Assembly (NCBI RefSeq): GCF_024746835.1
Contig: NZ_CP080531.1
Coordinates: forward strand, 5,600,001-5,664,000
Source: Mesorhizobium sp. AR02
GTDB lineage: Bacteria > Pseudomonadota > Alphaproteobacteria > Rhizobiales > Rhizobiaceae
Length of the DNA stretch: 64,000 nt
Direction: 5' to 3'
Below are positions 1 through 64,000 of this stretch, in pieces (the first letter of the stretch is position 1; each line of letters begins with the position of its first letter). Below the pieces are notes generated by a model. It saw only the letters and a list, made by a program, of their open reading frames with translations, was not told the origin of the DNA and did no database searches. A program made the position numbers and the translations under genes.

Positions 1-764
1 TTGTACTCATTGTAGAGGATTTCGACATGAAGCGGCATGGTGTTGGTCAGGCCCCTGATATGGCCCGATACCACCGACACCGCGCCGAATTCGCCCATGG
101 CGCGGGCGTTGCACAGGAGCACGCCGTAGAGCAGTCCCCATTTGATGTTGGGCAGCGTCACGTACCAGAAGGTCTGCCAGCCATTGGCGCCGAGCGAGAG
201 GGCTGCCTCCTCGTCGCCATTGCCCTGTTCCTGCATCAGCGGGATCAGTTCGCGGGCGACGAAGGGGAAGGTGACGAAGACGGTGGCCAGCACAATGCCG
301 GGCACGGCGAACAATATCTGGATGCCATGTCCCTTAAGCCATGCGCCGAGCAACCCTTGCGCGCCGAACAGCAGCACATACACCAGGCCCGAAATGACCG
401 GCGAGACCGAGAAGGGCAGGTCGATCAGTGTGGTGAGAAACGCCTTGCCCTTGAACTCGAACTTGGCGATGGCCCAGGCGGCAGAGATGCCGAAGACGAC
501 ATTGAGCGGCACCGAGATCGCAGCGACAAGCAGTGTCAGGTGGATGGCCGAGCGTGCGTCCGCTTCGCCCAATGCTTGCGTATAGGCACCGATGCCTTTC
601 GCCAGCGCCTCGTGGAAGACGATGATCAGCGGCAAGAGCAGAAAGATGCCGAGGAAAGCGAAAGCGATGGCCATCAGAACGGCCTGTGCCGGACGGCTTT
701 CGGTCACCGCCGCCGAGCGGCTCTCATGGTACGGTTCGTAGGATTTGATCTCGGGATCAGCCAT
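1..764 (-). CDS. cysW: Sulfate/thiosulfate ABC transporter permease CysW (3' end outside window)
   Basis: Inner-membrane permease that pairs with CysT to import sulfate or thiosulfate delivered by Sbp. Read from the ATG at 764 the protein starts [13 protein letters not shown] and has several hydrophobic segments, then the permease loop [15 protein letters not shown] (the EAA motif that docks on the CysA ATPase). The frame is open to the window edge, so the C-terminus and probably cysA lie to the left. The start overlaps the end of cysT by 8 bases, indicating translational coupling in an sbp-cysT-cysW operon. The reading is clear; only the missing end is unknown. Confidence 0.9.
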
Positions 765-1608
765 AGCGCTTGCGGCTCCATGTCTGCACGAGATTGACAA
801 CCAGCAGCATGACGAACGACAGAGCCAGCATGATCGCCGCGATCGCGGTCGCCGCCGGGTAGTTGTATTCCTCCAGCCGGATGACGATCAGCAGCGGCGC
901 GATCTCGGATTTGTAGGGCAAGTTGCCGGCGATGAAGATGACCGAGCCGTATTCACCGACGCCGCGCGCAAAGGCCAGCGAAAAGCCGGTGATGATGGCC
1001 GGCGCCAGGCCCGGGAACAGCACGCGGGTGATGATCTGGAAGCGGCTGGCGCCAAGGGTCGCGGCGGCTTCCTCCACCTCCTTGTCGATTTCTTCCATGA
1101 TTGGCTGCACGGTGCGCACGACGAAGGGCAGGCCGATGAAAACGAGGGCGACGACGATGCCGAGCGGCGTGTAGGCGACCTTGATGCCGAGCGGCATCAG
1201 CAATTTGCCGATCCAGCCATTCGGCGCATAGAGCGTGGTGAGCGCAATACCGGCCACCGCGGTCGGCAGGGCGAAGGGCAGGTCGACCATGGCATCGACG
1301 ATGCGGCGGCCGGGAAAGCGGTAGCGCACCAGCACCCAGGCAACCAGCGTGCCGAAAACGACATTGACGGCAGCCGCGAGGAAGGCGGTGCCGAAGCTGA
1401 TTTCCAGCGCGTTGAGGGTACGGCGGTCGCTGGCGATCGCCCAGAATTCAGCCCAGCCGAGAGAGGCCGAGCGCCAGACCAGCCCGGACAGCGGAATGAG
1501 GATGATGAGGGTGAGGTAGGCAAGCGAGAAGCCGAGCGTCAATCCGAAACCCGGAATGACACTCGGCTGCCTGAATCGCCACCCCGCCTGCGCGGGTGCT
1601 GTGGTCAT
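757..1608 (-). CDS. cysT: Sulfate/thiosulfate ABC transporter permease CysT
   Basis: Inner-membrane permease, 283 residues, the usual length for CysT (CysU). It has about six hydrophobic segments starting at residue 22 ([15 protein letters not shown]) and the EAA loop [15 protein letters not shown], which contacts the ATPase. A conserved stretch near residue 90 ([15 protein letters not shown]) is typical of sulfate permeases. It follows sbp after about 80 bases that hold a strong hairpin and overlaps cysW by 8 bases. The Shine-Dalgarno signal before the ATG is weak. Family knowledge assigns sulfate/thiosulfate; molybdate permeases are related but the adjoining Sbp settles the substrate class. 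Confidence 0.92.
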
Positions 1609-1646
1609 GGAGTTCTGGATTGTCCCTTCTTACTCAACCAGACTTG

Positions 1647-1676
1647 CTGAAGAAGCCCATTCGCGGGCTTCTTCAG
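1647..1676 (-). promoter_or_regulatory. Intercistronic hairpin between sbp and cysT
   Basis: A perfect 12-base stem (CTGAAGAAGCCC paired with GGGCTTCTTCAG) with a 6-base loop lies between the sbp stop and the cysT start. On the transcribed (minus) strand no T-run follows, so it is not a typical intrinsic terminator. Such stems between a binding-protein gene and its permease gene often stabilise the upstream mRNA, giving more binding protein than permease. That role is inferred. Confidence 0.6.
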
Positions 1677-1688
1677 GGCTGCCGAACC

Positions 1689-2717
1689 TCACTGGGCCGG
1701 CTTGTAGATCTGGTCGAATATACCACCGTCGCCGAAATGATAAGGCTGTGCCTTCTTCCAGCCGCCAAAAAGCGGGTCGTCGATGGAGATCAGCTTGATA
1801 TCGGGGGTCTTGGGCAGATCCGCCGGCGCCACCAGTTCGGGCTTGGCGGGGCGATAGTGGTTCTTGGCGATGATCGTCTGGCCTTCCTTGGAATAGAGCC
1901 AGCCGAGATAGGCTTCGGCCACCTTGCGCGTACCCTTGGCATCGACATTGGCGTCGACAATCGCCACTGGCGGCTCGGCCAGGATCGATGTCGGCGGATA
2001 GACGATCTCGAAATTGTCGGCGCCGAATTCGTTGAGTGCCAGATAGGCGTCGTTTTCCCAGCCGATCAGCACGTCGCCGATGCCCTTTTGCGCGAAGGTC
2101 ACGGTCGAGCCGCGCGCGCCGGTGTCGAGCACCGGGGCATTGGCGTAGAGCTTGCCGACGAATTCCTTGGTCTTGGCCTCGTCGCCGCCATCATGGGCGT
2201 TGGCATAGGCCCAGGCTGCAAGATAGTTCCAGCGGGCGCCACCGGAGGTTTTCGGATTGGGCGTGATCACCTGGGTGCCGTCCTTGATCAGGTCGTTCCA
2301 GTCGTGAATGCCCTTGGGATTGCCCTTGCGCACCAGGAAGATGATGGTCGAGGTGTAAGGTGCTGAATTGTTTTCGAATTTCTTGCGCCAGTCGGGGTTG
2401 ATCTTCTTCGACTTGGAGACGATGGCGTTGATGTCGCCCTCGAGCGCCAGCGTCACCACGTCGGCGTCGAGGCCGTCGATCACGGCGCGGGCCTGGGCGC
2501 CCGATCCGCCATGCGACTGCTGGATGGTCACCGTCTCGCCGGTCTCGGCCTTCCAGTGCGCGGCGAAGGCCTCGTCATAGGCTTTGTAGAGCTCACGCGT
2601 CGGATCATAGGACACGTTGAGGATGGTGGTGTCGGCGAACGCGAAACCGAGCGTGCCGAACTGGACAGATGTGGCGACCAGTGCGCCGAGCAGTTTCCTG
2701 AAATGAGGTTTGGTCAT
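1689..2717 (-). CDS. sbp: Sulfate-binding periplasmic protein Sbp
   Basis: Periplasmic receptor of the sulfate importer, 342 residues, a normal length. An N-terminal signal peptide ends at AFA-DTT (about residue 28). The mature start [11 protein letters not shown] and the segment [16 protein letters not shown] (around residues 153-168) are hallmark sequences of the Sbp/CysP family that contribute to the sulfate pocket. The start is supported by GGAGG seven bases upstream. It is the first gene of sbp-cysT-cysW and has a near-palindrome in its leader (2745-2761), a possible operator. CysP (thiosulfate-binding) is the only close alternative. Confidence 0.93.
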
Positions 2718-2744
2718 TTCTGCCTCCGTTGAACCGGCGCCAAA

Positions 2745-2761
2745 TCTACCGAATTGATAGA
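2745..2761. promoter_or_regulatory. Near-palindrome upstream of sbp, candidate operator
   Basis: TCTACCGAATTGATAGA matches its own reverse complement at 12 of 16 positions around the centre, about 18 bases upstream of the sbp Shine-Dalgarno. A sulfur-status regulator (CysB-like or Rrf2-type) would be a natural ligand, but no regulator gene is next door and the identity is not shown. Confidence 0.35.
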
Positions 2762-2924
2762 AATTAGATGCATCGAATGTTGCCTTTTTTGCCCTCTTGA
2801 AGAAAATCTTCGATGATCTTCGGCCACATCGGGAAATATTTTCCTCGCCGGCGCGCTGCGCGGATTCGAGGTCCTATCTAGGGATGCGCGGTGCCGCGGC
2901 AAGGTTTGGGGCTTGATCCGGCAA

Positions 2925-3680
2925 TTACTCGGCGCTCACTGGGAAATCGAAGCGCTGCTTTGGAAAGGGCTCGTGCCCGAGCGTGAAGTGCCACCATTCG
3001 CGCGCATAGTTCTTGAAACCACCGGCAAGCATGACATCGACAAGCATCTTGCGGTTTGCTGTCGCTTCATTGCCGAGCGGGCGGTGCGCCGTTTCACTCA
3101 TTGGGTCGAAACAGTCGAAACCGGTGCCGAAGTCGAGCGTATCGGCATCGATGGCGCCACAGGCCGGTTTGGAGACGGATGGACTGCCAACCCTCGCAAT
3201 CGCGACATCGACGGTCGAACCGCGCGAATGGGTTGACAGTTCACCGACATAGCCCTTGGCGATGAGGTCGCCACGCCGAACCTTCGGATACCATTGCGGA
3301 TCGGGCGGCCCGCCCTCTCGTGTCCATTCGCCCATGTCGGCGACGGCGCGGGCAGGGCGGTAGCAGTCGAACACGACCAGCGTCAAACCTCTCGCGGCGA
3401 TTGCCTGTTGGACGCCGGCAAGAGCTTGCGCCGCTTGCAAGGTGAGAATGCAGACCGGTGCACCGTAGCCGCTCACCTTGCGGTGCAGGAAATCGTCCGA
3501 TCCGGCGTAGCGGATGTCCTGGCGGATCGACGGGGCGATATCGGCGAGGCGGACGAAGCCGGCGGGCAGGGGGTTGGCATGTGCCTGCTGAGGAATTGCG
3601 ATGAAAAGGATTGCTGCCAGCGCTGAGGCAACAGGCAATAAATGATTGCGCGAGGCACCCCCCTCTGCCCTGCCGGGCAT
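2925..3680 (-). CDS. D-alanyl-D-alanine dipeptidase (VanX/DdpX type, peptidase M15D)
   Basis: Zinc dipeptidase predicted to hydrolyse D-Ala-D-Ala released in peptidoglycan turnover. The zinc site is visible: STHSRGSTVD supplies the His and Asp ligands, and EWWHF supplies the catalytic Glu and third ligand His. A hydrophobic signal sequence ending AIPQQAHA suggests a periplasmic enzyme, like E. coli DdpX analogues that are exported. The open frame runs back to 3827, but those first codons are translated from a palindromic repeat (3652-3816), so the reading frame seems to have been extended by the repeat. I use the ATG at 3680, itself inside the repeat; a TTG at 3638 is another candidate. No van-type resistance genes accompany it. 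Confidence 0.8.
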   Translation of the reverse strand: MPGRAEGGASRNHLLPVASALAAILFIAIPQQAHANPLPAGFVRLADIAPSIRQDIRYAGSDDFLHRKVSGYGAPVCILTLQAAQALAGVQQAIAARGLTLVVFDCYRPARAVADMGEWTREGGPPDPQWYPKVRRGDLIAKGYVGELSTHSRGSTVDVAIARVGSPSVSKPACGAIDADTLDFGTGFDCFDPMSETAHRPLGNEATANRKMLVDVMLAGGFKNYAREWWHFTLGHEPFPKQRFDFPVSAE

Positions 3681-3816
3681 CTCCCCCGCAAGGGGGGAGA
3701 TTGAGCGCTCAGCCGCTTTCGCCAATCTCCACCATTGCAGAAGATGGCTAGACGCCAGAACTGCTGATCTACCCCCTTGCGGGGGAGATGGCCGGCAGGC
3801 CAGAGGGGGGTGCCTC
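3652..3816. repeat. Palindromic intergenic repeat with perfect 16-base ends
   Basis: The ends GAGGCACCCCCCTCTG and its exact inverted copy bound about 165 bases. Inside each arm is a second G/C-rich stem (CTCCCCCGCAAGGGGGGAG on the left). It overlaps the 5' end of the dipeptidase gene. It resembles the dispersed palindromic elements common in rhizobial genomes; a similar but shorter element is at 34513-34626. Confidence 0.8.
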
Positions 3817-3892
3817 GGAACAGGCATATGGCAAGTATCCTGCTATCCGGTGACCGTATCGAAAGCCAATTCGATGAATCGCTTGGCTCGGT

Positions 3893-5983
3893 CTATTCGA
3901 CGAAGACTTTCACGCTCGCCGCTCGTCCAGCCGCGTCGATGACGGTCAGCGTCGAGTAACCCGCGCCGTCGGGCAGCCAGGTCGCGGTGCGGCGGCGGTC
4001 GATGCCGACCAGCGGCTTGCCATTGGCCAGCCAGCGGAAGGGCGCGCGGCCGCCTTGCAGTTTCAGCACCAGCGGCGAGGCATCGGCCGAATTGGTGGCA
4101 AGGTCGACGCGGGCGCCATCGGGCGGGAAGATGATGGTTGGGGCGGGCTCGGTCGGCGTTGCCTGTACGAGGCCGTCGGCGCCGGCGCCGAAGCGGGCAA
4201 GCGTCACCGGCAGGTCCTCGCGCTTTGGCGTGAAGGCGCCGGGTGGCTTGCCCGGCAGCGGCACGGTGGCCAGGCCCGAGCGGACAAAACCCTCGAACAG
4301 GATCGGGGCGGCCGAGACGTAGCCGGAGAGACCCGGCACGGCGCTGGCATCCGGCCGGCCGACCCAGACACCCAGCACATAGCGGCCATCGAAGCCGACC
4401 GACCAGGCGTCGCGGTAGCCGTAGGAGGTGCCGGTCTTGTAGGCGATGCCGCGCTGCAAGGCGCCTTCCGGCGGTTTTACCCCTGAGAGGATGTCGATGA
4501 TCTGCCAGTTCGCCTGGTCATTGAGGATAGTGGCGGTGGTGCGCTCGGCATTGGCCGGCTCGGTGCCGTCATGCAGCGTGTGTGTCTTGCCGCCATTGGC
4601 GAGCCCCGTATAGAGCTGGACGAGGTCGCGCAGCGTGACGCCGACACCGCCGAGGCCGATGGCCAGGCCCGGCGCCTCGTTGACCGGCAGGATCGGGTTG
4701 ACGCCGGCCTGGCGGAAGCGTGCCGTCAGCCGCGCCGGCCCGACCGCGTCGAGCACGCGGATCGCCGGCACATTGAGCGACAATTGCAGCGCCTGGCGGA
4801 CGCTGACATCGCCCTGGTAGCCCATGTCGAAATTCTTGGGCCTATAGCCGCCGAAATCGACCGGGCTGTCCTCGATCAGCGTTTCCTGCGCCACCAGTCC
4901 CTGCTCGAAGGCAAGGCCATAGATGAACGGCTTCAACGTCGAGCCGGGCGAACGCACGATCTTGGTCATGTCGATCCAGCCGGAGCGGCTGGCGTCGAAG
5001 AAATTGGCCGAGCCGACTTCGCCCAGAATGTCGCCAGTGCGGGAATCGGCTAGCACCATGGCGACGGAGAGACGCGGCCCAAGCCTGGTCGCGGCATCGC
5101 GCGCCACCTGCTCCAGCCCTTCCTGGACGCTTTTGCGGATCGTCAGCTTGAGCGGCTGGCCGGGAACGGCCCTGGGCAGCATCGCATAGGCCGCGTGGGC
5201 GGCGAGCGCCGGCAGGGTGCGCCGCAGGCCCGACACGTCGTCAAGCGCGGCGCGTGCCGCCTCGCGTTCGCCGATCAGGCCTGACGAGACCATGCGGGTC
5301 AGCACACGGTCGCGGGCGGCATGGGCGATTTCGAGGTTGCGGTCGGGTCGGCGCTTTTCCGGCAATTGCGGCAAGGCGACGAGCAAAGCGGCTTCGGAGA
5401 CGGTGAGCCGCTTTGGCTCCTTTCCGAAATAGGCAAGCGAAGCGGCGCGCACGCCTTCGAGGTTGCCGCCATAGGGCGCCAGCGTGAGATAGCGTTCGAG
5501 GATCTCGCGCTTTGACAGCCGCCGCTCGATCTGGATGGCGCGCAGCATCTGCTTGATCTTGGAGCCGAGGCTGCGGCTTTCGCGCGGCTCGATCAGGCGG
5601 GCAAGCTGCATCGACAGGGTCGAGCCGCCGGAGACGATGTGACCGCTGGTGATGAGCTGGCCGGCGGCGCGGCCAAGCGCCAGCACGTCGACGCCCTGAT
5701 GATCCCAGAAGCGCTTGTCCTCATAGGTGACCAGCATGTCGACGAACTGCTTGTCGACCTGGTCGAGCCGGGTTTCGAGCCGCCAGTAGCCGTCCGGCGT
5801 GGCGAAGGCGCGCAACAGCTGGCCATCGCGGTCCTGGACTTCGGTGGAGACTGTCAACGTCGCCGGGAGTGGGGGTGGGAAGGCGCGGTCGAGCTCCCAG
5901 AGAGAGGCGACCGATAGAGCGAGGATGCCGGCGCAGGAAGCCGCGGTTATAGCGGCGCGGCGGAGGAATTTCTTGGAAAGCAT
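3893..5983 (-). CDS. pbpC: Penicillin-binding protein 1C (bifunctional peptidoglycan synthase)
   Basis: Class A penicillin-binding protein of the 1C type. Domains in order (numbered from the upstream ATG at 5998): membrane anchor about 12-35; GT51 glycosyltransferase with catalytic Glu93 in YEDKRFWDH and the GGSTLSMQLARL motif; transpeptidase with SPGSTLKPF (Ser353, Lys356), SLN at 407-409 and KTGTSYG at 521; then the C-terminal BiPBP_C region near 600-701. About 700 residues is normal for PBP1C. I prefer the ATG at 5983, which has AGGGG upstream; the ATG at 5998 lies inside a repeat. It follows the alpha-2-macroglobulin gene by about 100 bases, the classic pairing in Proteobacteria, thought to protect and repair the envelope. 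Confidence 0.93.
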   Translation of the reverse strand: MLSKKFLRRAAITAASCAGILALSVASLWELDRAFPPPLPATLTVSTEVQDRDGQLLRAFATPDGYWRLETRLDQVDKQFVDMLVTYEDKRFWDHQGVDVLALGRAAGQLITSGHIVSGGSTLSMQLARLIEPRESRSLGSKIKQMLRAIQIERRLSKREILERYLTLAPYGGNLEGVRAASLAYFGKEPKRLTVSEAALLVALPQLPEKRRPDRNLEIAHAARDRVLTRMVSSGLIGEREAARAALDDVSGLRRTLPALAAHAAYAMLPRAVPGQPLKLTIRKSVQEGLEQVARDAATRLGPRLSVAMVLADSRTGDILGEVGSANFFDASRSGWIDMTKIVRSPGSTLKPFIYGLAFEQGLVAQETLIEDSPVDFGGYRPKNFDMGYQGDVSVRQALQLSLNVPAIRVLDAVGPARLTARFRQAGVNPILPVNEAPGLAIGLGGVGVTLRDLVQLYTGLANGGKTHTLHDGTEPANAERTTATILNDQANWQIIDILSGVKPPEGALQRGIAYKTGTSYGYRDAWSVGFDGRYVLGVWVGRPDASAVPGLSGYVSAAPILFEGFVRSGLATVPLPGKPPGAFTPKREDLPVTLARFGAGADGLVQATPTEPAPTIIFPPDGARVDLATNSADASPLVLKLQGGRAPFRWLANGKPLVGIDRRRTATWLPDGAGYSTLTVIDAAGRAASVKVFVE

Positions 5984-5984
5984 G

Positions 5985-6042
5985 GCGCTGCCCCTCATCC
6001 GGCTGCCGCCACCTTCTCCCCGTATAGTGACGGGGAGAAGGG
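5985..6042. repeat. Single palindromic repeat unit in the A2M-pbpC gap
   Basis: Contains an 11-base stem CCTTCTCCCCG/CGGGGAGAAGG (6012-6022 with 6031-6041, 8-base loop) preceded by CCCCTCATCCGGC. The order and sequence match the arms flanking the DUF559 gene at 51.7 and 52.1 kb, so it is one half-element of the same family. It may also act as an intercistronic hairpin. Confidence 0.65.
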
Positions 6043-6100
6043 AGCTGTCATGGCCATCGGCGCTTTTCCGGCAACGTTCATGATCGCCACCATCGGCGCC

Positions 6101-9100
6101 TTACGGCGCCTTGATCTCCATCATGCCGGTGGCGGTGCGGGCCGAAAATTGCGGCCGGTACATGTCCTCCACCGTTGCCGCTGGATGGGCGTAGGTGCCC
6201 GGCGTCACCGCGCGCACGACATAGGCGAGCGTCAGATTGTGGTCGTGATCGCCGTCGGCTGGGTTGAACGCCGCGACGAAACGGTCGTCGCGGAATTCGA
6301 GATGGGCGGCGTCGGTCTGTGCCAGCCAGGAGAAGTTCGTCAATTGGGCGCTGGAGACCAGGCCGGGATTGTCGATCTCGAAGCCGGCCGGCAACAGGTC
6401 GGTAACCAGCAGGCGCGACGGCCAGCTGTTCTGTTCGGTGACCTTGAGCACGACGACATAGCGTTCGTTCTGGGTCGCCTCCGTCACATTGGCTTCGGTG
6501 CCATCGAGCTTGTAGTAGGTGCGGTCGATGGTGAAGCCGTCACCGCCGGCCGGCAGGGGCTGGATCGGCGACGCCACGGTGGTGACGACGGCCTGCAGCG
6601 GGGTCTTGCCGGTGTTGGCGATTTCGAGCGGGCTGTCGACCAATTCGCTGCCGTTGACCTGGTTGGAATAGCCGCCCGAATGCGGCGCGCCATTGACGGT
6701 CAGCGTGATCGAGTCATTGCCCTCCTTCAGCGCGCGGGCCGCCAGCAGCATCCAGGAATCGTCCTGGGTGCTGGTCCAGCGCACTTCGGCGCGTTCCCTG
6801 GTCACCAGCTTGATCAGTTCCGGCACGATCGTCGACACCGGCTTCGATTCCGCCGCTAGCGACAGCATCGCCGCGCCGTCACGCAGCGCCGAGCCATAGT
6901 CGGAGCGGTACCAGTCGTAGTCGGTCTGCGACTTGGCGAGCTGCAGCGCGGTCTTGAACGTCGCCTCCGAGCGCTGGGTGTCGCCGTAGAGCGCAAGGCT
7001 CGCCGCCAGCTGGGCAACGGCCATCGGGCTCGAGAAGGCTTCGAGCTGCGTGTCTGCGTAGTAGCGCAGATCGCCGATCGAGGCCTTCTTGTTGCGGGCC
7101 AGCACGTAGAGGGCGTAGGCGATCTCGCTGCCGCGGTCCTGTACGCTCTGGTCGTAGCCGAGCGAGTTCTGCAGATTGCTCAGCGCCTGGTTCATGGCAA
7201 GCGCCGGCACGTCGTATTTCTGCTCGCGCGCCCTGGTCAGGAACTCGCTGACATAGGCGTCGAGCCACAGATCGCCGGAGCCCGGACCCCACAGGCCGAA
7301 GCTGCCGGTCGAGGACTGGTAGCTCAGCACCTTGTAGATCGCATCCTGGATGCGGCCATGCAGGTCGGGGTCGCTTTCCATGCCGATGCCGGAAGCCATC
7401 TCATTGACATAGAGAAGCGGCATGGCGCGGCTGGTGGTCTGCTCGGCGCAACCATAGGGGTAGCGGTCGAGCGTCATCAAGAGCGAGGGCACGTCGAAGG
7501 CAGCCGCCTGCGAAACGCCGACACTGACGGAGGCACCCTCAAGCAGGCTTGCCGCCAGCAGTTCCTTGTCGACGCGCAGCGCGCCGCCATTGCCCTTGAG
7601 GTCGACCACAAGACGCGTGGTGACCGGCAGTTGCGCCGGGCGCACCGGCACGTAGAGCGTCTGCTCGACCTTGGTGCCGTCGCCATGCGCCAGCTTGATG
7701 GTGAGCGAGGCATTGCCCGGTGTCTTTGCAATCAGCGGCACGGTCAGCGTCTGGCGCGTGCCCTGGGCGAGCGTCAGCTTCTGGGGCAGCGGCTTGTCGC
7801 CCGTCGACAGGTCGCCCGTCGTGTCGATCGACAGCGCATAGTCGCCGGCCGGGCCATCGGTGTCGGCCACGTCGAGCCGCATGACGGCGGCGTCGCCCGG
7901 TGCCAGGAAGCGCGGCAGGCCGGCGGTGATGACGACGGGGTCGCGCACGACGACGTCCGACTGGGCATGGCCGACCGCTTCCTTGGTCCAGGCGACGGCC
8001 ATGACGCGCACGGTGCCGTTGAACTGCGGGATGTCGAAGTCGATCCGTGCCTTGCCGTCAGCATCAAGCTGGACCGGGCCGGAGAAGAAGGCGACCAGCT
8101 TTTCGGTAGGCGGGCTGCCTTGCGCCTGCATGTTGGCGCCGTCACCGCCAGTCCGGAGCTTGCCGGTGGTGCCGAGCGAGCCGTCGATCAGGCGGCCATA
8201 GATGTCGCGGATCTCCATGCCCAGCATGCGCTGGCCGAAGAACCAGTTCTCCGGATCCGGCGCCTTGTAGTTGGTCAAATTGAGGATGCCGACATCGACG
8301 GCGGCGACCATGACGTACGCGTTGGTGCCCGGCTGTACGCCGGCCACGGAAACCGGGATCGACAGCTGCTGGCGCGGCATGGTCTTGTCTGGCGGCGTCA
8401 AGGTGATGGCGAGCTTCTTCGAGCCCGGATCGACCGTAAGCCATTTCACGCCGATAGCGCGGGCCGGCATGCGCGTCTCCTGCGCATCGCCCGGCCGGAA
8501 CAGGGTTGCCGTGACATAGGCGCCGGCGCCCCAATCGTCGCCGACTGGAATGTCGACGGTGCTGCCGCCAGCCGGCACGGTCGCCGTGATGGTCTTCAAC
8601 AGCTTGTCGGAGCCGATATTGATCAGAAGTTCGCCGGCAAAATGCGGCGAGACTTTCAGCTTGGCCACTTCGCCCGCGGCATAATTGTCCTTGTCGAGGG
8701 CGATCTCCAGGCCGTCAGGTGTCTCGGTGGTGGTCGAAGCGACATACCAGCCGGCGTCGAATTCATAGCTGGTGGCAGGTCCTTCGGGGTCCGAGGTTTC
8801 GACCTCGAGCCTGTACTGGCCCCAGTCGACCGGTACGGAGACGGTGGCGTCGCCATCGGCGTTGAGGTCGATCTGGCCGTTGGCGATCGACTTGGTGAAG
8901 GTGACCGGCTCGTAGTTCCAGGAGTTGTTGTTACGGTACCACTGGTAATTGCGTTCGACCTTGACCAGCGTCCACTGCGCGCCTTTCAGCGCCTCGCGCT
9001 TGCCCGAGGGATCGACGGCGATCAGGCTGAACTTGGCCGTGCCGCCCTGCGGAACCTCACCATCGGCGAAATCCGGACGGATGCCGATCATATGGCCTTG

Positions 9101-11599
9101 CGGGCGGATGCCGATGTTGAGCGAGCGCTCGATGGCGCGGCCGCCGGTTTCGCGCATGCGCACCGTCACCTTGCCGTTGACCAGCTTGGTGGTCGAGGGC
9201 AACTGGTCGACCGAGATCGGGAAGGTCGCCTTGCCGTCATCGCCAACCACCGGCAGGTTGGTCAGCGGCGTGACCGTGGGCTGCGCCGACTGCTCGTCGG
9301 CGAGGCCGAAGGAAAAGTTGGGGAAGCGGTCCCAGTCGCGCGCCGTCGACAGCGTCAGTTCGCCTTCCAGCGCCAGGCCCGCCGCCGGCGCGCCATAGAG
9401 GAAGCGGCCGTCAATGTTGATGTTTGCGGTTTCGCCGCGCTCGATTTCCTGCTTGTCGGCCTTCATGTCGAATTCGATGCGATCCGGCACGAAATCCTCG
9501 ACCAGGAACATCTGGCTGGCGACCGCCGGCTGCTTCGGGTCGGTGTGGATGGACACAGACCAGGTGCCGCGCATGGCGTTGGGTTCGAGCGGCAGGTCGA
9601 CGGCATAGCCGCCGGCGGAGGCGCCGTCGCTGACGATGCGGCGGTCCTCGACGCCGTCGGGGCGCGAGAAGATGAAGGTCAGCGGCAGGTTCTCGACCGC
9701 CTTGGCGGCGCCATCGCGGGCAAGGGCGGCGACATGGACATCCTCGCCGGCGCGGTAGATGCCGCGTTCGGTCCACGCATAGACGTCGAGCGCGCCGGGC
9801 GCCGCGCGCCCGGTGACGCCGCGGTCGGAGAGGTCGAAACCGGCCTTGGACATGTCGAGGAAGACGAAATCATTGTCGCCCTGCTTGGCCATCAGCACGG
9901 CCGGCACCATGCCGCCGTCGCCGCGCGTCAGCCCGGGATTGAAGACGGCGTGGCCGTCGGCATCCGATGTCGCGGTGCCGAGAACCTCATTGTTACGGGC
10001 AACCAAGGTCAATTCGGCGCCGGCTATCGGCTTGGCTGAGCCCAGCGAACGGGCAAAGACATTGAGCCCATCCTGGCCGGTATAGGTCGACAGGCCGATG
10101 TCGGAGACGACGAACCACTGCGTGGCCATCGAACCATAGTCGTCGCTCTTGTCGTTGACTGGCTGGGCGGTCAGCACATAGACGCCGGGCTTGCGCTGCG
10201 GCAGCGCCTCGTCAACCGGGAAGGAGGTGGTGACCTCCTTGTTAAGGTCGTTGACGATGTCGAGCTGGCCATGCCAGACCGGTGCGCCCATCTGCTCGGA
10301 AATGTTGGAAATGTCATAGCCGTCGAGCTGGTGCAGGAACTGGTAGCCCGACAGAAGCTGCGCCAGCGAACGGTCGCCGATGCGGTAGAGCTTCATTTCG
10401 GCGGCGTTCATGTTGACGGTGACGACCGGAATGCCGCGGCGCGCGCCGGCCGGTAGCACGAAGCTGTCGCCGGTGAAGCGGGCGGACGGGGCGCGGTCCT
10501 GTACATAGATCGACAGCACCACGGGAGCGGCGGTCACTTCGCCGATCGCCGCCGGCAGGCCGGCGCGGAAAGTGACGTCGTAATGCTGGCCGTGTTCGAG
10601 CCCTTCGACGCAGATCTGCTTGTCCTTGGCCTCGACGCCCTTCGGCGGCGCGTTGTCGACGGTGACGAACTGCGCATAGTCGACGCCGGTCTTGACCAGT
10701 TCCTCGGAGAATTGCGCGCAGAAACGCGGCGCGCTGGTGTCGGCATCGACGCTGTGGTCGATGACGCGGAAACCCTTGCGGGCCTTCAGATCGGCATAGT
10801 CGGCCTGCACGGCCGGCGACGTCACCAGCGCAAGGCTCGCCTCATAGGCCTGCAGCGCGGGGCGGTAGAGATCGCGCCTGTCGAGGCCGGCACCGAGCAG
10901 GGCCAGCACATCGGCGCGCGTCTTGGTGGTGCGCAAGAGCTTGTAGGCGTTGAAGGCGGCCGAAGTGCCGTTCATCGGCAAGGTAGATGCTTCGGAGGTG
11001 TTGGTGGCGGGCTGCACGGCCAGCGTTTCACGCGCCAGGTTGAGCCAGAGCTGGCCATCGTCCGGCATTACCGAGACCGCGGCCTCATATTTCTGCATGG
11101 CGGAGCGATGGTCGCCGGTCTGCACAGCCTGCTCGGCCGAGTTGATCAGGGCGGCCATACCCTCGGTCGGCTTGTCAAAGGCCGGGCCGAGCAGCCTGTT
11201 GCGGTACTGCTGGGCCTGATCGGCCATCCAGTTGGGGAAGAAGGCGAGTTCCGGCGGGGCGCCGATATCGGGATCGCCGTCAATGTTGACGATCTTGCCC
11301 GCAACCGCGCCGTTGAAAGGCTTCAGCTGGTTGTAGTCGGATTTGAGAAAGCACCATTTGGCCTTGGTGTTGTAGGTGAAGGCGCGGCAGGCCGGATCGC
11401 CAAGGCATGTCGTCTTGCACTGGTCGAGGGTGACATTCTGGTCGGACCGGAGGTCAAAGCCGAAATAGTCGGAATTGTCGGTCGTTGCGATTCGCCGGGC
11501 CTCGGCCGCTTGCGCGACGCCATTCCAGGCTAAGACGTTGGCCCAGGCGAAGAAGAGAAGGATCAGGATCGACAGACCACGAGCCGCGCGCATTGCCAT
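6101..11599 (-). CDS. Bacterial alpha-2-macroglobulin (YfhM-type protease trap)
   Basis: Large envelope protein, 1832 residues. A signal peptide ends near residue 32 (NGVAQA-AEA). Residues about 40-110 form a PAN/Apple-like domain with paired cysteines (DQCKTTCLGDPACRAF), followed by macroglobulin beta-sandwich (MG) repeats, the A2M bait/central region, and the thioester motif YPYGCAEQTTSR with the reactive Cys at about residue 1384, then the alpha-helical thioester domain and a C-terminal receptor-like domain. Known family role: covalent trapping of foreign proteases that reach the periplasm, acting with PBP1C. Unlike E. coli YfhM I see no lipobox cysteine, so it is probably soluble or otherwise anchored. 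pbpC follows directly. Confidence 0.93.
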   Translation of the reverse strand: MAMRAARGLSILILLFFAWANVLAWNGVAQAAEARRIATTDNSDYFGFDLRSDQNVTLDQCKTTCLGDPACRAFTYNTKAKWCFLKSDYNQLKPFNGAVAGKIVNIDGDPDIGAPPELAFFPNWMADQAQQYRNRLLGPAFDKPTEGMAALINSAEQAVQTGDHRSAMQKYEAAVSVMPDDGQLWLNLARETLAVQPATNTSEASTLPMNGTSAAFNAYKLLRTTKTRADVLALLGAGLDRRDLYRPALQAYEASLALVTSPAVQADYADLKARKGFRVIDHSVDADTSAPRFCAQFSEELVKTGVDYAQFVTVDNAPPKGVEAKDKQICVEGLEHGQHYDVTFRAGLPAAIGEVTAAPVVLSIYVQDRAPSARFTGDSFVLPAGARRGIPVVTVNMNAAEMKLYRIGDRSLAQLLSGYQFLHQLDGYDISNISEQMGAPVWHGQLDIVNDLNKEVTTSFPVDEALPQRKPGVYVLTAQPVNDKSDDYGSMATQWFVVSDIGLSTYTGQDGLNVFARSLGSAKPIAGAELTLVARNNEVLGTATSDADGHAVFNPGLTRGDGGMVPAVLMAKQGDNDFVFLDMSKAGFDLSDRGVTGRAAPGALDVYAWTERGIYRAGEDVHVAALARDGAAKAVENLPLTFIFSRPDGVEDRRIVSDGASAGGYAVDLPLEPNAMRGTWSVSIHTDPKQPAVASQMFLVEDFVPDRIEFDMKADKQEIERGETANINIDGRFLYGAPAAGLALEGELTLSTARDWDRFPNFSFGLADEQSAQPTVTPLTNLPVVGDDGKATFPISVDQLPSTTKLVNGKVTVRMRETGGRAIERSLNIGIRPQGHMIGIRPDFADGEVPQGGTAKFSLIAVDPSGKREALKGAQWTLVKVERNYQWYRNNNSWNYEPVTFTKSIANGQIDLNADGDATVSVPVDWGQYRLEVETSDPEGPATSYEFDAGWYVASTTTETPDGLEIALDKDNYAAGEVAKLKVSPHFAGELLINIGSDKLLKTITATVPAGGSTVDIPVGDDWGAGAYVTATLFRPGDAQETRMPARAIGVKWLTVDPGSKKLAITLTPPDKTMPRQQLSIPVSVAGVQPGTNAYVMVAAVDVGILNLTNYKAPDPENWFFGQRMLGMEIRDIYGRLIDGSLGTTGKLRTGGDGANMQAQGSPPTEKLVAFFSGPVQLDADGKARIDFDIPQFNGTVRVMAVAWTKEAVGHAQSDVVVRDPVVITAGLPRFLAPGDAAVMRLDVADTDGPAGDYALSIDTTGDLSTGDKPLPQKLTLAQGTRQTLTVPLIAKTPGNASLTIKLAHGDGTKVEQTLYVPVRPAQLPVTTRLVVDLKGNGGALRVDKELLAASLLEGASVSVGVSQAAAFDVPSLLMTLDRYPYGCAEQTTSRAMPLLYVNEMASGIGMESDPDLHGRIQDAIYKVLSYQSSTGSFGLWGPGSGDLWLDAYVSEFLTRAREQKYDVPALAMNQALSNLQNSLGYDQSVQDRGSEIAYALYVLARNKKASIGDLRYYADTQLEAFSSPMAVAQLAASLALYGDTQRSEATFKTALQLAKSQTDYDWYRSDYGSALRDGAAMLSLAAESKPVSTIVPELIKLVTRERAEVRWTSTQDDSWMLLAARALKEGNDSITLTVNGAPHSGGYSNQVNGSELVDSPLEIANTGKTPLQAVVTTVASPIQPLPAGGDGFTIDRTYYKLDGTEANVTEATQNERYVVVLKVTEQNSWPSRLLVTDLLPAGFEIDNPGLVSSAQLTNFSWLAQTDAAHLEFRDDRFVAAFNPADGDHDHNLTLAYVVRAVTPGTYAHPAATVEDMYRPQFSARTATGMMEIKAP

Positions 11600-11892
11600 A
11601 ACACCCTCCAGACAAGTGCAGACGTCCAGGCATGTTCAAGCTTCAGTCAAGCTTGTCAACACAAGGACGCGGCAGGGTTCCGCCTGCCAACGGTTTCCTT
11701 TCCGGCCGATGACCGGTAGTACCTCCATAGGACAGGGGATCACGCATTCTTGCGGCGACGCAAAAGGTGTGAATTCCAAGCCCGTCCTATTTCAGACAAT
11801 TGGATTGTGGCCCCTTTACGAGCGCTTCAGAACTTCATTCCAATTTTAGTTTTGTAACCTAGGTTGTCTTAATGCCGGCGCATGAAGAGCAG

Positions 11893-13800
11893 ATGTCAGG
11901 AGGGACCGCGCCAGGGCGCGTACTTCCGCGCGCCCTGCTTTTGGCCATGATGTGCACGACCGCGCTGGCCGCCGAATCACAGCCTTCGGCCGCTTTCGAG
12001 CTTTTCGGCATCAAGCTGTGGGGATCGTCCAACGACGAGGACGCCGATATCGTCGATCCGCTGCGCTATGCCGTGACCATCACGGCGCCCGATGCCGACA
12101 AGGACCTGGTCAAGAAGCTCGAAAACGCCTCGGCGCTGAAAGGCGATGAGGACCGCCCGGTCTCGGGTTCGCTCGGGCTGATGGCCAAGGCGCGCAGCGA
12201 CCGTGAGCAACTGGTCGCCGCACTTTATGCCGATGCCCGCTACGAAGGCGTGGTCACCATCACCATCGACGGCAAGCCGCTCGACGACTTGCCGCCGGAC
12301 GCCGAATTCAAGGGTCCGCAACCGATCCCGGTGGCAGTCAATATCGCTATCGGCCCTAAATTCACCTTGGGCAATATCAGGCTGGAAGGCGATGCGGCAG
12401 GGCTGATGAGCGCCGATTACGGCCTGATATCGGGCGGCGACGCCGGGTCGGGCGCGGTGCTCAAGGCCGAGGCGCTGATCGTGCGGACGCTGAAGGAGCA
12501 GGGCAGGCCGCTCGCCAAGGTCACTGACCGGCAGATCGTCGCCGACCATGCCACCTCGACGCTCGACGTGACGCTGACGGTCGCAGCCGGCCCGGTCGCC
12601 GGCTATGGCGCGACCACGGTGGAAGGCACGGAGAAAGTCGACCGCGACTTCACCGAATACATGACCGGGCTGAAGCGCGGCAAACAGTACTCGCCGCAGG
12701 AGATCAGCGATGCGCGCGACAGGCTGCTGGCGCTGGAAGTCTTCAACAGCGTGACGTTCAAGGAAGCCGACAAGCTCGACGCCGACGGCAACATTCCGAT
12801 CAGCGTCCAGGTCAGCGAGCGCAAGCCGCGCTATTTCGGGCTGGGCGGCACCTTCTCGAACACCGAGGGCCTTGGCCTGGAAGGCTATTGGGGGCACCGC
12901 AACCTGTTTGGTCACGCCGAAAAGCTGCGCATCGACGGCGCCATTAGCGGCATCGGCAACAACAATCTGTCCGAGTTGAACTACAATGCCGGCATCATGT
13001 TCGAAAAACCCGGCGTGATCGGACCGGCGTCGAAGTTCTTCGCCAGCGTCAAGACCGTGCTCGAACATCCGGACGCGTACGACCATTTCTCGGTCAAGGG
13101 CAGCACCGGCCTGTCCTATGAACTCGACAAGAAGCAGACCGTGTCGGCGGAAGTGGCGCTCGACTATTCCAGGATCACGGATGCGTTCGGCAAGCACAAA
13201 TACCTGATCGCCAGCATTCCGCTGCAATATGTCTACGACAACAGAGACAACCGGCTGAACCCGACCACGGGCTTCCGGGTGCTGGCCTATGCCGAGCCGA
13301 GCTACGACATATTGAGTGGTGCGGCCTTCCTCAAGCTGAAGGGCGAGGGATCGGCCTATCAGTCGCTGGATACGGCCTCGAAGTTCGTTCTGGCCGAGCG
13401 CGTCGCCGTCGGCTCGATCGTCGGCACGGGGCTCGAAAACGTTCCGGCCGACCGGCGCTTCTATTCCGGCGGCGGCGGTTCGGTGCGCGGCTATGCCTAT
13501 CAGGGCATCGGCCCGAAGGATTTCAACGGCCAGCCGATCGGCGGCCTGTCCTTCTTCGAAACCTCGGTCGAAATGCGCATCGCCGTCACCGACACGATCG
13601 GCATCGTGCCGTTCGTCGATGCCGGCACGGTGTCGACCAAGTCGGTTCCCAACTTCTCCGACGTCAAGGTCGGCGCCGGCGTCGGCCTGCGCTACGTGAC
13701 GCCGTTCGGGCCGCTGCGCATCGACGCGGCCGTGCCGCTCAACCGCGATCCCGGCGATCCGCATTTCGGCATCTATGCCGGCATCGGACAGGCGTTTTGA
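11893..13800 (+). CDS. tamA: Translocation and assembly module protein TamA (Omp85 family)
   Basis: Outer-membrane component of the TAM complex that helps insert autotransporters and other beta-barrels, with TamB from the inner membrane. After a signal peptide ending TTALAA-ES come POTRA-type repeats (about residues 60-310) and a 16-strand beta-barrel ending in the expected terminal Phe (GIGQAF). The Omp85 barrel motif RGY is seen in GGSVRGYAYQ. The open frame extends to an ATG at 11872, which lacks a Shine-Dalgarno; the ATG at 11893 has AAGAG upstream and yields a compact signal peptide, so I prefer it. tamB starts one base after the stop. About 635 residues is typical for alphaproteobacterial TamA. 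Confidence 0.92.
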   Translation: MSGGTAPGRVLPRALLLAMMCTTALAAESQPSAAFELFGIKLWGSSNDEDADIVDPLRYAVTITAPDADKDLVKKLENASALKGDEDRPVSGSLGLMAKARSDREQLVAALYADARYEGVVTITIDGKPLDDLPPDAEFKGPQPIPVAVNIAIGPKFTLGNIRLEGDAAGLMSADYGLISGGDAGSGAVLKAEALIVRTLKEQGRPLAKVTDRQIVADHATSTLDVTLTVAAGPVAGYGATTVEGTEKVDRDFTEYMTGLKRGKQYSPQEISDARDRLLALEVFNSVTFKEADKLDADGNIPISVQVSERKPRYFGLGGTFSNTEGLGLEGYWGHRNLFGHAEKLRIDGAISGIGNNNLSELNYNAGIMFEKPGVIGPASKFFASVKTVLEHPDAYDHFSVKGSTGLSYELDKKQTVSAEVALDYSRITDAFGKHKYLIASIPLQYVYDNRDNRLNPTTGFRVLAYAEPSYDILSGAAFLKLKGEGSAYQSLDTASKFVLAERVAVGSIVGTGLENVPADRRFYSGGGGSVRGYAYQGIGPKDFNGQPIGGLSFFETSVEMRIAVTDTIGIVPFVDAGTVSTKSVPNFSDVKVGAGVGLRYVTPFGPLRIDAAVPLNRDPGDPHFGIYAGIGQAF

Positions 13801-13801
13801 C

Positions 13802-16800
13802 ATGAAGACGGTCTGGCGCATCCTTCGCATTGTCCTCTACACGCTGCTGATCGTCGTCGCGGGCGCGATTGGCGCACTCTTTGTGCTGACCAAGACCGAG
13901 CGCGGACGCGACAATCTCGCCGGCATCATCTCGCGGCTCGCCTCCAGCGACGATCGCAAGGTCACCGTCAGCGGCATTGACGGCATCTGGTCGGGCGCGC
14001 TCAGCGTCGATCATGTCGTGCTGGAAGACCGCCAGGGCGCGTGGCTGGTGGCGCGCAAGGTCGCCGTCGACTGGTCGCCGCTGGCGCTGCTGTCGAAAAG
14101 CTTCAGTGCCGACCGCATCGCGGCCGAGCGCATCGAACTGGCACGCCTGCCAGTGGCCGGCACGCAGCCGCCGGCGCAGAGCGGCACGACCACGCTGCCG
14201 GTTTCGATTGATATCAGGCAGATCGACCTGCCGGAAATCGCGCTTGGCCAGCAACTGGCCGGCAGCGGCATCGCCGAACTCGCCGCGAAGGGGATGCTCA
14301 AGGCCGATGCCGCGCCGCTGGCGGTCGAGACCACGCTCAACGTCACCCGCCATGACGGCAAGCAAGGCAATGTCGACGCCAAGATCCACTTTGCGCCGGC
14401 TGACAACAGGCTCGACCTCGACCTCAAGGCTTCCGAGCCGGCAGGCGGCATCATCGCCAATCTGCTCAAGCTGCCCGACACGCCGCCGGTCGAAATAGCC
14501 GTCGCGGGCACGGGACCGCTTGCCAACTGGAACGGTATCGCCACGTTCATGGTCGATGGCAAGATCGTCACCCAGCTGACCGGCCGTCATCAGCTCACTG
14601 ACAAGGGCAATCACGTCGAGGCCAAGGGCGACGGCGAGTTCGCGCCTTTCCTGCCGGAAAATCTGCGGCCGCTGTTTGCCGGCAAGACCAGCTTTGATGT
14701 CGCCGGCACCGCCACATTGGCTGGCGGCATCAGCGTCGACCGCGCCAATATCGAAAGCGATGCGATACATGGCACCGCGAACGGCATCGCCGACCCTGCC
14801 GGCGCCAGCGACCTGTCGGTTGAAATTGCCGCCAAAGGCGCACCTGTGCCGATCACCGTGGGCAATGCGGCACAGCCGATCACGGTGGTCATCCGGAACA
14901 TCACCGCCCGCGCCTTTGGCGACGGCAAGACGCCGATCATCGACATTGGTGCCTCGCTGGTTTCGGTGGTGGCGGGGGGGACCCAGCTCAACGATCTTGC
15001 GGCGCAGATTCACTCCGACGGCTTCGACATCCAGACCCGCGCCGGGCCGTTTGCCGTCAAGCTGACGGCGGGTGGGCTGAAGACCGACGTGGCGACGCTG
15101 GCGCCGCTGATCACCGGCAAGGTCGATGTCGACCTCGCGGGATCGCTGAGCAAGGACGCCATCACCATCGACCAGGGCACTTTGCGCTCCGATGCGCTGA
15201 ACGCCTCGCTGACCATGACGGTGGCGCTTGCGGACCTGTCGATGCAGCTGAAGATGAATGCCGATGCGGTGTCGACCGCCTTGCCGCCGCAGATCAGCTC
15301 GGTGCTCGGCGAGCGGGTGAAATTCTCGGCCGCCGCCACCCGCGATCCGCAAGGGGCGTTTGCCGCCAATTCGATCTCGTTAACCTCCGGTTCGCTGAGC
15401 GCCAGCGGCACCGCCAGCGCGCAGGGAACGGACATTCAGGCCGACATCAAGGGCACGCTGGGCGACGTTTCGGTGCTGTCGCCGATGGTGGGCGTGCCGG
15501 TTGCCGGCGGTGTCGATTTCGCCCTGTCGGCGAGCGGCCCGCGCTCGGCCCCGGATTTTACCGTTTCCGCCGACAGCGACAGCCTGACGGCCTCGGGCCG
15601 CACGGTGAAGGCGATCAAGCTCACGGCAAGCGGCAAGGCCGACATAGCCAGCCCCTCGGCCAATGTCTCGCTGACCGGTACCGTCAATGATCAGCCGCTC
15701 GACGTCAAAGCAGCGCTTGTGACGAGCGAGGGCAAGCGTTCGATCAACGGTTTCCTCGTTTCGCTCGGCGACAACAAGGTTTCGGGCGACCTGGCGCTGG
15801 ATGACAAGTTTATGCCCCTGGGCACGCTGACGCTCGCAGCACCCGCGATCGACCAGTTGGCGGCACTCGCCGGCCAGGCGGTGACCGGCGATATCAACGG
15901 CACCATCGGCTTTGCCAAGGACGGCGAGACGCCGTCAGTCACCGTCGATGCCAAGAGCACCTCGATCGCGCGTGGCGAGGTGACGGCCAAGGCGATCGCC
16001 GTCAACGCGCTGATCGCCAACTATCTCAAGGCGCCGGCGATCTCGGGCACCATCAAGGCTGACTCGGTCACGTCGGGCGCCACCGAAATCAGCGGCATCG
16101 GCGTCGACCTGAAGCGCGACGGCGACTGGACCAATTTCACAGGCGGCGCCACCATTGCGGGCATTCCGGCGACAGCGGCCGGCCGGGTCAAGATCGCTCA
16201 GGGCACCACCAGCGTCGAGATCGCCTCGGGCGAAGCGACGGTTCGCGGGATCAAGGCGGCAATCGCCCAACCCTCGGCGCTGACCACAGCCAACGGCACC
16301 ACCACCATTGATAAGCTGGCGCTCGACGTCGGCGGCGGCGCGGTGACGCTGTCGGGCACCGCCGGCCAGACGCTCGATCTCGCGGCACAGTTTTCCGCGC
16401 TGCCGGCGGCGCTTGCCAATGATTTTGTGCCCGGGCTCGATGCGGTGGGCACGCTCGGTGGCACGGCGCAAGTGACCGGAACGCCGGCTGCTCCGGAGGT
16501 CCGGTTCAATGCGCAGCTTGCCGGCGCCGAAACCAGCCAGACCCGCCAGGCCGGGCTCGGGCCGCTCGCTGTCGATGCGGTCGGCAGCTATACCTTGGCC
16601 GGCGGCGTCGCCCTCGACCACGCGACGCTGACCGGCGACAAGATTTCCGGCAAGGCCACCGGCACCATCAATCCGAACGGCGCCAGCGATTTTGCGCTCG
16701 ATCTCACCTCATCCGGTCCCAGCCTACCGCTGACCTTCGGCAGCGCTGATAGCCCGGTGAAGATCGAGGTCCAGTCCTTGTCGGCAAAGGTGGCGGGCGA

Positions 16801-19800
16801 GAGCACGCAGGCTCGCCTCGATGTCTCCGCGATCCTGCCTTCGGTCACCACCAGCCCGGCCAAGGTGGAGGGGCTTGCCCTGGCATTGCATTCGGACGCG
16901 TTCGATCTCAGGAATCGCGCCGGACCGGTTTCCGGTACGGTGTCGGTGGACAAGGTCGGTCTCGACAATGCCGCGATCGCACCGCTGATCGCCGGCAAGG
17001 TCACGGCCGCGCTCAATGCCCGGCTGACATCGGACGCTGTCGCCATCGACAGCGGCTCGCTCAAAAGCGATGCGCTCAACAGCCAGGTCGCGGGCCAGGT
17101 GTCGCTGCGTGACGGCGCCATCGACCTCAAGCTGAGTGCGGATGCCCCATCATCGGCCTTGCCGGCGGCGGCGCGCGGCATGCTCGGCGAACGCGCGCAG
17201 ATCAGCGCCACGCTGAAGCGCGATCCCAACGGCAGCATCAATGTCGATGGGCTGAAGCTGGTCTCCGGCGCGCTGAGCGCACAGGGGCAGGCGAGCCTTG
17301 CTGACAACAAGCTGGCTGCCGACATCACCGGCGCTCTCGCCGACATCTCGCTGTTGTCCAAAGACGCCAAGGGCGCCATTGCCTTTGCACTGAACGCTCA
17401 GGGGCCGGCCATCGCACCCGATCTGTCACTGACCATCAACAGCGATCGGCTGCTGGTGGCGGAGCGCGAGATCACCGGGCTGAAGCTCACCGCCACCGGC
17501 AAGGCCGATGCCGCCAATCCGGCAGCGAATGTGCAACTGACCGGCAATGTCGCGGGACAGGCCTTGCAAGGCAGCGCGGTGCTGGCGACGGCGGACGGCA
17601 AGAGCGCTATCAACGGCCTGCTGCTGTCGCTGGGCAAGAACAAGATCTCCGGCGATCTGGCGCTGGACGACAAGTTCGTGCCGGAAGGCACCATCTCTCT
17701 CGACCTGCCGGATATTGGGCCGCTCGCCGCACTGGCGCTGGAAAAGGCCGAAGGCGACGTGCGCGGTACGATCGCCTTCACGAAGAACGGTGCCGCACCA
17801 CAGGTCGCCATCAAGGCGGCCACCGGTTCGATCACGCGCGGCGACTTGCAGGCGAAGGCGGTTTCCATCGACGCGCTGATCGCCAACTATCTCGCCGCTC
17901 CGGTGATCTCGGGCAAGATCCGCGCCGACACCGTGACATCGGGCGGCACCGTGATCAGCGGCATCGATGTCGATTTGAAGCGCGACGGCGACTGGACCGG
18001 CTTTTCCGGCGGCGCCACGGTCAAGGGCATTCCGGCCAAGGCCGCCGGCCGTGTGAAGGTGGCCAATGGCACCACCACCATCGAGCTCGTTTCCGGCCAG
18101 GCGACCGTGCAGGGCATCAAGGCGGCCATCGCCCAGGCCTCGACGGTCAGCATCGCCAACGGCACGACGACGCTGGACCGGCTGGTGCTCAACCTCGGCG
18201 GCGGCACGGCGACAGTGACCGGCAAGGTCGGGCAGGTGCTCGACATCAATGCGACGCTGGCGAAGGTGCCGATGTCGCTCGCCAACAGTTTCTCGCCGGG
18301 CCTCGATGCCGTCGGATCGATTTCGGGTACGGTGAAGGTGACCGGCGCGCCGGCGAGCCCTGCAATCGCCTTCAACATAGACGCGGCCGGCGTGCAAACG
18401 TCGCAAACCCGAGGCGCTGGTGTCGGCGCGGTGAGCGTGTCCTCGTCCGGCACCTTCGCCGGCAACAAGCTGACCTTCAACGCCAATGTCAGCGATGGCG
18501 CCGGCCTTGGTCTCAAGGGCGGCGGTACGGTGACGACGGCGGGCACGCCGGCACTGGTGCTCGATTTCAATGGCGCCGTGCCGTTCGGCATGCTCAGCCA
18601 GAAGCTGGCCGCGCAAGGCCTAGCGCTGACGGGAACCGCCAATGTCAATGTCCAGGTGCGCGGTCCGGCGACATCGCCCGTCATCGGCGGCAGCGTCAGC
18701 ACCTCGGGTGCGCGGCTGGTGGATGCGCGCTCGGGGCTGGCCGTCAACGATCTTATGGCCGACGTCTCGATCGGCGGCGGCGTCGCCAGGATCAACCGGC
18801 TGACTGGAACCTTGTCGACGCGCGGCAGCCTGTCGGCCAGCGGCACGGTCGGCATCAATCCGGCGCAAGGTTTTCCGGCCGACCTGTCGATCAAGCTCAC
18901 CGACGGGCGCTATACGGACGGGCGCGTGGTGACTGCCAATCTCGGCGGCGACCTGACGATCAAGGGGCCGTTGACATCGGCACCGGTGATTGCCGGCACC
19001 GTCAACCTCGCCAAGACCGTCATCACGGTTCCGGATAAGTTGCCAGGCTCGCTCTCGGCGCTCGACGTCAAGCACAAGAACGCGCCCGGCGCGGTCAGGG
19101 CGCAGGACAAGGCGCTGCGCCCGGCCACGACGTCAGGCAAGAGCGGCGGCAGCGGGCTTGCGCTTGATGTCACCGTCAACGCGCCGAACCAGATCTTCAT
19201 CCAGGGCAGGGGTGTCGATGCCGAACTCGGTGGCTCGCTCAAGCTGACCGGTCCGGCCTCGTCGCCGCAGGCGGTCGGCACCTTCACCCTGCAGCGCGGG
19301 CGGCTGTCGATCCTCGGCAAGCGGCTGACCTTCACCGAGGGCACGGTCGGCTTCTCCGGCTCGCTGGTGCCCTATCTCAACCTGACCGCGACAACGACGA
19401 CGACCAGCGCCACCGTCACCATCGTGGTGTCGGGCGAGGCGACCAATCCGAAATTCACCTTCTCCTCGGTGCCGGCGCTGCCCGAGGACGAGGTGCTGGC
19501 GCAGCTGATCTTCGGCCGCTCGATGTCGAACCTGTCGCCGCTGCAGATCGCGCAACTGGCCGAAGCGGCCGGGCAACTGGCCGGCGTCGGCGGCTCGACG
19601 TCGCTGCTGGAGAATCTGCGCAGCGCCATCGGCGTCGACGATCTCGATGTGACGACGGACAGCCAGGGCGGCACGGCGGTCTCGGCCGGCAAATACCTGA
19701 ACGACCGTACCTATGTGACCATCCAGAAGGGCGACAAGCCGGGTTCGGGCAAGGCGACCATCGACCTCAATGTCGGGCGCGGTGTCAAGTTGCGCGGCGA

Positions 19801-19855
19801 GGCGACGGACGCCGGCGAAGCCAAGGGCGGCATCTTCTACGAGAAGGAATATTGA
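13802..19855 (+). CDS. tamB: Translocation and assembly module protein TamB (DUF490)
   Basis: Inner-membrane-anchored, periplasm-spanning AsmA-like protein; partner of TamA and now also linked by the literature to phospholipid transport to the outer membrane. Residues 5-28 are a single membrane anchor (RILRIVLYTLLIVVAG). The long middle is beta-rich, and the last 350 or so residues (from about GGDLTIKGPLTSAP, through PKFTFSSVPALPEDEVL) form the conserved DUF490 domain ending KGGIFYEKEY. At 2017 residues it is far longer than E. coli TamB (about 1260); the extra length comes from an internal two-fold repeat of about 625 residues (see repeat entry). The start is one base after tamA, before which a longer frame reaches 13775 without merit. 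Confidence 0.93.
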   Translation: MKTVWRILRIVLYTLLIVVAGAIGALFVLTKTERGRDNLAGIISRLASSDDRKVTVSGIDGIWSGALSVDHVVLEDRQGAWLVARKVAVDWSPLALLSKSFSADRIAAERIELARLPVAGTQPPAQSGTTTLPVSIDIRQIDLPEIALGQQLAGSGIAELAAKGMLKADAAPLAVETTLNVTRHDGKQGNVDAKIHFAPADNRLDLDLKASEPAGGIIANLLKLPDTPPVEIAVAGTGPLANWNGIATFMVDGKIVTQLTGRHQLTDKGNHVEAKGDGEFAPFLPENLRPLFAGKTSFDVAGTATLAGGISVDRANIESDAIHGTANGIADPAGASDLSVEIAAKGAPVPITVGNAAQPITVVIRNITARAFGDGKTPIIDIGASLVSVVAGGTQLNDLAAQIHSDGFDIQTRAGPFAVKLTAGGLKTDVATLAPLITGKVDVDLAGSLSKDAITIDQGTLRSDALNASLTMTVALADLSMQLKMNADAVSTALPPQISSVLGERVKFSAAATRDPQGAFAANSISLTSGSLSASGTASAQGTDIQADIKGTLGDVSVLSPMVGVPVAGGVDFALSASGPRSAPDFTVSADSDSLTASGRTVKAIKLTASGKADIASPSANVSLTGTVNDQPLDVKAALVTSEGKRSINGFLVSLGDNKVSGDLALDDKFMPLGTLTLAAPAIDQLAALAGQAVTGDINGTIGFAKDGETPSVTVDAKSTSIARGEVTAKAIAVNALIANYLKAPAISGTIKADSVTSGATEISGIGVDLKRDGDWTNFTGGATIAGIPATAAGRVKIAQGTTSVEIASGEATVRGIKAAIAQPSALTTANGTTTIDKLALDVGGGAVTLSGTAGQTLDLAAQFSALPAALANDFVPGLDAVGTLGGTAQVTGTPAAPEVRFNAQLAGAETSQTRQAGLGPLAVDAVGSYTLAGGVALDHATLTGDKISGKATGTINPNGASDFALDLTSSGPSLPLTFGSADSPVKIEVQSLSAKVAGESTQARLDVSAILPSVTTSPAKVEGLALALHSDAFDLRNRAGPVSGTVSVDKVGLDNAAIAPLIAGKVTAALNARLTSDAVAIDSGSLKSDALNSQVAGQVSLRDGAIDLKLSADAPSSALPAAARGMLGERAQISATLKRDPNGSINVDGLKLVSGALSAQGQASLADNKLAADITGALADISLLSKDAKGAIAFALNAQGPAIAPDLSLTINSDRLLVAEREITGLKLTATGKADAANPAANVQLTGNVAGQALQGSAVLATADGKSAINGLLLSLGKNKISGDLALDDKFVPEGTISLDLPDIGPLAALALEKAEGDVRGTIAFTKNGAAPQVAIKAATGSITRGDLQAKAVSIDALIANYLAAPVISGKIRADTVTSGGTVISGIDVDLKRDGDWTGFSGGATVKGIPAKAAGRVKVANGTTTIELVSGQATVQGIKAAIAQASTVSIANGTTTLDRLVLNLGGGTATVTGKVGQVLDINATLAKVPMSLANSFSPGLDAVGSISGTVKVTGAPASPAIAFNIDAAGVQTSQTRGAGVGAVSVSSSGTFAGNKLTFNANVSDGAGLGLKGGGTVTTAGTPALVLDFNGAVPFGMLSQKLAAQGLALTGTANVNVQVRGPATSPVIGGSVSTSGARLVDARSGLAVNDLMADVSIGGGVARINRLTGTLSTRGSLSASGTVGINPAQGFPADLSIKLTDGRYTDGRVVTANLGGDLTIKGPLTSAPVIAGTVNLAKTVITVPDKLPGSLSALDVKHKNAPGAVRAQDKALRPATTSGKSGGSGLALDVTVNAPNQIFIQGRGVDAELGGSLKLTGPASSPQAVGTFTLQRGRLSILGKRLTFTEGTVGFSGSLVPYLNLTATTTTTSATVTIVVSGEATNPKFTFSSVPALPEDEVLAQLIFGRSMSNLSPLQIAQLAEAAGQLAGVGGSTSLLENLRSAIGVDDLDVTTDSQGGTAVSAGKYLNDRTYVTIQKGDKPGSGKATIDLNVGRGVKLRGEATDAGEAKGGIFYEKEY
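14717..18464 (+). repeat. Two-fold internal duplication within tamB
   Basis: Two consecutive units of about 1.87 kb, 14717-16594 and 16595-18464, encode co-linear similar sequence. Matching landmarks include LAGGISVDRANIESD / LAGGVALDHATLTGD, KVSGDLALDDKFMP / KISGDLALDDKFVP, NALIANYLKAPAISG / DALIANYLAAPVISG and GLDAVGTLGGT / GLDAVGSISGT. The copies differ throughout at protein and DNA level, so the duplication is old and under selection, not a recent slip. Confidence 0.85.
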
Positions 19856-20107
19856 GGCGCTGGCCCTCATCCTAGCCGGAACTGGCGCTGTCGTAACCTG
19901 TGCAAATGCCTCAGTTTAATCGCCCAGAGAGATTTTGGCGGAATCAGGGCGCACTAGCAATTTTGCGCCAAGACTGTCGTTATCACGCGAACCGCTCCCC
20001 TTCCAAAGTTGCACATTCGCTAACATGTTCCCAATCCATGCCGTCTTTGACATCATGGCCTGGATGCGGAATGTTAATCGGCGGAAAGCCAACAATGGGA
20101 GTTAGTC

Positions 20108-21763
20108 ATGACAATCTACAAGAGTAATGGCGATCGCGTTCCGGATCACATCCTGGCCATGGCCGAAGAAGCCAAGGCAGGAACGGTGGATCGCCGCGAA
20201 TTCCTGGCGCTCGCCAGCGTCTTCGGCGCGTCGACGGCCATGGCTTACGGCCTGCTCGGCCTTGCCGTGCCGACTGAGGCGCGAGCCGAGGATGCCCCGA
20301 AGAAGGGCGGCACCCTGAAGGTCGCCCAGTGGATCAAGGATCCGAAGGACCCACGCAAGGCCGACTGGTCGGAAATCGCCAATGCCGAGCGCCAGGCGCT
20401 CGAGCCATTGGTCAAATACACCACCGAATACACGTTCCGCCCCTATCTGCTTGAGTCTTGGGACGTCAACGACGATGCCACCCAATATGTGCTGCATGTG
20501 CGCAAGGGCGTGACCTGGCACAACGGCGATGCTTTCACCGCCGACGACGTGGTGCACAACTTCAACCGTTGGGGCGAGAAGGCCGCCGAAGGCAATTCAA
20601 TGCCCGGCCGTCTTGGCACGCTGTTCGACGACAAGACGGGCAAATTGCGTGAAGGCGCGGTCACCAAGGTCGACGACATGACCGTCAAGCTGTCGCTGAC
20701 CAAGCCTGACATCTCGATCATTCCCGGCATTTGTGACTATGTTGCTCTCGTCGTCCACAAGTCCTTCGACGAAAAGGGCGGCGACTTCAAGGCCTGCCCG
20801 ATCGGCACCGGTCCGTTCGAGCTGGTCTCCTACGATGTCGGCCAGAAAGTGGTCTACAAGCGCCGCGCCGACAACAAGTGGTGGGACGGCGACGTCTATC
20901 TCGATGGCATCGAATTCATCGACTACGGTACCGATCCAGCCGCTATGGTCAGCGCCTTCGAGGCAGGTGAAGTCCACACCAATTTCGAAACGTCGGCCGA
21001 CTATGTGTCGATCCTCGACAAGATGAACTTGGTCAAGTCCGAAGTCGTCACCGCCTCGACCATCGTCTGCCGCACCAACGTCACCCACAAGCCTTACGAC
21101 AACGAGAAGGTGCGCAAGGCGCTACAACTCAGCGTCGACAACAATGTCGTCCTCCAGCTCGGCTACGGCAATGCCGGCTCGGTCGCCGAGAACCACCATG
21201 TCTGCTCGATCCATCCGGAATATTACGAGCTGCCCAAGGTTGCCCGTGATCCGGCCAAGGCGAAGGCGCTGATGGCGGAAGCCGGCCAGGCCGATTTCGA
21301 ACATGAACTGATCACCGTCGACGAGGACTGGCACAAGAACACTGGCGACGCGATCGCTGCCCAGCTGCGTGACGCCGGTATCAAGGTGAAGCGTACGGTG
21401 CTGCCGGGCTCGACCTTCTGGAACGACTGGCTGAAGTATCCGCTGTCGATGACCAACTGGAACATGCGGCCGCTCGGCGTCCAGGTTCTGGCTCTGGCCT
21501 ACCGCACCGGCGAGGCCTGGAACGAGTGTGCTTGGTCGAACCCTGACTGGGACGCCAAGCTCAACGCTGCGCTTGCGGTCGCCGACGCGCCCAAGCGCAA
21601 GGAAATGATGAAGGACATCGAGCAGATCCTGCAGGATTCCGGCATCATCATCCAACCCTACTGGCGCAAGCTCTACAGCCACTCGGTTGCCGCCGTTAAG
21701 AACTACAAGATGCATCCGACATTCGAGCGCGACTACGGCAAGATCTGGCTTGACCAGGCGTGA
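20108..21763 (+). CDS. ABC transporter substrate-binding protein, peptide/nickel family 5 (Tat signal)
   Basis: Periplasmic solute receptor of the DppA/OppA family, 551 residues. The N-terminus has a twin-arginine type signal ([15 protein letters not shown]) ending near PTEARAED, suggesting export in folded form. The SBP_bac_5 body follows, with the family signature region around [18 protein letters not shown] and [16 protein letters not shown]. It heads a cluster with two permeases and a fused double ATPase in the same direction. The gap of about 220 bases to the first permease is long for a simple operon, and often holds a stabilising structure, though I see no clear hairpin. The substrate cannot be read from sequence: peptides, opines or glycosides are all possible. 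Confidence 0.88.
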
Positions 21764-21985
21764 TCAGACCAATCGGGGAAGGGGCAGTTCGTCCCTTCCC
21801 CTCACTCTTTGCATGATTACAAAACCGGATGTCGGCGCAGCAAAAGTTGCGGACTCCTCTGGCTAGGTCGTGCAATAAAACAGGGTTGATTGCATCCGAG
21901 GGCCTGTTTGACAGCCAGTTCTGCCGTCGCGGCTGAGGTGGCTTCCAGCGGGCTCCAACCCCAACCAGACCGGCAGGGGGCCGCC

Positions 21986-23020
21986 ATGTTTTCCTTCGTT
22001 ATCAGGCGTCTTGGCACCATGGCATTGACGATGCTGTGCCTGACCATGGTCGTCTTCTTCCTGATCAACCTTGAACCCAATCTGAAGAAACTGGCGATCA
22101 GCCAGACCGAAATGCATACGTCGGCAGAGCAGCTCGAGAGCTGGCTGGTCAACCATGGCTACCGGCAGAACTTCTTCGTCCGCTATGGGCAGTGGCTGGG
22201 CGTCATGCCCAAGCAGCCGGTGACCGACCCGGCGACCGGCAAGCCGGCGCAGCGTTTCTCCTTCTGCAACGATCCGGTCGTGCCGACCTTCGCCGGCGTC
22301 CTCGAAGGCGATTTCGGCTGCTCGACCAAGTTCAAGACAACGGTTGCCTCGAAATTGTTTCCAGCACTTGGCGCCACCGGCATCCTGATGTTCTGGGTGC
22401 TGGCAGTGATGGTGCCGATCTCGCTGCTGATCGGCATCCTGGCCGGCATGCGCGAGGGGTCGCGAACCGACCGGGTGCTTTCGGTGGCCTCGATCGCCTC
22501 GACGGCGACACCCGAATATGTGTCGGGCGTCATCTTCACCGTCATCTTCGCCTCCTGGCTCGGCTGGCTGAACGGCTCGGCCGCGTCGGCCAGCCAGGGC
22601 ATCACCTTCTATAATTTCACCCTGCCGGTCATGACGCTGGCGATCTACGGCATCGGCTATATCGCGCGCATGACGCGCGCCTCGATGGTCGAGGTGATGA
22701 CGCAGCAATATATCCGCACCGCCCGCTTGAAGGGTCTCTCCTTCGGCAGCGTGGTGGTGAAACATGCGTTGCGTAACGCGCTGATCGCGCCGTTCACCGT
22801 CATCATGCTGCAGTTTCCCTGGCTGTTGACCGGCGTCGTCATCGTCGAGGTGATGTTCCGCTACCAGGGGTTCGGCTACACGCTGGTCGAGGCCGCCGGC
22901 AACAACGACATCGACCTGCTGCTCGGCTGCTCGCTGGTCTCGGTGTTCATCGTCTTGATCACGCAGCTCATTTCCGATGTCGGCTACGCGTTTCTCAATC
23001 CGCGTATCAGAGTTCAGTAG
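21986..23020 (+). CDS. ABC transporter permease, DppB/OppB type
   Basis: Inner-membrane permease, 344 residues. It opens MFSFVIRRLGTMALTML, the standard first helix of DppB-like proteins, and contains the BPD_transp_1 loop RTARLKGLSFGSVVVKHALR near residue 245. An inserted periplasmic segment (residues about 50-120, with GDFGCSTKFKTT) is characteristic of this subfamily. The frame is open upstream to 21890, but the ATG at 21986 has GGGGG just upstream and starts exactly at the family N-terminus. Works with the next permease and the fused ATPase. Confidence 0.92.
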   Translation: MFSFVIRRLGTMALTMLCLTMVVFFLINLEPNLKKLAISQTEMHTSAEQLESWLVNHGYRQNFFVRYGQWLGVMPKQPVTDPATGKPAQRFSFCNDPVVPTFAGVLEGDFGCSTKFKTTVASKLFPALGATGILMFWVLAVMVPISLLIGILAGMREGSRTDRVLSVASIASTATPEYVSGVIFTVIFASWLGWLNGSAASASQGITFYNFTLPVMTLAIYGIGYIARMTRASMVEVMTQQYIRTARLKGLSFGSVVVKHALRNALIAPFTVIMLQFPWLLTGVVIVEVMFRYQGFGYTLVEAAGNNDIDLLLGCSLVSVFIVLITQLISDVGYAFLNPRIRVQ

Positions 23021-23032
23021 GGGACGAAGCGG

Positions 23033-24190
23033 ATGCAGGTCCAAAATATCAGTGCCTTCACCGTCATTCTCGAAGTGCTGTCGCGCTTCTGGCCGGTCTG
23101 GATCGCGCTCATCATCGTCATGGGGGCGAGCTTCCTCTACAAGAAGAAGCTGGCGCTCTACGGCCAGCTGTTCGACAGCGGCGTCGGCATAGCGGGTGTC
23201 TTCATCTGCCTGTTCTGGTTGTTCACGGCGATCTTTGCCTCGACCATCTCGCCCTTCGATCCGCTCGGCCAGATCCCGATCATGAAGGACACGCTGCCCG
23301 GCGCCATCGAACCGCAATCGGGGCTCGTCTACCTCTTCGGCGGCGACAAGCTGGCGCGCGATGTCTTTTCGCGTATGGTCTATGGCAGCCAGATCGTGCT
23401 GATCATCGCCCCGGCAGCAACCGGCTTCGCGCTCATGGTCGGCATCACGCTTGGCCTGCCGGCCGGCTATTATGGCGGCAAGATCGACACCGTGCTGTCG
23501 TTCCTGGCCAACCTCGTGCTGGCGTTCCCGGTCATCCTGCTGTTCTACCTGCTGGTGACGCCGGGCATCATGGACACGCCGATCCCCTATGCACTGGCCG
23601 GCGTCTTCTTCCTGTTTCCGATCATCTTCTTCAGTGTGCTGTTCTGGACCCGCTACAAGAACCGGCCCGACCGGATCTACATCCTGCTCGGCCTGACGCT
23701 GATCATCGGCGGCTGGATCTATCTCGGCCTTGTCTTCGACAGGGACCCGCTGCACATCGTCCACATCGATCCCAACCAGCTCAACATCTTCGTGGCGGTG
23801 GTGTTCGCCTCCAGCCCCGGCGTGTTCCGCATCGTGCGCGGCCTGGTGATGGACATCAAGACGCGCGACTATGTGGCGGCGGCGCAGACACGCGGTGAAT
23901 CGCCCTGGTACATCATGCTGTGGGAGATCCTGCCCAATGCGCGCGGACCGTTGATCGTCGATGCCTGCCTGCGCATCGGCTACACCACCATCCTGCTCGG
24001 CACGCTCGGTTATTTCGGCCTCGGCCTGGCGCCGGAAAGTCCCGACTGGGGCACGGCGATCAAGGACGCCAGCCGGCTGCTGCGCTCCTTCATCCACCCG
24101 GCGCTGCCGCCGACGATCGCGCTGATGTCGTTCGTGCTGGGGCTCAACCTCTTGGCCGACTCGCTGCGTGAACAATCGATGAAAGACTGA
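23033..24190 (+). CDS. ABC transporter permease, DppC/OppC type
   Basis: Second inner-membrane permease, 385 residues, longer than the usual 280-300 because of an extra hydrophobic region (about residues 160-235, with several helices such as AGVFFLFPIIFFSVLFW) inserted before the EAA loop. That loop is recognised in DYVAAAQTRGESPWYIM and the C-terminal SPDWGTAIKDASRLL matches DppC proteins. It begins 12 bases after the upstream permease stop and is followed by the ATPase gene. Confidence 0.9.
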   Translation: MQVQNISAFTVILEVLSRFWPVWIALIIVMGASFLYKKKLALYGQLFDSGVGIAGVFICLFWLFTAIFASTISPFDPLGQIPIMKDTLPGAIEPQSGLVYLFGGDKLARDVFSRMVYGSQIVLIIAPAATGFALMVGITLGLPAGYYGGKIDTVLSFLANLVLAFPVILLFYLLVTPGIMDTPIPYALAGVFFLFPIIFFSVLFWTRYKNRPDRIYILLGLTLIIGGWIYLGLVFDRDPLHIVHIDPNQLNIFVAVVFASSPGVFRIVRGLVMDIKTRDYVAAAQTRGESPWYIMLWEILPNARGPLIVDACLRIGYTTILLGTLGYFGLGLAPESPDWGTAIKDASRLLRSFIHPALPPTIALMSFVLGLNLLADSLREQSMKD

Positions 24191-24238
24191 TTGACGGGCT
24201 CTGGCCCGCATCTGGTAAAATTTGGATTGGAGCGACCC

Positions 24239-26425
24239 ATGAACGAGGCAGTTCGAAATCCCGCAGAGCCGATCATCGAGATCGAGAACCTGTCGATCTC
24301 CTTCTTCACCCGCAAGGGCGAGATACCGGCGGTCATGGATTTTTCCTGCACGGTCATGCCGGGTGAGGCGATGGGCATCGTCGGCGAATCCGGCTGCGGC
24401 AAGTCGACCGTATCACTCGGCATCATGCGTGACCTCTCCAACATCGGAAAGATCGTCGGCGGCAGGATCAAGTTCCAGGGCAAGGACATGGGCGAGCTCT
24501 CCGACGAGGAGCTGCGCGCCATCCGCGGCAACAAGATCGCCATGATCTACCAGGAGCCGATGGCAAGCCTCAATCCGGCGATGAAGGTCGGCCAGCAATT
24601 GATGGAAGTGCCGCTGATCCACGACAAGGTGTCGAAGGAAGAGGCCTACAAACGCTCCCTCGAAATGGTTCGCGCGGTCAAGCTTCCGGACCCTGAGCGC
24701 ATGATGCGCTCCTATCCGCACCAGCTCTCCGGTGGCCAGCAGCAGCGCATCGTCATCGCCATGGCGCTGCTGTCAAAGCCGGCACTGCTTCTGCTCGACG
24801 AGCCGACGACGGCGCTCGACGTGACGGTGGAAGCGGGCATCGTCGAGCTGGTCAAGGGACTGGGTGAGAAGTTCGGCACCTCGATGATCTTCGTGTCGCA
24901 CAATCTCGGCCTCATCCTCGAGACCTGCGACCGCATCACGGTGATGTATTCGGGTGAGGCGGTGGAGACCGGCAAGATCAAGGACGTGTTCGACCGGATG
25001 CGCCATCCCTATACGCAAGGGCTGTTCCGTTCGATCCCGCTGCCGGGCGCCGACAAGAACTCGCGGCCGCTCATCTCCATTCCCGGACAGTTGCCGCTGC
25101 CGCATGAGCGGCCGAAGGGTTGCAATTTCGGTCCGCGCTGCCACCATTTCGTCGAGGGTGTCTGCAACGCCGCCGAAATCCCGATGATCGAGGTCGCGGG
25201 ACACGAAGGCCATTTCTCGCGCTGTGTACGCTTCAACGAGATCGACTGGGAGGCGCTGCCGCCCGGCGCCAAGAAGGTCAATGAGCGCGTCGTGCCCGGC
25301 GCGCCGGTGCTCAAGATCGAGGATCTGAGGAAATACTACAAGGTCGGCGGCAACGAAGTGTTCGGCTCGAGCGAGGGCCGCGTCGTCAAGGCCAACGAGA
25401 CCATCTCCTTCATGGCGCGCGAATCCGAGACCGTAGCCATTGTCGGTGAGTCCGGCTGCGGAAAGTCGACGCTGGCCAAGGTGCTGCTCGGGCTGGAGAC
25501 GGCAAGTGCCGGCACGGTGACACTGGGCAACAAGGAAATCCAGTCGACCGGCATCGAGAGCCGCAGCGTCGAAACCGTGTCGTCGATCCAGATGGTGTTC
25601 CAGAACCCGTTCGATACGCTGAACCCCAGCCATTCGGTCGGTTCGCAGATCATCCGCACGCTGGAGAAATTCAATGTCGGCAAGACGGTGGCCGACCGGC
25701 GCAAGCGCATGCTGGAGCTGCTCGACCTGGTGAAGCTGCCGCGCGCCTTCGAGACGCGCAAGCCGCGCCAGCTGTCGGGCGGCCAGAAGCAGCGCATCGG
25801 CGTGGCGCGCGCCTTTGCCGGCGACGCCAAGGTGGTGGTGGCGGACGAGCCGGTCTCGGCGCTCGACGTGTCGGTGCAGGCGGCGGTGACCGAACTGTTG
25901 ATGGACATCCAGCGCAAGAACAAGACGACGATGCTGTTCATCAGCCACGATCTGTCGGTCGTGCGCTATATCGCCGACCGCGTCGTCGTCATGTATCTCG
26001 GCTACATCGTCGAGCAAGGCACGACCGACCAGATCTTCGCGCCGCCCTATCACCCCTATACCGAGGCACTGCTGTCGGCGATCCCGATCGCCGACACCAG
26101 CGTGGTCAAGAAGCACATCGTGCTGGAAGGCGACATTCCCTCGGCGATGAACCCGCCGTCCGGCTGCCCGTTCCAGACACGCTGCGGCTACAAGAAGCTG
26201 GTGCCGGACAATCTGTGCGAGACCAAGGTGCCGCCGGTCAAGAACCTTGGCGATGGCCATATGAGCCTGTGCTGGCTGTCCGACGACGTGCTGGCGACGA
26301 TGGAGCCGGTGATCAAGTTCGACAAGGAACATGCAGCCCATGAGGGCGTGCCGGACGATGCGCCGCATGTTTCGGAGGCGAAAGCGTCCACGCCCAAGGC
26401 TCCGCGCGGCAAGAAGCCGAATTGA
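24239..26425 (+). CDS. Fused dual ATPase of peptide-type ABC transporter (DppD-DppF)
   Basis: Cytoplasmic energy unit made of two complete nucleotide-binding domains in one chain of 728 residues. Walker A occurs twice as GESGCGKST; signatures LSGGQQQRIVIAMAL and LSGGQKQRIGVARAF and Walker B sequences (LLLDEPTTALDV, VVADEPVSALDV) are intact in both halves. Each half ends with the oligopeptide C-terminal module, with Cys-rich GCNFGPRCHHF and GCPFQTRCGYK. In most systems these are two genes. The ATG at 24239 has GGAGCG upstream and is preferred to 24191, which abuts the preceding stop. A Lys/Pro-rich tail closes the protein. Confidence 0.92.
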   Translation: MNEAVRNPAEPIIEIENLSISFFTRKGEIPAVMDFSCTVMPGEAMGIVGESGCGKSTVSLGIMRDLSNIGKIVGGRIKFQGKDMGELSDEELRAIRGNKIAMIYQEPMASLNPAMKVGQQLMEVPLIHDKVSKEEAYKRSLEMVRAVKLPDPERMMRSYPHQLSGGQQQRIVIAMALLSKPALLLLDEPTTALDVTVEAGIVELVKGLGEKFGTSMIFVSHNLGLILETCDRITVMYSGEAVETGKIKDVFDRMRHPYTQGLFRSIPLPGADKNSRPLISIPGQLPLPHERPKGCNFGPRCHHFVEGVCNAAEIPMIEVAGHEGHFSRCVRFNEIDWEALPPGAKKVNERVVPGAPVLKIEDLRKYYKVGGNEVFGSSEGRVVKANETISFMARESETVAIVGESGCGKSTLAKVLLGLETASAGTVTLGNKEIQSTGIESRSVETVSSIQMVFQNPFDTLNPSHSVGSQIIRTLEKFNVGKTVADRRKRMLELLDLVKLPRAFETRKPRQLSGGQKQRIGVARAFAGDAKVVVADEPVSALDVSVQAAVTELLMDIQRKNKTTMLFISHDLSVVRYIADRVVVMYLGYIVEQGTTDQIFAPPYHPYTEALLSAIPIADTSVVKKHIVLEGDIPSAMNPPSGCPFQTRCGYKKLVPDNLCETKVPPVKNLGDGHMSLCWLSDDVLATMEPVIKFDKEHAAHEGVPDDAPHVSEAKASTPKAPRGKKPN

Positions 26426-26580
26426 TCAGCATAGAGGCAATGTCGTTCGCTGGCGCATTGCCTCCACAGCGCTGTCATGTCTCATACCTGTCAAGGAATT
26501 ACAGGCTACGTTCGCTTGAATATCACCGTCCATTGCCTTATGTGATGCGTGATGTTTGATGCGTAACAAGGAAACGTATT

Positions 26581-26808
26581 GTGAGAACGACGCTTGCAAT
26601 CGACGACGATGTCCTCCTTGCCGCCAAGGCCATGGCGCGCCAGCAGGATCGTAGCATTGGCGAGGTCATTTCCGATCTGGCTCGCCATTCACTGCGCAGG
26701 CCGCGGGCTGGCAGCGAACGCAATGGTATCCCCTTGCTTGCTTCGCGGTCCGATGGTCCGATGGTCGATCTCGAAATGGTCAATGCGCTTCGCGACGAAT
26801 TGCCGTGA
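26581..26808 (+). CDS. vapB: VapB-type antitoxin (ribbon-helix-helix)
   Basis: Antitoxin of 75 residues, GTG start. The N-terminal MRTTLAIDDDVLLAAKAMA is the DNA-binding ribbon-helix-helix typical of VapB/DUF2191 antitoxins; the acidic C-terminus ending ALRDELP should wrap the toxin. It overlaps the toxin start by 4 bases (GTGA). By family knowledge the pair autoregulates its promoter, which must lie in 26426-26580, a gap with more A+T than its surroundings. Confidence 0.85.
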   Translation: MRTTLAIDDDVLLAAKAMARQQDRSIGEVISDLARHSLRRPRAGSERNGIPLLASRSDGPMVDLEMVNALRDELP

Positions 26809-27242
26809 CCTTCCTGCTCGACGTCAATGTCTTGATTGCGTTGATTGATCCGGCTCATGTCGCACATGAAGATGGCCATCGGTGGTTCCAATCCACTGGG
26901 CATTCTTCATGGGCTACATGTCCGATTACCGAGAATGGTGTCATCAGAATTTTGAGCAATCCGAAGTACCCCAATTCTCCTGGTTCGCCTGCCGTCGTTG
27001 CGCAGATTGTCGGCAAATTGCATGCCCTTTCAGGACATCAGTTCTGGCCTGACGACATCAGTCTCGTCGGTTCTAGCGACATAGATGCAGCCAAGATCCT
27101 GACGCCGGCGCAAGTAACGGACAGTTATCTACTGGGGCTCGCCAAGGCGCGTGGCGGCCAATTGGCGACCTTTGACCGAAAGTTATCGACGGCGGCGGTA
27201 AAGGGAGGCAAGCCGATCCTCCATCTGATCCAGAGCGAATAA
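26805..27242 (+). CDS. vapC: VapC-type PIN-domain toxin ribonuclease
   Basis: Toxin of 145 residues with a complete PIN domain: first acidic residue in MTFLLDVNVLIALID, the Glu in PITENGVIRIL, and the later acidic pair in VTDSYLLGLAKA and LATFDRKL. These coordinate Mg2+ for RNA cleavage (tRNA or rRNA in studied members). GTG start overlapping vapB. The pair is complete and looks functional. Confidence 0.88.
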   Translation: MTFLLDVNVLIALIDPAHVAHEDGHRWFQSTGHSSWATCPITENGVIRILSNPKYPNSPGSPAVVAQIVGKLHALSGHQFWPDDISLVGSSDIDAAKILTPAQVTDSYLLGLAKARGGQLATFDRKLSTAAVKGGKPILHLIQSE

Positions 27243-27323
27243 ATCGCTGAGGTCTATTCCGACCCGAGGGCGCTTTTCCGCGCCGACAGGTGATTCACTT
27301 GGCTGGGAAATGCCTCGGCAAAA

Positions 27324-27914
27324 TCAGTTGCCGCATTGCTTTAGCTGCGCCTCGTAGTCCCGCGCCATTTTCTCCGTCGCCCGGGCGTAACCCTGCACGC
27401 CGGCATCGCCACGGTTGCCGCGGCCATAGGCGGTCCAGCCGAGATAGTAGGCGAGGTAGAGATTGTAGGTGTCGTTGCGAGCGACACCGTATGTGTCAGC
27501 CGTCTTGGAATGATACCAGCCGACGAAATCGACGGCGTCGGCGAACTTCGTGCGCCGCGCCGCCCAATTGCCGGTTTCGCGCTGATATTGCGACCAGGTG
27601 CCGTCCAGCGCCTGCGAGAAGCCGGTGGCCGACGAGACGTGTTTCCACGGAATGAAGCCGAGCAGCTTGGTGCGCGGCGGCCGGGCGTTGCTCTTGAAGC
27701 CTGATTCCTTACGCACCGTCGCCATCAGCACGGGCACCGGGACGCCATATTTCTGCTCGGTCCGCTCGGCCGCCGACTGCCAATTGTCGAACCAGCCGTC
27801 ATTCTGGTCGAAGACGGCACAGACATTGTTGATGTGGCTGGGCGCGGTCGCGCAGGCCGACAATGCCAGCAGAACGCCAACCGCTACAATTTTACTAAAA
27901 CTCGACCTACGCAT
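27324..27914 (-). CDS. Lipoprotein with lytic transglycosylase (SLT)-like domain
   Basis: 196-residue predicted lipoprotein: signal sequence with lipobox LLALSAC, so the mature N-terminal Cys20 should be acylated. The body contains VPVLMATVRKESGFK, the Glu-bearing motif of SLT-type lytic transglycosylases, with GFSQALDGTWSQYQ as the matching second motif. A role in peptidoglycan trimming is likely but the substrate is unproven. It stands alone, convergent with vapC and divergent from the methyltransferase gene. Confidence 0.75.
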   Translation of the reverse strand: MRRSSFSKIVAVGVLLALSACATAPSHINNVCAVFDQNDGWFDNWQSAAERTEQKYGVPVPVLMATVRKESGFKSNARPPRTKLLGFIPWKHVSSATGFSQALDGTWSQYQRETGNWAARRTKFADAVDFVGWYHSKTADTYGVARNDTYNLYLAYYLGWTAYGRGNRGDAGVQGYARATEKMARDYEAQLKQCGN

Positions 27915-28122
27915 TGGATGAGCAATAGGCCGAAATCATAAAAGGAATCTTGCTGCCTCCGTTAACGCTTGTCGGCACGGGTCGCTTGGGAAAATGCCAT
28001 ATTGATATTCCGACGCCTCTTGTCGCCTTTTATAAAATGATATTGCAGAAATGCCGCCTTGGCTAAAATCGCGCCGGCAAATGGCGTATTTCTGACAGCT
28101 CATCTGGCTTGCCGAGGCTTTG

Positions 28123-29670
28123 ATGCCTGGCATGAACGAACCAAGACGCAAGCGCGGCGCCGAGCGCACCAGCAACCGGGGGCCAGCGCCCATCCCGCAG
28201 CTGCCGCAGAGGCGGGTGACGAATCCCTATCCGCCGATGGCGTTGCTGTCTCCAGACCAGATCGAGGCGATCCACCAGGCATCGATGCATATATTGGAGA
28301 ATTTCGGCATCGAGGTGATGAGCCCACGGGCGCTGGCGCTGTTCGAGAAGGCGGGTGCTGCGGTTGATCACGCCTCGGCCAATGTCCGCATCGACCGTGG
28401 CATGGTCGACGAGGCACTGAAGACGACGCGGTCCAACTACACGCTGACACCACGCAACCCGGCCAAGTCAATCCATCTCGGCGGCAACACCATCAATTTC
28501 ACGCTCGTTGCCGGGCCGCCCAATGTCCACGACATGGAGCGTGGCCGCCGCGCCGGCAATTTGCGCGACTATGCGGATCTCACCCGGCTGGCGCAGCATT
28601 TCCACTGCGTCCACATGCTTGGCAACCAGGTCTGTGCGCCGGTCGAGCTGCCGGCCAACTCACGCCATCTCGACACCTATTTCACCAATCTGACGCTGAC
28701 CGACAAGAGTTTTCATGTCTCGGCGATTGGCCGGGGCAGGGCGCTGGACGGCATCGAGATGATGGCGATCGCGCGCGGGCTGACGCTGGAGCAGCTGCGC
28801 GACGATCCCGGCATCGCCACCATCATCTCGGTCAACTCGCCGCGCCGCTTCGACGAGATGATGGCCGAGGGGCTGATGACGATGGCCGAGTTCGGCCAGT
28901 CGGTGGCGGTGACGCCGTTCACACTGATGGGGGCGATGAGCCCGGTGACGCTGGCGGGTGCTTTGGCGCAGCAGAATGCCGAGGCGCTGTTCGGCGTCGT
29001 GCTGACGCAGCTGGTACGGCCAGGCGCACCAGTGATGTATGGCGCCTTCACCTCCAATGTCGACATGAAATCGGGCGCGCCGGCCTTCGGTACGCCTGAG
29101 AACACCAAGGCCAATATCGCCTCGGGGCAATTGGCGCGGCGCTACGGGCTGCCCTACCGGACGACGCCCGGCTCGGCCTCCAACGCGGCGGACGCGCAAG
29201 GCGCTTACGAAACGCTGATGGCGCTTTGGGGCGCCGTGCTCGGCCATGGCAACCTCGTCTATCATGCCGCCGGCTGGCAGGAGGGCGGGCTGACGGCGTC
29301 GTTCGAAAAATTCATCATCGATGTCGAGATGATCCAGCACATGATGGAGTTCTTGCGCCCGATCGTGGTCGATGAGGCTGAACTCGCCGTCGAGGCGCTG
29401 GGCGCGGTGCCGACGGGCGGGCACTTCTTCGGCGAGCCGCACACGCTGGAGCGTTACGCCACCGCCTTCTACCAGCCGATCCTGTCCAACTGGCAGAATT
29501 TTGAAGCCTGGCAGGAAGCCGGCGGGCTCGACGCAACCGCGCGCGCGACGCGGCTGTGGAAGAAAGCACTGGAAGACTATGTCGAGCCTGTGATGGATCC
29601 TGCCGTGCGCGAGGCGCTGGAAGCCTATGTCGCCAGGCGCAAGGAAGCGATCGGGCAGGGCGAGCCGTGA
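28123..29670 (+). CDS. Trimethylamine methyltransferase (MttB) family protein, non-pyrrolysine
   Basis: 515-residue MttB-superfamily methyltransferase. The frame has no internal amber codon, so it is a non-pyrrolysine member; characterised relatives demethylate glycine betaine, carnitine or other quaternary amines, passing the methyl to a corrinoid protein. Recognisable family stretches include LLSPDQIEAIHQASMHIL near residue 45 and NTKANIASGQLARRYGLP near 330. No corrinoid protein gene is adjacent. The next gene encodes a folate-type demethylase, which hints at stepwise degradation of a methylated amine. Start ATG at 28123 is preceded by GAGG; a TTG at 28120 is less likely. Confidence 0.82.
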   Translation: MPGMNEPRRKRGAERTSNRGPAPIPQLPQRRVTNPYPPMALLSPDQIEAIHQASMHILENFGIEVMSPRALALFEKAGAAVDHASANVRIDRGMVDEALKTTRSNYTLTPRNPAKSIHLGGNTINFTLVAGPPNVHDMERGRRAGNLRDYADLTRLAQHFHCVHMLGNQVCAPVELPANSRHLDTYFTNLTLTDKSFHVSAIGRGRALDGIEMMAIARGLTLEQLRDDPGIATIISVNSPRRFDEMMAEGLMTMAEFGQSVAVTPFTLMGAMSPVTLAGALAQQNAEALFGVVLTQLVRPGAPVMYGAFTSNVDMKSGAPAFGTPENTKANIASGQLARRYGLPYRTTPGSASNAADAQGAYETLMALWGAVLGHGNLVYHAAGWQEGGLTASFEKFIIDVEMIQHMMEFLRPIVVDEAELAVEALGAVPTGGHFFGEPHTLERYATAFYQPILSNWQNFEAWQEAGGLDATARATRLWKKALEDYVEPVMDPAVREALEAYVARRKEAIGQGEP

Positions 29671-29727
29671 CGCCTCCCATCCTGATTCATCTCACCCATC
29701 CAATTCATTGATATCAGAGAAAAATCC

Positions 29728-32154
29728 ATGAAATCGCATGCAAAGGTCGTGGTCATTGGCGGCGGTGTCGTCGGGTGTTCGGTGCTGTTCCATCTCGCGC
29801 GCCACGGCTGGACCGACGTGGTGCTGCTGGAGCGTGATGAGCTGACCTCAGGCTCGACCTGGCACGCTGCCGGCGGCATGCACACGATCAATGGCGACCC
29901 CAACGTCGCCAAGCTGCAGAAATACACCATCAACCTCTACAAGGAGATCGAGGAGCTGTCCGGCCAGGCGACCGGCGTGCACCTGACCGGCGGCGTGCTG
30001 CTCGCCGCGACCGAGGCGCGGCTGGACTGGCTGCGTGGTGTCGTTGCCAAAGGCCGCTATCTCGGCATCGAGCTGGAAGTGATCTCGCCGAAAGAAGCAG
30101 CCGAACTGATGCCGCTGCTCGACCCCAAGCAGTTCGTTGGCGCCGTCCGCAACAAGGAGGACGGCCATCTCGATCCCTCTGGCGTCACCCATGCCTATGC
30201 CAAGGCGGCGCGGAAACTCGGCGCCGAGGTCGAGCGCTTCACCAAGGTCGAGGACATCGTGCGGCGGCCCGACGGGCTGTGGCGCGTCATCACCAACAAG
30301 GGCGAGGTGGTGGCCGAGCATGTCGTCAATGCCGGCGGCCTGTGGGCGCGCGAGGTCGGCCGCATGGTCGGGCTGGAACTGCCGGTGCTGGCCATGGAGC
30401 ACATGTACCTGATCACCGAGGACATGCCGGAAGTCGCCGCCTGGAACGCCAAGACGGGTACGGAGATCATCCACGCTGTCGATTTCGACGGCGAACTTTA
30501 CCTGCGCCAGGAACGCGGCGGCATGCTGATGGGCACCTATGAGAAGGCCAACAAGCCATGGTCCGAACACCAGACGCCATGGAATTTCGGCCATGAATTG
30601 CTCGAGCCTGACATCGACCGCATCGCGCCGTCGCTGGAGGTCGGCTTCCGGCATTTCCCGGCCTTTGAGAAGACCGGCATCAAGCAGATCATCAACGGGC
30701 CTTTCACCTTCGCGCCGGATGGCAACCCGCTGGTCGGGCCGGTGCGCGGCCTGCCGGGTTTTTGGGTCGCTTGCGGCGTCATGGCCGGTTTTTCGCAGGG
30801 CGGCGGGGTTGGTCTTGCGCTGTCCAACTGGATGATCGAGGGTGATCCCGGCGCCGACATCTGGGCCATGGATGTGGCACGCTATGGCGACTGGGCGACG
30901 ATGGCCTACACCAATGCCAAGGTGCGCGAGAACTATTCAAGGCGCTTCTCGATCCGCTTCCCCAATGAGGAACTGCCCGCCGGACGGCCGTTGAAGACGA
31001 CCCCGGTTTACGATCTTCTTTCGGCCAAGGGCGCGCAGTTTGGCGTCGCCTATGGGCTGGAAGTGCCGCTCTGGTATGCGCCGGAAGGCATCAAGGACGA
31101 GTTCTCGTGGCGGCGTTCCAACGATTTTTCCCATGTCGCCAGGGAGGTTGCGGCGGTTCGCGGTGGCGTCGGCCTGTCGGAGATTTCGAGCTTCGCCAAA
31201 TACAAGGTGAGGGGCGACGGGGCGGCTGCCTGGCTCGACCGCATGCTCGCCTGTAAGCTGCCGAAACCCGGCCGCATGACGTTGGCGCCGATGCTCAAGG
31301 ACGATGGCAGGCTGATCGGCGATTTCACGCTGGCCAATCTCGGCTCGGACGGGTGGTTCCTCGCTGGCTCCGGTATTGCCGAGCAATATCACATGCGCTG
31401 GTTCGAGGCGCATCTGCCTGGAGATGGCTCGGTTCACATCGAGGCGCTGGGGGCGAAACTCACCGGCCTTGCAATTGCCGGGCCGAAAGCGCGGGAGGTG
31501 CTGGCCAAGGTCAGCCGCGCGGATGTCTCCAACGCAGTATTTCCGTTTATGGCGGTGGCGAAGATGGATATCGGCATGGCGCCGTGCCTTGTCGGCCGCG
31601 TCAGCTACACCGGCGATCTCGGCTACGAGATCTGGGTGGCGCCGGAATATCAGCGCGCGGCGTTCAATGCGCTGATGGCGGCGGGTGGGGAGTTCGGCAT
31701 CGGCCTGTTCGGCTCTCGGGCGCTCAATGCGCTCAGGCTGGAGAAGAACTACGGCTCATGGGGGCGCGAATACCGGCCGATCTACGGGCCGCTCGAAGCC
31801 GGGCTCGACCGCTTCGTCGCCTATGGCAAGGAGGCGGACTTCATCGGCAAGGCGGCGGCACTGGCCGAGCGCAAGCAAGGCGGCAAGTTGCGGCTGCGCA
31901 GCTTCATCGTCGATGCGGACGATGCCGATGTCATCGGCGACGAGCCGATCTGGTTCGGCGGCGCGGTGCGCGGCTGGGTGACGTCGGGGGGCTACGCGCA
32001 TCACTCGAAAAAGTCGGTCGCCATCGGTTATGTCCCGAAGGAGATCGCCGACGAGAGCGACGGCTTCGAGATCGAACTGCTGGGCAAGCGCCACGCGGCG
32101 CGCATCCAGGCAGCGCCGCTGTTCGATGCGAATTTCGAACGGATGCGGGGGTGA
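29728..32154 (+). CDS. FAD-dependent oxidoreductase with GcvT domain (dimethylglycine/sarcosine dehydrogenase-like)
   Basis: 808-residue oxidative N-demethylase. Domains: N-terminal DAO/FAD domain with VVVIGGGVVGCSVLFH at residue 7 and the SGSTWHAAGGMH segment whose His is the covalent FAD attachment site in dimethylglycine dehydrogenase; a linker (FAO_M) near 375-430; and folate-binding GcvT plus GcvT_C domains from about 430 to the end (ISSFAKYKVRG, LGYEIWVAPEYQRAAF). Expected reaction: oxidation of an N-methyl group, with formaldehyde captured on tetrahydrofolate. It lies 57 bases after the MttB-like gene and is presumably co-transcribed. Dimethylglycine or sarcosine are the first substrates to consider. 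Confidence 0.87.
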   Translation: MKSHAKVVVIGGGVVGCSVLFHLARHGWTDVVLLERDELTSGSTWHAAGGMHTINGDPNVAKLQKYTINLYKEIEELSGQATGVHLTGGVLLAATEARLDWLRGVVAKGRYLGIELEVISPKEAAELMPLLDPKQFVGAVRNKEDGHLDPSGVTHAYAKAARKLGAEVERFTKVEDIVRRPDGLWRVITNKGEVVAEHVVNAGGLWAREVGRMVGLELPVLAMEHMYLITEDMPEVAAWNAKTGTEIIHAVDFDGELYLRQERGGMLMGTYEKANKPWSEHQTPWNFGHELLEPDIDRIAPSLEVGFRHFPAFEKTGIKQIINGPFTFAPDGNPLVGPVRGLPGFWVACGVMAGFSQGGGVGLALSNWMIEGDPGADIWAMDVARYGDWATMAYTNAKVRENYSRRFSIRFPNEELPAGRPLKTTPVYDLLSAKGAQFGVAYGLEVPLWYAPEGIKDEFSWRRSNDFSHVAREVAAVRGGVGLSEISSFAKYKVRGDGAAAWLDRMLACKLPKPGRMTLAPMLKDDGRLIGDFTLANLGSDGWFLAGSGIAEQYHMRWFEAHLPGDGSVHIEALGAKLTGLAIAGPKAREVLAKVSRADVSNAVFPFMAVAKMDIGMAPCLVGRVSYTGDLGYEIWVAPEYQRAAFNALMAAGGEFGIGLFGSRALNALRLEKNYGSWGREYRPIYGPLEAGLDRFVAYGKEADFIGKAAALAERKQGGKLRLRSFIVDADDADVIGDEPIWFGGAVRGWVTSGGYAHHSKKSVAIGYVPKEIADESDGFEIELLGKRHAARIQAAPLFDANFERMRG

Positions 32155-32327
32155 AGGCTCATTGTCTTTGCCGACTGCCCAGCCGGCGAGGCCGATGAAG
32201 CGCTCGGCTAGGCGATCCCGTTAGAGCTGAAGCCGCTTCCCCCGAAAGACGCCGCAGAGCTGACACCATAGCCACTTGTTGGATGAACAGCTTCGTGATT
32301 GTGTTTCGCCGAAAAAGGGGGCGTAGA

Positions 32328-33320
32328 ATGCCAGACGATGAAAAGCACGAAGTGTCGGTCGAGGTCGGCGTTACACCAGAGGGCCTGAAGGCTAAGATTA
32401 GGTCGCGGCTGGTTTCTGCCGTGGACTACTTCTTGGGAAATAAGGTCACAAAACGTGGCGTTGCCGATGAGTTGCTTATCGAATCCGAAAGAGCCAAAGG
32501 AAAACGAGCGGAGAAGCTTCGCGATACCCTTGCCGATATGGCAATTGACCACATCAAGAATGATCCAGCATTAGTCGAGGATTATTTGAAGTCGGAATTC
32601 CCAGGACTTTTCAAAGCCCGCGAGAACATCCAAGGGTCGATCACCCATGCGAGTGATCATCTGAATTCCCTACCTCCTCCAGTGGACGAGGAGCTTGAGG
32701 GCATCAGCGAAAACCTCGACGAAGACTGGCTTAACCTCTGGGGCAGCTATGCTGAAAAAGCATCTAGCGAAAGCATGAGGATGTGGTGGGGAAGAATCTT
32801 AGCCGGAGAAGTCCGCCAACCAGGTGCGTTTTCGCGAAGGACGCTTAGAATCGCATCCGAATTGGACAAGGACACTGCTGAGGTCTTCGCTGGCGCCATA
32901 CAACGCCGGCTACCGCCAAGGTTTCTGGTAGACCCAAGAGTCGAGACAAAACCGGGCTCTCTGCGCATCCCGCAGGGAGACCTGCCTGGATTTGACCTCT
33001 TGGACAACGCCGGGCTAATTGAAATGACCGGCTCTCTTGGGGTCACCATGACCTTTCAAGCGCCAGCAGGCGTTCTGGTCAAGCTTGAGGTTGGACCATT
33101 TGTATTGCAAATGCAGCAGAGCCCGGGTTTGAAGATCTCGATTCGTGGTTTCAATCTCACTCACACAGGGATGGAGCTTGCTGCACTTCAGCCTCCAGAC
33201 CATCGAACAACGGCAGAGCTACTGGCCAGACACGTTGCTACAGCTTGCAAATGGGTTCGTCTCTTGGGCCCCGATGGGCACAATGAAGTGCTGCATGGGG
33301 ATCCGGAGGCCGACGGTTAG
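32328..33320 (+). CDS. DUF2806-like protein of unknown function
   Basis: 330 residues from the ATG at 32328, which has GGGGGCG upstream; the frame is open to 32283. The central motif MWWGRILAGEVRQPGAFSRR followed by LRIASELDKDTAEVF resembles DUF2806-type proteins; I am moderately sure of that family. No signal peptide or membrane segment; the N-terminal half is charged and helical, the C-terminal half more beta-rich. The gene visibly carries more A/T and less biased codons than its neighbours (for example many TCC, AGA, ATT, TTA codons), a sign of horizontal acquisition. It is a singleton with no partner gene. Confidence 0.6.
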   Translation: MPDDEKHEVSVEVGVTPEGLKAKIRSRLVSAVDYFLGNKVTKRGVADELLIESERAKGKRAEKLRDTLADMAIDHIKNDPALVEDYLKSEFPGLFKARENIQGSITHASDHLNSLPPPVDEELEGISENLDEDWLNLWGSYAEKASSESMRMWWGRILAGEVRQPGAFSRRTLRIASELDKDTAEVFAGAIQRRLPPRFLVDPRVETKPGSLRIPQGDLPGFDLLDNAGLIEMTGSLGVTMTFQAPAGVLVKLEVGPFVLQMQQSPGLKISIRGFNLTHTGMELAALQPPDHRTTAELLARHVATACKWVRLLGPDGHNEVLHGDPEADG

Positions 33321-33390
33321 AAAGTGAATCATCTTTTCGAGCATTCAGATAGGGGCATGGCTCCCGTCTCGGTTGTAGACCGGTTCAGCA

Positions 33391-33783
33391 TCACCCATTG
33401 CTGCGGTTGTCCAGCGCAAAAGCGCCGGCGCCGGCGAAGACCAGATAGAGGAAGATGAAGCAGAAGGAGATCGCCGCGTCGCCGCCATTGTTGGCCGGGA
33501 AGAAGTCGCGCGGCATGTGCGCCATGAAATAGGCGATCGCCATTTCACCGGCCAGGAGGAACGCAACCGGGCGCGTGAACAGGCCAAGAGCCAAGAGAAT
33601 GCCGCCGGCGAATTCGAGGATGCCGGCGGTCGTCGTCAGCCCGGTGAGGGCATGAGGCTCGGCGCTGACGGGGAAGTTGAACAGTTTCTGGCTGCCATGC
33701 TCGATGAACTGCAGCGCGGTCATGATGCGCAGCACGCCGAGCGCCTGCGGCTGGTATCTGGCAAGGCCTTCAAAAAGCTTCAT
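33391..33783 (-). CDS. DoxX family membrane protein
   Basis: 130-residue integral membrane protein with four hydrophobic segments (LGVLRIMTALQFIEHG, GILEFAGGILLALGLF, PVAFLLAGEMAIAYFM, ISFCFIFLYLVFAGAG). The GxxEFxGGxLLxxGLFTRP pattern is the DoxX/SURF4 signature. The biochemical role of such proteins is uncertain; some are linked to redox stress or thiosulfate:quinone oxidation. Divergent from the following small secreted protein gene. Confidence 0.85.
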   Translation of the reverse strand: MKLFEGLARYQPQALGVLRIMTALQFIEHGSQKLFNFPVSAEPHALTGLTTTAGILEFAGGILLALGLFTRPVAFLLAGEMAIAYFMAHMPRDFFPANNGGDAAISFCFIFLYLVFAGAGAFALDNRSNG

Positions 33784-33921
33784 CTAAAACTCCATTTTCA
33801 CCCTCCCGGCCCGGCCATAAATTATCGCCCGGCGCTGGACCATTCACTTCCCATGGCGTGCTATCAACAATCGGTGATTGGAAATGTTTCCCAGTATGAC
33901 CTTTGATATTGTTCTCGTCTG

Positions 33922-33957
33922 GGTTGCATTCGTATCGCTATGGTTGTATTAGTATCG
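33922..33957 (+). promoter_or_regulatory. Two 16-base direct repeats 20 bases apart, candidate operator
   Basis: GGTTGCATTCGTATCG and GGTTGTATTAGTATCG differ at two positions and start exactly 20 bases (about two helical turns) apart, upstream of the secreted-protein start at 33984 and downstream of the divergent DoxX start. The spacing fits two regulator dimers bound on one DNA face; the regulator is unknown. Confidence 0.45.
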
Positions 33958-33983
33958 ACACTCTAAACCTGTGGGTTCTTGCC

Positions 33984-34472
33984 ATGAAAAAAGTCACCAT
34001 CAGCCTATTCGCAATCCTTGCAGGCACCAGCTTCGCCATGGCCGAGGACGCCGGTTGCGAGGCCTTCAAATGGCCGGTGACGCGGGAACAGGCGCTGTTT
34101 GCCGCGGCGCCGGCGACGACGTCTGGAGCAGCGCTGGCGGTGGGTGCCGCCGCGGATCTGGCACTGGTCCCGGCGGAGAAAGCCGGTTTTACGCTGCCGC
34201 CCGAGCACGCCCCGGCAGAGGGCACGTTCGGTGCCGTCGCCAGCGTGGAGGTGCCGGCCGAAGGCGCCATTCAGATAAGCCTGTCAGGCGAGGCCTGGAT
34301 CGATGTTATCCAGGACGGCAAGGCCATCAAGTCGGCCGGCTATAGCGGCGTGAAAACCTGCCCCGGCATCCGCAAGAGCGTGCGCTTCAAGCTTGCGGCC
34401 GGCCCGGCCACCGTCCAGTTCAGCGGCGCGAAAAAGGCTGAACTGAAGGTCGCGGTGCTGACGCCGGAGTGA
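33984..34472 (+). CDS. Small secreted protein of unknown function
   Basis: 162-residue protein with a clear signal peptide (MKKVTISLFAILAGTSFAMA, cleaved before EDAGC). The mature part is Ala-rich with little predicted helix at the C-terminus and two cysteines (DAGCEAF and KTCPGIR) that could form a disulfide. I recognise no domain. The frame is open to 33903 but the ATG at 33984 coincides with the signal peptide; no strong Shine-Dalgarno is seen. Its promoter region carries two direct repeats. Confidence 0.7.
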   Translation: MKKVTISLFAILAGTSFAMAEDAGCEAFKWPVTREQALFAAAPATTSGAALAVGAAADLALVPAEKAGFTLPPEHAPAEGTFGAVASVEVPAEGAIQISLSGEAWIDVIQDGKAIKSAGYSGVKTCPGIRKSVRFKLAAGPATVQFSGAKKAELKVAVLTPE

Positions 34473-34480
34473 TCCCTGGG

Positions 34481-34510
34481 GAGCTTGAGGTCAGCGAGCT
34501 TGAGGTCAGC
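34481..34510. repeat. Exact 15-base tandem duplication
   Basis: GAGCTTGAGGTCAGC occurs twice back to back, just after the secreted-protein stop and just before a palindromic element. Likely a replication slip or a trace of an insertion event. Confidence 0.7.
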
Positions 34511-34512
34511 GG

Positions 34513-34626
34513 GACAGCGCCCCCTCTGGCCTGCCGGACGTTCGTCATTTGGAAAGCCAAGCAGTTGGCTTTCCATCCGCTTCGCGGACCATTCCTCAAC
34601 CCCCACGAGGGGGGAGATCGGCTGTC
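34513..34626. repeat. Palindromic intergenic element with inner hairpin
   Basis: Ends GACAGC/GCTGTC in inverted orientation. The left arm (GCCCCCTCTGGCCTGCCGG) resembles the arm of the 3652-3816 element. The middle contains a perfect 10-base stem GGAAAGCCAA/TTGGCTTTCC with a GCAG loop (34551-34574). It lies between the convergent secreted-protein and VOC genes and could also terminate transcription. Confidence 0.6.
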
Positions 34627-34664
34627 CGATCGGCTTTCGCCAATGACGCGTTGCTGATCCGCGC

Positions 34665-35441
34665 CTACCGCACCGGCGCCATCAGCGCGAAATGCGCGCC
34701 TTGCGGATCCTGGCACTGCACGATCCAGCTGCCGCCGGGGACCTCCATCGGCCCCATCAGGATCTTGCCGCCATTGTCGGTGACGCGTTTTGCGGCGGCG
34801 TCGATGCCGGTGACGTTGAAATAGAACTGCCAGACCGGCACTGGAATCTGTTCGGGCTTGTTCATGATGCCGCCGCCGGATTCGGGGCCGGCCGTAAATG
34901 TCTGGTAGATGCCCATCGGGCCCATGTCGAAGTCGCCGGCATTGGCCCAGCCGAACTGGCCGGAATAAAAGTCGAACGCGGCCTTCCAATCGCTGGTGTA
35001 GAGCTCGTGCCAGCCGATATGGCCCGGTGTCGTCGCGGGAAGGACAGGCTGGTCGGGGAGATTGGGCTGCAGGAACATGAAGGTCGCGCCTTGCGGATCC
35101 GCCACGACGGCAAAGCGGCCGACGCCCGGAATGTCGTCAGGCTGGCGGTGGACGGCACCACCAGCTTTCTTGAGCGATACGGTCGAAGTATCGACATCGC
35201 TCGTGTGGATATAGCCGACCCAGGCAGGCGGCATGCCCATCTTGGCTGCATCCTCCGGCATCGTCATCAGGCCGCCGACGCCACGCTCGGCGGAATTCAC
35301 CACGATGTAGCGCGGCATGCCGGGCGCCTTGTCGAAGGGTTCGGCTTTCCAGCCGACCACCTTGGTATAGAACGTCTCGGCGGCGTCGAGGTCTGATGTC
35401 ATCAACTCGTACCAGAAGAAGGGCATCGGGGATTTTGGCAT
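34665..35441 (-). CDS. VOC family protein, two glyoxalase-like modules
   Basis: 258-residue cytosolic protein with two vicinal-oxygen-chelate modules: residues about 5-120 (FFWYELMTSDLDAAETFY ... DPQGATFMFLQ) and 135-258 (GWHELYTSDWKAAFDFY ... DPQGAHFALMAPV). Paired betaalphabetabetabeta modules form one metal-dependent active site in this family (glyoxalases, dioxygenases, resistance proteins); the substrate is unknown. The start at 35441 has GAGGAG at good distance, better than a GTG at 35456. Confidence 0.85.
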   Translation of the reverse strand: MPKSPMPFFWYELMTSDLDAAETFYTKVVGWKAEPFDKAPGMPRYIVVNSAERGVGGLMTMPEDAAKMGMPPAWVGYIHTSDVDTSTVSLKKAGGAVHRQPDDIPGVGRFAVVADPQGATFMFLQPNLPDQPVLPATTPGHIGWHELYTSDWKAAFDFYSGQFGWANAGDFDMGPMGIYQTFTAGPESGGGIMNKPEQIPVPVWQFYFNVTGIDAAAKRVTDNGGKILMGPMEVPGGSWIVQCQDPQGAHFALMAPVR

Positions 35442-35482
35442 TGTCGGTCTCCTCACCGTTCAGGTATCGATCGTCGTGCGAT

Positions 35483-35508
35483 CCATCCCAGGACGATCCT
35501 GGCGATGG
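35483..35508. promoter_or_regulatory. Inverted repeat in the divergent VOC-chaC promoter region
   Basis: CCATC-CCAGGA and TCCTGG-C-GATGG pair over 11 bases with one bulged base and a 3-base centre. It sits about 40 bases upstream of the VOC start and 105 bases before the chaC-like start, a typical place for a shared operator. Confidence 0.35.
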
Positions 35509-35613
35509 AAATCCGACAACCGCCCGAACAATAATGTCGGCCTGTGACATGCGTTCCCCGATTGCATGCCCGGCTTTTTTCGATTTCTCTGCGGTAAGAG
35601 GGTTGTCGTTTTC

Positions 35614-36348
35614 ATGCGCCTTATGTCGCTCACGCCTGAGCTTGTCGCACTGTGCCATCGGCAAGAGGCCGATCCCGGGCCCGACCCGAACTGGACGCAG
35701 TTGAGCGACGCGGATTTCCAAGCCCTTGCCTTGCGGCTATCCGGCGAAGCCGACGCAGGGCCGCTCTGGGTGTTCGCTTATGGCTCGCTGATCTGGAAGC
35801 CGGAATTCGAGTCGGTCGAGCAGCAGCTTGCCACTGCCTATGGCTGGCACCGATCGTTCTATCTCGACATGGTGCGTTGGCGCGGCAGTGCCGAGCAGCC
35901 GGGGCTGATGATGGCGCTCGAACGCGGCGGGCGGTGCAACGGCGTGATCTACCGCTTGCCGGACGGCGAAAAACCGGCGCAGATCGAAAGGCTGCTGCGG
36001 CGCGAGATCAGCGACCATGAGAGCATCAGCTCGGTCCGGTGGCTGCCCGTGCATACGGCGCAAGGGGCGCTGCGGGCGCTGGGCTTCTGGGTTGGCGTGA
36101 AGGGCAGGGGGACGTCGCCGAACCAGCCGCTGGAGAAGGTGGCGCGCGTCTTGGCCAGGGCCTGTGGCCATATCGGCTCCGGCGCGGAATATCTCTACAA
36201 CACCGTCAGCCACCTCGAAGCGTTCGGCATCCATGACCGCAATCTGTGGCGGCTGCAGCAACTGGTGGCGGATGAGGTCCGGGCCATCCATGGCCGGCCG
36301 GTCGATGAGGACTACCCGCCCGGGCAAGAGCAGTCGATCACCGCATAA
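35614..36348 (+). CDS. ChaC-like gamma-glutamylcyclotransferase
   Basis: 244 residues. Predicted to split glutathione into 5-oxoproline and Cys-Gly. The family signature VFAYGSLIWKPEFE (substrate-binding YGSL) is near residue 53, followed by HRSFYLDMVRWRGS and a conserved NTVSHLEAFGIHDRNLW near the C-terminus. Length fits bacterial ChaC proteins. The frame opens at 35566; I favour the ATG at 35614, preceded by AGAGGG. It is divergent from the VOC gene, so both may answer to thiol or electrophile stress; this link is inference. Confidence 0.85.
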   Translation: MRLMSLTPELVALCHRQEADPGPDPNWTQLSDADFQALALRLSGEADAGPLWVFAYGSLIWKPEFESVEQQLATAYGWHRSFYLDMVRWRGSAEQPGLMMALERGGRCNGVIYRLPDGEKPAQIERLLRREISDHESISSVRWLPVHTAQGALRALGFWVGVKGRGTSPNQPLEKVARVLARACGHIGSGAEYLYNTVSHLEAFGIHDRNLWRLQQLVADEVRAIHGRPVDEDYPPGQEQSITA

Positions 36349-36403
36349 CATGAGTGAAAAAATCATGTTTTTATTCAGCCTTTTCAGAGGCTTGCGCCGA
36401 AAA

Positions 36404-36419
36404 TTGACCAATTGATAAA
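36404..36419 (+). promoter_or_regulatory. RutR-like operator upstream of preT
   Basis: TTGACCAATTGATAAA matches the RutR consensus TTGACCANNTGGTCAA at 12 of 14 defined positions, with a perfect left half. It is 50 bases upstream of the preT start in a 121-base gap. A second match is in front of the transaminase gene (45314-45329). Confidence 0.6.
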
Positions 36420-36469
36420 AAAATAAAACGTGCTAGCCTTCCCCAAAACGAAAACATGGGGAACTGACA

Positions 36470-37825
36470 ATGCCAGAAGGCCAGTTCAAGGAAGGTATCG
36501 TCGGCGGCCGGCTTGCGCCCGACCAGTACGCGGACAATTTTTCCGACCTGCATCCGCCGCTCGATCATCACGAGGCGCTGGTCGAATCCGACCGCTGCTA
36601 TTTCTGCTACGACGCGCCATGCATGAACGCATGCCCGACCTCGATCGACATTCCGCTGTTCATCCGCCAGATCTCGACCGGCAATCCGATCGGCTCGGCC
36701 AAGACCATCTTCGACCAGAATATCCTTGGCGGCATGTGCGCCCGCGTCTGCCCGACCGAGACGCTGTGCGAAGAGGTCTGCGTGCGCGAGGTGGCGGAAG
36801 GTAAGCCGGTGCAGATCGGCCGCCTGCAGCGCTACGCCACCGATGTCGCGATGGCCGAGAACAAGCAGTTCTATCCGCGCCCAGAGCCGACCGGCAAGAC
36901 GGTTGCCGTGGTCGGTGCCGGTCCGGCCGGCCTTGCCGCCGCGCACCGGCTCGCCCGTCATGGCCATGACGTGACCATACTGGAAGCGCGGCCGAAGGCC
37001 GGCGGCCTCAACGAATACGGCATCGCCGCCTATAAGAGCGTCGACAATTTCGCCCAGGCCGAGGTCGACTACGTCACCGCGATCGGCGGCATCGACATCC
37101 AGAACGGCAAGGCGCTCGGCCGCGACTACCAGCTCTCCGACCTGATCCGCAATTACGACGCGGTGTTCCTCGGCATGGGGCTTGGCGGCGTCAATGCGCT
37201 GCGCGCCGATGGCGAGGATGCCGCCGGTGTCACCAATGCGGTGGAGTTCATCGCCGAGTTGCGCCAGGCCAGCGATCTCTCGGGCCTGCCTGTCGGCCGC
37301 CGCGTCGTCGTCATCGGCGGCGGCATGACGGCGATCGACGCCGCCGTGCAGTCGAAACTGCTCGGCGCCGAGGAGGTGACGATCTGCTACCGGCGCGGCC
37401 AGGAGCACATGAACGCCTCCGGGTTCGAGCAGGACCTGGCCGCCGCCAACGGCGTCACCATCCGCCACTGGCTGCAGCCGAAGCGCGTTATCGCCGACGG
37501 CGGCAAGGTGTCGGGCATCGAACTCGAATACACGGCATTGAAGGGCGACAAACTCGCCGGCACCGGCGAGACGCTGACGCTGGTTGCCGACCAGGTATTC
37601 AAGGCGATCGGCCAGAGTTTTGTGCCTGCCGCTCTCAATGGTAGCGGGGCCTCGATCGATCTCGAAGCCGGCCGCATCAAGGTCGATGCGGAAGGCCGCA
37701 CTTCGCTGGCGAAAGTCTGGGCCGGCGGCGACTGCATCTTCGGCGGCGACGACCTGACCGTCTCGGCCGTGGCGCAGGGGCGCGATGCGGCGGAGAGCAT
37801 AACCAGGAGTCTGACGCAGGGATAA
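36470..37825 (+). CDS. preT: NAD-dependent dihydropyrimidine dehydrogenase subunit PreT (PydX)
   Basis: Electron-input subunit of the cytosolic dehydrogenase that reduces uracil and thymine to their dihydro forms. N-terminal iron-sulfur domain: CYFCYDAPCMNACPTSIDI and MCARVCPTETLCEEVC hold cysteines for two [4Fe-4S] clusters. Then two nucleotide folds, VAVVGAGPAGLAAAHRLA (FAD, about residue 143) and RRVVVIGGGMTAIDAA (NAD(P), about residue 280). 451 residues, near E. coli PreT (412) with the same architecture. First gene of preT-methyltransferase-preA. The start is preceded by GGGGAACTGACA. Confidence 0.9.
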   Translation: MPEGQFKEGIVGGRLAPDQYADNFSDLHPPLDHHEALVESDRCYFCYDAPCMNACPTSIDIPLFIRQISTGNPIGSAKTIFDQNILGGMCARVCPTETLCEEVCVREVAEGKPVQIGRLQRYATDVAMAENKQFYPRPEPTGKTVAVVGAGPAGLAAAHRLARHGHDVTILEARPKAGGLNEYGIAAYKSVDNFAQAEVDYVTAIGGIDIQNGKALGRDYQLSDLIRNYDAVFLGMGLGGVNALRADGEDAAGVTNAVEFIAELRQASDLSGLPVGRRVVVIGGGMTAIDAAVQSKLLGAEEVTICYRRGQEHMNASGFEQDLAAANGVTIRHWLQPKRVIADGGKVSGIELEYTALKGDKLAGTGETLTLVADQVFKAIGQSFVPAALNGSGASIDLEAGRIKVDAEGRTSLAKVWAGGDCIFGGDDLTVSAVAQGRDAAESITRSLTQG

Positions 37826-37830
37826 GGGTC

Positions 37831-38673
37831 ATGAGCGCGGTGGAACCGGGCATCGCCCGTCACTACGACATAGCGGGTCTCGAGCAGCGCATTCTTGCCG
37901 CGCTCGCCGATACGGGCGTGGACATTGCCCATCTGCGTGCCGGCGATCTCGAAGCGGTCGACGAATTCCACATTGGCGGTGTCGCCGCCACGCGGGAACT
38001 CCTTGAGCAGATGGGTTTGAAGCCGGGAGCCAGGCTGCTCGACATTGGTTCCGGCGTGGGTGGCCCAGCCCGCTTTGTCGCCAACAATGCCGGCGCCGAT
38101 GTCACCGGCATCGATCTCACGCAAAGCTATGTCGACATCGCGACCAGCCTGTCGAAGCGCACGGGAATGGCCGACAAGACGCGCTTCGTGCAGGGCAGCG
38201 CGCTGGACATGCCGTTCCAAAACGCCAGCTTCGACGCGGCAATGATCCTGCATGTCGGCATGAATCTTCCCGACAAGCCGAAGCTGATGAGCGAGGCTGC
38301 GCGCGTCCTCAAGCCGGGCGGCGTCTTTGCTGTGTACGACGTGATGCGGCTGAAGGCCGGTGTGCTGACCTATCCGCTGCCATGGGCCTCCAACGAGACC
38401 ATGTCCTTCGTCGTCACGCCAGACGACTATCGCTCGGCGGCGACGGCTTCGGGGTTCTCGGTGGCCGCCGAGCGACAGCGTGGCGCCTTTGCCATCGAAT
38501 TCTTTGCCACGGTGCGTGCCAGGATGGCCGCCGCGCAAGCAGAGGGCAAAAAACCGCTGCCCGGCGTCGGCCTGATCATGGGCGAGAGCGCCCGCACCAA
38601 GATCGCCAATATCACTGCCGCGCTTGAAGGCGGCATTCTCGCACCCGTCGAATTGATCCTTCGTCTCGGCTGA
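37831..38673 (+). CDS. SAM-dependent methyltransferase inside the pyrimidine operon
   Basis: 280-residue class I methyltransferase. Motif I is LLDIGSGVGGPARFVA (about residue 71), followed by the acidic ribose-binding residue in VTGIDLTQSYVDIA and motif VLKPGGVFAVYDV around residue 158, typical of methyltransferase type 11 / UbiE-Coq5-like enzymes. It lies 5 bases after preT and 12 bases before preA, so it must be co-transcribed with both subunits of one enzyme. A methyltransferase is not part of the textbook reductive pathway, and its substrate is unknown. Confidence 0.85.
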   Translation: MSAVEPGIARHYDIAGLEQRILAALADTGVDIAHLRAGDLEAVDEFHIGGVAATRELLEQMGLKPGARLLDIGSGVGGPARFVANNAGADVTGIDLTQSYVDIATSLSKRTGMADKTRFVQGSALDMPFQNASFDAAMILHVGMNLPDKPKLMSEAARVLKPGGVFAVYDVMRLKAGVLTYPLPWASNETMSFVVTPDDYRSAATASGFSVAAERQRGAFAIEFFATVRARMAAAQAEGKKPLPGVGLIMGESARTKIANITAALEGGILAPVELILRLG

Positions 38674-38685
38674 AAGGGACCTGTC

Positions 38686-39999
38686 ATGGCTGACATCCGC
38701 AACAATTTCGTCGGCATCAAATCGCCCAATCCGTTCTGGCTGGCTTCGGCGCCGCCGACCGACAAGGCCTACAACGTCATCCGCGCCTTCAAGGCAGGGT
38801 GGGGTGGCGTGGTCTGGAAGACGCTGGGTGAGGAAGGGCCGCCGGTGGTCAACGTCAACGGTCCGCGCTACGGCGCGATCTGGGGCGCCGACCGGCGCCT
38901 GCTCGGCCTCAACAACATCGAACTGATTACCGACCGCGACCTGCAGGTCAATCTGCGCGAAATCAAGCAGGTCAAGAAGGACTGGCCCGACCGCGCCATC
39001 GTCGTCTCACTGATGGTGCCCTGCGTCGAGGAGAGCTGGAAGGCGATCCTGCCGGTGGTCGAGGAGACGGAAGCTGACGGCATCGAGCTCAATTTCGGCT
39101 GCCCGCACGGCATGTCGGAGCGCGGCATGGGTGCTGCCGTCGGCCAGGTGCCGGAATATATCGAAATGGTGGTGCGCTGGTGCAAGGCCAACACCCGCAT
39201 GCCTGTCATCACCAAGCTGACACCCAACATCACCGATGTGCGCAAGCCGGCGCGGGCCGCGCTCGCCGGCGGCACCGACGCGGTGTCGCTGATCAACACC
39301 ATCAACTCGATCACTGGTGTCGACCTCGACTCCTTCGCGCCGCAGCCGACCATCGACGGCAAGGGCTCGCATGGCGGCTATTGCGGCCCTGCGGTGAAGC
39401 CGATCGCCATGAATATGGTGGCCGAGATCGCGCGCGATCCGGAAACGCATGGGCTGCCGATCTCCGGCATTGGCGGCATCACCACCTGGCGTGACGCCGC
39501 CGAATTCATGGCGCTCGGCGCCGGCAATGTGCAGGTGTGCACGGCGGCGATGACCTATGGCTTCAAGATCGTGCAGGAGATGATCGCCGGTCTCGAAAAC
39601 TGGATGGACGAGAAGGGCCACCGCTCGCTCGACGACATTGTCGGCCGCGCCACGCCCAATGTCACCGACTGGCAGTATCTCAACCTCAACTATGTCGCCA
39701 AGGCGCGTATCGACCAGGACGCCTGTATCAAATGCGGCCGCTGCCACATCGCCTGCGAGGACACCTCGCATCAGGCGATCACCAGCATGGTCGACGGCCT
39801 CAGGCATTTCGAGGTGATCGAGGCCGAATGCGTCGGCTGCAATCTGTGCGTCAATGTCTGCCCGGTCGAGAACTGCATCACCATGGAGCCGCTGGCGGTC
39901 GGCGTGATGGACCAGCGCACCGGCAAGCCGGTGTCGCCGATCTACGCCAACTGGACGACGCACCCGAACAACCCGATGGCCAAGGTGGCGGCGGAGTAG
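38686..39999 (+). CDS. preA: NAD-dependent dihydropyrimidine dehydrogenase subunit PreA (PydA)
   Basis: Catalytic subunit, 437 residues. The first 320 residues are a dihydroorotate-dehydrogenase-like FMN barrel (NPFWLASAPPTDKAYN, NFGCPHGMSERGMG, ISGIGGITTWRDAAEFM). The C-terminus adds two [4Fe-4S] motifs, CIKCGRCHIAC and CVGCNLCVNVCPVENC, that relay electrons from PreT. At the place of the mammalian active-site Cys (GMGLACGQ, from memory) this protein has GMGAAVGQ. Follows the methyltransferase by 12 bases. A 340-base repeat-bearing gap comes after it. Confidence 0.92.
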   Translation: MADIRNNFVGIKSPNPFWLASAPPTDKAYNVIRAFKAGWGGVVWKTLGEEGPPVVNVNGPRYGAIWGADRRLLGLNNIELITDRDLQVNLREIKQVKKDWPDRAIVVSLMVPCVEESWKAILPVVEETEADGIELNFGCPHGMSERGMGAAVGQVPEYIEMVVRWCKANTRMPVITKLTPNITDVRKPARAALAGGTDAVSLINTINSITGVDLDSFAPQPTIDGKGSHGGYCGPAVKPIAMNMVAEIARDPETHGLPISGIGGITTWRDAAEFMALGAGNVQVCTAAMTYGFKIVQEMIAGLENWMDEKGHRSLDDIVGRATPNVTDWQYLNLNYVAKARIDQDACIKCGRCHIACEDTSHQAITSMVDGLRHFEVIEAECVGCNLCVNVCPVENCITMEPLAVGVMDQRTGKPVSPIYANWTTHPNNPMAKVAAE

Positions 40000-40018
40000 G
40001 GGTTTTCGTTCGCAGAAT

Positions 40019-40238
40019 TTGGGTTCCTCGCCCCACGAAGTGGGGAGAGGTGGCCCGGCGAAGCCGGGACGGAGAGGGGCCTTCGGGACGACTGGGAACT
40101 GCCCAAGGCTCCTGATCGCCTGCCTATCTGCTCGCGTCTCATTCTTCACCGGTTCTGACTTCGTAGAGGTCGTCCCCCTCTCCGTCCCGGCTTCGCCGGG
40201 CCACCTCTCCCCCGCTTCGCGGGGTGCGAGGAACCCAA
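40019..40238. mobile_element. 220-base inverted-repeat element (MITE-like, no gene)
   Basis: Occupies most of the 339-base gap after preA. Inverted arms 40019-40079 and 40174-40238 start TTGGGTTCCTCG and end CGAGGAACCCAA and are alike over about 60 bases, each with internal stems such as CCCGGCGAAGCCGGG. About 95 bases between them hold no gene. The terminus TTGGGTTCCTC is the same as that of the DUF559 element at 51710, suggesting one family. No target duplication is obvious. Confidence 0.65.
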
Positions 40239-40288
40239 GTCCTGTGAAGCCATCACGAATATCGGGACACCTCCATTTCCCTATTGCA

Positions 40289-40325
40289 GATAAAAAATAT
40301 CCACGATAAAAGATATCCATGGATA
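40289..40325 (+). promoter_or_regulatory. Tandem 16-base repeats and palindrome upstream of rrf2, candidate operator
   Basis: GATAAAAAATATCCAC and GATAAAAGATATCCAT abut head to tail with two differences; the second runs into the perfect palindrome TATCCATGGATA (40314-40325). They lie directly before the Rrf2 start at 40339. Rrf2 proteins often repress their own operon, so this is probably its binding site and overlaps the promoter. Confidence 0.55.
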
Positions 40326-40338
40326 GGAGATCGGTCCC

Positions 40339-40869
40339 ATGAAGCTGGGCGAGGGCGTTGAAGCGGCGATCCATTGCGCGGCCACGCTGGCGAGCGTCGA
40401 GGGCAACAGCACCATGCCAGGTGCGGCCCTGGCAGAGGCGTTCGGCCTGTCGCCGAGCTATCTCCTGAAGCATCTCAACATGCTGACCGCCGCGCGCATC
40501 CTGGAATCGGTGCCGGGGCCGGCGGGTGGCTATAGGCTGGCGAGGCCGGCCGAACGCATCACGCTGCTCGACATCGTGCTGGCGGTCGAAGGGCGCGAGC
40601 CGGCATTTCGTTGCGGCGAGATCCGCCGCAACGGCCCGGTCAAGCTCGATGCATCCGCCTATGTCAAACCCTGCGGCATCAATGCCGCGATGCTGAAAGC
40701 CGAGCGCGCCTATCGGGCGGCGCTCGCCGAAACAAAGCTGTCCGACATCGTGGCGGATTACGCGGCAGAGGGCGATCCGAGATCCTTTGCCGCGAGCTGC
40801 GCCTTCGTGGCGCGCCACCAGCGGCCACAGAAACCCAGTTCAACCCCGCAAACCCCAAAGCAGATGTGA
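40339..40869 (+). CDS. Rrf2 family transcriptional regulator
   Basis: 176-residue DNA-binding regulator. Winged helix at residues about 10-75 (AALAEAFGLSPSYLLKHL recognition region, wing at GPAGGYRLARPAERITL). Three cysteines follow (FRCGEIRR, KPCGINA, ASCAFVA), which could hold an Fe-S cluster or act as a thiol sensor as in IscR/NsrR relatives, though the spacing is not that of IscR. The C-terminus is polar (RPQKPSSTPQTPKQM). It leads an operon with an AhpD-like protein 12 bases on and a DoxX protein. Start preceded by GGAG. Confidence 0.87.
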   Translation: MKLGEGVEAAIHCAATLASVEGNSTMPGAALAEAFGLSPSYLLKHLNMLTAARILESVPGPAGGYRLARPAERITLLDIVLAVEGREPAFRCGEIRRNGPVKLDASAYVKPCGINAAMLKAERAYRAALAETKLSDIVADYAAEGDPRSFAASCAFVARHQRPQKPSSTPQTPKQM

Positions 40870-40881
40870 AAGGACATCAAG

Positions 40882-41340
40882 ATGAAACAGAGGATGCAAT
40901 TTTACGCCAAGGCGCCCGAGATCATGAAGGCGGTGTCGGCGCTCAACAAGGCGGTCGACGAATGCGGGCTCGAGGTCAGCCTGCTGCACCTGATCAAGCT
41001 CAGGGCTTCGCAGATCAATGGCTGTTCCTTCTGCGTCGAGATGCACAGCCGCGAGGCGCGGCGCGATGGTGAAACCGAGCAGCGGCTCTATCTCGTCGCG
41101 GCCTGGAAGGAATCGCCGCTGTTTTCCGCGCGTGAGCGCGCCGCCTTCGCCTGGACGGAAGCCGTGACGCTGATCGCCAACAATGGCGTGTCGGATGAGC
41201 TTTATGCGCGCACGCTGGAGCATTTCTCGGAAGAGGAACTGGTCAAGCTGTCCGTCGCGCTCGGCATGATCAACACCTGGAACCGGCTGTGCATTCCGTT
41301 CCACGCCATTCATCCGATGCCGGCCGCCAAGGCGGCCTGA
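40882..41340 (+). CDS. Carboxymuconolactone decarboxylase/AhpD-like protein
   Basis: 152 residues, all-helical CMD fold. The peroxidase-type motif is present: INGCSFCVEMHSREAR with CxxC and the His three positions after. In the AhpD family this pair reduces peroxides with lipoyl donors, so an antioxidant role is likely; true carboxymuconolactone decarboxylases lack it. Second gene of an rrf2-ahpD-doxX operon. The Rrf2 regulator upstream supports redox control. Confidence 0.85.
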   Translation: MKQRMQFYAKAPEIMKAVSALNKAVDECGLEVSLLHLIKLRASQINGCSFCVEMHSREARRDGETEQRLYLVAAWKESPLFSARERAAFAWTEAVTLIANNGVSDELYARTLEHFSEEELVKLSVALGMINTWNRLCIPFHAIHPMPAAKAA

Positions 41341-41408
41341 TTGTCCTGATGTGTTTGGGAGCGCCGTCGGGGAGGCGGCGCTCCAACTGTTTTCAAAGGG
41401 AGCGTTTG

Positions 41409-41786
41409 ATGCCTGTCGATTTGCCTTCGAGTTTATTGTTTCTCGGCCGCCTGTTGCTTGGCGCCGCCTTCGTCTTCGCCGGCCTGCGCAACATCCAGAA
41501 CGCGGCTTTCCTGACCGGGCTGATGGCCGCGCGCGGCGTGCCGCAGGCGCGGCTGGCGCTGTGGGCCGGCATCGTGCTGCAGGTTATTGCCGGCGCCCTG
41601 GTGATGGCCGGCCTGTGGACCGCGATCGCCTGTGCGGTGCTGGTGCTGTTCCTGATCGTCGCCACGCCGATGTTCCACAATTTCTGGGACCATCAGGGCC
41701 CAGACCGCGCCGCGCGCATCAACGGCTTCGTCGGCAATGTCGCGCTGAGCGGAGGGTTCCTGACGCTGATCGCGCAGTCGCTCTGA
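41409..41786 (+). CDS. DoxX family membrane protein
   Basis: 125-residue protein with four hydrophobic segments (SLLFLGRLLLGAAFVFAG, ALWAGIVLQVIAGALVM, AVLVLFLIVATPMF, GNVALSGGFLTLIA). The N-terminal GRLLLGAAFVFAGLRNI pattern is the DoxX signature. AGGGAGCG precedes the ATG at 41409; the frame extends upstream into the AhpD-like gene in another phase and is not used. It presumably works with the AhpD-like protein in a membrane redox step. Confidence 0.85.
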   Translation: MPVDLPSSLLFLGRLLLGAAFVFAGLRNIQNAAFLTGLMAARGVPQARLALWAGIVLQVIAGALVMAGLWTAIACAVLVLFLIVATPMFHNFWDHQGPDRAARINGFVGNVALSGGFLTLIAQSL

Positions 41787-41795
41787 AGGGCGGAG

Positions 41796-42518
41796 TCACG
41801 CGGCAAATCGCAAGCCGCCATCGCAGGTCAGCACCTGGCCAGTCATGAAACCGTTGGAAACAAGGAAGGCTATCGCCGAGGCGACGTCCTCGGCGCGGCC
41901 GATCCTGCCCACAGGCGTCTTGCCGGCATATTCGGCAAAGACCGCCTGCCGCTGTTCGTCGGGCAAAAAATCCCACCACGGCGTGTCGATGACGCCGGGC
42001 GCCACGACGTTGACGCGCAGCGGCTTCAGCTCGACAGCCAGGATCGGTGTCACGGTCAGCAGCATACCGTTGACGGCACCGATGCCGGCGACGCCGGGCA
42101 TGGTGACCTGAGCCGACACCGCCGATATGAAGGTGACCGATCCCGATCTGTTGAGCGTCGGCAATGCCGCCTGCAGGCAGGACAGTTGCGGCCGCACCTT
42201 CTCCTCGACGCCGCTGCCGATGTCGGCAAGGTCGAGCGTCGCGAAGGGGCCAAGGCCCTTGCCGCCGCTCGCCGCCAGAACGAGGTGGTCGAACGGGCCG
42301 AGGCGCTCGAAGAACTGACGGACCTCATCCGGCTTGGACGCATCGAACGCCACCTTGTCGGCAGCACCGCCAAGGCTCTTCCAGGCGCTGTTGAGCTTGT
42401 CCTGGTTGCGCCCGGTGATCGTCACCTTCATGCCGGGACCAATCAGCTTGCGCGCGGTCGCCAGGCCGATGCCGGACGAGCCGCCGATGATGACTGTGTG
42501 TTCGGTTCTGTCGGTCAT
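41796..42518 (-). CDS. SDR family oxidoreductase lacking the usual catalytic Tyr/Lys
   Basis: 240-residue Rossmann protein. The cofactor loop is HTVIIGGSSGIGLATA and the ending VASAIAFLVSNGFMTGQVLTCDGG is classic SDR. However, where YxxxK is expected the protein reads GVAGIGAVNGML, with neither Tyr nor Lys, so the standard dehydrogenase chemistry is doubtful; such atypical SDRs form a known subgroup. The ATG at 42518 overlaps the upstream SDR stop by 4 bases (ATGA), so both are one operon. The frame is open further upstream but that part is the other gene's shadow. Confidence 0.85.
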   Translation of the reverse strand: MTDRTEHTVIIGGSSGIGLATARKLIGPGMKVTITGRNQDKLNSAWKSLGGAADKVAFDASKPDEVRQFFERLGPFDHLVLAASGGKGLGPFATLDLADIGSGVEEKVRPQLSCLQAALPTLNRSGSVTFISAVSAQVTMPGVAGIGAVNGMLLTVTPILAVELKPLRVNVVAPGVIDTPWWDFLPDEQRQAVFAEYAGKTPVGRIGRAEDVASAIAFLVSNGFMTGQVLTCDGGLRFAA

Positions 42519-43354
42519 GAGTGTTGTTCCTTCGATTTTGAGGAGGCCGGGCCGACAAGGTCGAGGCTCAGGCTTCGCAATTGCTGTCTTGCCCTGGCGT
42601 CGTAGGCCTGGGCGTCGGCGCGAGATTCGCGCAGGCCGTCGAAATAGAGGCCAGCGCGTCCTTCGAGCGCGGGTGAGGTGGCGAGATTGACGATGGCATC
42701 GGCGCCGGTCTCCACCGAACTCCATGGCGTCACGCCTGCCTGCCGGACCATGGTCGTGTCCATGTAGCTCGCCGGATGCAGCGCATTGACGGTGACCCCG
42801 GTGCCTTTCAACTGTTCCGCCAGATCGACGGTGAACAGGATCTGCGCCAGCTTGCTCTGGCAGTAGGCGCGCACGCCGCTATAGCCATGGGTCAGCATGA
42901 CATCGCCGAAATCGATCGCCTGCTGGCCGGCCGAGGCGACATTGACGATGCGCGCCGGCACGCTGGCCTTCAGCAGCGGCAGAAGCTCCGCGGTCAGCAG
43001 GAAACCGGCGAGATAGTTGACCGCGAAGCGCAGTTCGTAGCCGTCGGCGCTGATCTGTCGTTTGGCGCCTGCCGTACCGATGCCGGCATTGTTGATGAGG
43101 ATGTCGAGCCGGTTCGTCCTGGCGCGGACAGCTTCGGCGAGGCGGCGAACTTCGGCCAGCGAGGCGAGGTCGGCGGCGAAGAACTCGGCCTTGCCGCCAG
43201 CGGCTTCGATTTCGGCAACCGCTGCCTTGCCGCGCGCCGCATCGCGACCGTGCACCAGCACGCGGGCGCCGGCGGCACCCAGCCTTTGTGCCACGACGCG
43301 ACCGACGCCGTCGGTCGAGCCGGTGATGAGGATTGTCTTGTCTTTCAGGTCCAT
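42515..43354 (-). CDS. SDR family NAD(P)-dependent oxidoreductase
   Basis: 279-residue short-chain dehydrogenase of the retinol-dehydrogenase-like type. Cofactor motif TILITGSTDGVGRVVA, NNAG at LDILINNAGIG, catalytic YSGVRAYCQSKLA (Tyr and Lys present). Substrate unknown; such enzymes reduce or oxidise alcohols, ketones or sugars. First gene of the SDR pair, divergent from an XRE regulator gene, a layout typical of a regulator and its target. Confidence 0.88.
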   Translation of the reverse strand: MDLKDKTILITGSTDGVGRVVAQRLGAAGARVLVHGRDAARGKAAVAEIEAAGGKAEFFAADLASLAEVRRLAEAVRARTNRLDILINNAGIGTAGAKRQISADGYELRFAVNYLAGFLLTAELLPLLKASVPARIVNVASAGQQAIDFGDVMLTHGYSGVRAYCQSKLAQILFTVDLAEQLKGTGVTVNALHPASYMDTTMVRQAGVTPWSSVETGADAIVNLATSPALEGRAGLYFDGLRESRADAQAYDARARQQLRSLSLDLVGPASSKSKEQHS

Positions 43355-43433
43355 GTCCAGAGCCTCCTGTATGTCGCTCTGGACGCAAGATGGGGCATCC
43401 GGCTGATCTCAAACAGTTCAAACTTTATCCTGG

Positions 43434-43447
43434 TATCAGTACTGCTA
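43434..43447. promoter_or_regulatory. Short palindrome between the SDR operon and xre gene
   Basis: TATCAGTACTGCTA is palindromic apart from one position pair. It lies 80 bases upstream of the first SDR start and 12 bases from the regulator's ATG; a candidate autoregulatory operator for the XRE protein. Confidence 0.35.
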
Positions 43448-43458
43448 TAATAGGCATC

Positions 43459-44331
43459 ATGGATGCTCCCACTCACTCCGCTGAAGACAGCCGCCGGCGC
43501 GAGCTCGGCGCTTTCCTGCGTTCGCGCCGCGAAAGGCTGACACCCTCGGCAACCGGCATCGCGACCGGCCTCAGGCGCCGTACGCCGGGCCTGCGCCGCG
43601 AAGAGGTGGCGATGATCGCCGGCGTCGGCACCACCTGGTACACCTGGCTGGAACAGGGCAGGGACGTGCGCCCTTCCGTGGAGGTGCTGACAGCGCTGTG
43701 CGGGGCGCTGCGGCTCGACGCCGCCGAGAAGCGGCATCTTTTCACGCTTGCCGGCCGCCAGCAGCCGGAGCGCCGCCGAATCGCGGCAGGAAAGGTCGAA
43801 GGCCCCTTGCTGCATATGTTGCAAAGCCTTGTCCTGCAGCCCGCCTATGTCGTCGGCCCGCGCTGGGACGTGCTGGCATGGAATGCCGGCGCCGTTGCCA
43901 TTTTCGGCGACTATGGCCAGCTGGAGGGTGACGCCCGCAACATCATTCACGGCGTGTTCACCGATCCGCACCGGCGGCATTTGCTGGTCGACTGGGAGCA
44001 GCTGGCGCGTGCAACCCTTGCCGCGTTCCGCGCCGAGAGCGCAAAGTATGTCGGCGATCCGGATTTCGAGCGGCTGATTGCATTGATGATGCGCTCCAGT
44101 CCCGAATTCCGGGAATGGTGGCCGCAACGTGATGTCGTGCACCGCCTGTCCGGCATGAAGCATCTGCGCCACCCGATCGCCGGCGCGATGGTTTTCGAGC
44201 ATATGAGCCTGTCGATCGATGATGGCTCGGACATGAAGCTGATCGTCTACACGCCGCTCGCCGAGCAGAACTCGATCGCCAAGCTGCGGACGCTGCTGGA
44301 CGCGCTGCCGGCGGAGCGGCGCAGCGCCTGA
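43459..44331 (+). CDS. XRE family regulator with MmyB-like ligand-binding domain
   Basis: 290-residue regulator. The N-terminal helix-turn-helix (about residues 12-85) includes TPGLRREEVAMIAGV and WYTWLEQGRDVRPS, a very typical XRE/MmyB signature. The C-terminal region (about 105-280, with RWDVLAWNAGAVAIFGDY and VVHRLSGMKHLRHP) is the MLTR domain, thought to bind fatty-acid-like ligands. It probably controls the divergent SDR operon. The frame is open to 43333, but the ATG at 43459 matches the family start. Confidence 0.9.
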   Translation: MDAPTHSAEDSRRRELGAFLRSRRERLTPSATGIATGLRRRTPGLRREEVAMIAGVGTTWYTWLEQGRDVRPSVEVLTALCGALRLDAAEKRHLFTLAGRQQPERRRIAAGKVEGPLLHMLQSLVLQPAYVVGPRWDVLAWNAGAVAIFGDYGQLEGDARNIIHGVFTDPHRRHLLVDWEQLARATLAAFRAESAKYVGDPDFERLIALMMRSSPEFREWWPQRDVVHRLSGMKHLRHPIAGAMVFEHMSLSIDDGSDMKLIVYTPLAEQNSIAKLRTLLDALPAERRSA

Positions 44332-44358
44332 GATTGGCTGGCGGCAGCCCCTCAACGT

Positions 44359-44537
44359 CGTCATCCACGGGCGGAGCGGGAGCGAAGCGGACGCGGAGAC
44401 CCGAGGATCCATGCCGGGACGTTTGCCGAAGAGTGCTACGGAGCAGAATTTGTACCGTTGCGGCGCGTTGAAGTCGCGGCATGGATTCTAGGGTCTGCGC
44501 CGCGTCGCTTCGCTCCTTGCTTCGCCCTAGAATGACG
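44359..44537. repeat. Long inverted-repeat element, different family
   Basis: Arms 44359-44416 (CGTCATCCACGGGCGGAGCG ... CCATGCCG) and 44477-44537 (CGGCATGG ... CCTAGAATGACG) are imperfect inverted copies around a 60-base centre, between the convergent xre and rutR-like genes. It resembles the dispersed ATGACG-ended palindromes of alphaproteobacteria and differs from the DUF559-related family. Confidence 0.7.
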
Positions 44538-44544
44538 AAACCAT

Positions 44545-45180
44545 TTACCCCTTCGGCTTCAGCCCATCCAGAAACAATTGCTCCAGGAATCTCGCCGCAT
44601 CTTCGAAGCGGCCGTCGCCGCCACGGTTCGGTCCCAGCACGGCGCGGACCTGGACGTCGAAATCGGCATAATGCTGCGTCGTTGCCCAGATCGAGAAGAT
44701 CAGGTGCCAGGGGTCGGTCCTGGCGATCTTGCCGGCGCGCATCCAGCCCTTGATGACGGCGGCTTTCTCGTCGACCAGCGTTTTCAGTTCGCCGGCCAGC
44801 AGCGGCATGATGCGCGGCGCGCCTTGCAGGATCTCGTTGGCGAACAGGCGGCTCTCGCGCGGGAAGTCGCGCGCCATTTCGAGCTTGCGCCTGATGTAGC
44901 TCCTGAGTTCGGTCATCGGATCGCCGATGTCGTCGAGCTCGCGCAACGGCGCCAGCCAGGTGTCGAGCAGGCGCTGCATCAATGTCTCGTGAATGTCCTC
45001 CTTGCGGCGGAAGTAATAGAGCAGGTTCGGCTTCGACATGCCGGCCGCTTCGGCGATCTGGTCGATGGTCGAGCCGCGAAAACCGTTGGTCGAGAACACC
45101 TCGAGCGCTGCCTCCAGGATGAGTTCGCGCTTTTCCTGCTGGATGCGTGTGCGGCGAGGGGCTTCCGTGCCGGTGTTCAC
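44545..45180 (-). CDS. rutR: TetR family regulator, RutR-like (pyrimidine responsive)
   Basis: 211-residue TetR-type repressor. The helix-turn-helix is at about residues 20-66 (AALEVFSTNGFRGSTID, AGMSKPNLLYYFRRKED) and the rest matches RutR, including TDPWHLIFSIWATTQHYADF. RutR binds uracil or thymine and controls pyrimidine catabolism in E. coli. It is divergent from the transaminase-pydC-pydB block; a RutR-like operator lies in the intergenic region and another in front of preT. The pathway here is reductive, not the Rut oxidative one. Confidence 0.85.
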   Translation of the reverse strand: MNTGTEAPRRTRIQQEKRELILEAALEVFSTNGFRGSTIDQIAEAAGMSKPNLLYYFRRKEDIHETLMQRLLDTWLAPLRELDDIGDPMTELRSYIRRKLEMARDFPRESRLFANEILQGAPRIMPLLAGELKTLVDEKAAVIKGWMRAGKIARTDPWHLIFSIWATTQHYADFDVQVRAVLGPNRGGDGRFEDAARFLEQLFLDGLKPKG

Positions 45181-45207
45181 CGTTGCGCACCCTCATGTTG
45201 GCGGTCA

Positions 45208-45232
45208 TCTGGACCAATTCTCTGGACCAGTT
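45208..45232. promoter_or_regulatory. Direct repeats of TCTGGACCA near the rutR start
   Basis: TCTGGACCAATT and TCTGGACCAGTT lie 13 bases apart, about 30 bases upstream of the rutR-like start. Each contains GGACCA, close to the TTGACCA half-site, so this may be an autoregulatory site; the geometry differs from the RutR palindrome, so it is tentative. Confidence 0.3.
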
Positions 45233-45313
45233 TTTCCCTAGGCTGTGGAACGCACTTCAGGAGCCGCATTTCCGCTAGTAATCCCTTGACCGCCGACAGG
45301 GCGGTGCTAACGT

Positions 45314-45329
45314 TTGTCCAATCGGTCAA
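45314..45329 (+). promoter_or_regulatory. RutR-like operator upstream of the transaminase operon
   Basis: TTGTCCAATCGGTCAA matches TTGACCANNTGGTCAA at 12 of 14 defined positions, about 80 bases upstream of the transaminase ATG and 135 bases from the rutR-like start. With the site at 36404 it links the two halves of the pathway. Confidence 0.65.
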
Positions 45330-45407
45330 AAATTTGCGTAGCATGAAAACGGCGCAAAGACCAAGCGTTGGACGCACCGAAACAGGTTACAAGGGGAAGT
45401 CTTGGTC

Positions 45408-46736
45408 ATGTCCAACCGGCTGAAAGTCACGCCGAACGATCTCAGCGCATTCTGGATGCCGTTCACGGCAAACCGGCAATTCAAGCAGGCGCCACGCATG
45501 TTCGTGTCCGCCAAGGACATGCACTACACGACCAGCGATGGCCGCAAGGTGCTCGACGGCACCGCCGGTCTGTGGTGCGTCAATGCCGGCCACTGCCGGC
45601 CGAAGATCACCGAGGCGATCCAGCATCAGGCCGCCGAACTCGACTACGCGCCGGCCTTCCAGATGGGCCATCCCATCGTGTTCGAACTGGCGAACCGCCT
45701 GGTCGACCTGGCGCCCAAGGGCATGGACCATGTCTTCTTCACCAATTCCGGTTCGGAATCGGTCGAGACCGCGCTGAAGATGGCGATCGCCTATCACCGG
45801 GTGAAGGGCGAGGGCTCGCGCACCCGCCTCATCGGCCGCGAGCGCGGCTATCACGGCGTCAATTTCGGCGGCATCTCGGTCGGCGGCATCGTCTCCAACC
45901 GCAAGATGTTCGGCACGCTGCTCGGCGGCGTCGACCACATGCCGCACACGCATCTGCCGGAGAAGAACGCCTTCTCCAAGGGCGTGCCGGAATATGGCGC
46001 CGAGCTTGCCAACGAGCTGGAGCGCATCGTTGCCCTGCATGACGCCTCGACCATCGCCGCCGTCATCGTCGAGCCGGTCGCCGGCTCCACCGGCGTCATC
46101 CTGCCGCCCAAGGGCTATCTGCAGAAGCTGCGCGAAATCTGCACCAAGCACGGCATCCTGCTGATCTTCGACGAGGTCATCACCGGTTTCGGCCGTCTCG
46201 GCGCGCCGTTCGCCGCCGACTATTTCGGCGTCACGCCCGACATCATGACCACCGCCAAGGGCGTCTCCAACGGCGTCATCCCGATGGGTGCGGTGTTCGT
46301 GAAGAAGGAAATCCACGACGCCTTCATGACCGGCCCGGAGCACATGATCGAGTTCTTCCACGGCTACACCTATTCGGGCAATCCGATTGCCTGTGCCGCC
46401 GCACTCGGCACGCTCGACACCTACAAGGAAGAGGGCCTGCTGACGCGTGGCGAGGAACTGGCGCCCTATTGGGAAGATGCGCTGCATTCGCTGAAGGGCG
46501 AGCCGCATGTCATCGATATCAGGAACATCGGCCTGATCGGCGCGATCGAACTGGCGCCGATCGCCGGCAGCCCGACCAAGCGGGCCTTCTCGGCCTTCGT
46601 CAAGGCGTTCGAGCGCGGCGCGCTGATCCGCACCACCGGCGACATCATCGCGCTGTCGCCGCCGCTGATCATCACCAAGGGCCAGATCAACGAACTGATC
46701 GACCATGTGCGTGAAGTGCTGCGGTCGATAGACTAA
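45408..46736 (+). CDS. Beta-alanine/omega-amino acid:pyruvate transaminase
   Basis: 442-residue class III PLP aminotransferase. Conserved features: SGSESVETALKMAIAYH, DEVITGFGRLG, and the PLP Lys in TTAKGVSNG (Lys284). In the reductive pyrimidine route this type converts beta-alanine (from uracil) or beta-aminoisobutyrate (from thymine) to a semialdehyde, with pyruvate as acceptor. It heads the second pyd block after a RutR-like operator; AAGGGGAAG precedes the ATG at 45408, preferred to the TTG six bases earlier. Confidence 0.9.
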   Translation: MSNRLKVTPNDLSAFWMPFTANRQFKQAPRMFVSAKDMHYTTSDGRKVLDGTAGLWCVNAGHCRPKITEAIQHQAAELDYAPAFQMGHPIVFELANRLVDLAPKGMDHVFFTNSGSESVETALKMAIAYHRVKGEGSRTRLIGRERGYHGVNFGGISVGGIVSNRKMFGTLLGGVDHMPHTHLPEKNAFSKGVPEYGAELANELERIVALHDASTIAAVIVEPVAGSTGVILPPKGYLQKLREICTKHGILLIFDEVITGFGRLGAPFAADYFGVTPDIMTTAKGVSNGVIPMGAVFVKKEIHDAFMTGPEHMIEFFHGYTYSGNPIACAAALGTLDTYKEEGLLTRGEELAPYWEDALHSLKGEPHVIDIRNIGLIGAIELAPIAGSPTKRAFSAFVKAFERGALIRTTGDIIALSPPLIITKGQINELIDHVREVLRSID

Positions 46737-46744
46737 TCTGTTTC

Positions 46745-46781
46745 CATCGGCCGGGCGGCGGGAACCCCCCCCCGGCCGATG
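46745..46781 (+). promoter_or_regulatory. G/C-rich hairpin with a nine-C run between transaminase and pydC
   Basis: CATCGGCCGGG (46745-46755) pairs with CCCGGCCGATG (46771-46781). The loop side holds an uninterrupted run of nine C (46765-46773). No T-run follows, so it is more likely a processing or stabilising stem than a terminator; pydC starts 22 bases later. Confidence 0.4.
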
Positions 46782-46802
46782 TCATGAGTGAGAGGATGTT
46801 GA

Positions 46803-48053
46803 ATGGCCGCACCCGGCGAGAATCTGCGAATCAATTCAGACCGTTTGTGGGATTCCATCATGGAGATGGCGAAGATCGGCCCCGGCATTGCCGGCGGCAA
46901 CAATCGCCAGACCGTGACCGATGAGGACGGCGAGGGCCGGCATCTGTTCAAGCGCTGGTGCGAGGCAGCCGGGCTCGAAATGGGCGTGGACGAGATGGGC
47001 ACCATGTTTGCCCGCCGCGAAGGCACCGATCCCAGCCTGCCGCCGGTCTATGTCGGCAGCCATCTCGATACGCAGCCGACCGGCGGCAAGTATGATGGCG
47101 TGCTCGGCGTGCTTGGCGGGCTGGAAGTCGTGCGCTCGCTGAACGATCTCGGCATCAAGACCAAGCATCCGATCGTTGTCACCAACTGGACCAACGAGGA
47201 AGGCTCGCGCTTTGCCCCGGCGATGATGGCGTCCGGCGTGTTCGCCGGCGTGCTCGACCAGGCCGATGTCTACGAACATACCGACAAGCAGGGCAAGAAA
47301 TTCGGCGAAGAGCTGGAGCGCATCGGCTGGAGGGGCACCGAGAAGGTCGGCGACCGCAAGATCCACGCCTTCTTCGAACTGCATATCGAGCAGGGGCCGA
47401 TCCTCGAGGACGAAGGCATCGACATCGGCGTCGTCACCCATGGCCAGGGCCTGAAATGGCTGCAGGTGACGCTGACCGGCAAGGAAGCCCATACCGGCTC
47501 GACGCCGATGCCCAAGCGCCGCAATGCAGGGCTCGGCATGGCGCGGGTGATCGAGCTGGTGCACGAGATCGCCATGGACTACCAGCCCGACGCCGTCGGT
47601 GCGGTCGGCCACATGGAGGTGTTTCCCAACTCGCGCAACATCATCGCCGGGCGCACCGTGTTCACCATCGACATCCGCTCGCCGGAAAAGGAAGTGCTGG
47701 ACGCGATGGACGGCCGCATTCGCGAAGGCATCGACACGATCTGCGAGGCGCTCGACATCCAGTACAAGGTCGAACAGGTCGGCGCGTTCGACCCGGTGAC
47801 CTTCGATGCCGGTTGCGTGAAGGCGATCCGCGATGCCGCCGACCGCCTCGGCTATACGCACCGCAACATCGTCTCGGGTGCTGGCCATGACGCCTGCTGG
47901 ATCAACCGCGTGGCGCCGACCGCCATGGTGATGTGCCCTTGCGTTGACGGGTTGTCACACAACGAGGCTGAAGAGATCACCAAGGAATGGGCCTCGGCGG
48001 GCGCCGACGTGCTGTTCCACGCGGTGGTGGAGACGGCTGTCATCGTGGAGTGA
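46803..48053 (+). CDS. pydC: Beta-ureidopropionase / N-carbamoyl-beta-alanine amidohydrolase (Zn-dependent M20 family)
   Basis: 416-residue amidase of the hydantoinase/carbamoylase family. The zinc ligands are visible: HLDTQPTGGKYDG (His and Asp), NEEGSRF (Glu pair), HIEQGPILE (His) and GLSHNEAEEI near the C-terminus. The predicted reaction releases CO2, ammonia and beta-alanine from N-carbamoyl-beta-alanine. It sits 66 bases after the transaminase gene and 65 bases before dihydropyrimidinase. L-carbamoylases and allantoate amidohydrolases share the fold, but the operon makes the pyrimidine role most likely. Confidence 0.88.
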   Translation: MAAPGENLRINSDRLWDSIMEMAKIGPGIAGGNNRQTVTDEDGEGRHLFKRWCEAAGLEMGVDEMGTMFARREGTDPSLPPVYVGSHLDTQPTGGKYDGVLGVLGGLEVVRSLNDLGIKTKHPIVVTNWTNEEGSRFAPAMMASGVFAGVLDQADVYEHTDKQGKKFGEELERIGWRGTEKVGDRKIHAFFELHIEQGPILEDEGIDIGVVTHGQGLKWLQVTLTGKEAHTGSTPMPKRRNAGLGMARVIELVHEIAMDYQPDAVGAVGHMEVFPNSRNIIAGRTVFTIDIRSPEKEVLDAMDGRIREGIDTICEALDIQYKVEQVGAFDPVTFDAGCVKAIRDAADRLGYTHRNIVSGAGHDACWINRVAPTAMVMCPCVDGLSHNEAEEITKEWASAGADVLFHAVVETAVIVE

Positions 48054-48118
48054 GCTTAGAGATTTACCTTCCAAACGCCGCTCGTAAAGAAGCGCGAAGA
48101 GAACAAGGGAACAAGAAA

Positions 48119-49570
48119 ATGACCAAAGTCATCAAGAACGGCACCGTCGTTACCGCCGACCGCACGTGGAAGGCCGATGTGCTGTCCAGCCACGGCAAGA
48201 TCGTCGCCATCGGTTCGGACCTGCATGGCGACCACGAGTACGACGCCACCGGCTGCTATGTCATGCCGGGCGGCATCGACCCGCACACCCATCTCGAAAT
48301 GCCGTTCATGGGCACCTATTCGGCTGACGATTTCGAATCCGGCACGCGCGCCGCGCTTGCCGGCGGCACCACGATGGTGGTCGATTTCTGCCTGCCGGCG
48401 CCGCAGCAATCGCTGCTCGAAGCTTTGCAGATGTGGGACAACAAGACCTCCAAGGCTGCCTGCGATTATTCCTTCCACATGGCCATCACCTGGTGGGGCA
48501 AGCAGGTGTTCGACGAGATGGCCACAGTCGTCGACAAGGGCATCACCTCGTTCAAACACTTCATGGCCTACAAGGGCGCGCTGATGGTGGATGACGACGA
48601 GATGTACGCGTCGTTCCAGCGCTGCGCCGACCTTGGCGCACTGCCGCTGGTGCATGCCGAAAATGGCGACGTGGTTGCGGCCCTGTCGCAGAAACTGCTC
48701 GCCGCGGGCAACAACGGCCCCGAAGGCCACGCCTATTCGCGTCCACCGGAAGTGGAAGGCGAGGCAACCAACCGCGCCATCATGATCGCCGACATGGCCG
48801 GTGTGCCGCTCTATGTCGTCCATGTCTCCTGCGAACAGGCACACGAGGCCATCCGCCGGGCACGGCAGAAGGGCATGCGCGTCTTCGGCGAGCCGCTGGT
48901 CCAGCATTTGACGCTCGATGAAAGCGAATATTTCAACAAGGACTGGGACCATGCGGCGCGCCGCGTGATGAGCCCGCCCTTCCGCAACAAACTGCATCAG
49001 GATTCGCTATGGGCCGGCCTGCAGGCCGGATCGCTGCAGGTTGTCGCGACCGACCATTGCGCCTTCACAACCAAGCAGAAACGCAACGGGATCGGCGACT
49101 TCACCAAGATCCCCAACGGCACCGGCGGGCTCGAAGACCGTATGCCGGTGCTGTGGACCACGGGCGTCAATACCGGGCGGCTGACGATGAACGAGTTCGT
49201 CGCGGTGACCTCGACCAACATCGCCAAGATCCTCAACATGTATCCGAAAAAGGGCGCCATCGTCGAAGGCGCCGACGCCGACATCGTCGTCTGGGATCCC
49301 AGCGCCAAGAAAACCATCACCTCGAAAAAGCAGCAGTCGGTCATCGACTACAATGTCTTCGAAGGCGTCGAGGTGACCGGCCTGCCGCGCTTCGTGTTTT
49401 CGCGTGGCGAACTGTCGATCGAGGAGGCCGAGGTGAAGGCCAAGCCCGGCCACGGCCAGTTCGTCGGCCGCGAGCCGAACGCGGCGGTCAACCGGGCGCT
49501 GTCGACGTGGAAAGACATCACCGCGCCGCGCAAGGTCGAACGGTCAGGCATTCCGGCGACCGGGGTCTGA
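48119..49570 (+). CDS. pydB: Dihydropyrimidinase (PydB/HydA type)
   Basis: 483-residue cyclic amidase of the amidohydrolase superfamily. Bi-zinc ligands: GIDPHTHLE (His56, His58), carbamylated Lys152 in FMAYKGAL, VHAEN (His179), a later His in VVHVSCEQ and the Asp in TDHCAF. Opens dihydrouracil and dihydrothymine to N-carbamoyl products. Length and features match rhizobial dihydropyrimidinases. AAGGGA precedes the ATG at 48119; an open stretch further upstream is not coding. Confidence 0.92.
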   Translation: MTKVIKNGTVVTADRTWKADVLSSHGKIVAIGSDLHGDHEYDATGCYVMPGGIDPHTHLEMPFMGTYSADDFESGTRAALAGGTTMVVDFCLPAPQQSLLEALQMWDNKTSKAACDYSFHMAITWWGKQVFDEMATVVDKGITSFKHFMAYKGALMVDDDEMYASFQRCADLGALPLVHAENGDVVAALSQKLLAAGNNGPEGHAYSRPPEVEGEATNRAIMIADMAGVPLYVVHVSCEQAHEAIRRARQKGMRVFGEPLVQHLTLDESEYFNKDWDHAARRVMSPPFRNKLHQDSLWAGLQAGSLQVVATDHCAFTTKQKRNGIGDFTKIPNGTGGLEDRMPVLWTTGVNTGRLTMNEFVAVTSTNIAKILNMYPKKGAIVEGADADIVVWDPSAKKTITSKKQQSVIDYNVFEGVEVTGLPRFVFSRGELSIEEAEVKAKPGHGQFVGREPNAAVNRALSTWKDITAPRKVERSGIPATGV

Positions 49571-49572
49571 GC

Positions 49573-49944
49573 TTGGCGCGTTCGGCCGCGCTCATCTCGG
49601 TGGTCCTGGCGGCAGTTGCCGGTGGTCCGGCAAGTGCGGCCAGCGTGCTGGCCGGCTCCTGGGGCAATGATGTCGGCTGTGCCGGCGTCAAGGCCGGATA
49701 TCAGGACAGCAATGCCTATATCCTGCTGACGGCAGAAGGCATCGAGACCTATGGCAGCGGTTGCCGGTTCGAGCAGCAATTGACGACGGCGCTGGGTGCG
49801 CAATCGCTGCGTTCGACCTGTTCCGCCGAGGGCGAGGCGGGGACGACGATCGAAACAATTGTGGTCACCAACAAGGGAGAGGATGGTTTCTTCGTCACCA
49901 TTCCCGGCCTTGAGGAACTGGGGCCGCTGCAATCATGTTCTTGA
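49573..49944 (+). CDS. Small secreted protein, paralogue 1
   Basis: 123-residue exported protein starting at a TTG two bases after the pydB stop (GGGG upstream). Signal peptide ARSAALISVVLAAVAGGPASA. The mature part has Cys in VGCAGV, GSGCRFE, STCSAEGE and QSCS and aligns with the next protein. No known domain. The tight spacing suggests co-transcription with pydB, but a link to pyrimidines is not obvious. Confidence 0.65.
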   Translation: MARSAALISVVLAAVAGGPASAASVLAGSWGNDVGCAGVKAGYQDSNAYILLTAEGIETYGSGCRFEQQLTTALGAQSLRSTCSAEGEAGTTIETIVVTNKGEDGFFVTIPGLEELGPLQSCS

Positions 49945-49975
49945 CGTTTTGACCATCGGGATCTGGGGGATGAGC

Positions 49976-50353
49976 ATGCGCGGTTTTGGTTTGTCTGTTG
50001 CGATGGTTCTTGTGCTGATGGCGGGGCAGGCTTCTGCGGCAGGCATCGATCTGTCGAAACCCTATGGCGACAAATATGGCTGCATCAACCGCAACGGCCA
50101 GGAAGTCGCCGCCGATCAGATGCTGCTTTTGACCGACAAGGAATTGATCACCGCCGCCAGCGCCTGCACGTTCACGAAAACGCAAGCGCAGGCTGACGGA
50201 TCGCTCGTGGTGACGGCGACATGTGAGGCGGAAGGCGAAGAGGGACAGGAGCCGACCAATTTCACCATCAAGCGCAGTGCCAAGAACACCAAGAAGCTGA
50301 CGATCGCCGATGCGGACGGCAATGTGATGGGGGAAGTCTCGCGGTGCAAATGA
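49976..50353 (+). CDS. Small secreted protein, paralogue 2
   Basis: 125-residue exported protein (signal MRGFGLSVAMVLVLMAGQASA). Four mature cysteines in YGCINR, SACTFT, ATCEAEGE and VSRCK fall where those of the preceding protein do, and segments such as CEAEGEEGQEPTNFTI and CSAEGEAGTTIETIVV match in order, so the two arose by tandem duplication. The ATG at 49976 has GGGGG about six bases upstream; one at 49970 is possible. Function unknown. Confidence 0.7.
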   Translation: MRGFGLSVAMVLVLMAGQASAAGIDLSKPYGDKYGCINRNGQEVAADQMLLLTDKELITAASACTFTKTQAQADGSLVVTATCEAEGEEGQEPTNFTIKRSAKNTKKLTIADADGNVMGEVSRCK

Positions 50354-50370
50354 CGACGATCCCGTCAGCG

Positions 50371-50775
50371 TCAGGCGACCAGCGCATCCAGTTCCGGCAG
50401 CAGGACGACGCTTTCCTGCTCGTTGGGATCGGTGCGGGCAATGACGGCCGAGGACGGGGCGTTGCTCAGATTGGCCGGCAGATGCGGCACGCCGGCCGGA
50501 ATGTAGAAGAGGTCGCCGGCCTTGACGACGATGTGGTGCTCGAGCCGGTCACCGTACCAGGTATGGACCTCGCCGGAGAGCACATAGATCGCCGTTTCAT
50601 GGTTCTCATGCAGATGCGCCTTGGCGCGGGCACCGGGCGGCATGGTGAGCACGTGCATGCAGATGCCGGAGGAGCCGACCGACTCCGTGGCGATGCCGGC
50701 GAAATAGGTCAATCCCTGCTTGCCTTCATAAGTGCTTTCAGGGCGGATAAGATGACAAGTGGGTTTGGGCGACAT
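50371..50775 (-). CDS. Cupin domain protein
   Basis: 134-residue single-domain cupin. The two metal-binding motifs are present: HLHENHETAIYVLSGE (two His and a Glu) and GDLFYIPAGVPHLPAN (final His). Such small cupins bind metal and may be enzymes or sensors; substrate not known. The frame is open far upstream, but MSPKPT at 50775 with GGAG ahead is the natural start. Divergent from the ABC transporter operon. Confidence 0.82.
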   Translation of the reverse strand: MSPKPTCHLIRPESTYEGKQGLTYFAGIATESVGSSGICMHVLTMPPGARAKAHLHENHETAIYVLSGEVHTWYGDRLEHHIVVKAGDLFYIPAGVPHLPANLSNAPSSAVIARTDPNEQESVVLLPELDALVA

Positions 50776-50905
50776 CGGGGAACTCCGGGCGTCGATCTGA
50801 GTGGGACAAGACCAATGGGACTGGGCGAGTGGAAAACAACATCGCGATAAAAGCAATCGGATTCCAGCCGGCGCCGCTGTGGCGGGAACAGGCAGGCAGC
50901 GGCCG

Positions 50906-51697
50906 ATGACAGGGATTTCGCCAGCCGTCGTCGCGGCAAGCAAACTTGGCCTCACCTTCCAGACCAATGATGGGCCCGTCCAGGCGCTGTCCAATGTCGA
51001 CCTGACGATCGGCAAGGGGGAGTTCGTCTCCTTCATCGGGCCGTCTGGCTGCGGCAAGACCACCTTGCTGCGCGTCATCGCCGATCTGGAGAAGCCGACC
51101 TCGGGGACGATCTCGGTCAACGACATGACGCCGGAACAGGCGCGCGAGAAGCGCGCCTATGGCTATGTCTTCCAGGCGGCTGCGCTGTTTCCCTGGCGCA
51201 CGATCGAACGCAATGTCGCGCTGCCGCTGGAGATCATCGGCCTCTCCAAGGCCGAGCAGGCCGAGCGCATCAAGCGGACAATGGAGCTCGTCAACCTCTC
51301 CGGATTCGAGAAGAAGTACCCCTGGCAGCTGTCCGGCGGCATGCAGCAGCGCGCCTCGATCGCCCGCGCGCTGGCCTTCGACGCCGACCTGCTTTTGATG
51401 GACGAGCCGTTCGGGGCGCTGGACGAGATCGTGCGCGACCACCTCAACGAACAATTGCTGGAGCTGTGGGGGCGAACGAACAAGACCATCTGCTTCGTCA
51501 CCCACTCCATTCCGGAAGCTGTGTACCTCTCGACGCGCATCGTCGTCATGTCGCCGCGGCCCGGCCGGGTCAGCGACATCATCGAATCGACACTGCCAAA
51601 GGAAAGGCCACTCGATATCCGTGAAACGCCGGAGTTTTTGGCGATCGCCGCGCGCGTGCGTGATGGGTTGCGGGCAGGGCACAGCTATGATGATTGA
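50906..51697 (+). CDS. ABC transporter ATPase, nitrate/sulfonate/taurine-pyrimidine family
   Basis: 263-residue ATP-binding protein. Walker A GPSGCGKTT, signature LSGGMQQRASIARAL, Walker B LLLMDEPFGALDE, and switch His in CFVTHSIPEA are all intact. It belongs to the SsuB/TauB/ThiZ group that serves THI5/NMT1-type receptors. The frame is open to 50801; I use the ATG at 50906, but the Shine-Dalgarno is weak, so the N-terminus is uncertain. The two permeases and receptor follow downstream, separated from it by the DUF559 element. Confidence 0.88.
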   Translation: MTGISPAVVAASKLGLTFQTNDGPVQALSNVDLTIGKGEFVSFIGPSGCGKTTLLRVIADLEKPTSGTISVNDMTPEQAREKRAYGYVFQAAALFPWRTIERNVALPLEIIGLSKAEQAERIKRTMELVNLSGFEKKYPWQLSGGMQQRASIARALAFDADLLLMDEPFGALDEIVRDHLNEQLLELWGRTNKTICFVTHSIPEAVYLSTRIVVMSPRPGRVSDIIESTLPKERPLDIRETPEFLAIAARVRDGLRAGHSYDD

Positions 51698-52205
51698 GCG
51701 GGGCGAGGATTGGGTTCCTCCTCTCCCCACCGGGGAGAGGGTGGCCGCGAAGCGGCCGGGTGAGGGGGCGGCGCCGACGCATCCAACCAAGAGGAAGGCC
51801 GGGGTCACGGAGCGCGCCCGAGAGCTGCGGCTTGACGAAACCAAGGCCGAATACCGGCTTTGGGGTGAGTTACGGGACCGTCACCTCAACGGCTATAAGT
51901 TCGTAAGGCAAGTGCCACTCGGGCCGTTCTTTGCAGACTTTCTCTGCCGCGAGAAGAGCTTGATCGTCGAAATCGATGGCAGCCAACATGCCGAGTCCCT
52001 GACTGATGAAAACAGAACAACTTGGCTAAACAGCCATGGTTATTCTGTCCTTCGCTTCTGGAATCACGAGGTTCTGGCGGAACGGCGGGCGGTTCTGGAT
52101 ACAATATTAGCGGTGCTTGAGGGGCAGATACACTCCCCCTCACCCGGCCTTCGCTTCGCTCCGGCCACCCTCTCCCCGGCGGGGAGAGGAGAAGGGGAGC
52201 GCTAG
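51687..52205 (+). CDS. DUF559 domain protein (Vsr-like endonuclease fold)
   Basis: About 172 residues. The core LDETKAEYRLWGELRDRHL, KFVRQVPLGPFFADFLC, LIVEIDGSQHAES and YSVLRFWNHEVL is the DUF559 family, related to very-short-patch-repair and restriction-type nucleases; Asp/Glu in FFADFLC and LIVEIDG are the likely metal ligands. Both termini are translated from the flanking palindromic repeats (end reads SPSPGLRFAPATL). The start is uncertain: ATGATG at 51687 overlaps the ATPase stop. The gene is foreign to the transporter operon it interrupts. Confidence 0.75.
   Translation: MMIERGEDWVPPLPTGERVAAKRPGEGAAPTHPTKRKAGVTERARELRLDETKAEYRLWGELRDRHLNGYKFVRQVPLGPFFADFLCREKSLIVEIDGSQHAESLTDENRTTWLNSHGYSVLRFWNHEVLAERRAVLDTILAVLEGQIHSPSPGLRFAPATLSPAGRGEGER
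51710..52189. mobile_element. Candidate small mobile element: DUF559 gene between inverted palindromes
   Basis: Left arm 51720-51768 and right arm 52135-52189 are inverted copies: CCTCTCCCC[A/G]CCGGGGAGAGG, then GTGGCCG, a short variable loop, and GGCCGGGTGAGGGGG (right arm read as reverse complement). Each arm is itself palindromic. The left flank carries TTGGGTTCCTC, as in the element at 40019. The unit of about 480 bases sits exactly between the ATPase and first permease gene without breaking either. Confidence 0.6.
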
Positions 52206-53084
52206 ATGGACACCTTCCGCGACAAACTCATCCCTGTCACCTCGATCCTCGCCGGCGTGGTCGTGCTCTGGTACGTCATGGCCGTCATCCTCAACGCGCC
52301 GTTCCAGCGCGATCTCGACACCCGTGCCAACGAAACCTCCGGCACCGTCGAATTCATCGGCAAGACGCTGGCGCAGCCGAAGCCGACGCTGCCGGCGCCG
52401 CATCAGGTGGCGGTGAACTTCTTCGAGAACACCTTCCTGCGGCCCATCAATTCGAACCGCAGCCTCGTCTACAATGCCTGGGTGACGCTGTCGTCGACGC
52501 TGCTCGGCTTTGCCTTCGGCACAGCACTCGGCATCATCATTGCCGTCGGTATCGTGCATGTGGCGACGCTCGACCGCAGCCTGATGCCGTGGATCATCGC
52601 CTCGCAGACGATTCCGATCCTGGCGGTGGCGCCGATGATCATCGTCGTGCTGGCGGCGGTCGGCATTACCGGGCTGATCCCGAAGGCGATGATCTCGACC
52701 TATCTGTCGTTCTTCCCGGTCACCGTCGGCATGGTCAAGGGGCTGCGCTCGCCCGAGATCATGCATCTCGACCTGATGCACACCTACAATGCCAGCGCTT
52801 CGCAGACTTTCTGGAAACTGCGCGTGCCGGCCTCGGTGCCGTTCCTGTTCACCTCGATGAAGGTGGCGGTGGCGGCAAGCCTCGTCGGCGCCATTGTCGG
52901 CGAACTTCCGACCGGTGCGGTCGCTGGCATCGGCGCCAAGCTGCTCGCCGGCGCCTATTACAGCCAGTCCATCGACATCTGGTCGGCGCTGGTCGCCGGT
53001 TCGATCGTGGCGGCACTGCTGGTCATGGTGGTCGGCATTGCCGGCCGCCTGGTCGACCGTGCCATGGGCGGGAGGCCGGCATGA
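52206..53084 (+). CDS. ABC transporter permease 1 (SsuC/ThiX type)
   Basis: 292-residue inner-membrane permease. Six or so hydrophobic segments; EAA-like loop LDLMHTYNASASQTFWKLRVP near residue 195 and IASQTIPILAVAPMIIVV are standard for the sulfonate/taurine/pyrimidine permease group. It begins one base after the DUF559 stop and overlaps the next permease by 4 bases (ATGA). Confidence 0.88.
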   Translation: MDTFRDKLIPVTSILAGVVVLWYVMAVILNAPFQRDLDTRANETSGTVEFIGKTLAQPKPTLPAPHQVAVNFFENTFLRPINSNRSLVYNAWVTLSSTLLGFAFGTALGIIIAVGIVHVATLDRSLMPWIIASQTIPILAVAPMIIVVLAAVGITGLIPKAMISTYLSFFPVTVGMVKGLRSPEIMHLDLMHTYNASASQTFWKLRVPASVPFLFTSMKVAVAASLVGAIVGELPTGAVAGIGAKLLAGAYYSQSIDIWSALVAGSIVAALLVMVVGIAGRLVDRAMGGRPA

Positions 53085-54235
53085 ACTGGCTGAAACCCTC
53101 CTGGCAAGCGGTGCTGGCGGTCGTGTTGTGCCTGATCGCGGTGGCGCTCGGCGCGATCGCCGCGCCAAAAGTAGATCCGCTGGCCGAGCCAGCCGGAACG
53201 TTGATCCATCCCTATGCAACGACAAGCTGGCTGATCTTCGGCGTGCTGCTTCTCGCTGCTCTGATCTCCATGGCCAGAATACCGTCCATCGTCGAAGCTG
53301 TCGTGCTTTTCATCGGCGCGCATCTCGTCGCCTGGCTGCTGATCGGTGGCATCGCTGGCTTCGAAGGTCAGGCACGGGCCTCGTATTTCCTGCTGCTCGC
53401 GGCTGCCTGGCTGCTAGGTTGGCGCTGCGTGGCCGTTCTGTCCGGGCTTCGCCCGATGGCGAACTGGGCGCGGACGGCCTTTCGTCTGATCATTCCCACC
53501 ATCTTCGGCGCCTGGATACTGATCATTTGGGAAGCGGTGACGCGGGGCGCCGGCATTCCCTTCATCCTGTTGCCGCCGCCGAGTGCGATTGGCGTGCGCA
53601 TCGCCAACTCCCTGCCGGTGCTCGGCGCCGATGTCCGGCAGACCATCTTCAAGGCGGTGATCTTCGGCTATGTCGTCGGCAGCGGCGCCGGCTTCATCAC
53701 CGCGGTCCTTGCCGACCGCGTGCCGTTCCTGCGGCGCGGGCTCTTGCCGATCGGCAACATGGTTTCGGCGCTGCCGATCATTGGCGTCGCGCCGATCATG
53801 GTGATGTGGTTCGGCTTCGACTGGCAGTCCAAGGCGGCTGTCGTCATCATCATGACCTTCTTCCCGATGCTGGTGAACACGGTCGCCGGGCTGGCCGCCT
53901 CGGGCCATATGGAGCGCGACCTGATGCGCACTTATGCGTCGGGCTACTGGCAGACGCTGCTGAAGCTCAGGCTGCCGGCAGCGGCGCCTTTCATCTTCAA
54001 CGCGCTGAAGATCAACTCGACGCTGGCGCTGATCGGTGCCATCGTCGCCGAGTTCTTCGGCACGCCCGTCGTCGGCATGGGCTTCCGGATCTCGACCGAG
54101 GTCGGGCGGATGAACATCGACATGGTCTGGGCCGAAATCGCAGTTGCAGCACTTGCGGGTTCGGTCTTTTATGGCGTGGTCGCTCTTGTCGAAAGAGCCG
54201 TCACGTTTTGGCATCCCTCTGTCCGTGGTGGATAG
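53081..54235 (+). CDS. ABC transporter permease 2 with long N-terminal membrane region
   Basis: 384-residue permease. The usual permease core lies in residues about 130-384 (PLPIGNMVSALPIIGVAPIMV-like region, loop ERDLMRTYASGYWQTLLKLRLP). Before it are four extra hydrophobic segments (residues 8-120, e.g. WQAVLAVVLCLIAVALG, SWLIFGVLLLAALISM), making it longer than typical SsuC proteins of about 260. GGAGG precedes the start. Forms a heterodimer with permease 1. Confidence 0.87.
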   Translation: MNWLKPSWQAVLAVVLCLIAVALGAIAAPKVDPLAEPAGTLIHPYATTSWLIFGVLLLAALISMARIPSIVEAVVLFIGAHLVAWLLIGGIAGFEGQARASYFLLLAAAWLLGWRCVAVLSGLRPMANWARTAFRLIIPTIFGAWILIIWEAVTRGAGIPFILLPPPSAIGVRIANSLPVLGADVRQTIFKAVIFGYVVGSGAGFITAVLADRVPFLRRGLLPIGNMVSALPIIGVAPIMVMWFGFDWQSKAAVVIIMTFFPMLVNTVAGLAASGHMERDLMRTYASGYWQTLLKLRLPAAAPFIFNALKINSTLALIGAIVAEFFGTPVVGMGFRISTEVGRMNIDMVWAEIAVAALAGSVFYGVVALVERAVTFWHPSVRGG

Positions 54236-54275
54236 GGGCGGTGGGTTAAGGGCACTAACTTCAGAGGGTAGAAAA

Positions 54276-55247
54276 ATGAAAAGACTTGTTATTCCCGTTC
54301 TGGCCGGCGCGATGTCGCTGGCCGCTTTCCAGGCAATGGCCGCCGACAAGGTGACGTTGCAGCTGAAATGGGTCACGCAGGCCCAGTTTGCCGGCTACTA
54401 TGTCGCCAAGGCGAAGGGTTTCTATGAAGCCGAGGGCCTCGACGTCGACATCAAGCCGGGCGGCCCGGACATCGCGCCCGAGCAGGTGATCGCCGGCGGC
54501 GGCGCCGACGTCATCGTCGACTGGATGGGCGGCGCGCTGGCCGCGCGCGAAAAGGGCGTGCCGCTGGTCAACATCGCCCAGCCGTTCAAGAAGGCCGGCA
54601 TGGAACTGGTCTGCCCGAAGGATGGCCCGATCAAGACCGAAGCCGACTTCAAGGGCCACACGCTCGGCGTCTGGTTCTTCGGCAATGAATATCCGTTCTA
54701 CGCCTGGATGAACAAGCTTGGTCTCAAGACCGACGGCGGCAAGGACGGCGTCACCGTGCTGAAGCAGAGTTTTGACGTGCAGCCGCTGATCCAGAAGCAG
54801 GCGGATTGCATCTCGGTCATGACCTATAACGAGTACTGGCAGCTGATCGACGCCGGCTACAAGCCGGAACAGCTGACCGTGTTCAACTACTCGGCAATGG
54901 GCAACGACCTGCTCGAGGACGGGCTTTATGCGTCTGAAGACAAGCTCAAGGATCCGGCCTTCGCCGACAAGATGGTGCGTTTCGTGCGCGCCTCGATGAA
55001 GGGCTGGAAATACGCCGTCGACAACAATGACGAAGCTGCCGGCATCGTCATGGACGGTGGCGGCCAGGACGAGAACCACCAGAAGCGGATGATGAGCGAA
55101 GTCGCCAAGCTGATCGACAATGCCGACGGCAAGCTCGATCCGGCGACCTATGAGCGCACCGCCAAGGCGCTGCTCGACCAGAAGATCATCACCAAGGAGC
55201 CGAAAGGGGCCTACACCACCGCGATCACCGACAAGGCGATCAAGTAA
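54276..55247 (+). CDS. ABC transporter substrate-binding protein, THI5/NMT1-like
   Basis: 323-residue periplasmic receptor; signal peptide ends FQAMA-ADK. The mature N-terminus VTLQLKWVTQAQFAGYYVAKAKGFYEAEGLDV is the signature of the THI5/NMT1 family, which includes ThiY (formylaminopyrimidine) and other pyrimidine-like ligand binders. Next to pyrimidine catabolism genes, a uracil/pyrimidine or thiamin-precursor ligand is likely but unproven. AGAGGG precedes the ATG; the frame further upstream overlaps the permease and is not used. Confidence 0.86.
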   Translation: MKRLVIPVLAGAMSLAAFQAMAADKVTLQLKWVTQAQFAGYYVAKAKGFYEAEGLDVDIKPGGPDIAPEQVIAGGGADVIVDWMGGALAAREKGVPLVNIAQPFKKAGMELVCPKDGPIKTEADFKGHTLGVWFFGNEYPFYAWMNKLGLKTDGGKDGVTVLKQSFDVQPLIQKQADCISVMTYNEYWQLIDAGYKPEQLTVFNYSAMGNDLLEDGLYASEDKLKDPAFADKMVRFVRASMKGWKYAVDNNDEAAGIVMDGGGQDENHQKRMMSEVAKLIDNADGKLDPATYERTAKALLDQKIITKEPKGAYTTAITDKAIK

Positions 55248-55295
55248 GCCCAGTCAGCAACTTTCGATTTCGAACGCGGCGCCTCTGGCCAAATG

Positions 55296-55754
55296 TCAGA
55301 GGCGCCGTTCCTTTATGGTGTTCATGACGAAACTGGTCTCGATCGAGGCGACGCATTTCAGCCGCGCGATCTTCTCCTTGATGAAGCGCTCATACTGTTC
55401 GAGGTTGCCCGTCACCACCTTCAGCACATAGTCGCGTGAACCGGTGACGAGGTGGCATTCCAGCACCTCTTCCCAGCCGCGGATCGCGTCCTCGAACATG
55501 ACGATCTCATCCTCGTTCTGGCGGCTGAGGCGGATGGTGGCGATGGCGACCATGCTCCAGCCGAAGGCGGCGGGATCGACCAACGCGGTGTAACCTCTGA
55601 TGACGCCAGTCTCCTCCAGCCGCCGTACCCGCCTGAGGCAGGGCGACGGCGACAGGCCGATGCGCTCGGCAAGCTCATTGTTGGTGATGCGGGCGTCCGC
55701 CCGCAGTTCGCGCAGAATCCTGAGGTCGAAATCATCGGCTATCTTCTGCTGCAT
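55296..55754 (-). CDS. Lrp/AsnC family transcriptional regulator
   Basis: 152-residue regulator. Helix-turn-helix in the first 60 residues (ITNNELAERIGLSPSPCLRRV) and the C-terminal RAM ligand domain (YVLKVVTGNLEQYERFIKEK). Divergent from the PLP lyase gene 120 bases away, a classic layout in which the Lrp protein senses the amino acid its neighbour degrades and activates it. Confidence 0.9.
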   Translation of the reverse strand: MQQKIADDFDLRILRELRADARITNNELAERIGLSPSPCLRRVRRLEETGVIRGYTALVDPAAFGWSMVAIATIRLSRQNEDEIVMFEDAIRGWEEVLECHLVTGSRDYVLKVVTGNLEQYERFIKEKIARLKCVASIETSFVMNTIKERRL

Positions 55755-55875
55755 TCTTTATCGCTCCAGGCAATTTCTTGCTGACAAGCAGCCATGCAGG
55801 GTCGAAAATAGCAAGGACTGGCTGATCGGGATCGCATAAATTGCGGCGCGATATCCCTCGAACGCAGGAAAAGCC

Positions 55876-57159
55876 ATGACCGCGCCACGCCCTTCGAAAA
55901 CCCATATCGGCAACCACAAGCTCCATCCGGAGACGCTGATGCTGAGCTATGGCTTCGATCCGCAGCTGTCGGAAGGCGCCGTCAAGCCGCCGGTGTTCCT
56001 GACCTCGACCTTCGTGTTCAAGTCGGCGGAGGAGGGGCGTGATTTCTTCGATTACACGTCCGGCCGCAAGGAACCGCCGAGCGGCACGGCGTCCGGCCTC
56101 GTCTATTCGCGCTTCAACCATCCCAACAGCGAAATCGTCGAGGACCGGCTGGCGATCTATGAGGGGACGGACGCCTGCATCCTGTTTTCATCGGGCATGT
56201 CGGCGATCGCCACGACACTGCTCGCCTATGCTCGCCCGGGCGATGTCATCCTGCACTCGCAGCCGCTCTACGGCGGCACCGAGACGCTGCTGACACGCAC
56301 GCTTTCCGGCTTCGGCATCGGCGCTGTCGGCTTCGCCGACGGTGTCGACGAGAAGGCGGTGCGGGCGGCGGCCGATGCCGCGGTGGCGAAGGGGCGCGTT
56401 TCGGTCATCCTGATCGAGACGCCGTCGAACCCGACCAACAGCCTGGTCGATATCGCGCTGATGCGGACAATCGCCGACGAGATCGGCGTCAGGCAAGGAT
56501 CTGCGCCGATCATCGTCTGCGACAACACGCTGCTCGGTCCGGTGTTCCAGCGGCCGATCGAGCACGGCGCCGATGTCTCGGTCTATTCGTTGACCAAATA
56601 TGTCGGTGGCCATTCCGACCTGATCGCGGGCGCGGCGATGGGCAGCAAGGCGGTCACCAAGCCGATCAAGGCGCTGCGCGGCGCGATCGGCACACAGCTC
56701 GACCCGCATTCCTGCTGGATGCTCGGACGCTCACTGGAGACGCTGTCGATCCGTATGGAGCGGGCCAACGACAATGCGCGTCTGGTTGCCGAATTCCTGC
56801 GTGATCATGCCAAGGTCGAGAAGGTGCATTATCTGCCGTTCCTGGACGAGGAGACGCCAGCGGGTCGCGCCTATCTCAGGCAATGCAGCGGCGCCGGTTC
56901 GACCTTCTCCTTCGACATCAGGGGCGGAGAGAAGGCGGCTTTCGCCTTTCTCAACGCCTTGCAGATCTTCAAGCTGGCGGTAAGCCTCGGCGGCACGGAG
57001 TCGCTCGCCAGCCATCCGGCGGCCATGACCCATTCCGGCATTCCCTTCGACGTGCGCCAGCGCATCGGCGTGCTGGAGACCACGGTCAGGCTGTCGATCG
57101 GTGTCGAACATCCGGACGATCTGATCGCCGACCTGACCCAGGCGCTGGCGGCGGTCTGA
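55876..57159 (+). CDS. Cystathionine gamma-synthase/beta-lyase family PLP enzyme (methionine gamma-lyase-like)
   Basis: 427-residue Cys/Met-metabolism PLP enzyme. PLP Lys241 in [37 protein letters not shown] and QPLYGGTE are family hallmarks. Methionine gamma-lyases and cystathionine lyases cannot be told apart with certainty; the Lrp partner favours a catabolic lyase. A terminator follows at 57181. AGGAAAAG precedes the start. Confidence 0.88.
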
Positions 57160-57180
57160 CGGCTCTCTTCTGGAAGCTGG

Positions 57181-57210
57181 AAGGGGCGGGCGATCGCCCC
57201 TTTTTGTTTT
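57181..57210 (+). terminator. Rho-independent terminator after the PLP lyase
   Basis: AAGGGGCG and CGCCCCTT pair (8 bases, loop GGCGAT), followed by TTTTTGTTTT. It is 21 bases past the lyase stop. Confidence 0.9.
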
Positions 57211-57320
57211 CCCGGTCACAAAAACGTGTGCGGGGAAACATTGCGCCGCCCAGCCGTTGCGTTGGAGCATGCGCGCGTCGGGGGACCGTGACCCATGCGA
57301 CAGCCAATCGGAGGTTCTTT

Positions 57321-57764
57321 ATGCGCACTCATTCTTTCCTGCCGGTATTTTCGGCGCTGGCCATTTCGACCGCTTTCCTGCTCGCATCCCCGGCCATGGC
57401 CGAGGTGGTGAAGTACAAGGCGACGCTCGATGGCAGCCAGCAGAGCCCGCCCGTCACCACCAAGGGCAAAGGCACCGCCACGTTCACCTTCGACACCACC
57501 AAGAAGAAGCTCAGCTGGGACGTCAAATATTCCGGCCTCAGTGGACCGGCGACGGCAGCGCATATCCACGGCCCGGCTGCGATGGGGGCGAACGCCGGCC
57601 CCGTCATCCCGTTCAAAGGCAAGCTCAAGAGCCCCATCAAGGGGTCGGCAACGCTGACGGACGCCCAGGCCGCCGACCTGGCAGCTGGCAACTATTATGT
57701 CAACGTCCACACCGCCGCCAACAAGGATGGCGAGATCCGCGGCCAGATCGAAGCGGCGAAGTAG
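57321..57764 (+). CDS. Secreted CHRD domain protein
   Basis: 147-residue protein. Signal peptide ends ASPAMA-EVV. The mature protein is one CHRD domain: KYKATLDGSQQSPPV at the start, AAHIHGPA in the middle and GNYYVNVHTAANKDGEIRGQI at the end, as in chordin-like bacterial proteins. GGAGG is well placed before the ATG. Role unknown; found in many soil bacteria. A single-gene unit bounded by terminators. Confidence 0.9.
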   Translation: MRTHSFLPVFSALAISTAFLLASPAMAEVVKYKATLDGSQQSPPVTTKGKGTATFTFDTTKKKLSWDVKYSGLSGPATAAHIHGPAAMGANAGPVIPFKGKLKSPIKGSATLTDAQAADLAAGNYYVNVHTAANKDGEIRGQIEAAK

Positions 57765-57780
57765 CGCAAACCGCGTCGAC

Positions 57781-57807
57781 AAAAGGGGCGGGCGACCGCC
57801 CCCTTTT
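57781..57807. terminator. Bidirectional terminator between convergent genes
   Basis: AAAAGGGGCGG and CCGCCCCCTTTT pair with one bulged base around GCGA. It sits between the CHRD stop (57764) and the TPP enzyme stop (57816) and has T-runs in both directions. Confidence 0.8.
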
Positions 57808-57815
57808 GGGTTGGA

Positions 57816-59465
57816 TCAAGCCTTGTCGCGGATCTGCGTCATCGTACGGGTCGGCGTGATCGCTTCGGGATCAAGCCTGATTTCGACAATGGCCGGCTTG
57901 CCGCTGGCCCGCGCTCGCTCGAAGGCCGGCGCGAAGTCGGCCGTCTTTTCGACCATCTCGCCGTGGCCGCCATAGGCGCGGGCCAAAGCCGCGAAGTCGG
58001 GGTTCTTGAGATCTGTGGCGACGACACGGCCGGGATATTCGCGCTCCTGGTGCATGCGGATGGTGCCGTAAATGCCGTTGTTGACGACGATGACGATGAT
58101 CGGCAGGTCATACTGCACGGCGGTGGCGAACTCCTGGCCGTTCATCAGGAAGCAGCCGTCGCCGGCAAAGGCGACCACGGTGCGATCCGGATAAAGCGCC
58201 TTGGCGGCAACGGCCGCCGGCGTACCGTAGCCCATCGAGCCGGACGTGGGCGCCGCTTGCGTGCCGAAGCGACGAGAGCGGTAGAAGCGATGCACCCAAG
58301 TGGCATAGTTGCCGGCGCCGTTGGTGAGGATGGCATCTTCCGGCAGAGCCTTTCCCAGATACTCCAGGATCGGACCCATATGGACCGCGCCTGGGCCGGT
58401 CTTGGGCGGTGTCGACCATTCCAGATAGGCGGCATGCGCCTTTTCCGTCTCGGCCGCCCATACAGGCTTGGCTGCCGGCTTGCGCTTGGCGAAAGCCTCG
58501 ACGAAAGCGGCGGGCGAGGCGTTGATCGCCAGCGTTGGCCGGTAGACGCGGCCGAGCTCGCCGGCATCGGCGTGGACATGCACCAGTGCCTGGTCGGGGT
58601 AGGGGCTTTTCAGCAGCGTGTAGTCCGAGGAAGGCATCTCGCCCATGCGGCCGCCGATCAACAGCACGACGTCGGCCGCCTTGATCTGCGCCGCCAGCTT
58701 CGGATTGATGCCGATGCCGACGTCGCCGGCGTAGTTCGCATGAAGATGGTCGAACAGCATCTGGCGGCGGAAAGAGCAGCCGACGGGGAGCGACCATGTC
58801 TCTGATATGGCGCGCATGTGCGCCACAGCTTCCTCATTCCAGCGTGTGCCGCCGAGGATGACGAACGGTCGCTTGGCGCCGTTAAGCAGCCTTTCCAGCG
58901 CATCGAGCTCGGCCGCGCCGGGATACGTCTCGACCGGCGTGTAGGGGAGCGCTTCCGGCGCCTCGACTTCGCTGGTCAGCATGTCTTCGGGAAGGGAGAT
59001 GACGACCGGGCCGGGGCGGCCCGATGTCGCCACGGCGAAAGCGCGGGTAACGAATTCGGGGATACGCGCGGCGTCGTCGATCTCGACTACCCATTTGGCG
59101 ATGTCGCCGAAGAACCTCTTGTAGTCCACCTCCTGGAACGCCTCGCGCTCCTTGGCGTGGCTGGCGACCTGGCCGATGAACAGGATGAGCGGAACCGAAT
59201 CCTGCATGGCGATGTGGATGCCGGCCGACGCGTTGGTGGCGCCGGGGCCGCGGGTGACGAAGCAGATGCCGGGCTGGCCGGTCAGCCGACCCTGGCAGTC
59301 CGCCATCATGGCCGCACCGCCTTCCTGGCGGCAGACGATGGTGCGGATCGGCGAGTCATGCAGCGCATCGAGCACCGCCAGATAGGATTCGCCCGGCACG
59401 CAGAAGATGCGGTCGGTGCCGTTCGCTTCCAGCGCTTCGACGATCAGTTGTCCACCGGTCTTCAT
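57816..59465 (-). CDS. Thiamine-diphosphate-dependent enzyme (acetolactate synthase-like)
   Basis: 549 residues with the three TPP-enzyme domains: N-terminal PYR domain with the activating Glu in VCRQEGGAAMMADC, a central domain, and C-terminal PP domain with the TPP motif GDGCFLMNGQEF...NN. It is like acetolactate synthase large subunits, but no small subunit is nearby; the neighbour is a CoA-transferase whose frame overlaps it by 4 bases. The oxalate pair Oxc/Frc has this enzyme combination, but this sequence is not clearly an oxalyl-CoA decarboxylase. Substrate open. Confidence 0.85.
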   Translation of the reverse strand: MKTGGQLIVEALEANGTDRIFCVPGESYLAVLDALHDSPIRTIVCRQEGGAAMMADCQGRLTGQPGICFVTRGPGATNASAGIHIAMQDSVPLILFIGQVASHAKEREAFQEVDYKRFFGDIAKWVVEIDDAARIPEFVTRAFAVATSGRPGPVVISLPEDMLTSEVEAPEALPYTPVETYPGAAELDALERLLNGAKRPFVILGGTRWNEEAVAHMRAISETWSLPVGCSFRRQMLFDHLHANYAGDVGIGINPKLAAQIKAADVVLLIGGRMGEMPSSDYTLLKSPYPDQALVHVHADAGELGRVYRPTLAINASPAAFVEAFAKRKPAAKPVWAAETEKAHAAYLEWSTPPKTGPGAVHMGPILEYLGKALPEDAILTNGAGNYATWVHRFYRSRRFGTQAAPTSGSMGYGTPAAVAAKALYPDRTVVAFAGDGCFLMNGQEFATAVQYDLPIIVIVVNNGIYGTIRMHQEREYPGRVVATDLKNPDFAALARAYGGHGEMVEKTADFAPAFERARASGKPAIVEIRLDPEAITPTRTMTQIRDKA

Positions 59466-60637
59466 TTCGCTGATCTCTCCAGTTCGGCAAGGATTTCTTC
59501 GGTGTGCTCGCCCAGGCGCGGCGAGGGGCGTTCATAGACGAGCGGCGTGCCCGACATCACCATCGGCGCGCGTACGGACGGCAGTAGATTGCCATGACCG
59601 TCGTCGAGGTCGAGCCGCATGCCGCGCGCGATGGTCTGCGGGTCGGCGAACATCTGGCCGATCGTGTTGATCGGGCTCGCCGGCACGCTTGCCGCTTCCA
59701 GCTTTGCCAACAGCGGGTCGCGATCAAAGATCTTCAGCGCCTCGATCATGTGCTCGCGCAGCTTCACCCGGTTGGCGACCCGGGCCGGGTTGGTGGCGAA
59801 GTCGGGATTGGCCGACAGTTCGTCCAACCCAACGGCAGCGCAGAATTTGGCGAACTGGCCGTCATTGCCGACCGCCAGGATGATGTGGCCGTCCCGAACC
59901 GGCACCACTTCGTAAGGGGCTATGTTCATATGCGCATTGCCCATCTGCACCGGCGACTTGCCGGAGACGAGATAGTTGAGATTCTGGTTGCCGAGCGCCG
60001 AGATCTGCGTGTCGAACAGCGCCATGTCGATGTGCTGGCCGTCGCCGGTCTGGTCTGCATGCCGCAACGCGGCCTGGATGGCGATGACGGAATAGAGGCC
60101 GGTGAAGATGTCGGAGATGGCGACGCCGGCCTTTTGCGGCTCGCGGCCGACCTCACCGGTGATCGACATCATGCCGGCCATGGCCTGGATGATGAAGTCG
60201 TAGCCGGCGCGCGGCGCGTAGGGTCCATCCTGGCCGAAGCCGGTGATCGAGCAATAGACGAGGCGGGGGTTGATCTTGCGCAGGCTGTCATAATCGAGCC
60301 CGTACTTCCTCAGGCCGCCGAGCTTGAAGTTCTCGATCAGCACATCCGACGTGGCGACCAGCCGGCGGATGGTTTCCGCACCCTCAGGCGTCGAAAAATC
60401 GACTGATATGGAGCGCTTGCCGCGGTTGCAGGAATGGTAGTAGGCGGCCGACAGGTTCTCGCCATCCTTGCCCATGACGAAGGGCGGGCCCCATTTGCGG
60501 GTGTCGTCGCCGCCATCGGGGCTTTCGACCTTGATGACATCGGCGCCGAGATCGGCAAGCAATTGCCCAGCCCAGGGCCCGGCGAGGATGCGGGCGAGTT
60601 CGACGACGCGGACGCCTTTCAGGGGTGGTTCGGCCAT
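59462..60637 (-). CDS. CaiB/BaiF family (family III) CoA-transferase
   Basis: 391-residue CoA-transferase. N-terminal VRVVELARILAGPWAGQLL and VIKVESPDGGDDTR are signature sequences; the catalytic Asp is probably Asp176 in AISDIFTG. Transfers CoA between carboxylic acids; substrate unknown. First gene of a two-gene operon with the TPP enzyme; tandem palindromes lie immediately upstream of the start. Confidence 0.9.
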   Translation of the reverse strand: MAEPPLKGVRVVELARILAGPWAGQLLADLGADVIKVESPDGGDDTRKWGPPFVMGKDGENLSAAYYHSCNRGKRSISVDFSTPEGAETIRRLVATSDVLIENFKLGGLRKYGLDYDSLRKINPRLVYCSITGFGQDGPYAPRAGYDFIIQAMAGMMSITGEVGREPQKAGVAISDIFTGLYSVIAIQAALRHADQTGDGQHIDMALFDTQISALGNQNLNYLVSGKSPVQMGNAHMNIAPYEVVPVRDGHIILAVGNDGQFAKFCAAVGLDELSANPDFATNPARVANRVKLREHMIEALKIFDRDPLLAKLEAASVPASPINTIGQMFADPQTIARGMRLDLDDGHGNLLPSVRAPMVMSGTPLVYERPSPRLGEHTEEILAELERSAK

Positions 60638-60638
60638 A

Positions 60639-60674
60639 AATCACCATGATTGCTGCAATCACCGTGATTGCTGC
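60639..60674 (-). promoter_or_regulatory. Two tandem 18-base units with palindromes at the caiB start
   Basis: AATCACCATGATTGCTGC and AATCACCGTGATTGCTGC, one mismatch, abut each other right upstream of the caiB ATG. The second contains the perfect palindrome AATCAC-C-GTGATT. Likely operator sites of an unseen repressor or overlapping translation control region. Confidence 0.6.
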
Positions 60675-60750
60675 GAAAGCAGAGCCTCTATCAAGCCCGG
60701 CATCGGCTGTCACGACCCTTGCGATGGGCCAACGGGTCGGTTCGAAATAG

Positions 60751-61680
60751 CTATTTCAGCACGCCGTCCGCCCAAGCGGCGAAATCGTCCATGATGATGT
60801 CGCGGTTCACCTCGTTCAGGCTTTCATGGCGGGTGTCGGCGTAAACCTTTGAAACCAGATTCGAAAAGCCCATCCTGCGCATGCGATTGGCGAGATGGGT
60901 GATGCCCTTGCCGTAGTCCGAGGCAGGGTCCTTTTCACCGCCGACAATCGCGACGGGAAGGCCGCGCCGGATGCCGGCAAAACCGGCGTCCTTGCCGCCA
61001 TTCAGCGCCATCGAGACCACGTCCTGCCACATCGAGACAGAAGCATCCCAGCCGCACAGCGGATCGGCGATGTATTTCGCCACCTCCGCTTCATCGCGCG
61101 ACAGCCAGTCGAACAGCGTGCGGTGGTTGGGCACCGCCTTGCCCCAGGCCTGGAAGGTGAGTTTCGGCAGCAGGCGTGACGGGATATCGGAACCAAGCCG
61201 CATCCGTTCCCAGGCAAGAATGCCGAGCGCCACCTGCCCAAGCCGACCTTGCGAAAAATTGCCGTTCCAGATCGCGGCGGCATGGACGCGTGGCGAGTGG
61301 CCCAGGAGGTAGTTCAACGCCACCGACGCGCCCATCGAATGACCGAAGAGGATCACCGGTAGGTTTGGCTGTTCGCTGGCGATGAGATCATGGATGGCGT
61401 CGACATCGGCGATCACCTTGGCCGGGCCATCCCTGTCGGCGAATTTGCCGAGCGGTGCATCGGCGGCCCTGGTCGCGCCGTGACCGCGATGGTCATGGAC
61501 ATAGATGTGGAAGCCGCGAGGCCCGAGGAAATCGGCGAAGCGGGCATAGCGCGCGGCGTGCTCGGCCAGGCCATGATTGATCTGGACGACGGCGCGTGGC
61601 TTGCCTTCAGCCTGCCTGACGAAAAGGTTGAGGTCGGCACCGGTCGGTGAGCGGACCATGCGTTGTTGATTAAAGGGCAT
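60751..61680 (-). CDS. Alpha/beta hydrolase, monoacylglycerol lipase-like
   Basis: 309-residue serine hydrolase. Oxyanion-hole region QINHGLAEHAARY, nucleophile Ser115 in GHSMGAS, acid in VGGEKDPAS and His in TRHESLNE complete the triad. Resembles lysophospholipase/monoglyceride lipase proteins (PldB-like). Cytosolic, no signal peptide. Stands alone between caiB and the divergent RNase gene. Confidence 0.88.
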   Translation of the reverse strand: MPFNQQRMVRSPTGADLNLFVRQAEGKPRAVVQINHGLAEHAARYARFADFLGPRGFHIYVHDHRGHGATRAADAPLGKFADRDGPAKVIADVDAIHDLIASEQPNLPVILFGHSMGASVALNYLLGHSPRVHAAAIWNGNFSQGRLGQVALGILAWERMRLGSDIPSRLLPKLTFQAWGKAVPNHRTLFDWLSRDEAEVAKYIADPLCGWDASVSMWQDVVSMALNGGKDAGFAGIRRGLPVAIVGGEKDPASDYGKGITHLANRMRRMGFSNLVSKVYADTRHESLNEVNRDIIMDDFAAWADGVLK

Positions 61681-61864
61681 GGCCGCCTGGTCTCTCCCTC
61701 ATTTTATCGTTGTTGGCTTTGTTTGCGCCGGTGCCGGTTTGGCGTCAATCCACACCAACTGCTTTTGCGCGACGATGTTTCTTGCGTTTGACCAGCAAAA
61801 TATCGCAATTCTGACATGGAGACAGAGACAGTCTGTCGGCCACTTTCTTCAACCGGGGATTCTC

Positions 61865-62872
61865 ATGCGCATTGGTGTCGTTTTCGGATTGGCCATGCTG
61901 GCGGTGTCGCTGGCCGGCGCGGCGCATGCCGACGTGAAGATGAGCGGCACCTTCGTTGCCGACGCTGCCTGTCCGGCAACGCAGGCCATCAAGAACGGCA
62001 AGAACCCTGGCAACGTCTCGACCGATGCCGGACAGAGCTACCAGCTGCTTGCCGGCAACAAGGATGCGCCGACGCATTATCTGATCCAGGTGCCGGGCGC
62101 CGATCCGGAACGCCGCTGGGTAAAGGTCACTTGCGGCCATCTGTCGGGCAGCAGTGCCGCGACGGTGCCGGCGGCACCTGGCGGACAAGGCAAGCCGGCC
62201 CCATCGGGAAAACCCGAATATGTCTTCGCGCTGAGTTGGCAGCCGGCTTTTTGCGAGACCAAGTCGAGCAAGACCGAATGCAGGGCGCAGAACCCGAACG
62301 AGTTCGATGCCACCAACTTCACCTTGCACGGCCTGTGGCCGCAGCCGAACGGCAATTTCTATTGCCAGGTGGCGGCAAGCGACAAGGCCAACGACAATCC
62401 GGCTCACTGGAAGGATCTTCCGCCGGTCAATCTGGACGCCGGCACCCGCAAGGAGCTCGATCAGGTGATGCCGGGCACGGCCTCCCAGTTGGAACGGCAT
62501 GAATGGATCAAGCACGGTACCTGCTACGGCAAGAGCCAGCAGGAATACTTCTCCGATGCGCTCGGCCTGATGCGACAGGTCAACAGCTCGCCGGTGCGCG
62601 AACTCTTCGCCAAGACCATTGGCGGCAAGCTGACGGCAGACCAGATCCGCGGCGCCTTCGACACCGCCTTCGGCGCCGGGGCAGGGGATCGCGTGCGGGT
62701 GTCCTGCGTCATCGATCCTTCGAACGGCCGGCGGCTGATCGGCGAACTGACGCTCGGCCTTGCCGGGCCGATCGGCCCGAACAGCTCGTTGAAGGACCTG
62801 CTGCTGGCCTCGGTGCCGACCAACAAGGCCGGTTGTCCGACAGGCACCGTTGACGCGATCGGGTTCCAGTAA
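61865..62872 (+). CDS. Secreted ribonuclease T2 with extra N-terminal region
   Basis: 335-residue RNase of the T2 family. Signal peptide ends AGAAHA-DVK. The catalytic motifs NFTLHGLWPQ (CAS I) and HEWIKHGTCY (CAS II) carry the two active His. The first 95 mature residues (with AACPATQAIKNG and WVKVTCGHLSG) precede the RNase domain and match nothing I know. Expected to degrade RNA in periplasm or outside. GGGGATT precedes the ATG; the frame is open upstream to 61679. Confidence 0.9.
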   Translation: MRIGVVFGLAMLAVSLAGAAHADVKMSGTFVADAACPATQAIKNGKNPGNVSTDAGQSYQLLAGNKDAPTHYLIQVPGADPERRWVKVTCGHLSGSSAATVPAAPGGQGKPAPSGKPEYVFALSWQPAFCETKSSKTECRAQNPNEFDATNFTLHGLWPQPNGNFYCQVAASDKANDNPAHWKDLPPVNLDAGTRKELDQVMPGTASQLERHEWIKHGTCYGKSQQEYFSDALGLMRQVNSSPVRELFAKTIGGKLTADQIRGAFDTAFGAGAGDRVRVSCVIDPSNGRRLIGELTLGLAGPIGPNSSLKDLLLASVPTNKAGCPTGTVDAIGFQ

Positions 62873-62965
62873 GGACGTCGCGGGCTTTCGGTACGCCCTT
62901 GACGGCTGTCGCCGGCCAGTGAAGTGGTGCTATGCTGTCCCCGGCATCATTGAACGGGGGCGGCA

Positions 62966-63577
62966 ATGAATGGCATGACAAGCAGTGCGCTGGCGCGGCT
63001 CGCCTTCTGGGCCAAGGGCATGGTTTCGATCAACGATGCCCGGATGGAGTGGCCGGGCTTTTCCTATAGCGATGCCGAGTGGGCGCGCATGCGCACGCTG
63101 TCCGAGCCGATCGGCACCGGCACCTATCAGCTGTTCACGATCGTCAACGCCGTGATCTTCATCGCCATCGCGGCCATCGGCATGTTCGGCGTCTTCCTGC
63201 CGCTGGCGACGCTGCTGTTTCCAATACCGGCGCAAACCAGCGCGCTGAAGTTTTCGCTGCTTCTGGCCGCTTGCGCCTTCCTCATCATCGGGCTCGGCCT
63301 GCCGATCTCGATGCGCCTCTCGGCCATGCTGGTGGGCGGCAAGACGGTGCGCGCGGCGCTGGTCCCCGCATCGGGCGATGAGGCGCTGGCCGCAAAAGTG
63401 TCCTGGCAGATCAACCGCATCATGCTGATCATGTGTGGGCTGCTGGTGCCGGGCATTCTTTTGTTCATCGCCTATGACATCCAGGCCGGACCGATCATCA
63501 CCGCGCTGAAATGGCTGGCGATCGCGCTGATGGCGGTCTCGACGCTGACCGGCATCCGGCGCCAGAGAAAGTCGTAG
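62966..63577 (+). CDS. Small integral membrane protein of unknown function
   Basis: 203 residues with four hydrophobic segments (IVNAVIFIAIAAIGMFG, LLLAACAFLIIGLGLP, IMLIMCGLLVPGILLF, ALKWLAIALMAVSTL). A short soluble N-terminus (RMEWPGFSYSDAEWARM) precedes. I recognise no family. Preceded by CGGGGGCGGC near the ATG. Confidence 0.7.
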   Translation: MNGMTSSALARLAFWAKGMVSINDARMEWPGFSYSDAEWARMRTLSEPIGTGTYQLFTIVNAVIFIAIAAIGMFGVFLPLATLLFPIPAQTSALKFSLLLAACAFLIIGLGLPISMRLSAMLVGGKTVRAALVPASGDEALAAKVSWQINRIMLIMCGLLVPGILLFIAYDIQAGPIITALKWLAIALMAVSTLTGIRRQRKS

Positions 63578-63586
63578 CAAACGAAA

Positions 63587-64000
63587 CTAGATCTGTTCGG
63601 ACTTGGTCCACGCAATGGCGGTGTCGGGTTCGTGGCCACCCGGCTCGCCGACGACCCGGTCGCGTCCGGTCGACTTCGCCTTGTAGAGACGCTGGTCGGC
63701 GAGTGCGAACAGGTCGGCAAGGCAGTGCGTCGTTTCGCTAACGCTGGAAACGCCGGCGCTAACGGTGAACTCGAAGCGGCTGGTGACGGTCGATGCCTTG
63801 ACAGCGTGGCGAATGCTTTCGCCAAACAGCCTGGCGACCGAATGCGGGCGCGAACTCAGGATGGCGAATTCCTCGCCGCCGATCCGGAATACCTGGTCTT
63901 CGGCGCTGGCCACTTCGCGAAGCAGGGTCGCAACCGCTTTCAGCACCTTGTCGCCCTCGGCGTGGCCGAACCGGTCGTTGATCGACTTGAAATGGTCGAC
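63587..64000 (-). CDS. Diguanylate cyclase GGDEF domain protein (5' end outside window)
   Basis: C-terminal portion of a GGDEF domain: DHFKSINDRFGHAEGD (substrate-binding Asp/Asn) and the active-site GGEEF in VFRIGGEEFAIL, then VSAGVSS and ALADQRLYKAKSTGRD. GGEEF is catalytically competent in known cyclases. The protein ends about 20 residues after the domain. The N-terminal part, which would tell the sensor type, is beyond the right edge. Confidence 0.88.
   Translation of the reverse strand, partial: VDHFKSINDRFGHAEGDKVLKAVATLLREVASAEDQVFRIGGEEFAILSSRPHSVARLFGESIRHAVKASTVTSRFEFTVSAGVSSVSETTHCLADLFALADQRLYKAKSTGRDRVVGEPGGHEPDTAIAWTKSEQI

Follow-up and report, generated by a model that had tools for sequence, protein, structure and literature searches.

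A DUF559 nuclease-like gene between inverted REP-like repeats in a Mesorhizobium ABC transporter operon and the association of DUF559 genes with palindromic repeats

RAYT proteins are hypothesised to be the movers of GTAG-type REP sequences, and RIME repeats occur in rhizobia. According to published descriptions, RAYT genes invariably lie between two inverted REPs (PMC2817692), and the replicative units known as REPINs are REP doublets (PMC3116915). The CGTC REPs, which occur mostly in Alphaproteobacteria and are characterized by a CGTC tag (with TGTC and CCTC variants), an AT at the base of the stem and a CCA tail, are apparently, according to the abstract of the report describing them, without a dedicated transposase (Di Nocera 2013, PMC3733652). 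Among DUF559 proteins, Caulobacter VsrA has been presented as a predicted mismatch-repair nuclease (PMC12907096). A search of the literature, mainly of titles and abstracts, found no publication linking DUF559 to repeats, and within the literature so covered the link described here appears to be unreported.

The locus we have analysed shares with the RAYT/REPtron/REPIN systems, whose enzymes are HUH tyrosine enzymes of the IS200/IS605 type, both a gene placed between two inverted palindromic repeats (PMC2817692) and the occurrence of inverted doublets without the gene throughout the genome (PMC3116915). It differs from them in its enzyme, which is PD-(D/E)XK/Vsr-like and not HUH/Y1, in its repeat, which has a TGAGGGG-like tail and no GTAG tag in the arms, and in that the presence of Y1_Tnp has no predictive value for repeats of the window type. 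Because enzyme and repeat tag differ, we do not class the DUF559 unit as a RAYT, although the architecture is alike in kind. The sequence-only reading had cast the DUF559 protein in the role that RAYTs play for REP sequences, a view that is supported in part: the inverted-repeat architecture, the general association of gene and repeat and the gene-less copies agree with it. The HUH/Y1 domain and the GTAG tag are missing. Like the CGTC REPs, the arms are palindromic repeats; unlike them, and as compared by eye with the published description (PMC3733652), the window arm has a stem that starts with CC and a TGAGGGG tail. At the same slot in relatives, repeats with a CGTCATCC end, which we read as CGTC, are found next to the arms or between them.

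Anatomy of the locus and of its protein

The window, i.e. the whole stretch of DNA analysed, comprises 64,000 nt of Mesorhizobium sp. AR02 (NZ_CP080531.1, positions 5,600,001-5,664,000 of the forward strand; host genome 8.9 Mb), and the features of interest are listed in Table 1. It had been claimed from the letters alone that a compact Vsr-like ORF lies cleanly between the ATPase and permease genes and that its ends are translated from two arms which are inverted near-copies, each palindromic; this description was borne out. The ATG of the DUF559 gene overlaps the ATPase stop codon (ATGATGATTGA), and the TAG that ends it (52203-52205) immediately precedes the ATG of the permease gene. Positions 51718-51747 pair with 52162-52191 (30 nt, 97% complementary) and 51754-51768 with 52135-52149 (15 nt, 100%). 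Each arm contains a palindrome with a 9-bp stem (in the left arm CCTCTCCCC-N3-GGGGAGAGG), and the outer palindromes of the two arms also match one another as direct repeats; the second hairpin is clean in the left arm and imperfect in the right. Both ends of the protein are translated from the arms (residues ~11-28 from the left, ~150-169 from the right). When folded as single strands, the arms are only mildly more stable than shuffled sequences (z -1.76 and -0.92), so that folding energy is insufficient alone as proof of the arms, which is supplied instead by their recurrence in the genome.

Table 1. Features of the DUF559 locus, in positions of the window
Feature	Position	Strand	Basis and details
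ABC transporter ATPase gene, upstream of DUF559 gene	50801..51697	+	ORF, PF00005 E 1.6e-33; true start uncertain
DUF559 (Vsr/EDxHD-like nuclease) gene	51687..52205	+	ORF, profile match; 172 codons, 519 bp
Left arm	51718..51768	+	Palindrome 51720-51740, second hairpin 51743-51757, G-rich tail GGGTGAGGGGG 51758-51768 facing gene
DUF559 domain PF04480	51807..52121	+	Profile coordinates
Right arm, inverted	52135..52191	-	Tail 52135-52145 facing gene, second hairpin 52146-52166, palindrome 52169-52189
ABC transporter permease gene, downstream	52206..53084	+	ORF, PF00528 E 3e-24

The protein matches PF04480 (DUF559) with an E value of 4.9e-37 and 126.6 bits, the curated cut-off being 20.6. Its other Pfam match, MTES_1575, lies below its cut-off, PF03852 (canonical Vsr) is absent from its Pfam matches, and no match to the HUH/Y1 transposase domain PF01797 was found in the protein or in the whole host genome. 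The closest folds are those of a DUF559 protein, a homing endonuclease and Vsr. In the aligned DUF559 proteins D84, E95 and H101 (numbering of the window protein) are invariant and D97 nearly so, and these conserved columns point to D84/E95/D97/H101 as a candidate active site. The predicted catalytic fold resembles that of EDxHD homing endonucleases (I-Bth0305I); unlike those enzymes, the gene has no intron or intein context at the locus and the protein no long DNA-binding extension. The very-short-patch repair endonuclease Vsr differs both in its domain, PF03852, and in that canonical Vsr genes have no palindromes beside them (see below). In the structure model pLDDT is ~77-92 over residues 51-150 and mostly <50 at residues 1-9, 13-32 and 163-172, with residues 150-162 modelled better; on account of these low values the part encoded by the left arm and the last residues appear to be disordered, residues 150-162 less so.

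The DUF559 domain is under strong purifying selection. Over its last 150 nt, in 20 orthologous loci, differences number 1120/433/4266 by codon position and are thus mainly at the third, and the median dN/dS of the domain is 0.063 (medians were taken over pairs within dS limits, which were 120 of 190 for DUF559 and 120 of 136 for the permease). The right arm, though translated, has no codon-position bias (360/402/358 differences) whereas the domain is constrained, so that the arms resemble DNA signals and not protein. The C-terminal motif PSPGLRFAPATLSP, or close variants of it, is the arm read in frame and occurs in 23 of 35 aligned proteins by our own count.

Palindromic repeats beside DUF559 genes and in their genomes

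A total of 180 DUF559 loci was collected, 33 from the host and its relatives, 80 from named genomes and 27 plus 40 from a phylum-wide sample (the 67 phylum-wide loci are a subset of the matches, the 40 having been picked one per genome and mostly as the best match); removal of duplicate domain DNA left 178 distinct loci, and removal of those with a flank of <150 bp on a side left 176. A palindrome of the class lies within 300 bp of the gene on at least one side at 163 of the 176 loci and on both sides at 90, compared with 32 and none, respectively, of 685 shifted control positions. The phylum-wide subset, which is the least biased towards the window, gave 62/67 and 36/67. Other ORFs on the same DNA had such palindromes in 29/303 cases (both sides, 4/303) vs 107/116 (67/116) for DUF559 genes. 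None was found beside canonical Vsr (0/26), ParE (0/26) or Y1_Tnp (0/22) genes, these being the usable loci out of 30 for each family, and flanks 100 bp further out were also without them. The association expected from the window therefore recurs when DUF559 genes are collected elsewhere, and homologues devoid of such repeats are not the rule that would have spoken against it: the association is very strong and near-universal in the sampled DUF559 genes.

A motif-free test gave the same picture. An inverted-repeat score of at least 36 was reached at 40 of the 67 phylum-wide DUF559 loci vs 0 of 400 shifted positions on the same DNA, at 27/60 vs 2/446 in named genomes outside the window clade, and at 0/26 ParE and 1/22 Y1_Tnp control loci. 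The arm sequences vary between DUF559 clades, their plan being common to them, and tails facing the gene (168 sides) outnumber those facing away (23). The armed state is clustered on the DUF559 tree, with 38 changes compared with a shuffled mean of 57.7 and minimum of 49. A strong inverted pair is absent at 74/176 loci, and the palindrome pattern is absent from both sides at 13/176, of which seven pass the inverted-repeat score and six pass neither test. These six loci (L062, L073, L087, L204, L207 and L262), with neither a strong inverted repeat nor the palindrome pattern within 300 bp, are possibly a domesticated or differently partnered branch. At L231 the two flanking copies lie on the same strand, and the inversion of flanking copies is therefore not absolute.

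Several arrangements were observed beside individual genes. Upstream of the DUF559 gene of L246 (4410-4965) there is a BIME-like palindrome array with steps of ~77 and 95-100 bp, and at L102, L104 and L108, all from Mesorhizobium, DUF559 units are tandemly duplicated at one site with a period of ~1.07-1.09 kb. Within the DUF559 arms of L098 (4805-4894 and 5423-5512) lies an ~88-bp palindromic insert with a GGACGAAAAGCCAATTGCTTGGCTTTTCG core, and the same core stands next to isolated pieces of the repeat in the host genome (L345, L349); this insert is perhaps another small element targeting the repeats.

The repeats were also counted in 299 genomes of the phylum by means of a generic pattern, CTCTCCC-N(2-10)-GGGAGAG-N(1-30)-RTGAGGG, which was present in 84 of them; the reversed control pattern gave one match. 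When DUF559 presence was defined by an E value below 1e-10, with 26 weaker matches placed among the negatives, three or more copies were found in 61 of 86 genomes with DUF559 vs 10 of 213 without, and the effect was kept after stratifying by family (odds ratio 72). In a set of 150 genomes, whose membership was inferred, repeats were present in 26/36 genomes with and 5/114 without DUF559, and showed no link to Y1_Tnp (17/88 with, 14/62 without). Sixteen of the 86 DUF559 genomes have zero copies of the exact pattern, and variant repeats that it would miss exist among DUF559 arms. Some repeat-rich genomes have no strong DUF559 match (G342, 27 copies; G300, 32; G372, 102).

Sites with and without the gene

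The permease was found in 116 of 119 genus genomes, of which 90 loci were read and 26 left out; exclusion of L144, with no ATPase on its contig, left 89. A DUF559 gene occupies the ATPase-permease slot in 17 of these congeners, and in ten the slot is near-empty, with gaps that range from 3 to 29 bp and measure exactly 13 bp in six. A single palindrome is retained in two, which would be the expected product of recombination between the two outer palindromes. Forty-six lack the gene but have kept one arm or the pair: 27 the right, 14 the left and four both, in every case together with a CGTCATCC-type repeat, and one the right arm alone. In 14 there is, by pattern, only a CGTC-type repeat; these classes are pattern-based and approximate, some of the 'CGTC-only' loci (L138, L161) still showing a left-arm palindrome. 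Presence and absence at orthologous sites is a likeness to transposable elements, and gene and arms are far from being at this locus in all relatives, which would have spoken against the sequence-only reading; near-empty sites, which it had suggested seeking in close strains, were found. The slot states are scattered on the operon tree. Distances between DUF559 genes correlate with those between permeases (Mantel r 0.38, reached in 1 of 2000 permutations, 17 loci), so that descent at the slot, at least in part, has been vertical, with the gene lost or alleles exchanged repeatedly; the window clade is partly vertical, any recent transposition at the slot being no more than putative. Neither a clean insertion junction nor a duplicated target could be found at the sites compared.

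Two further observations concern intergenic sites in congeners. In many of them (L116, L145, L150, L171, L186 and others) the ATPase-permease slot has, in place of the DUF559 gene, a CGTCATCCTAGGG-type composite repeat, which lies between those arms or next to them. At the site represented by L381-L410 a repeat dimer is present or absent among congeners, and since the flanking intergenic DNA differs too, this difference is not a simple insertion.

Gene-less copies, which had been proposed as something to look for, are scattered through the host genome, often in pairs. The window arm has at least 39 matches there (40 of 79 candidates were scored). Twenty of the 39 were picked for reading, some regions containing two matches, and in 14 of the 20 regions two palindromes lie ~20-25 bp apart by eye, three measured pairs being 22 bp apart; several gene-less pairs carry tails at both outer ends. 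The genome has four DUF559 genes; a second one, L003, has its own arm type. In the 30 loci that were read, L003 itself making up two, ten gene-less sites have pairs of related arms oriented as around the gene, with start-to-start distances of 80-122 bp. These ten pairs are MITE-like, having arms like those of a DUF559 gene in the same orientation, and differ from MITEs in that target duplication was not found at the sites compared. Pairs of opposite orientation are also present (L360/L368, L373). The host genome has in addition two canonical Vsr genes (G000:C2:2371143-2371355 and 2083220-2083432), separate from the four DUF559 genes.

In other genera, near relatives of the window DUF559 are located in different gaps of this operon (with hyuC, hyuA and cupin as putative labels): hyuC|hyuA in L054, L056 and L059, both hyuC|hyuA and hyuA|cupin in L058, and ATPase|permease in L055. 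By the inverted-repeat cut L056 and L058 pass, and L054, L055 and L059 fall below it (scores 22, 24 and 35); in L054 just one side has a repeat dimer, and the ATPase-permease slot is nearly empty. A further relative, in L057, lies elsewhere, between two complete repeat dimers. One catabolic/ABC operon thus repeatedly hosts DUF559 genes in several genera and in different gaps (L054-L059). Across contexts, flanks were similar in 17 of 25 DUF559 pairs of at least 70% identity vs 8 of 300 pairs below 50% (groups of more than 300 pairs were sampled down to 300); the arms follow the gene across contexts in about three independent clades only, and the comparison of L057 with the window clade was negative.

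Possible role of the DUF559 protein

Our working hypothesis, which we consider probable and hold with moderate confidence, is that the locus is a small element in which a DUF559 gene is combined with an inverted pair of an associated REP-like repeat, and whose nuclease recognises and cuts that repeat and so drives its spread or retention. The repeat is made up of a palindrome, in many cases a second hairpin as well, and a TGAGGGG-type, G-rich tail turned to the gene; related repeats are scattered gene-less in the genome, many of them as inverted pairs. The DUF559 protein, of predicted Vsr/EDxHD fold, may recognise the repeat as a duplex, a cruciform or a single-strand hairpin and would cut or nick it; cutting would make the repeat pairs and the gene spread or persist, much as is thought for RAYTs acting on REPs and REPINs but by an unrelated enzyme. 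The anatomy, the association of gene and repeat, its relation to repeat copy number, the gene-less copies, the near-empty and relocated sites and the selection on the protein are observations; that the protein recognises and cuts the repeat and causes its spread, and that the unit is mobile, is what we infer.

The data agree almost equally well with a homing-type relation, the repeat serving as landing site. Here a free-standing Vsr/EDxHD-like endonuclease would cut solo repeat pairs and its gene would be copied in by recombination, the repeats spreading by other means. We regard this as unlikely: it requires a second agent to spread the repeats, and Y1_Tnp shows no association with them; repeat copy number tracks the presence of DUF559; and the protein has little beyond its domain and no long DNA-binding extension of the kind that phage homing enzymes are described as having (PMC3943268). 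More doubtful still is a housekeeping function, with DUF559 a repair or structure-specific nuclease for palindromes or mismatches, the arms regulatory or terminator hairpins, and nothing mobile. The strong purifying selection on DUF559 would suit such a function, as would the reported link of Caulobacter VsrA, a predicted mismatch-repair endonuclease, to the SOS response (PMC12907096), but neither the dozens of copies without the gene nor the near-empty sites, the relocation inside the operon and the orientation of the tails would be expected from it, and the canonical Vsr genes are without palindromes (0/26). That DUF559 genes are accessory genes lying by chance in repeat-rich gaps is very improbable, since, common as repeats are in some genomes, ParE, another accessory family, has none beside it (0/26), palindromes on both sides mark only 4/303 other ORFs vs 67/116 DUF559 genes at the same loci, and the tails are biased in orientation. 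Least probable of all is that a RAYT or other transposase moves the repeats and carries DUF559 along, for although RAYT genes are reported to have the same architecture, always between two inverted REPs (PMC2817692), the host genome has no Y1_Tnp and repeats are about as frequent in Y1_Tnp genomes (17/88) as in those without (14/62).

Returning to an element built of a DUF559 gene and its two repeats, we tentatively advance a wider proposal, for which we claim only limited confidence: DUF559 proteins may be the long-missing dedicated enzymes of a superfamily of TGAGGGG-tailed palindromic repeats that spans the Pseudomonadota, independent of RAYTs and, as Vsr-fold nucleases, acting on hairpin or cruciform ends so as to leave gene-less dimers and MITE-like pairs, with Caulobacter VsrA as a member or a domesticated relative. 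Our data suggest that such units are tiny selfish DNA elements of a new kind. Bacterial genomes commonly contain REP-like repeats. If a further class of enzymes, unrelated to RAYTs, is indeed linked to repeats of its own, this would account for a repeat family of wide occurrence, provide a function for a domain of unknown function and offer a directly testable pair of enzyme and DNA substrate.
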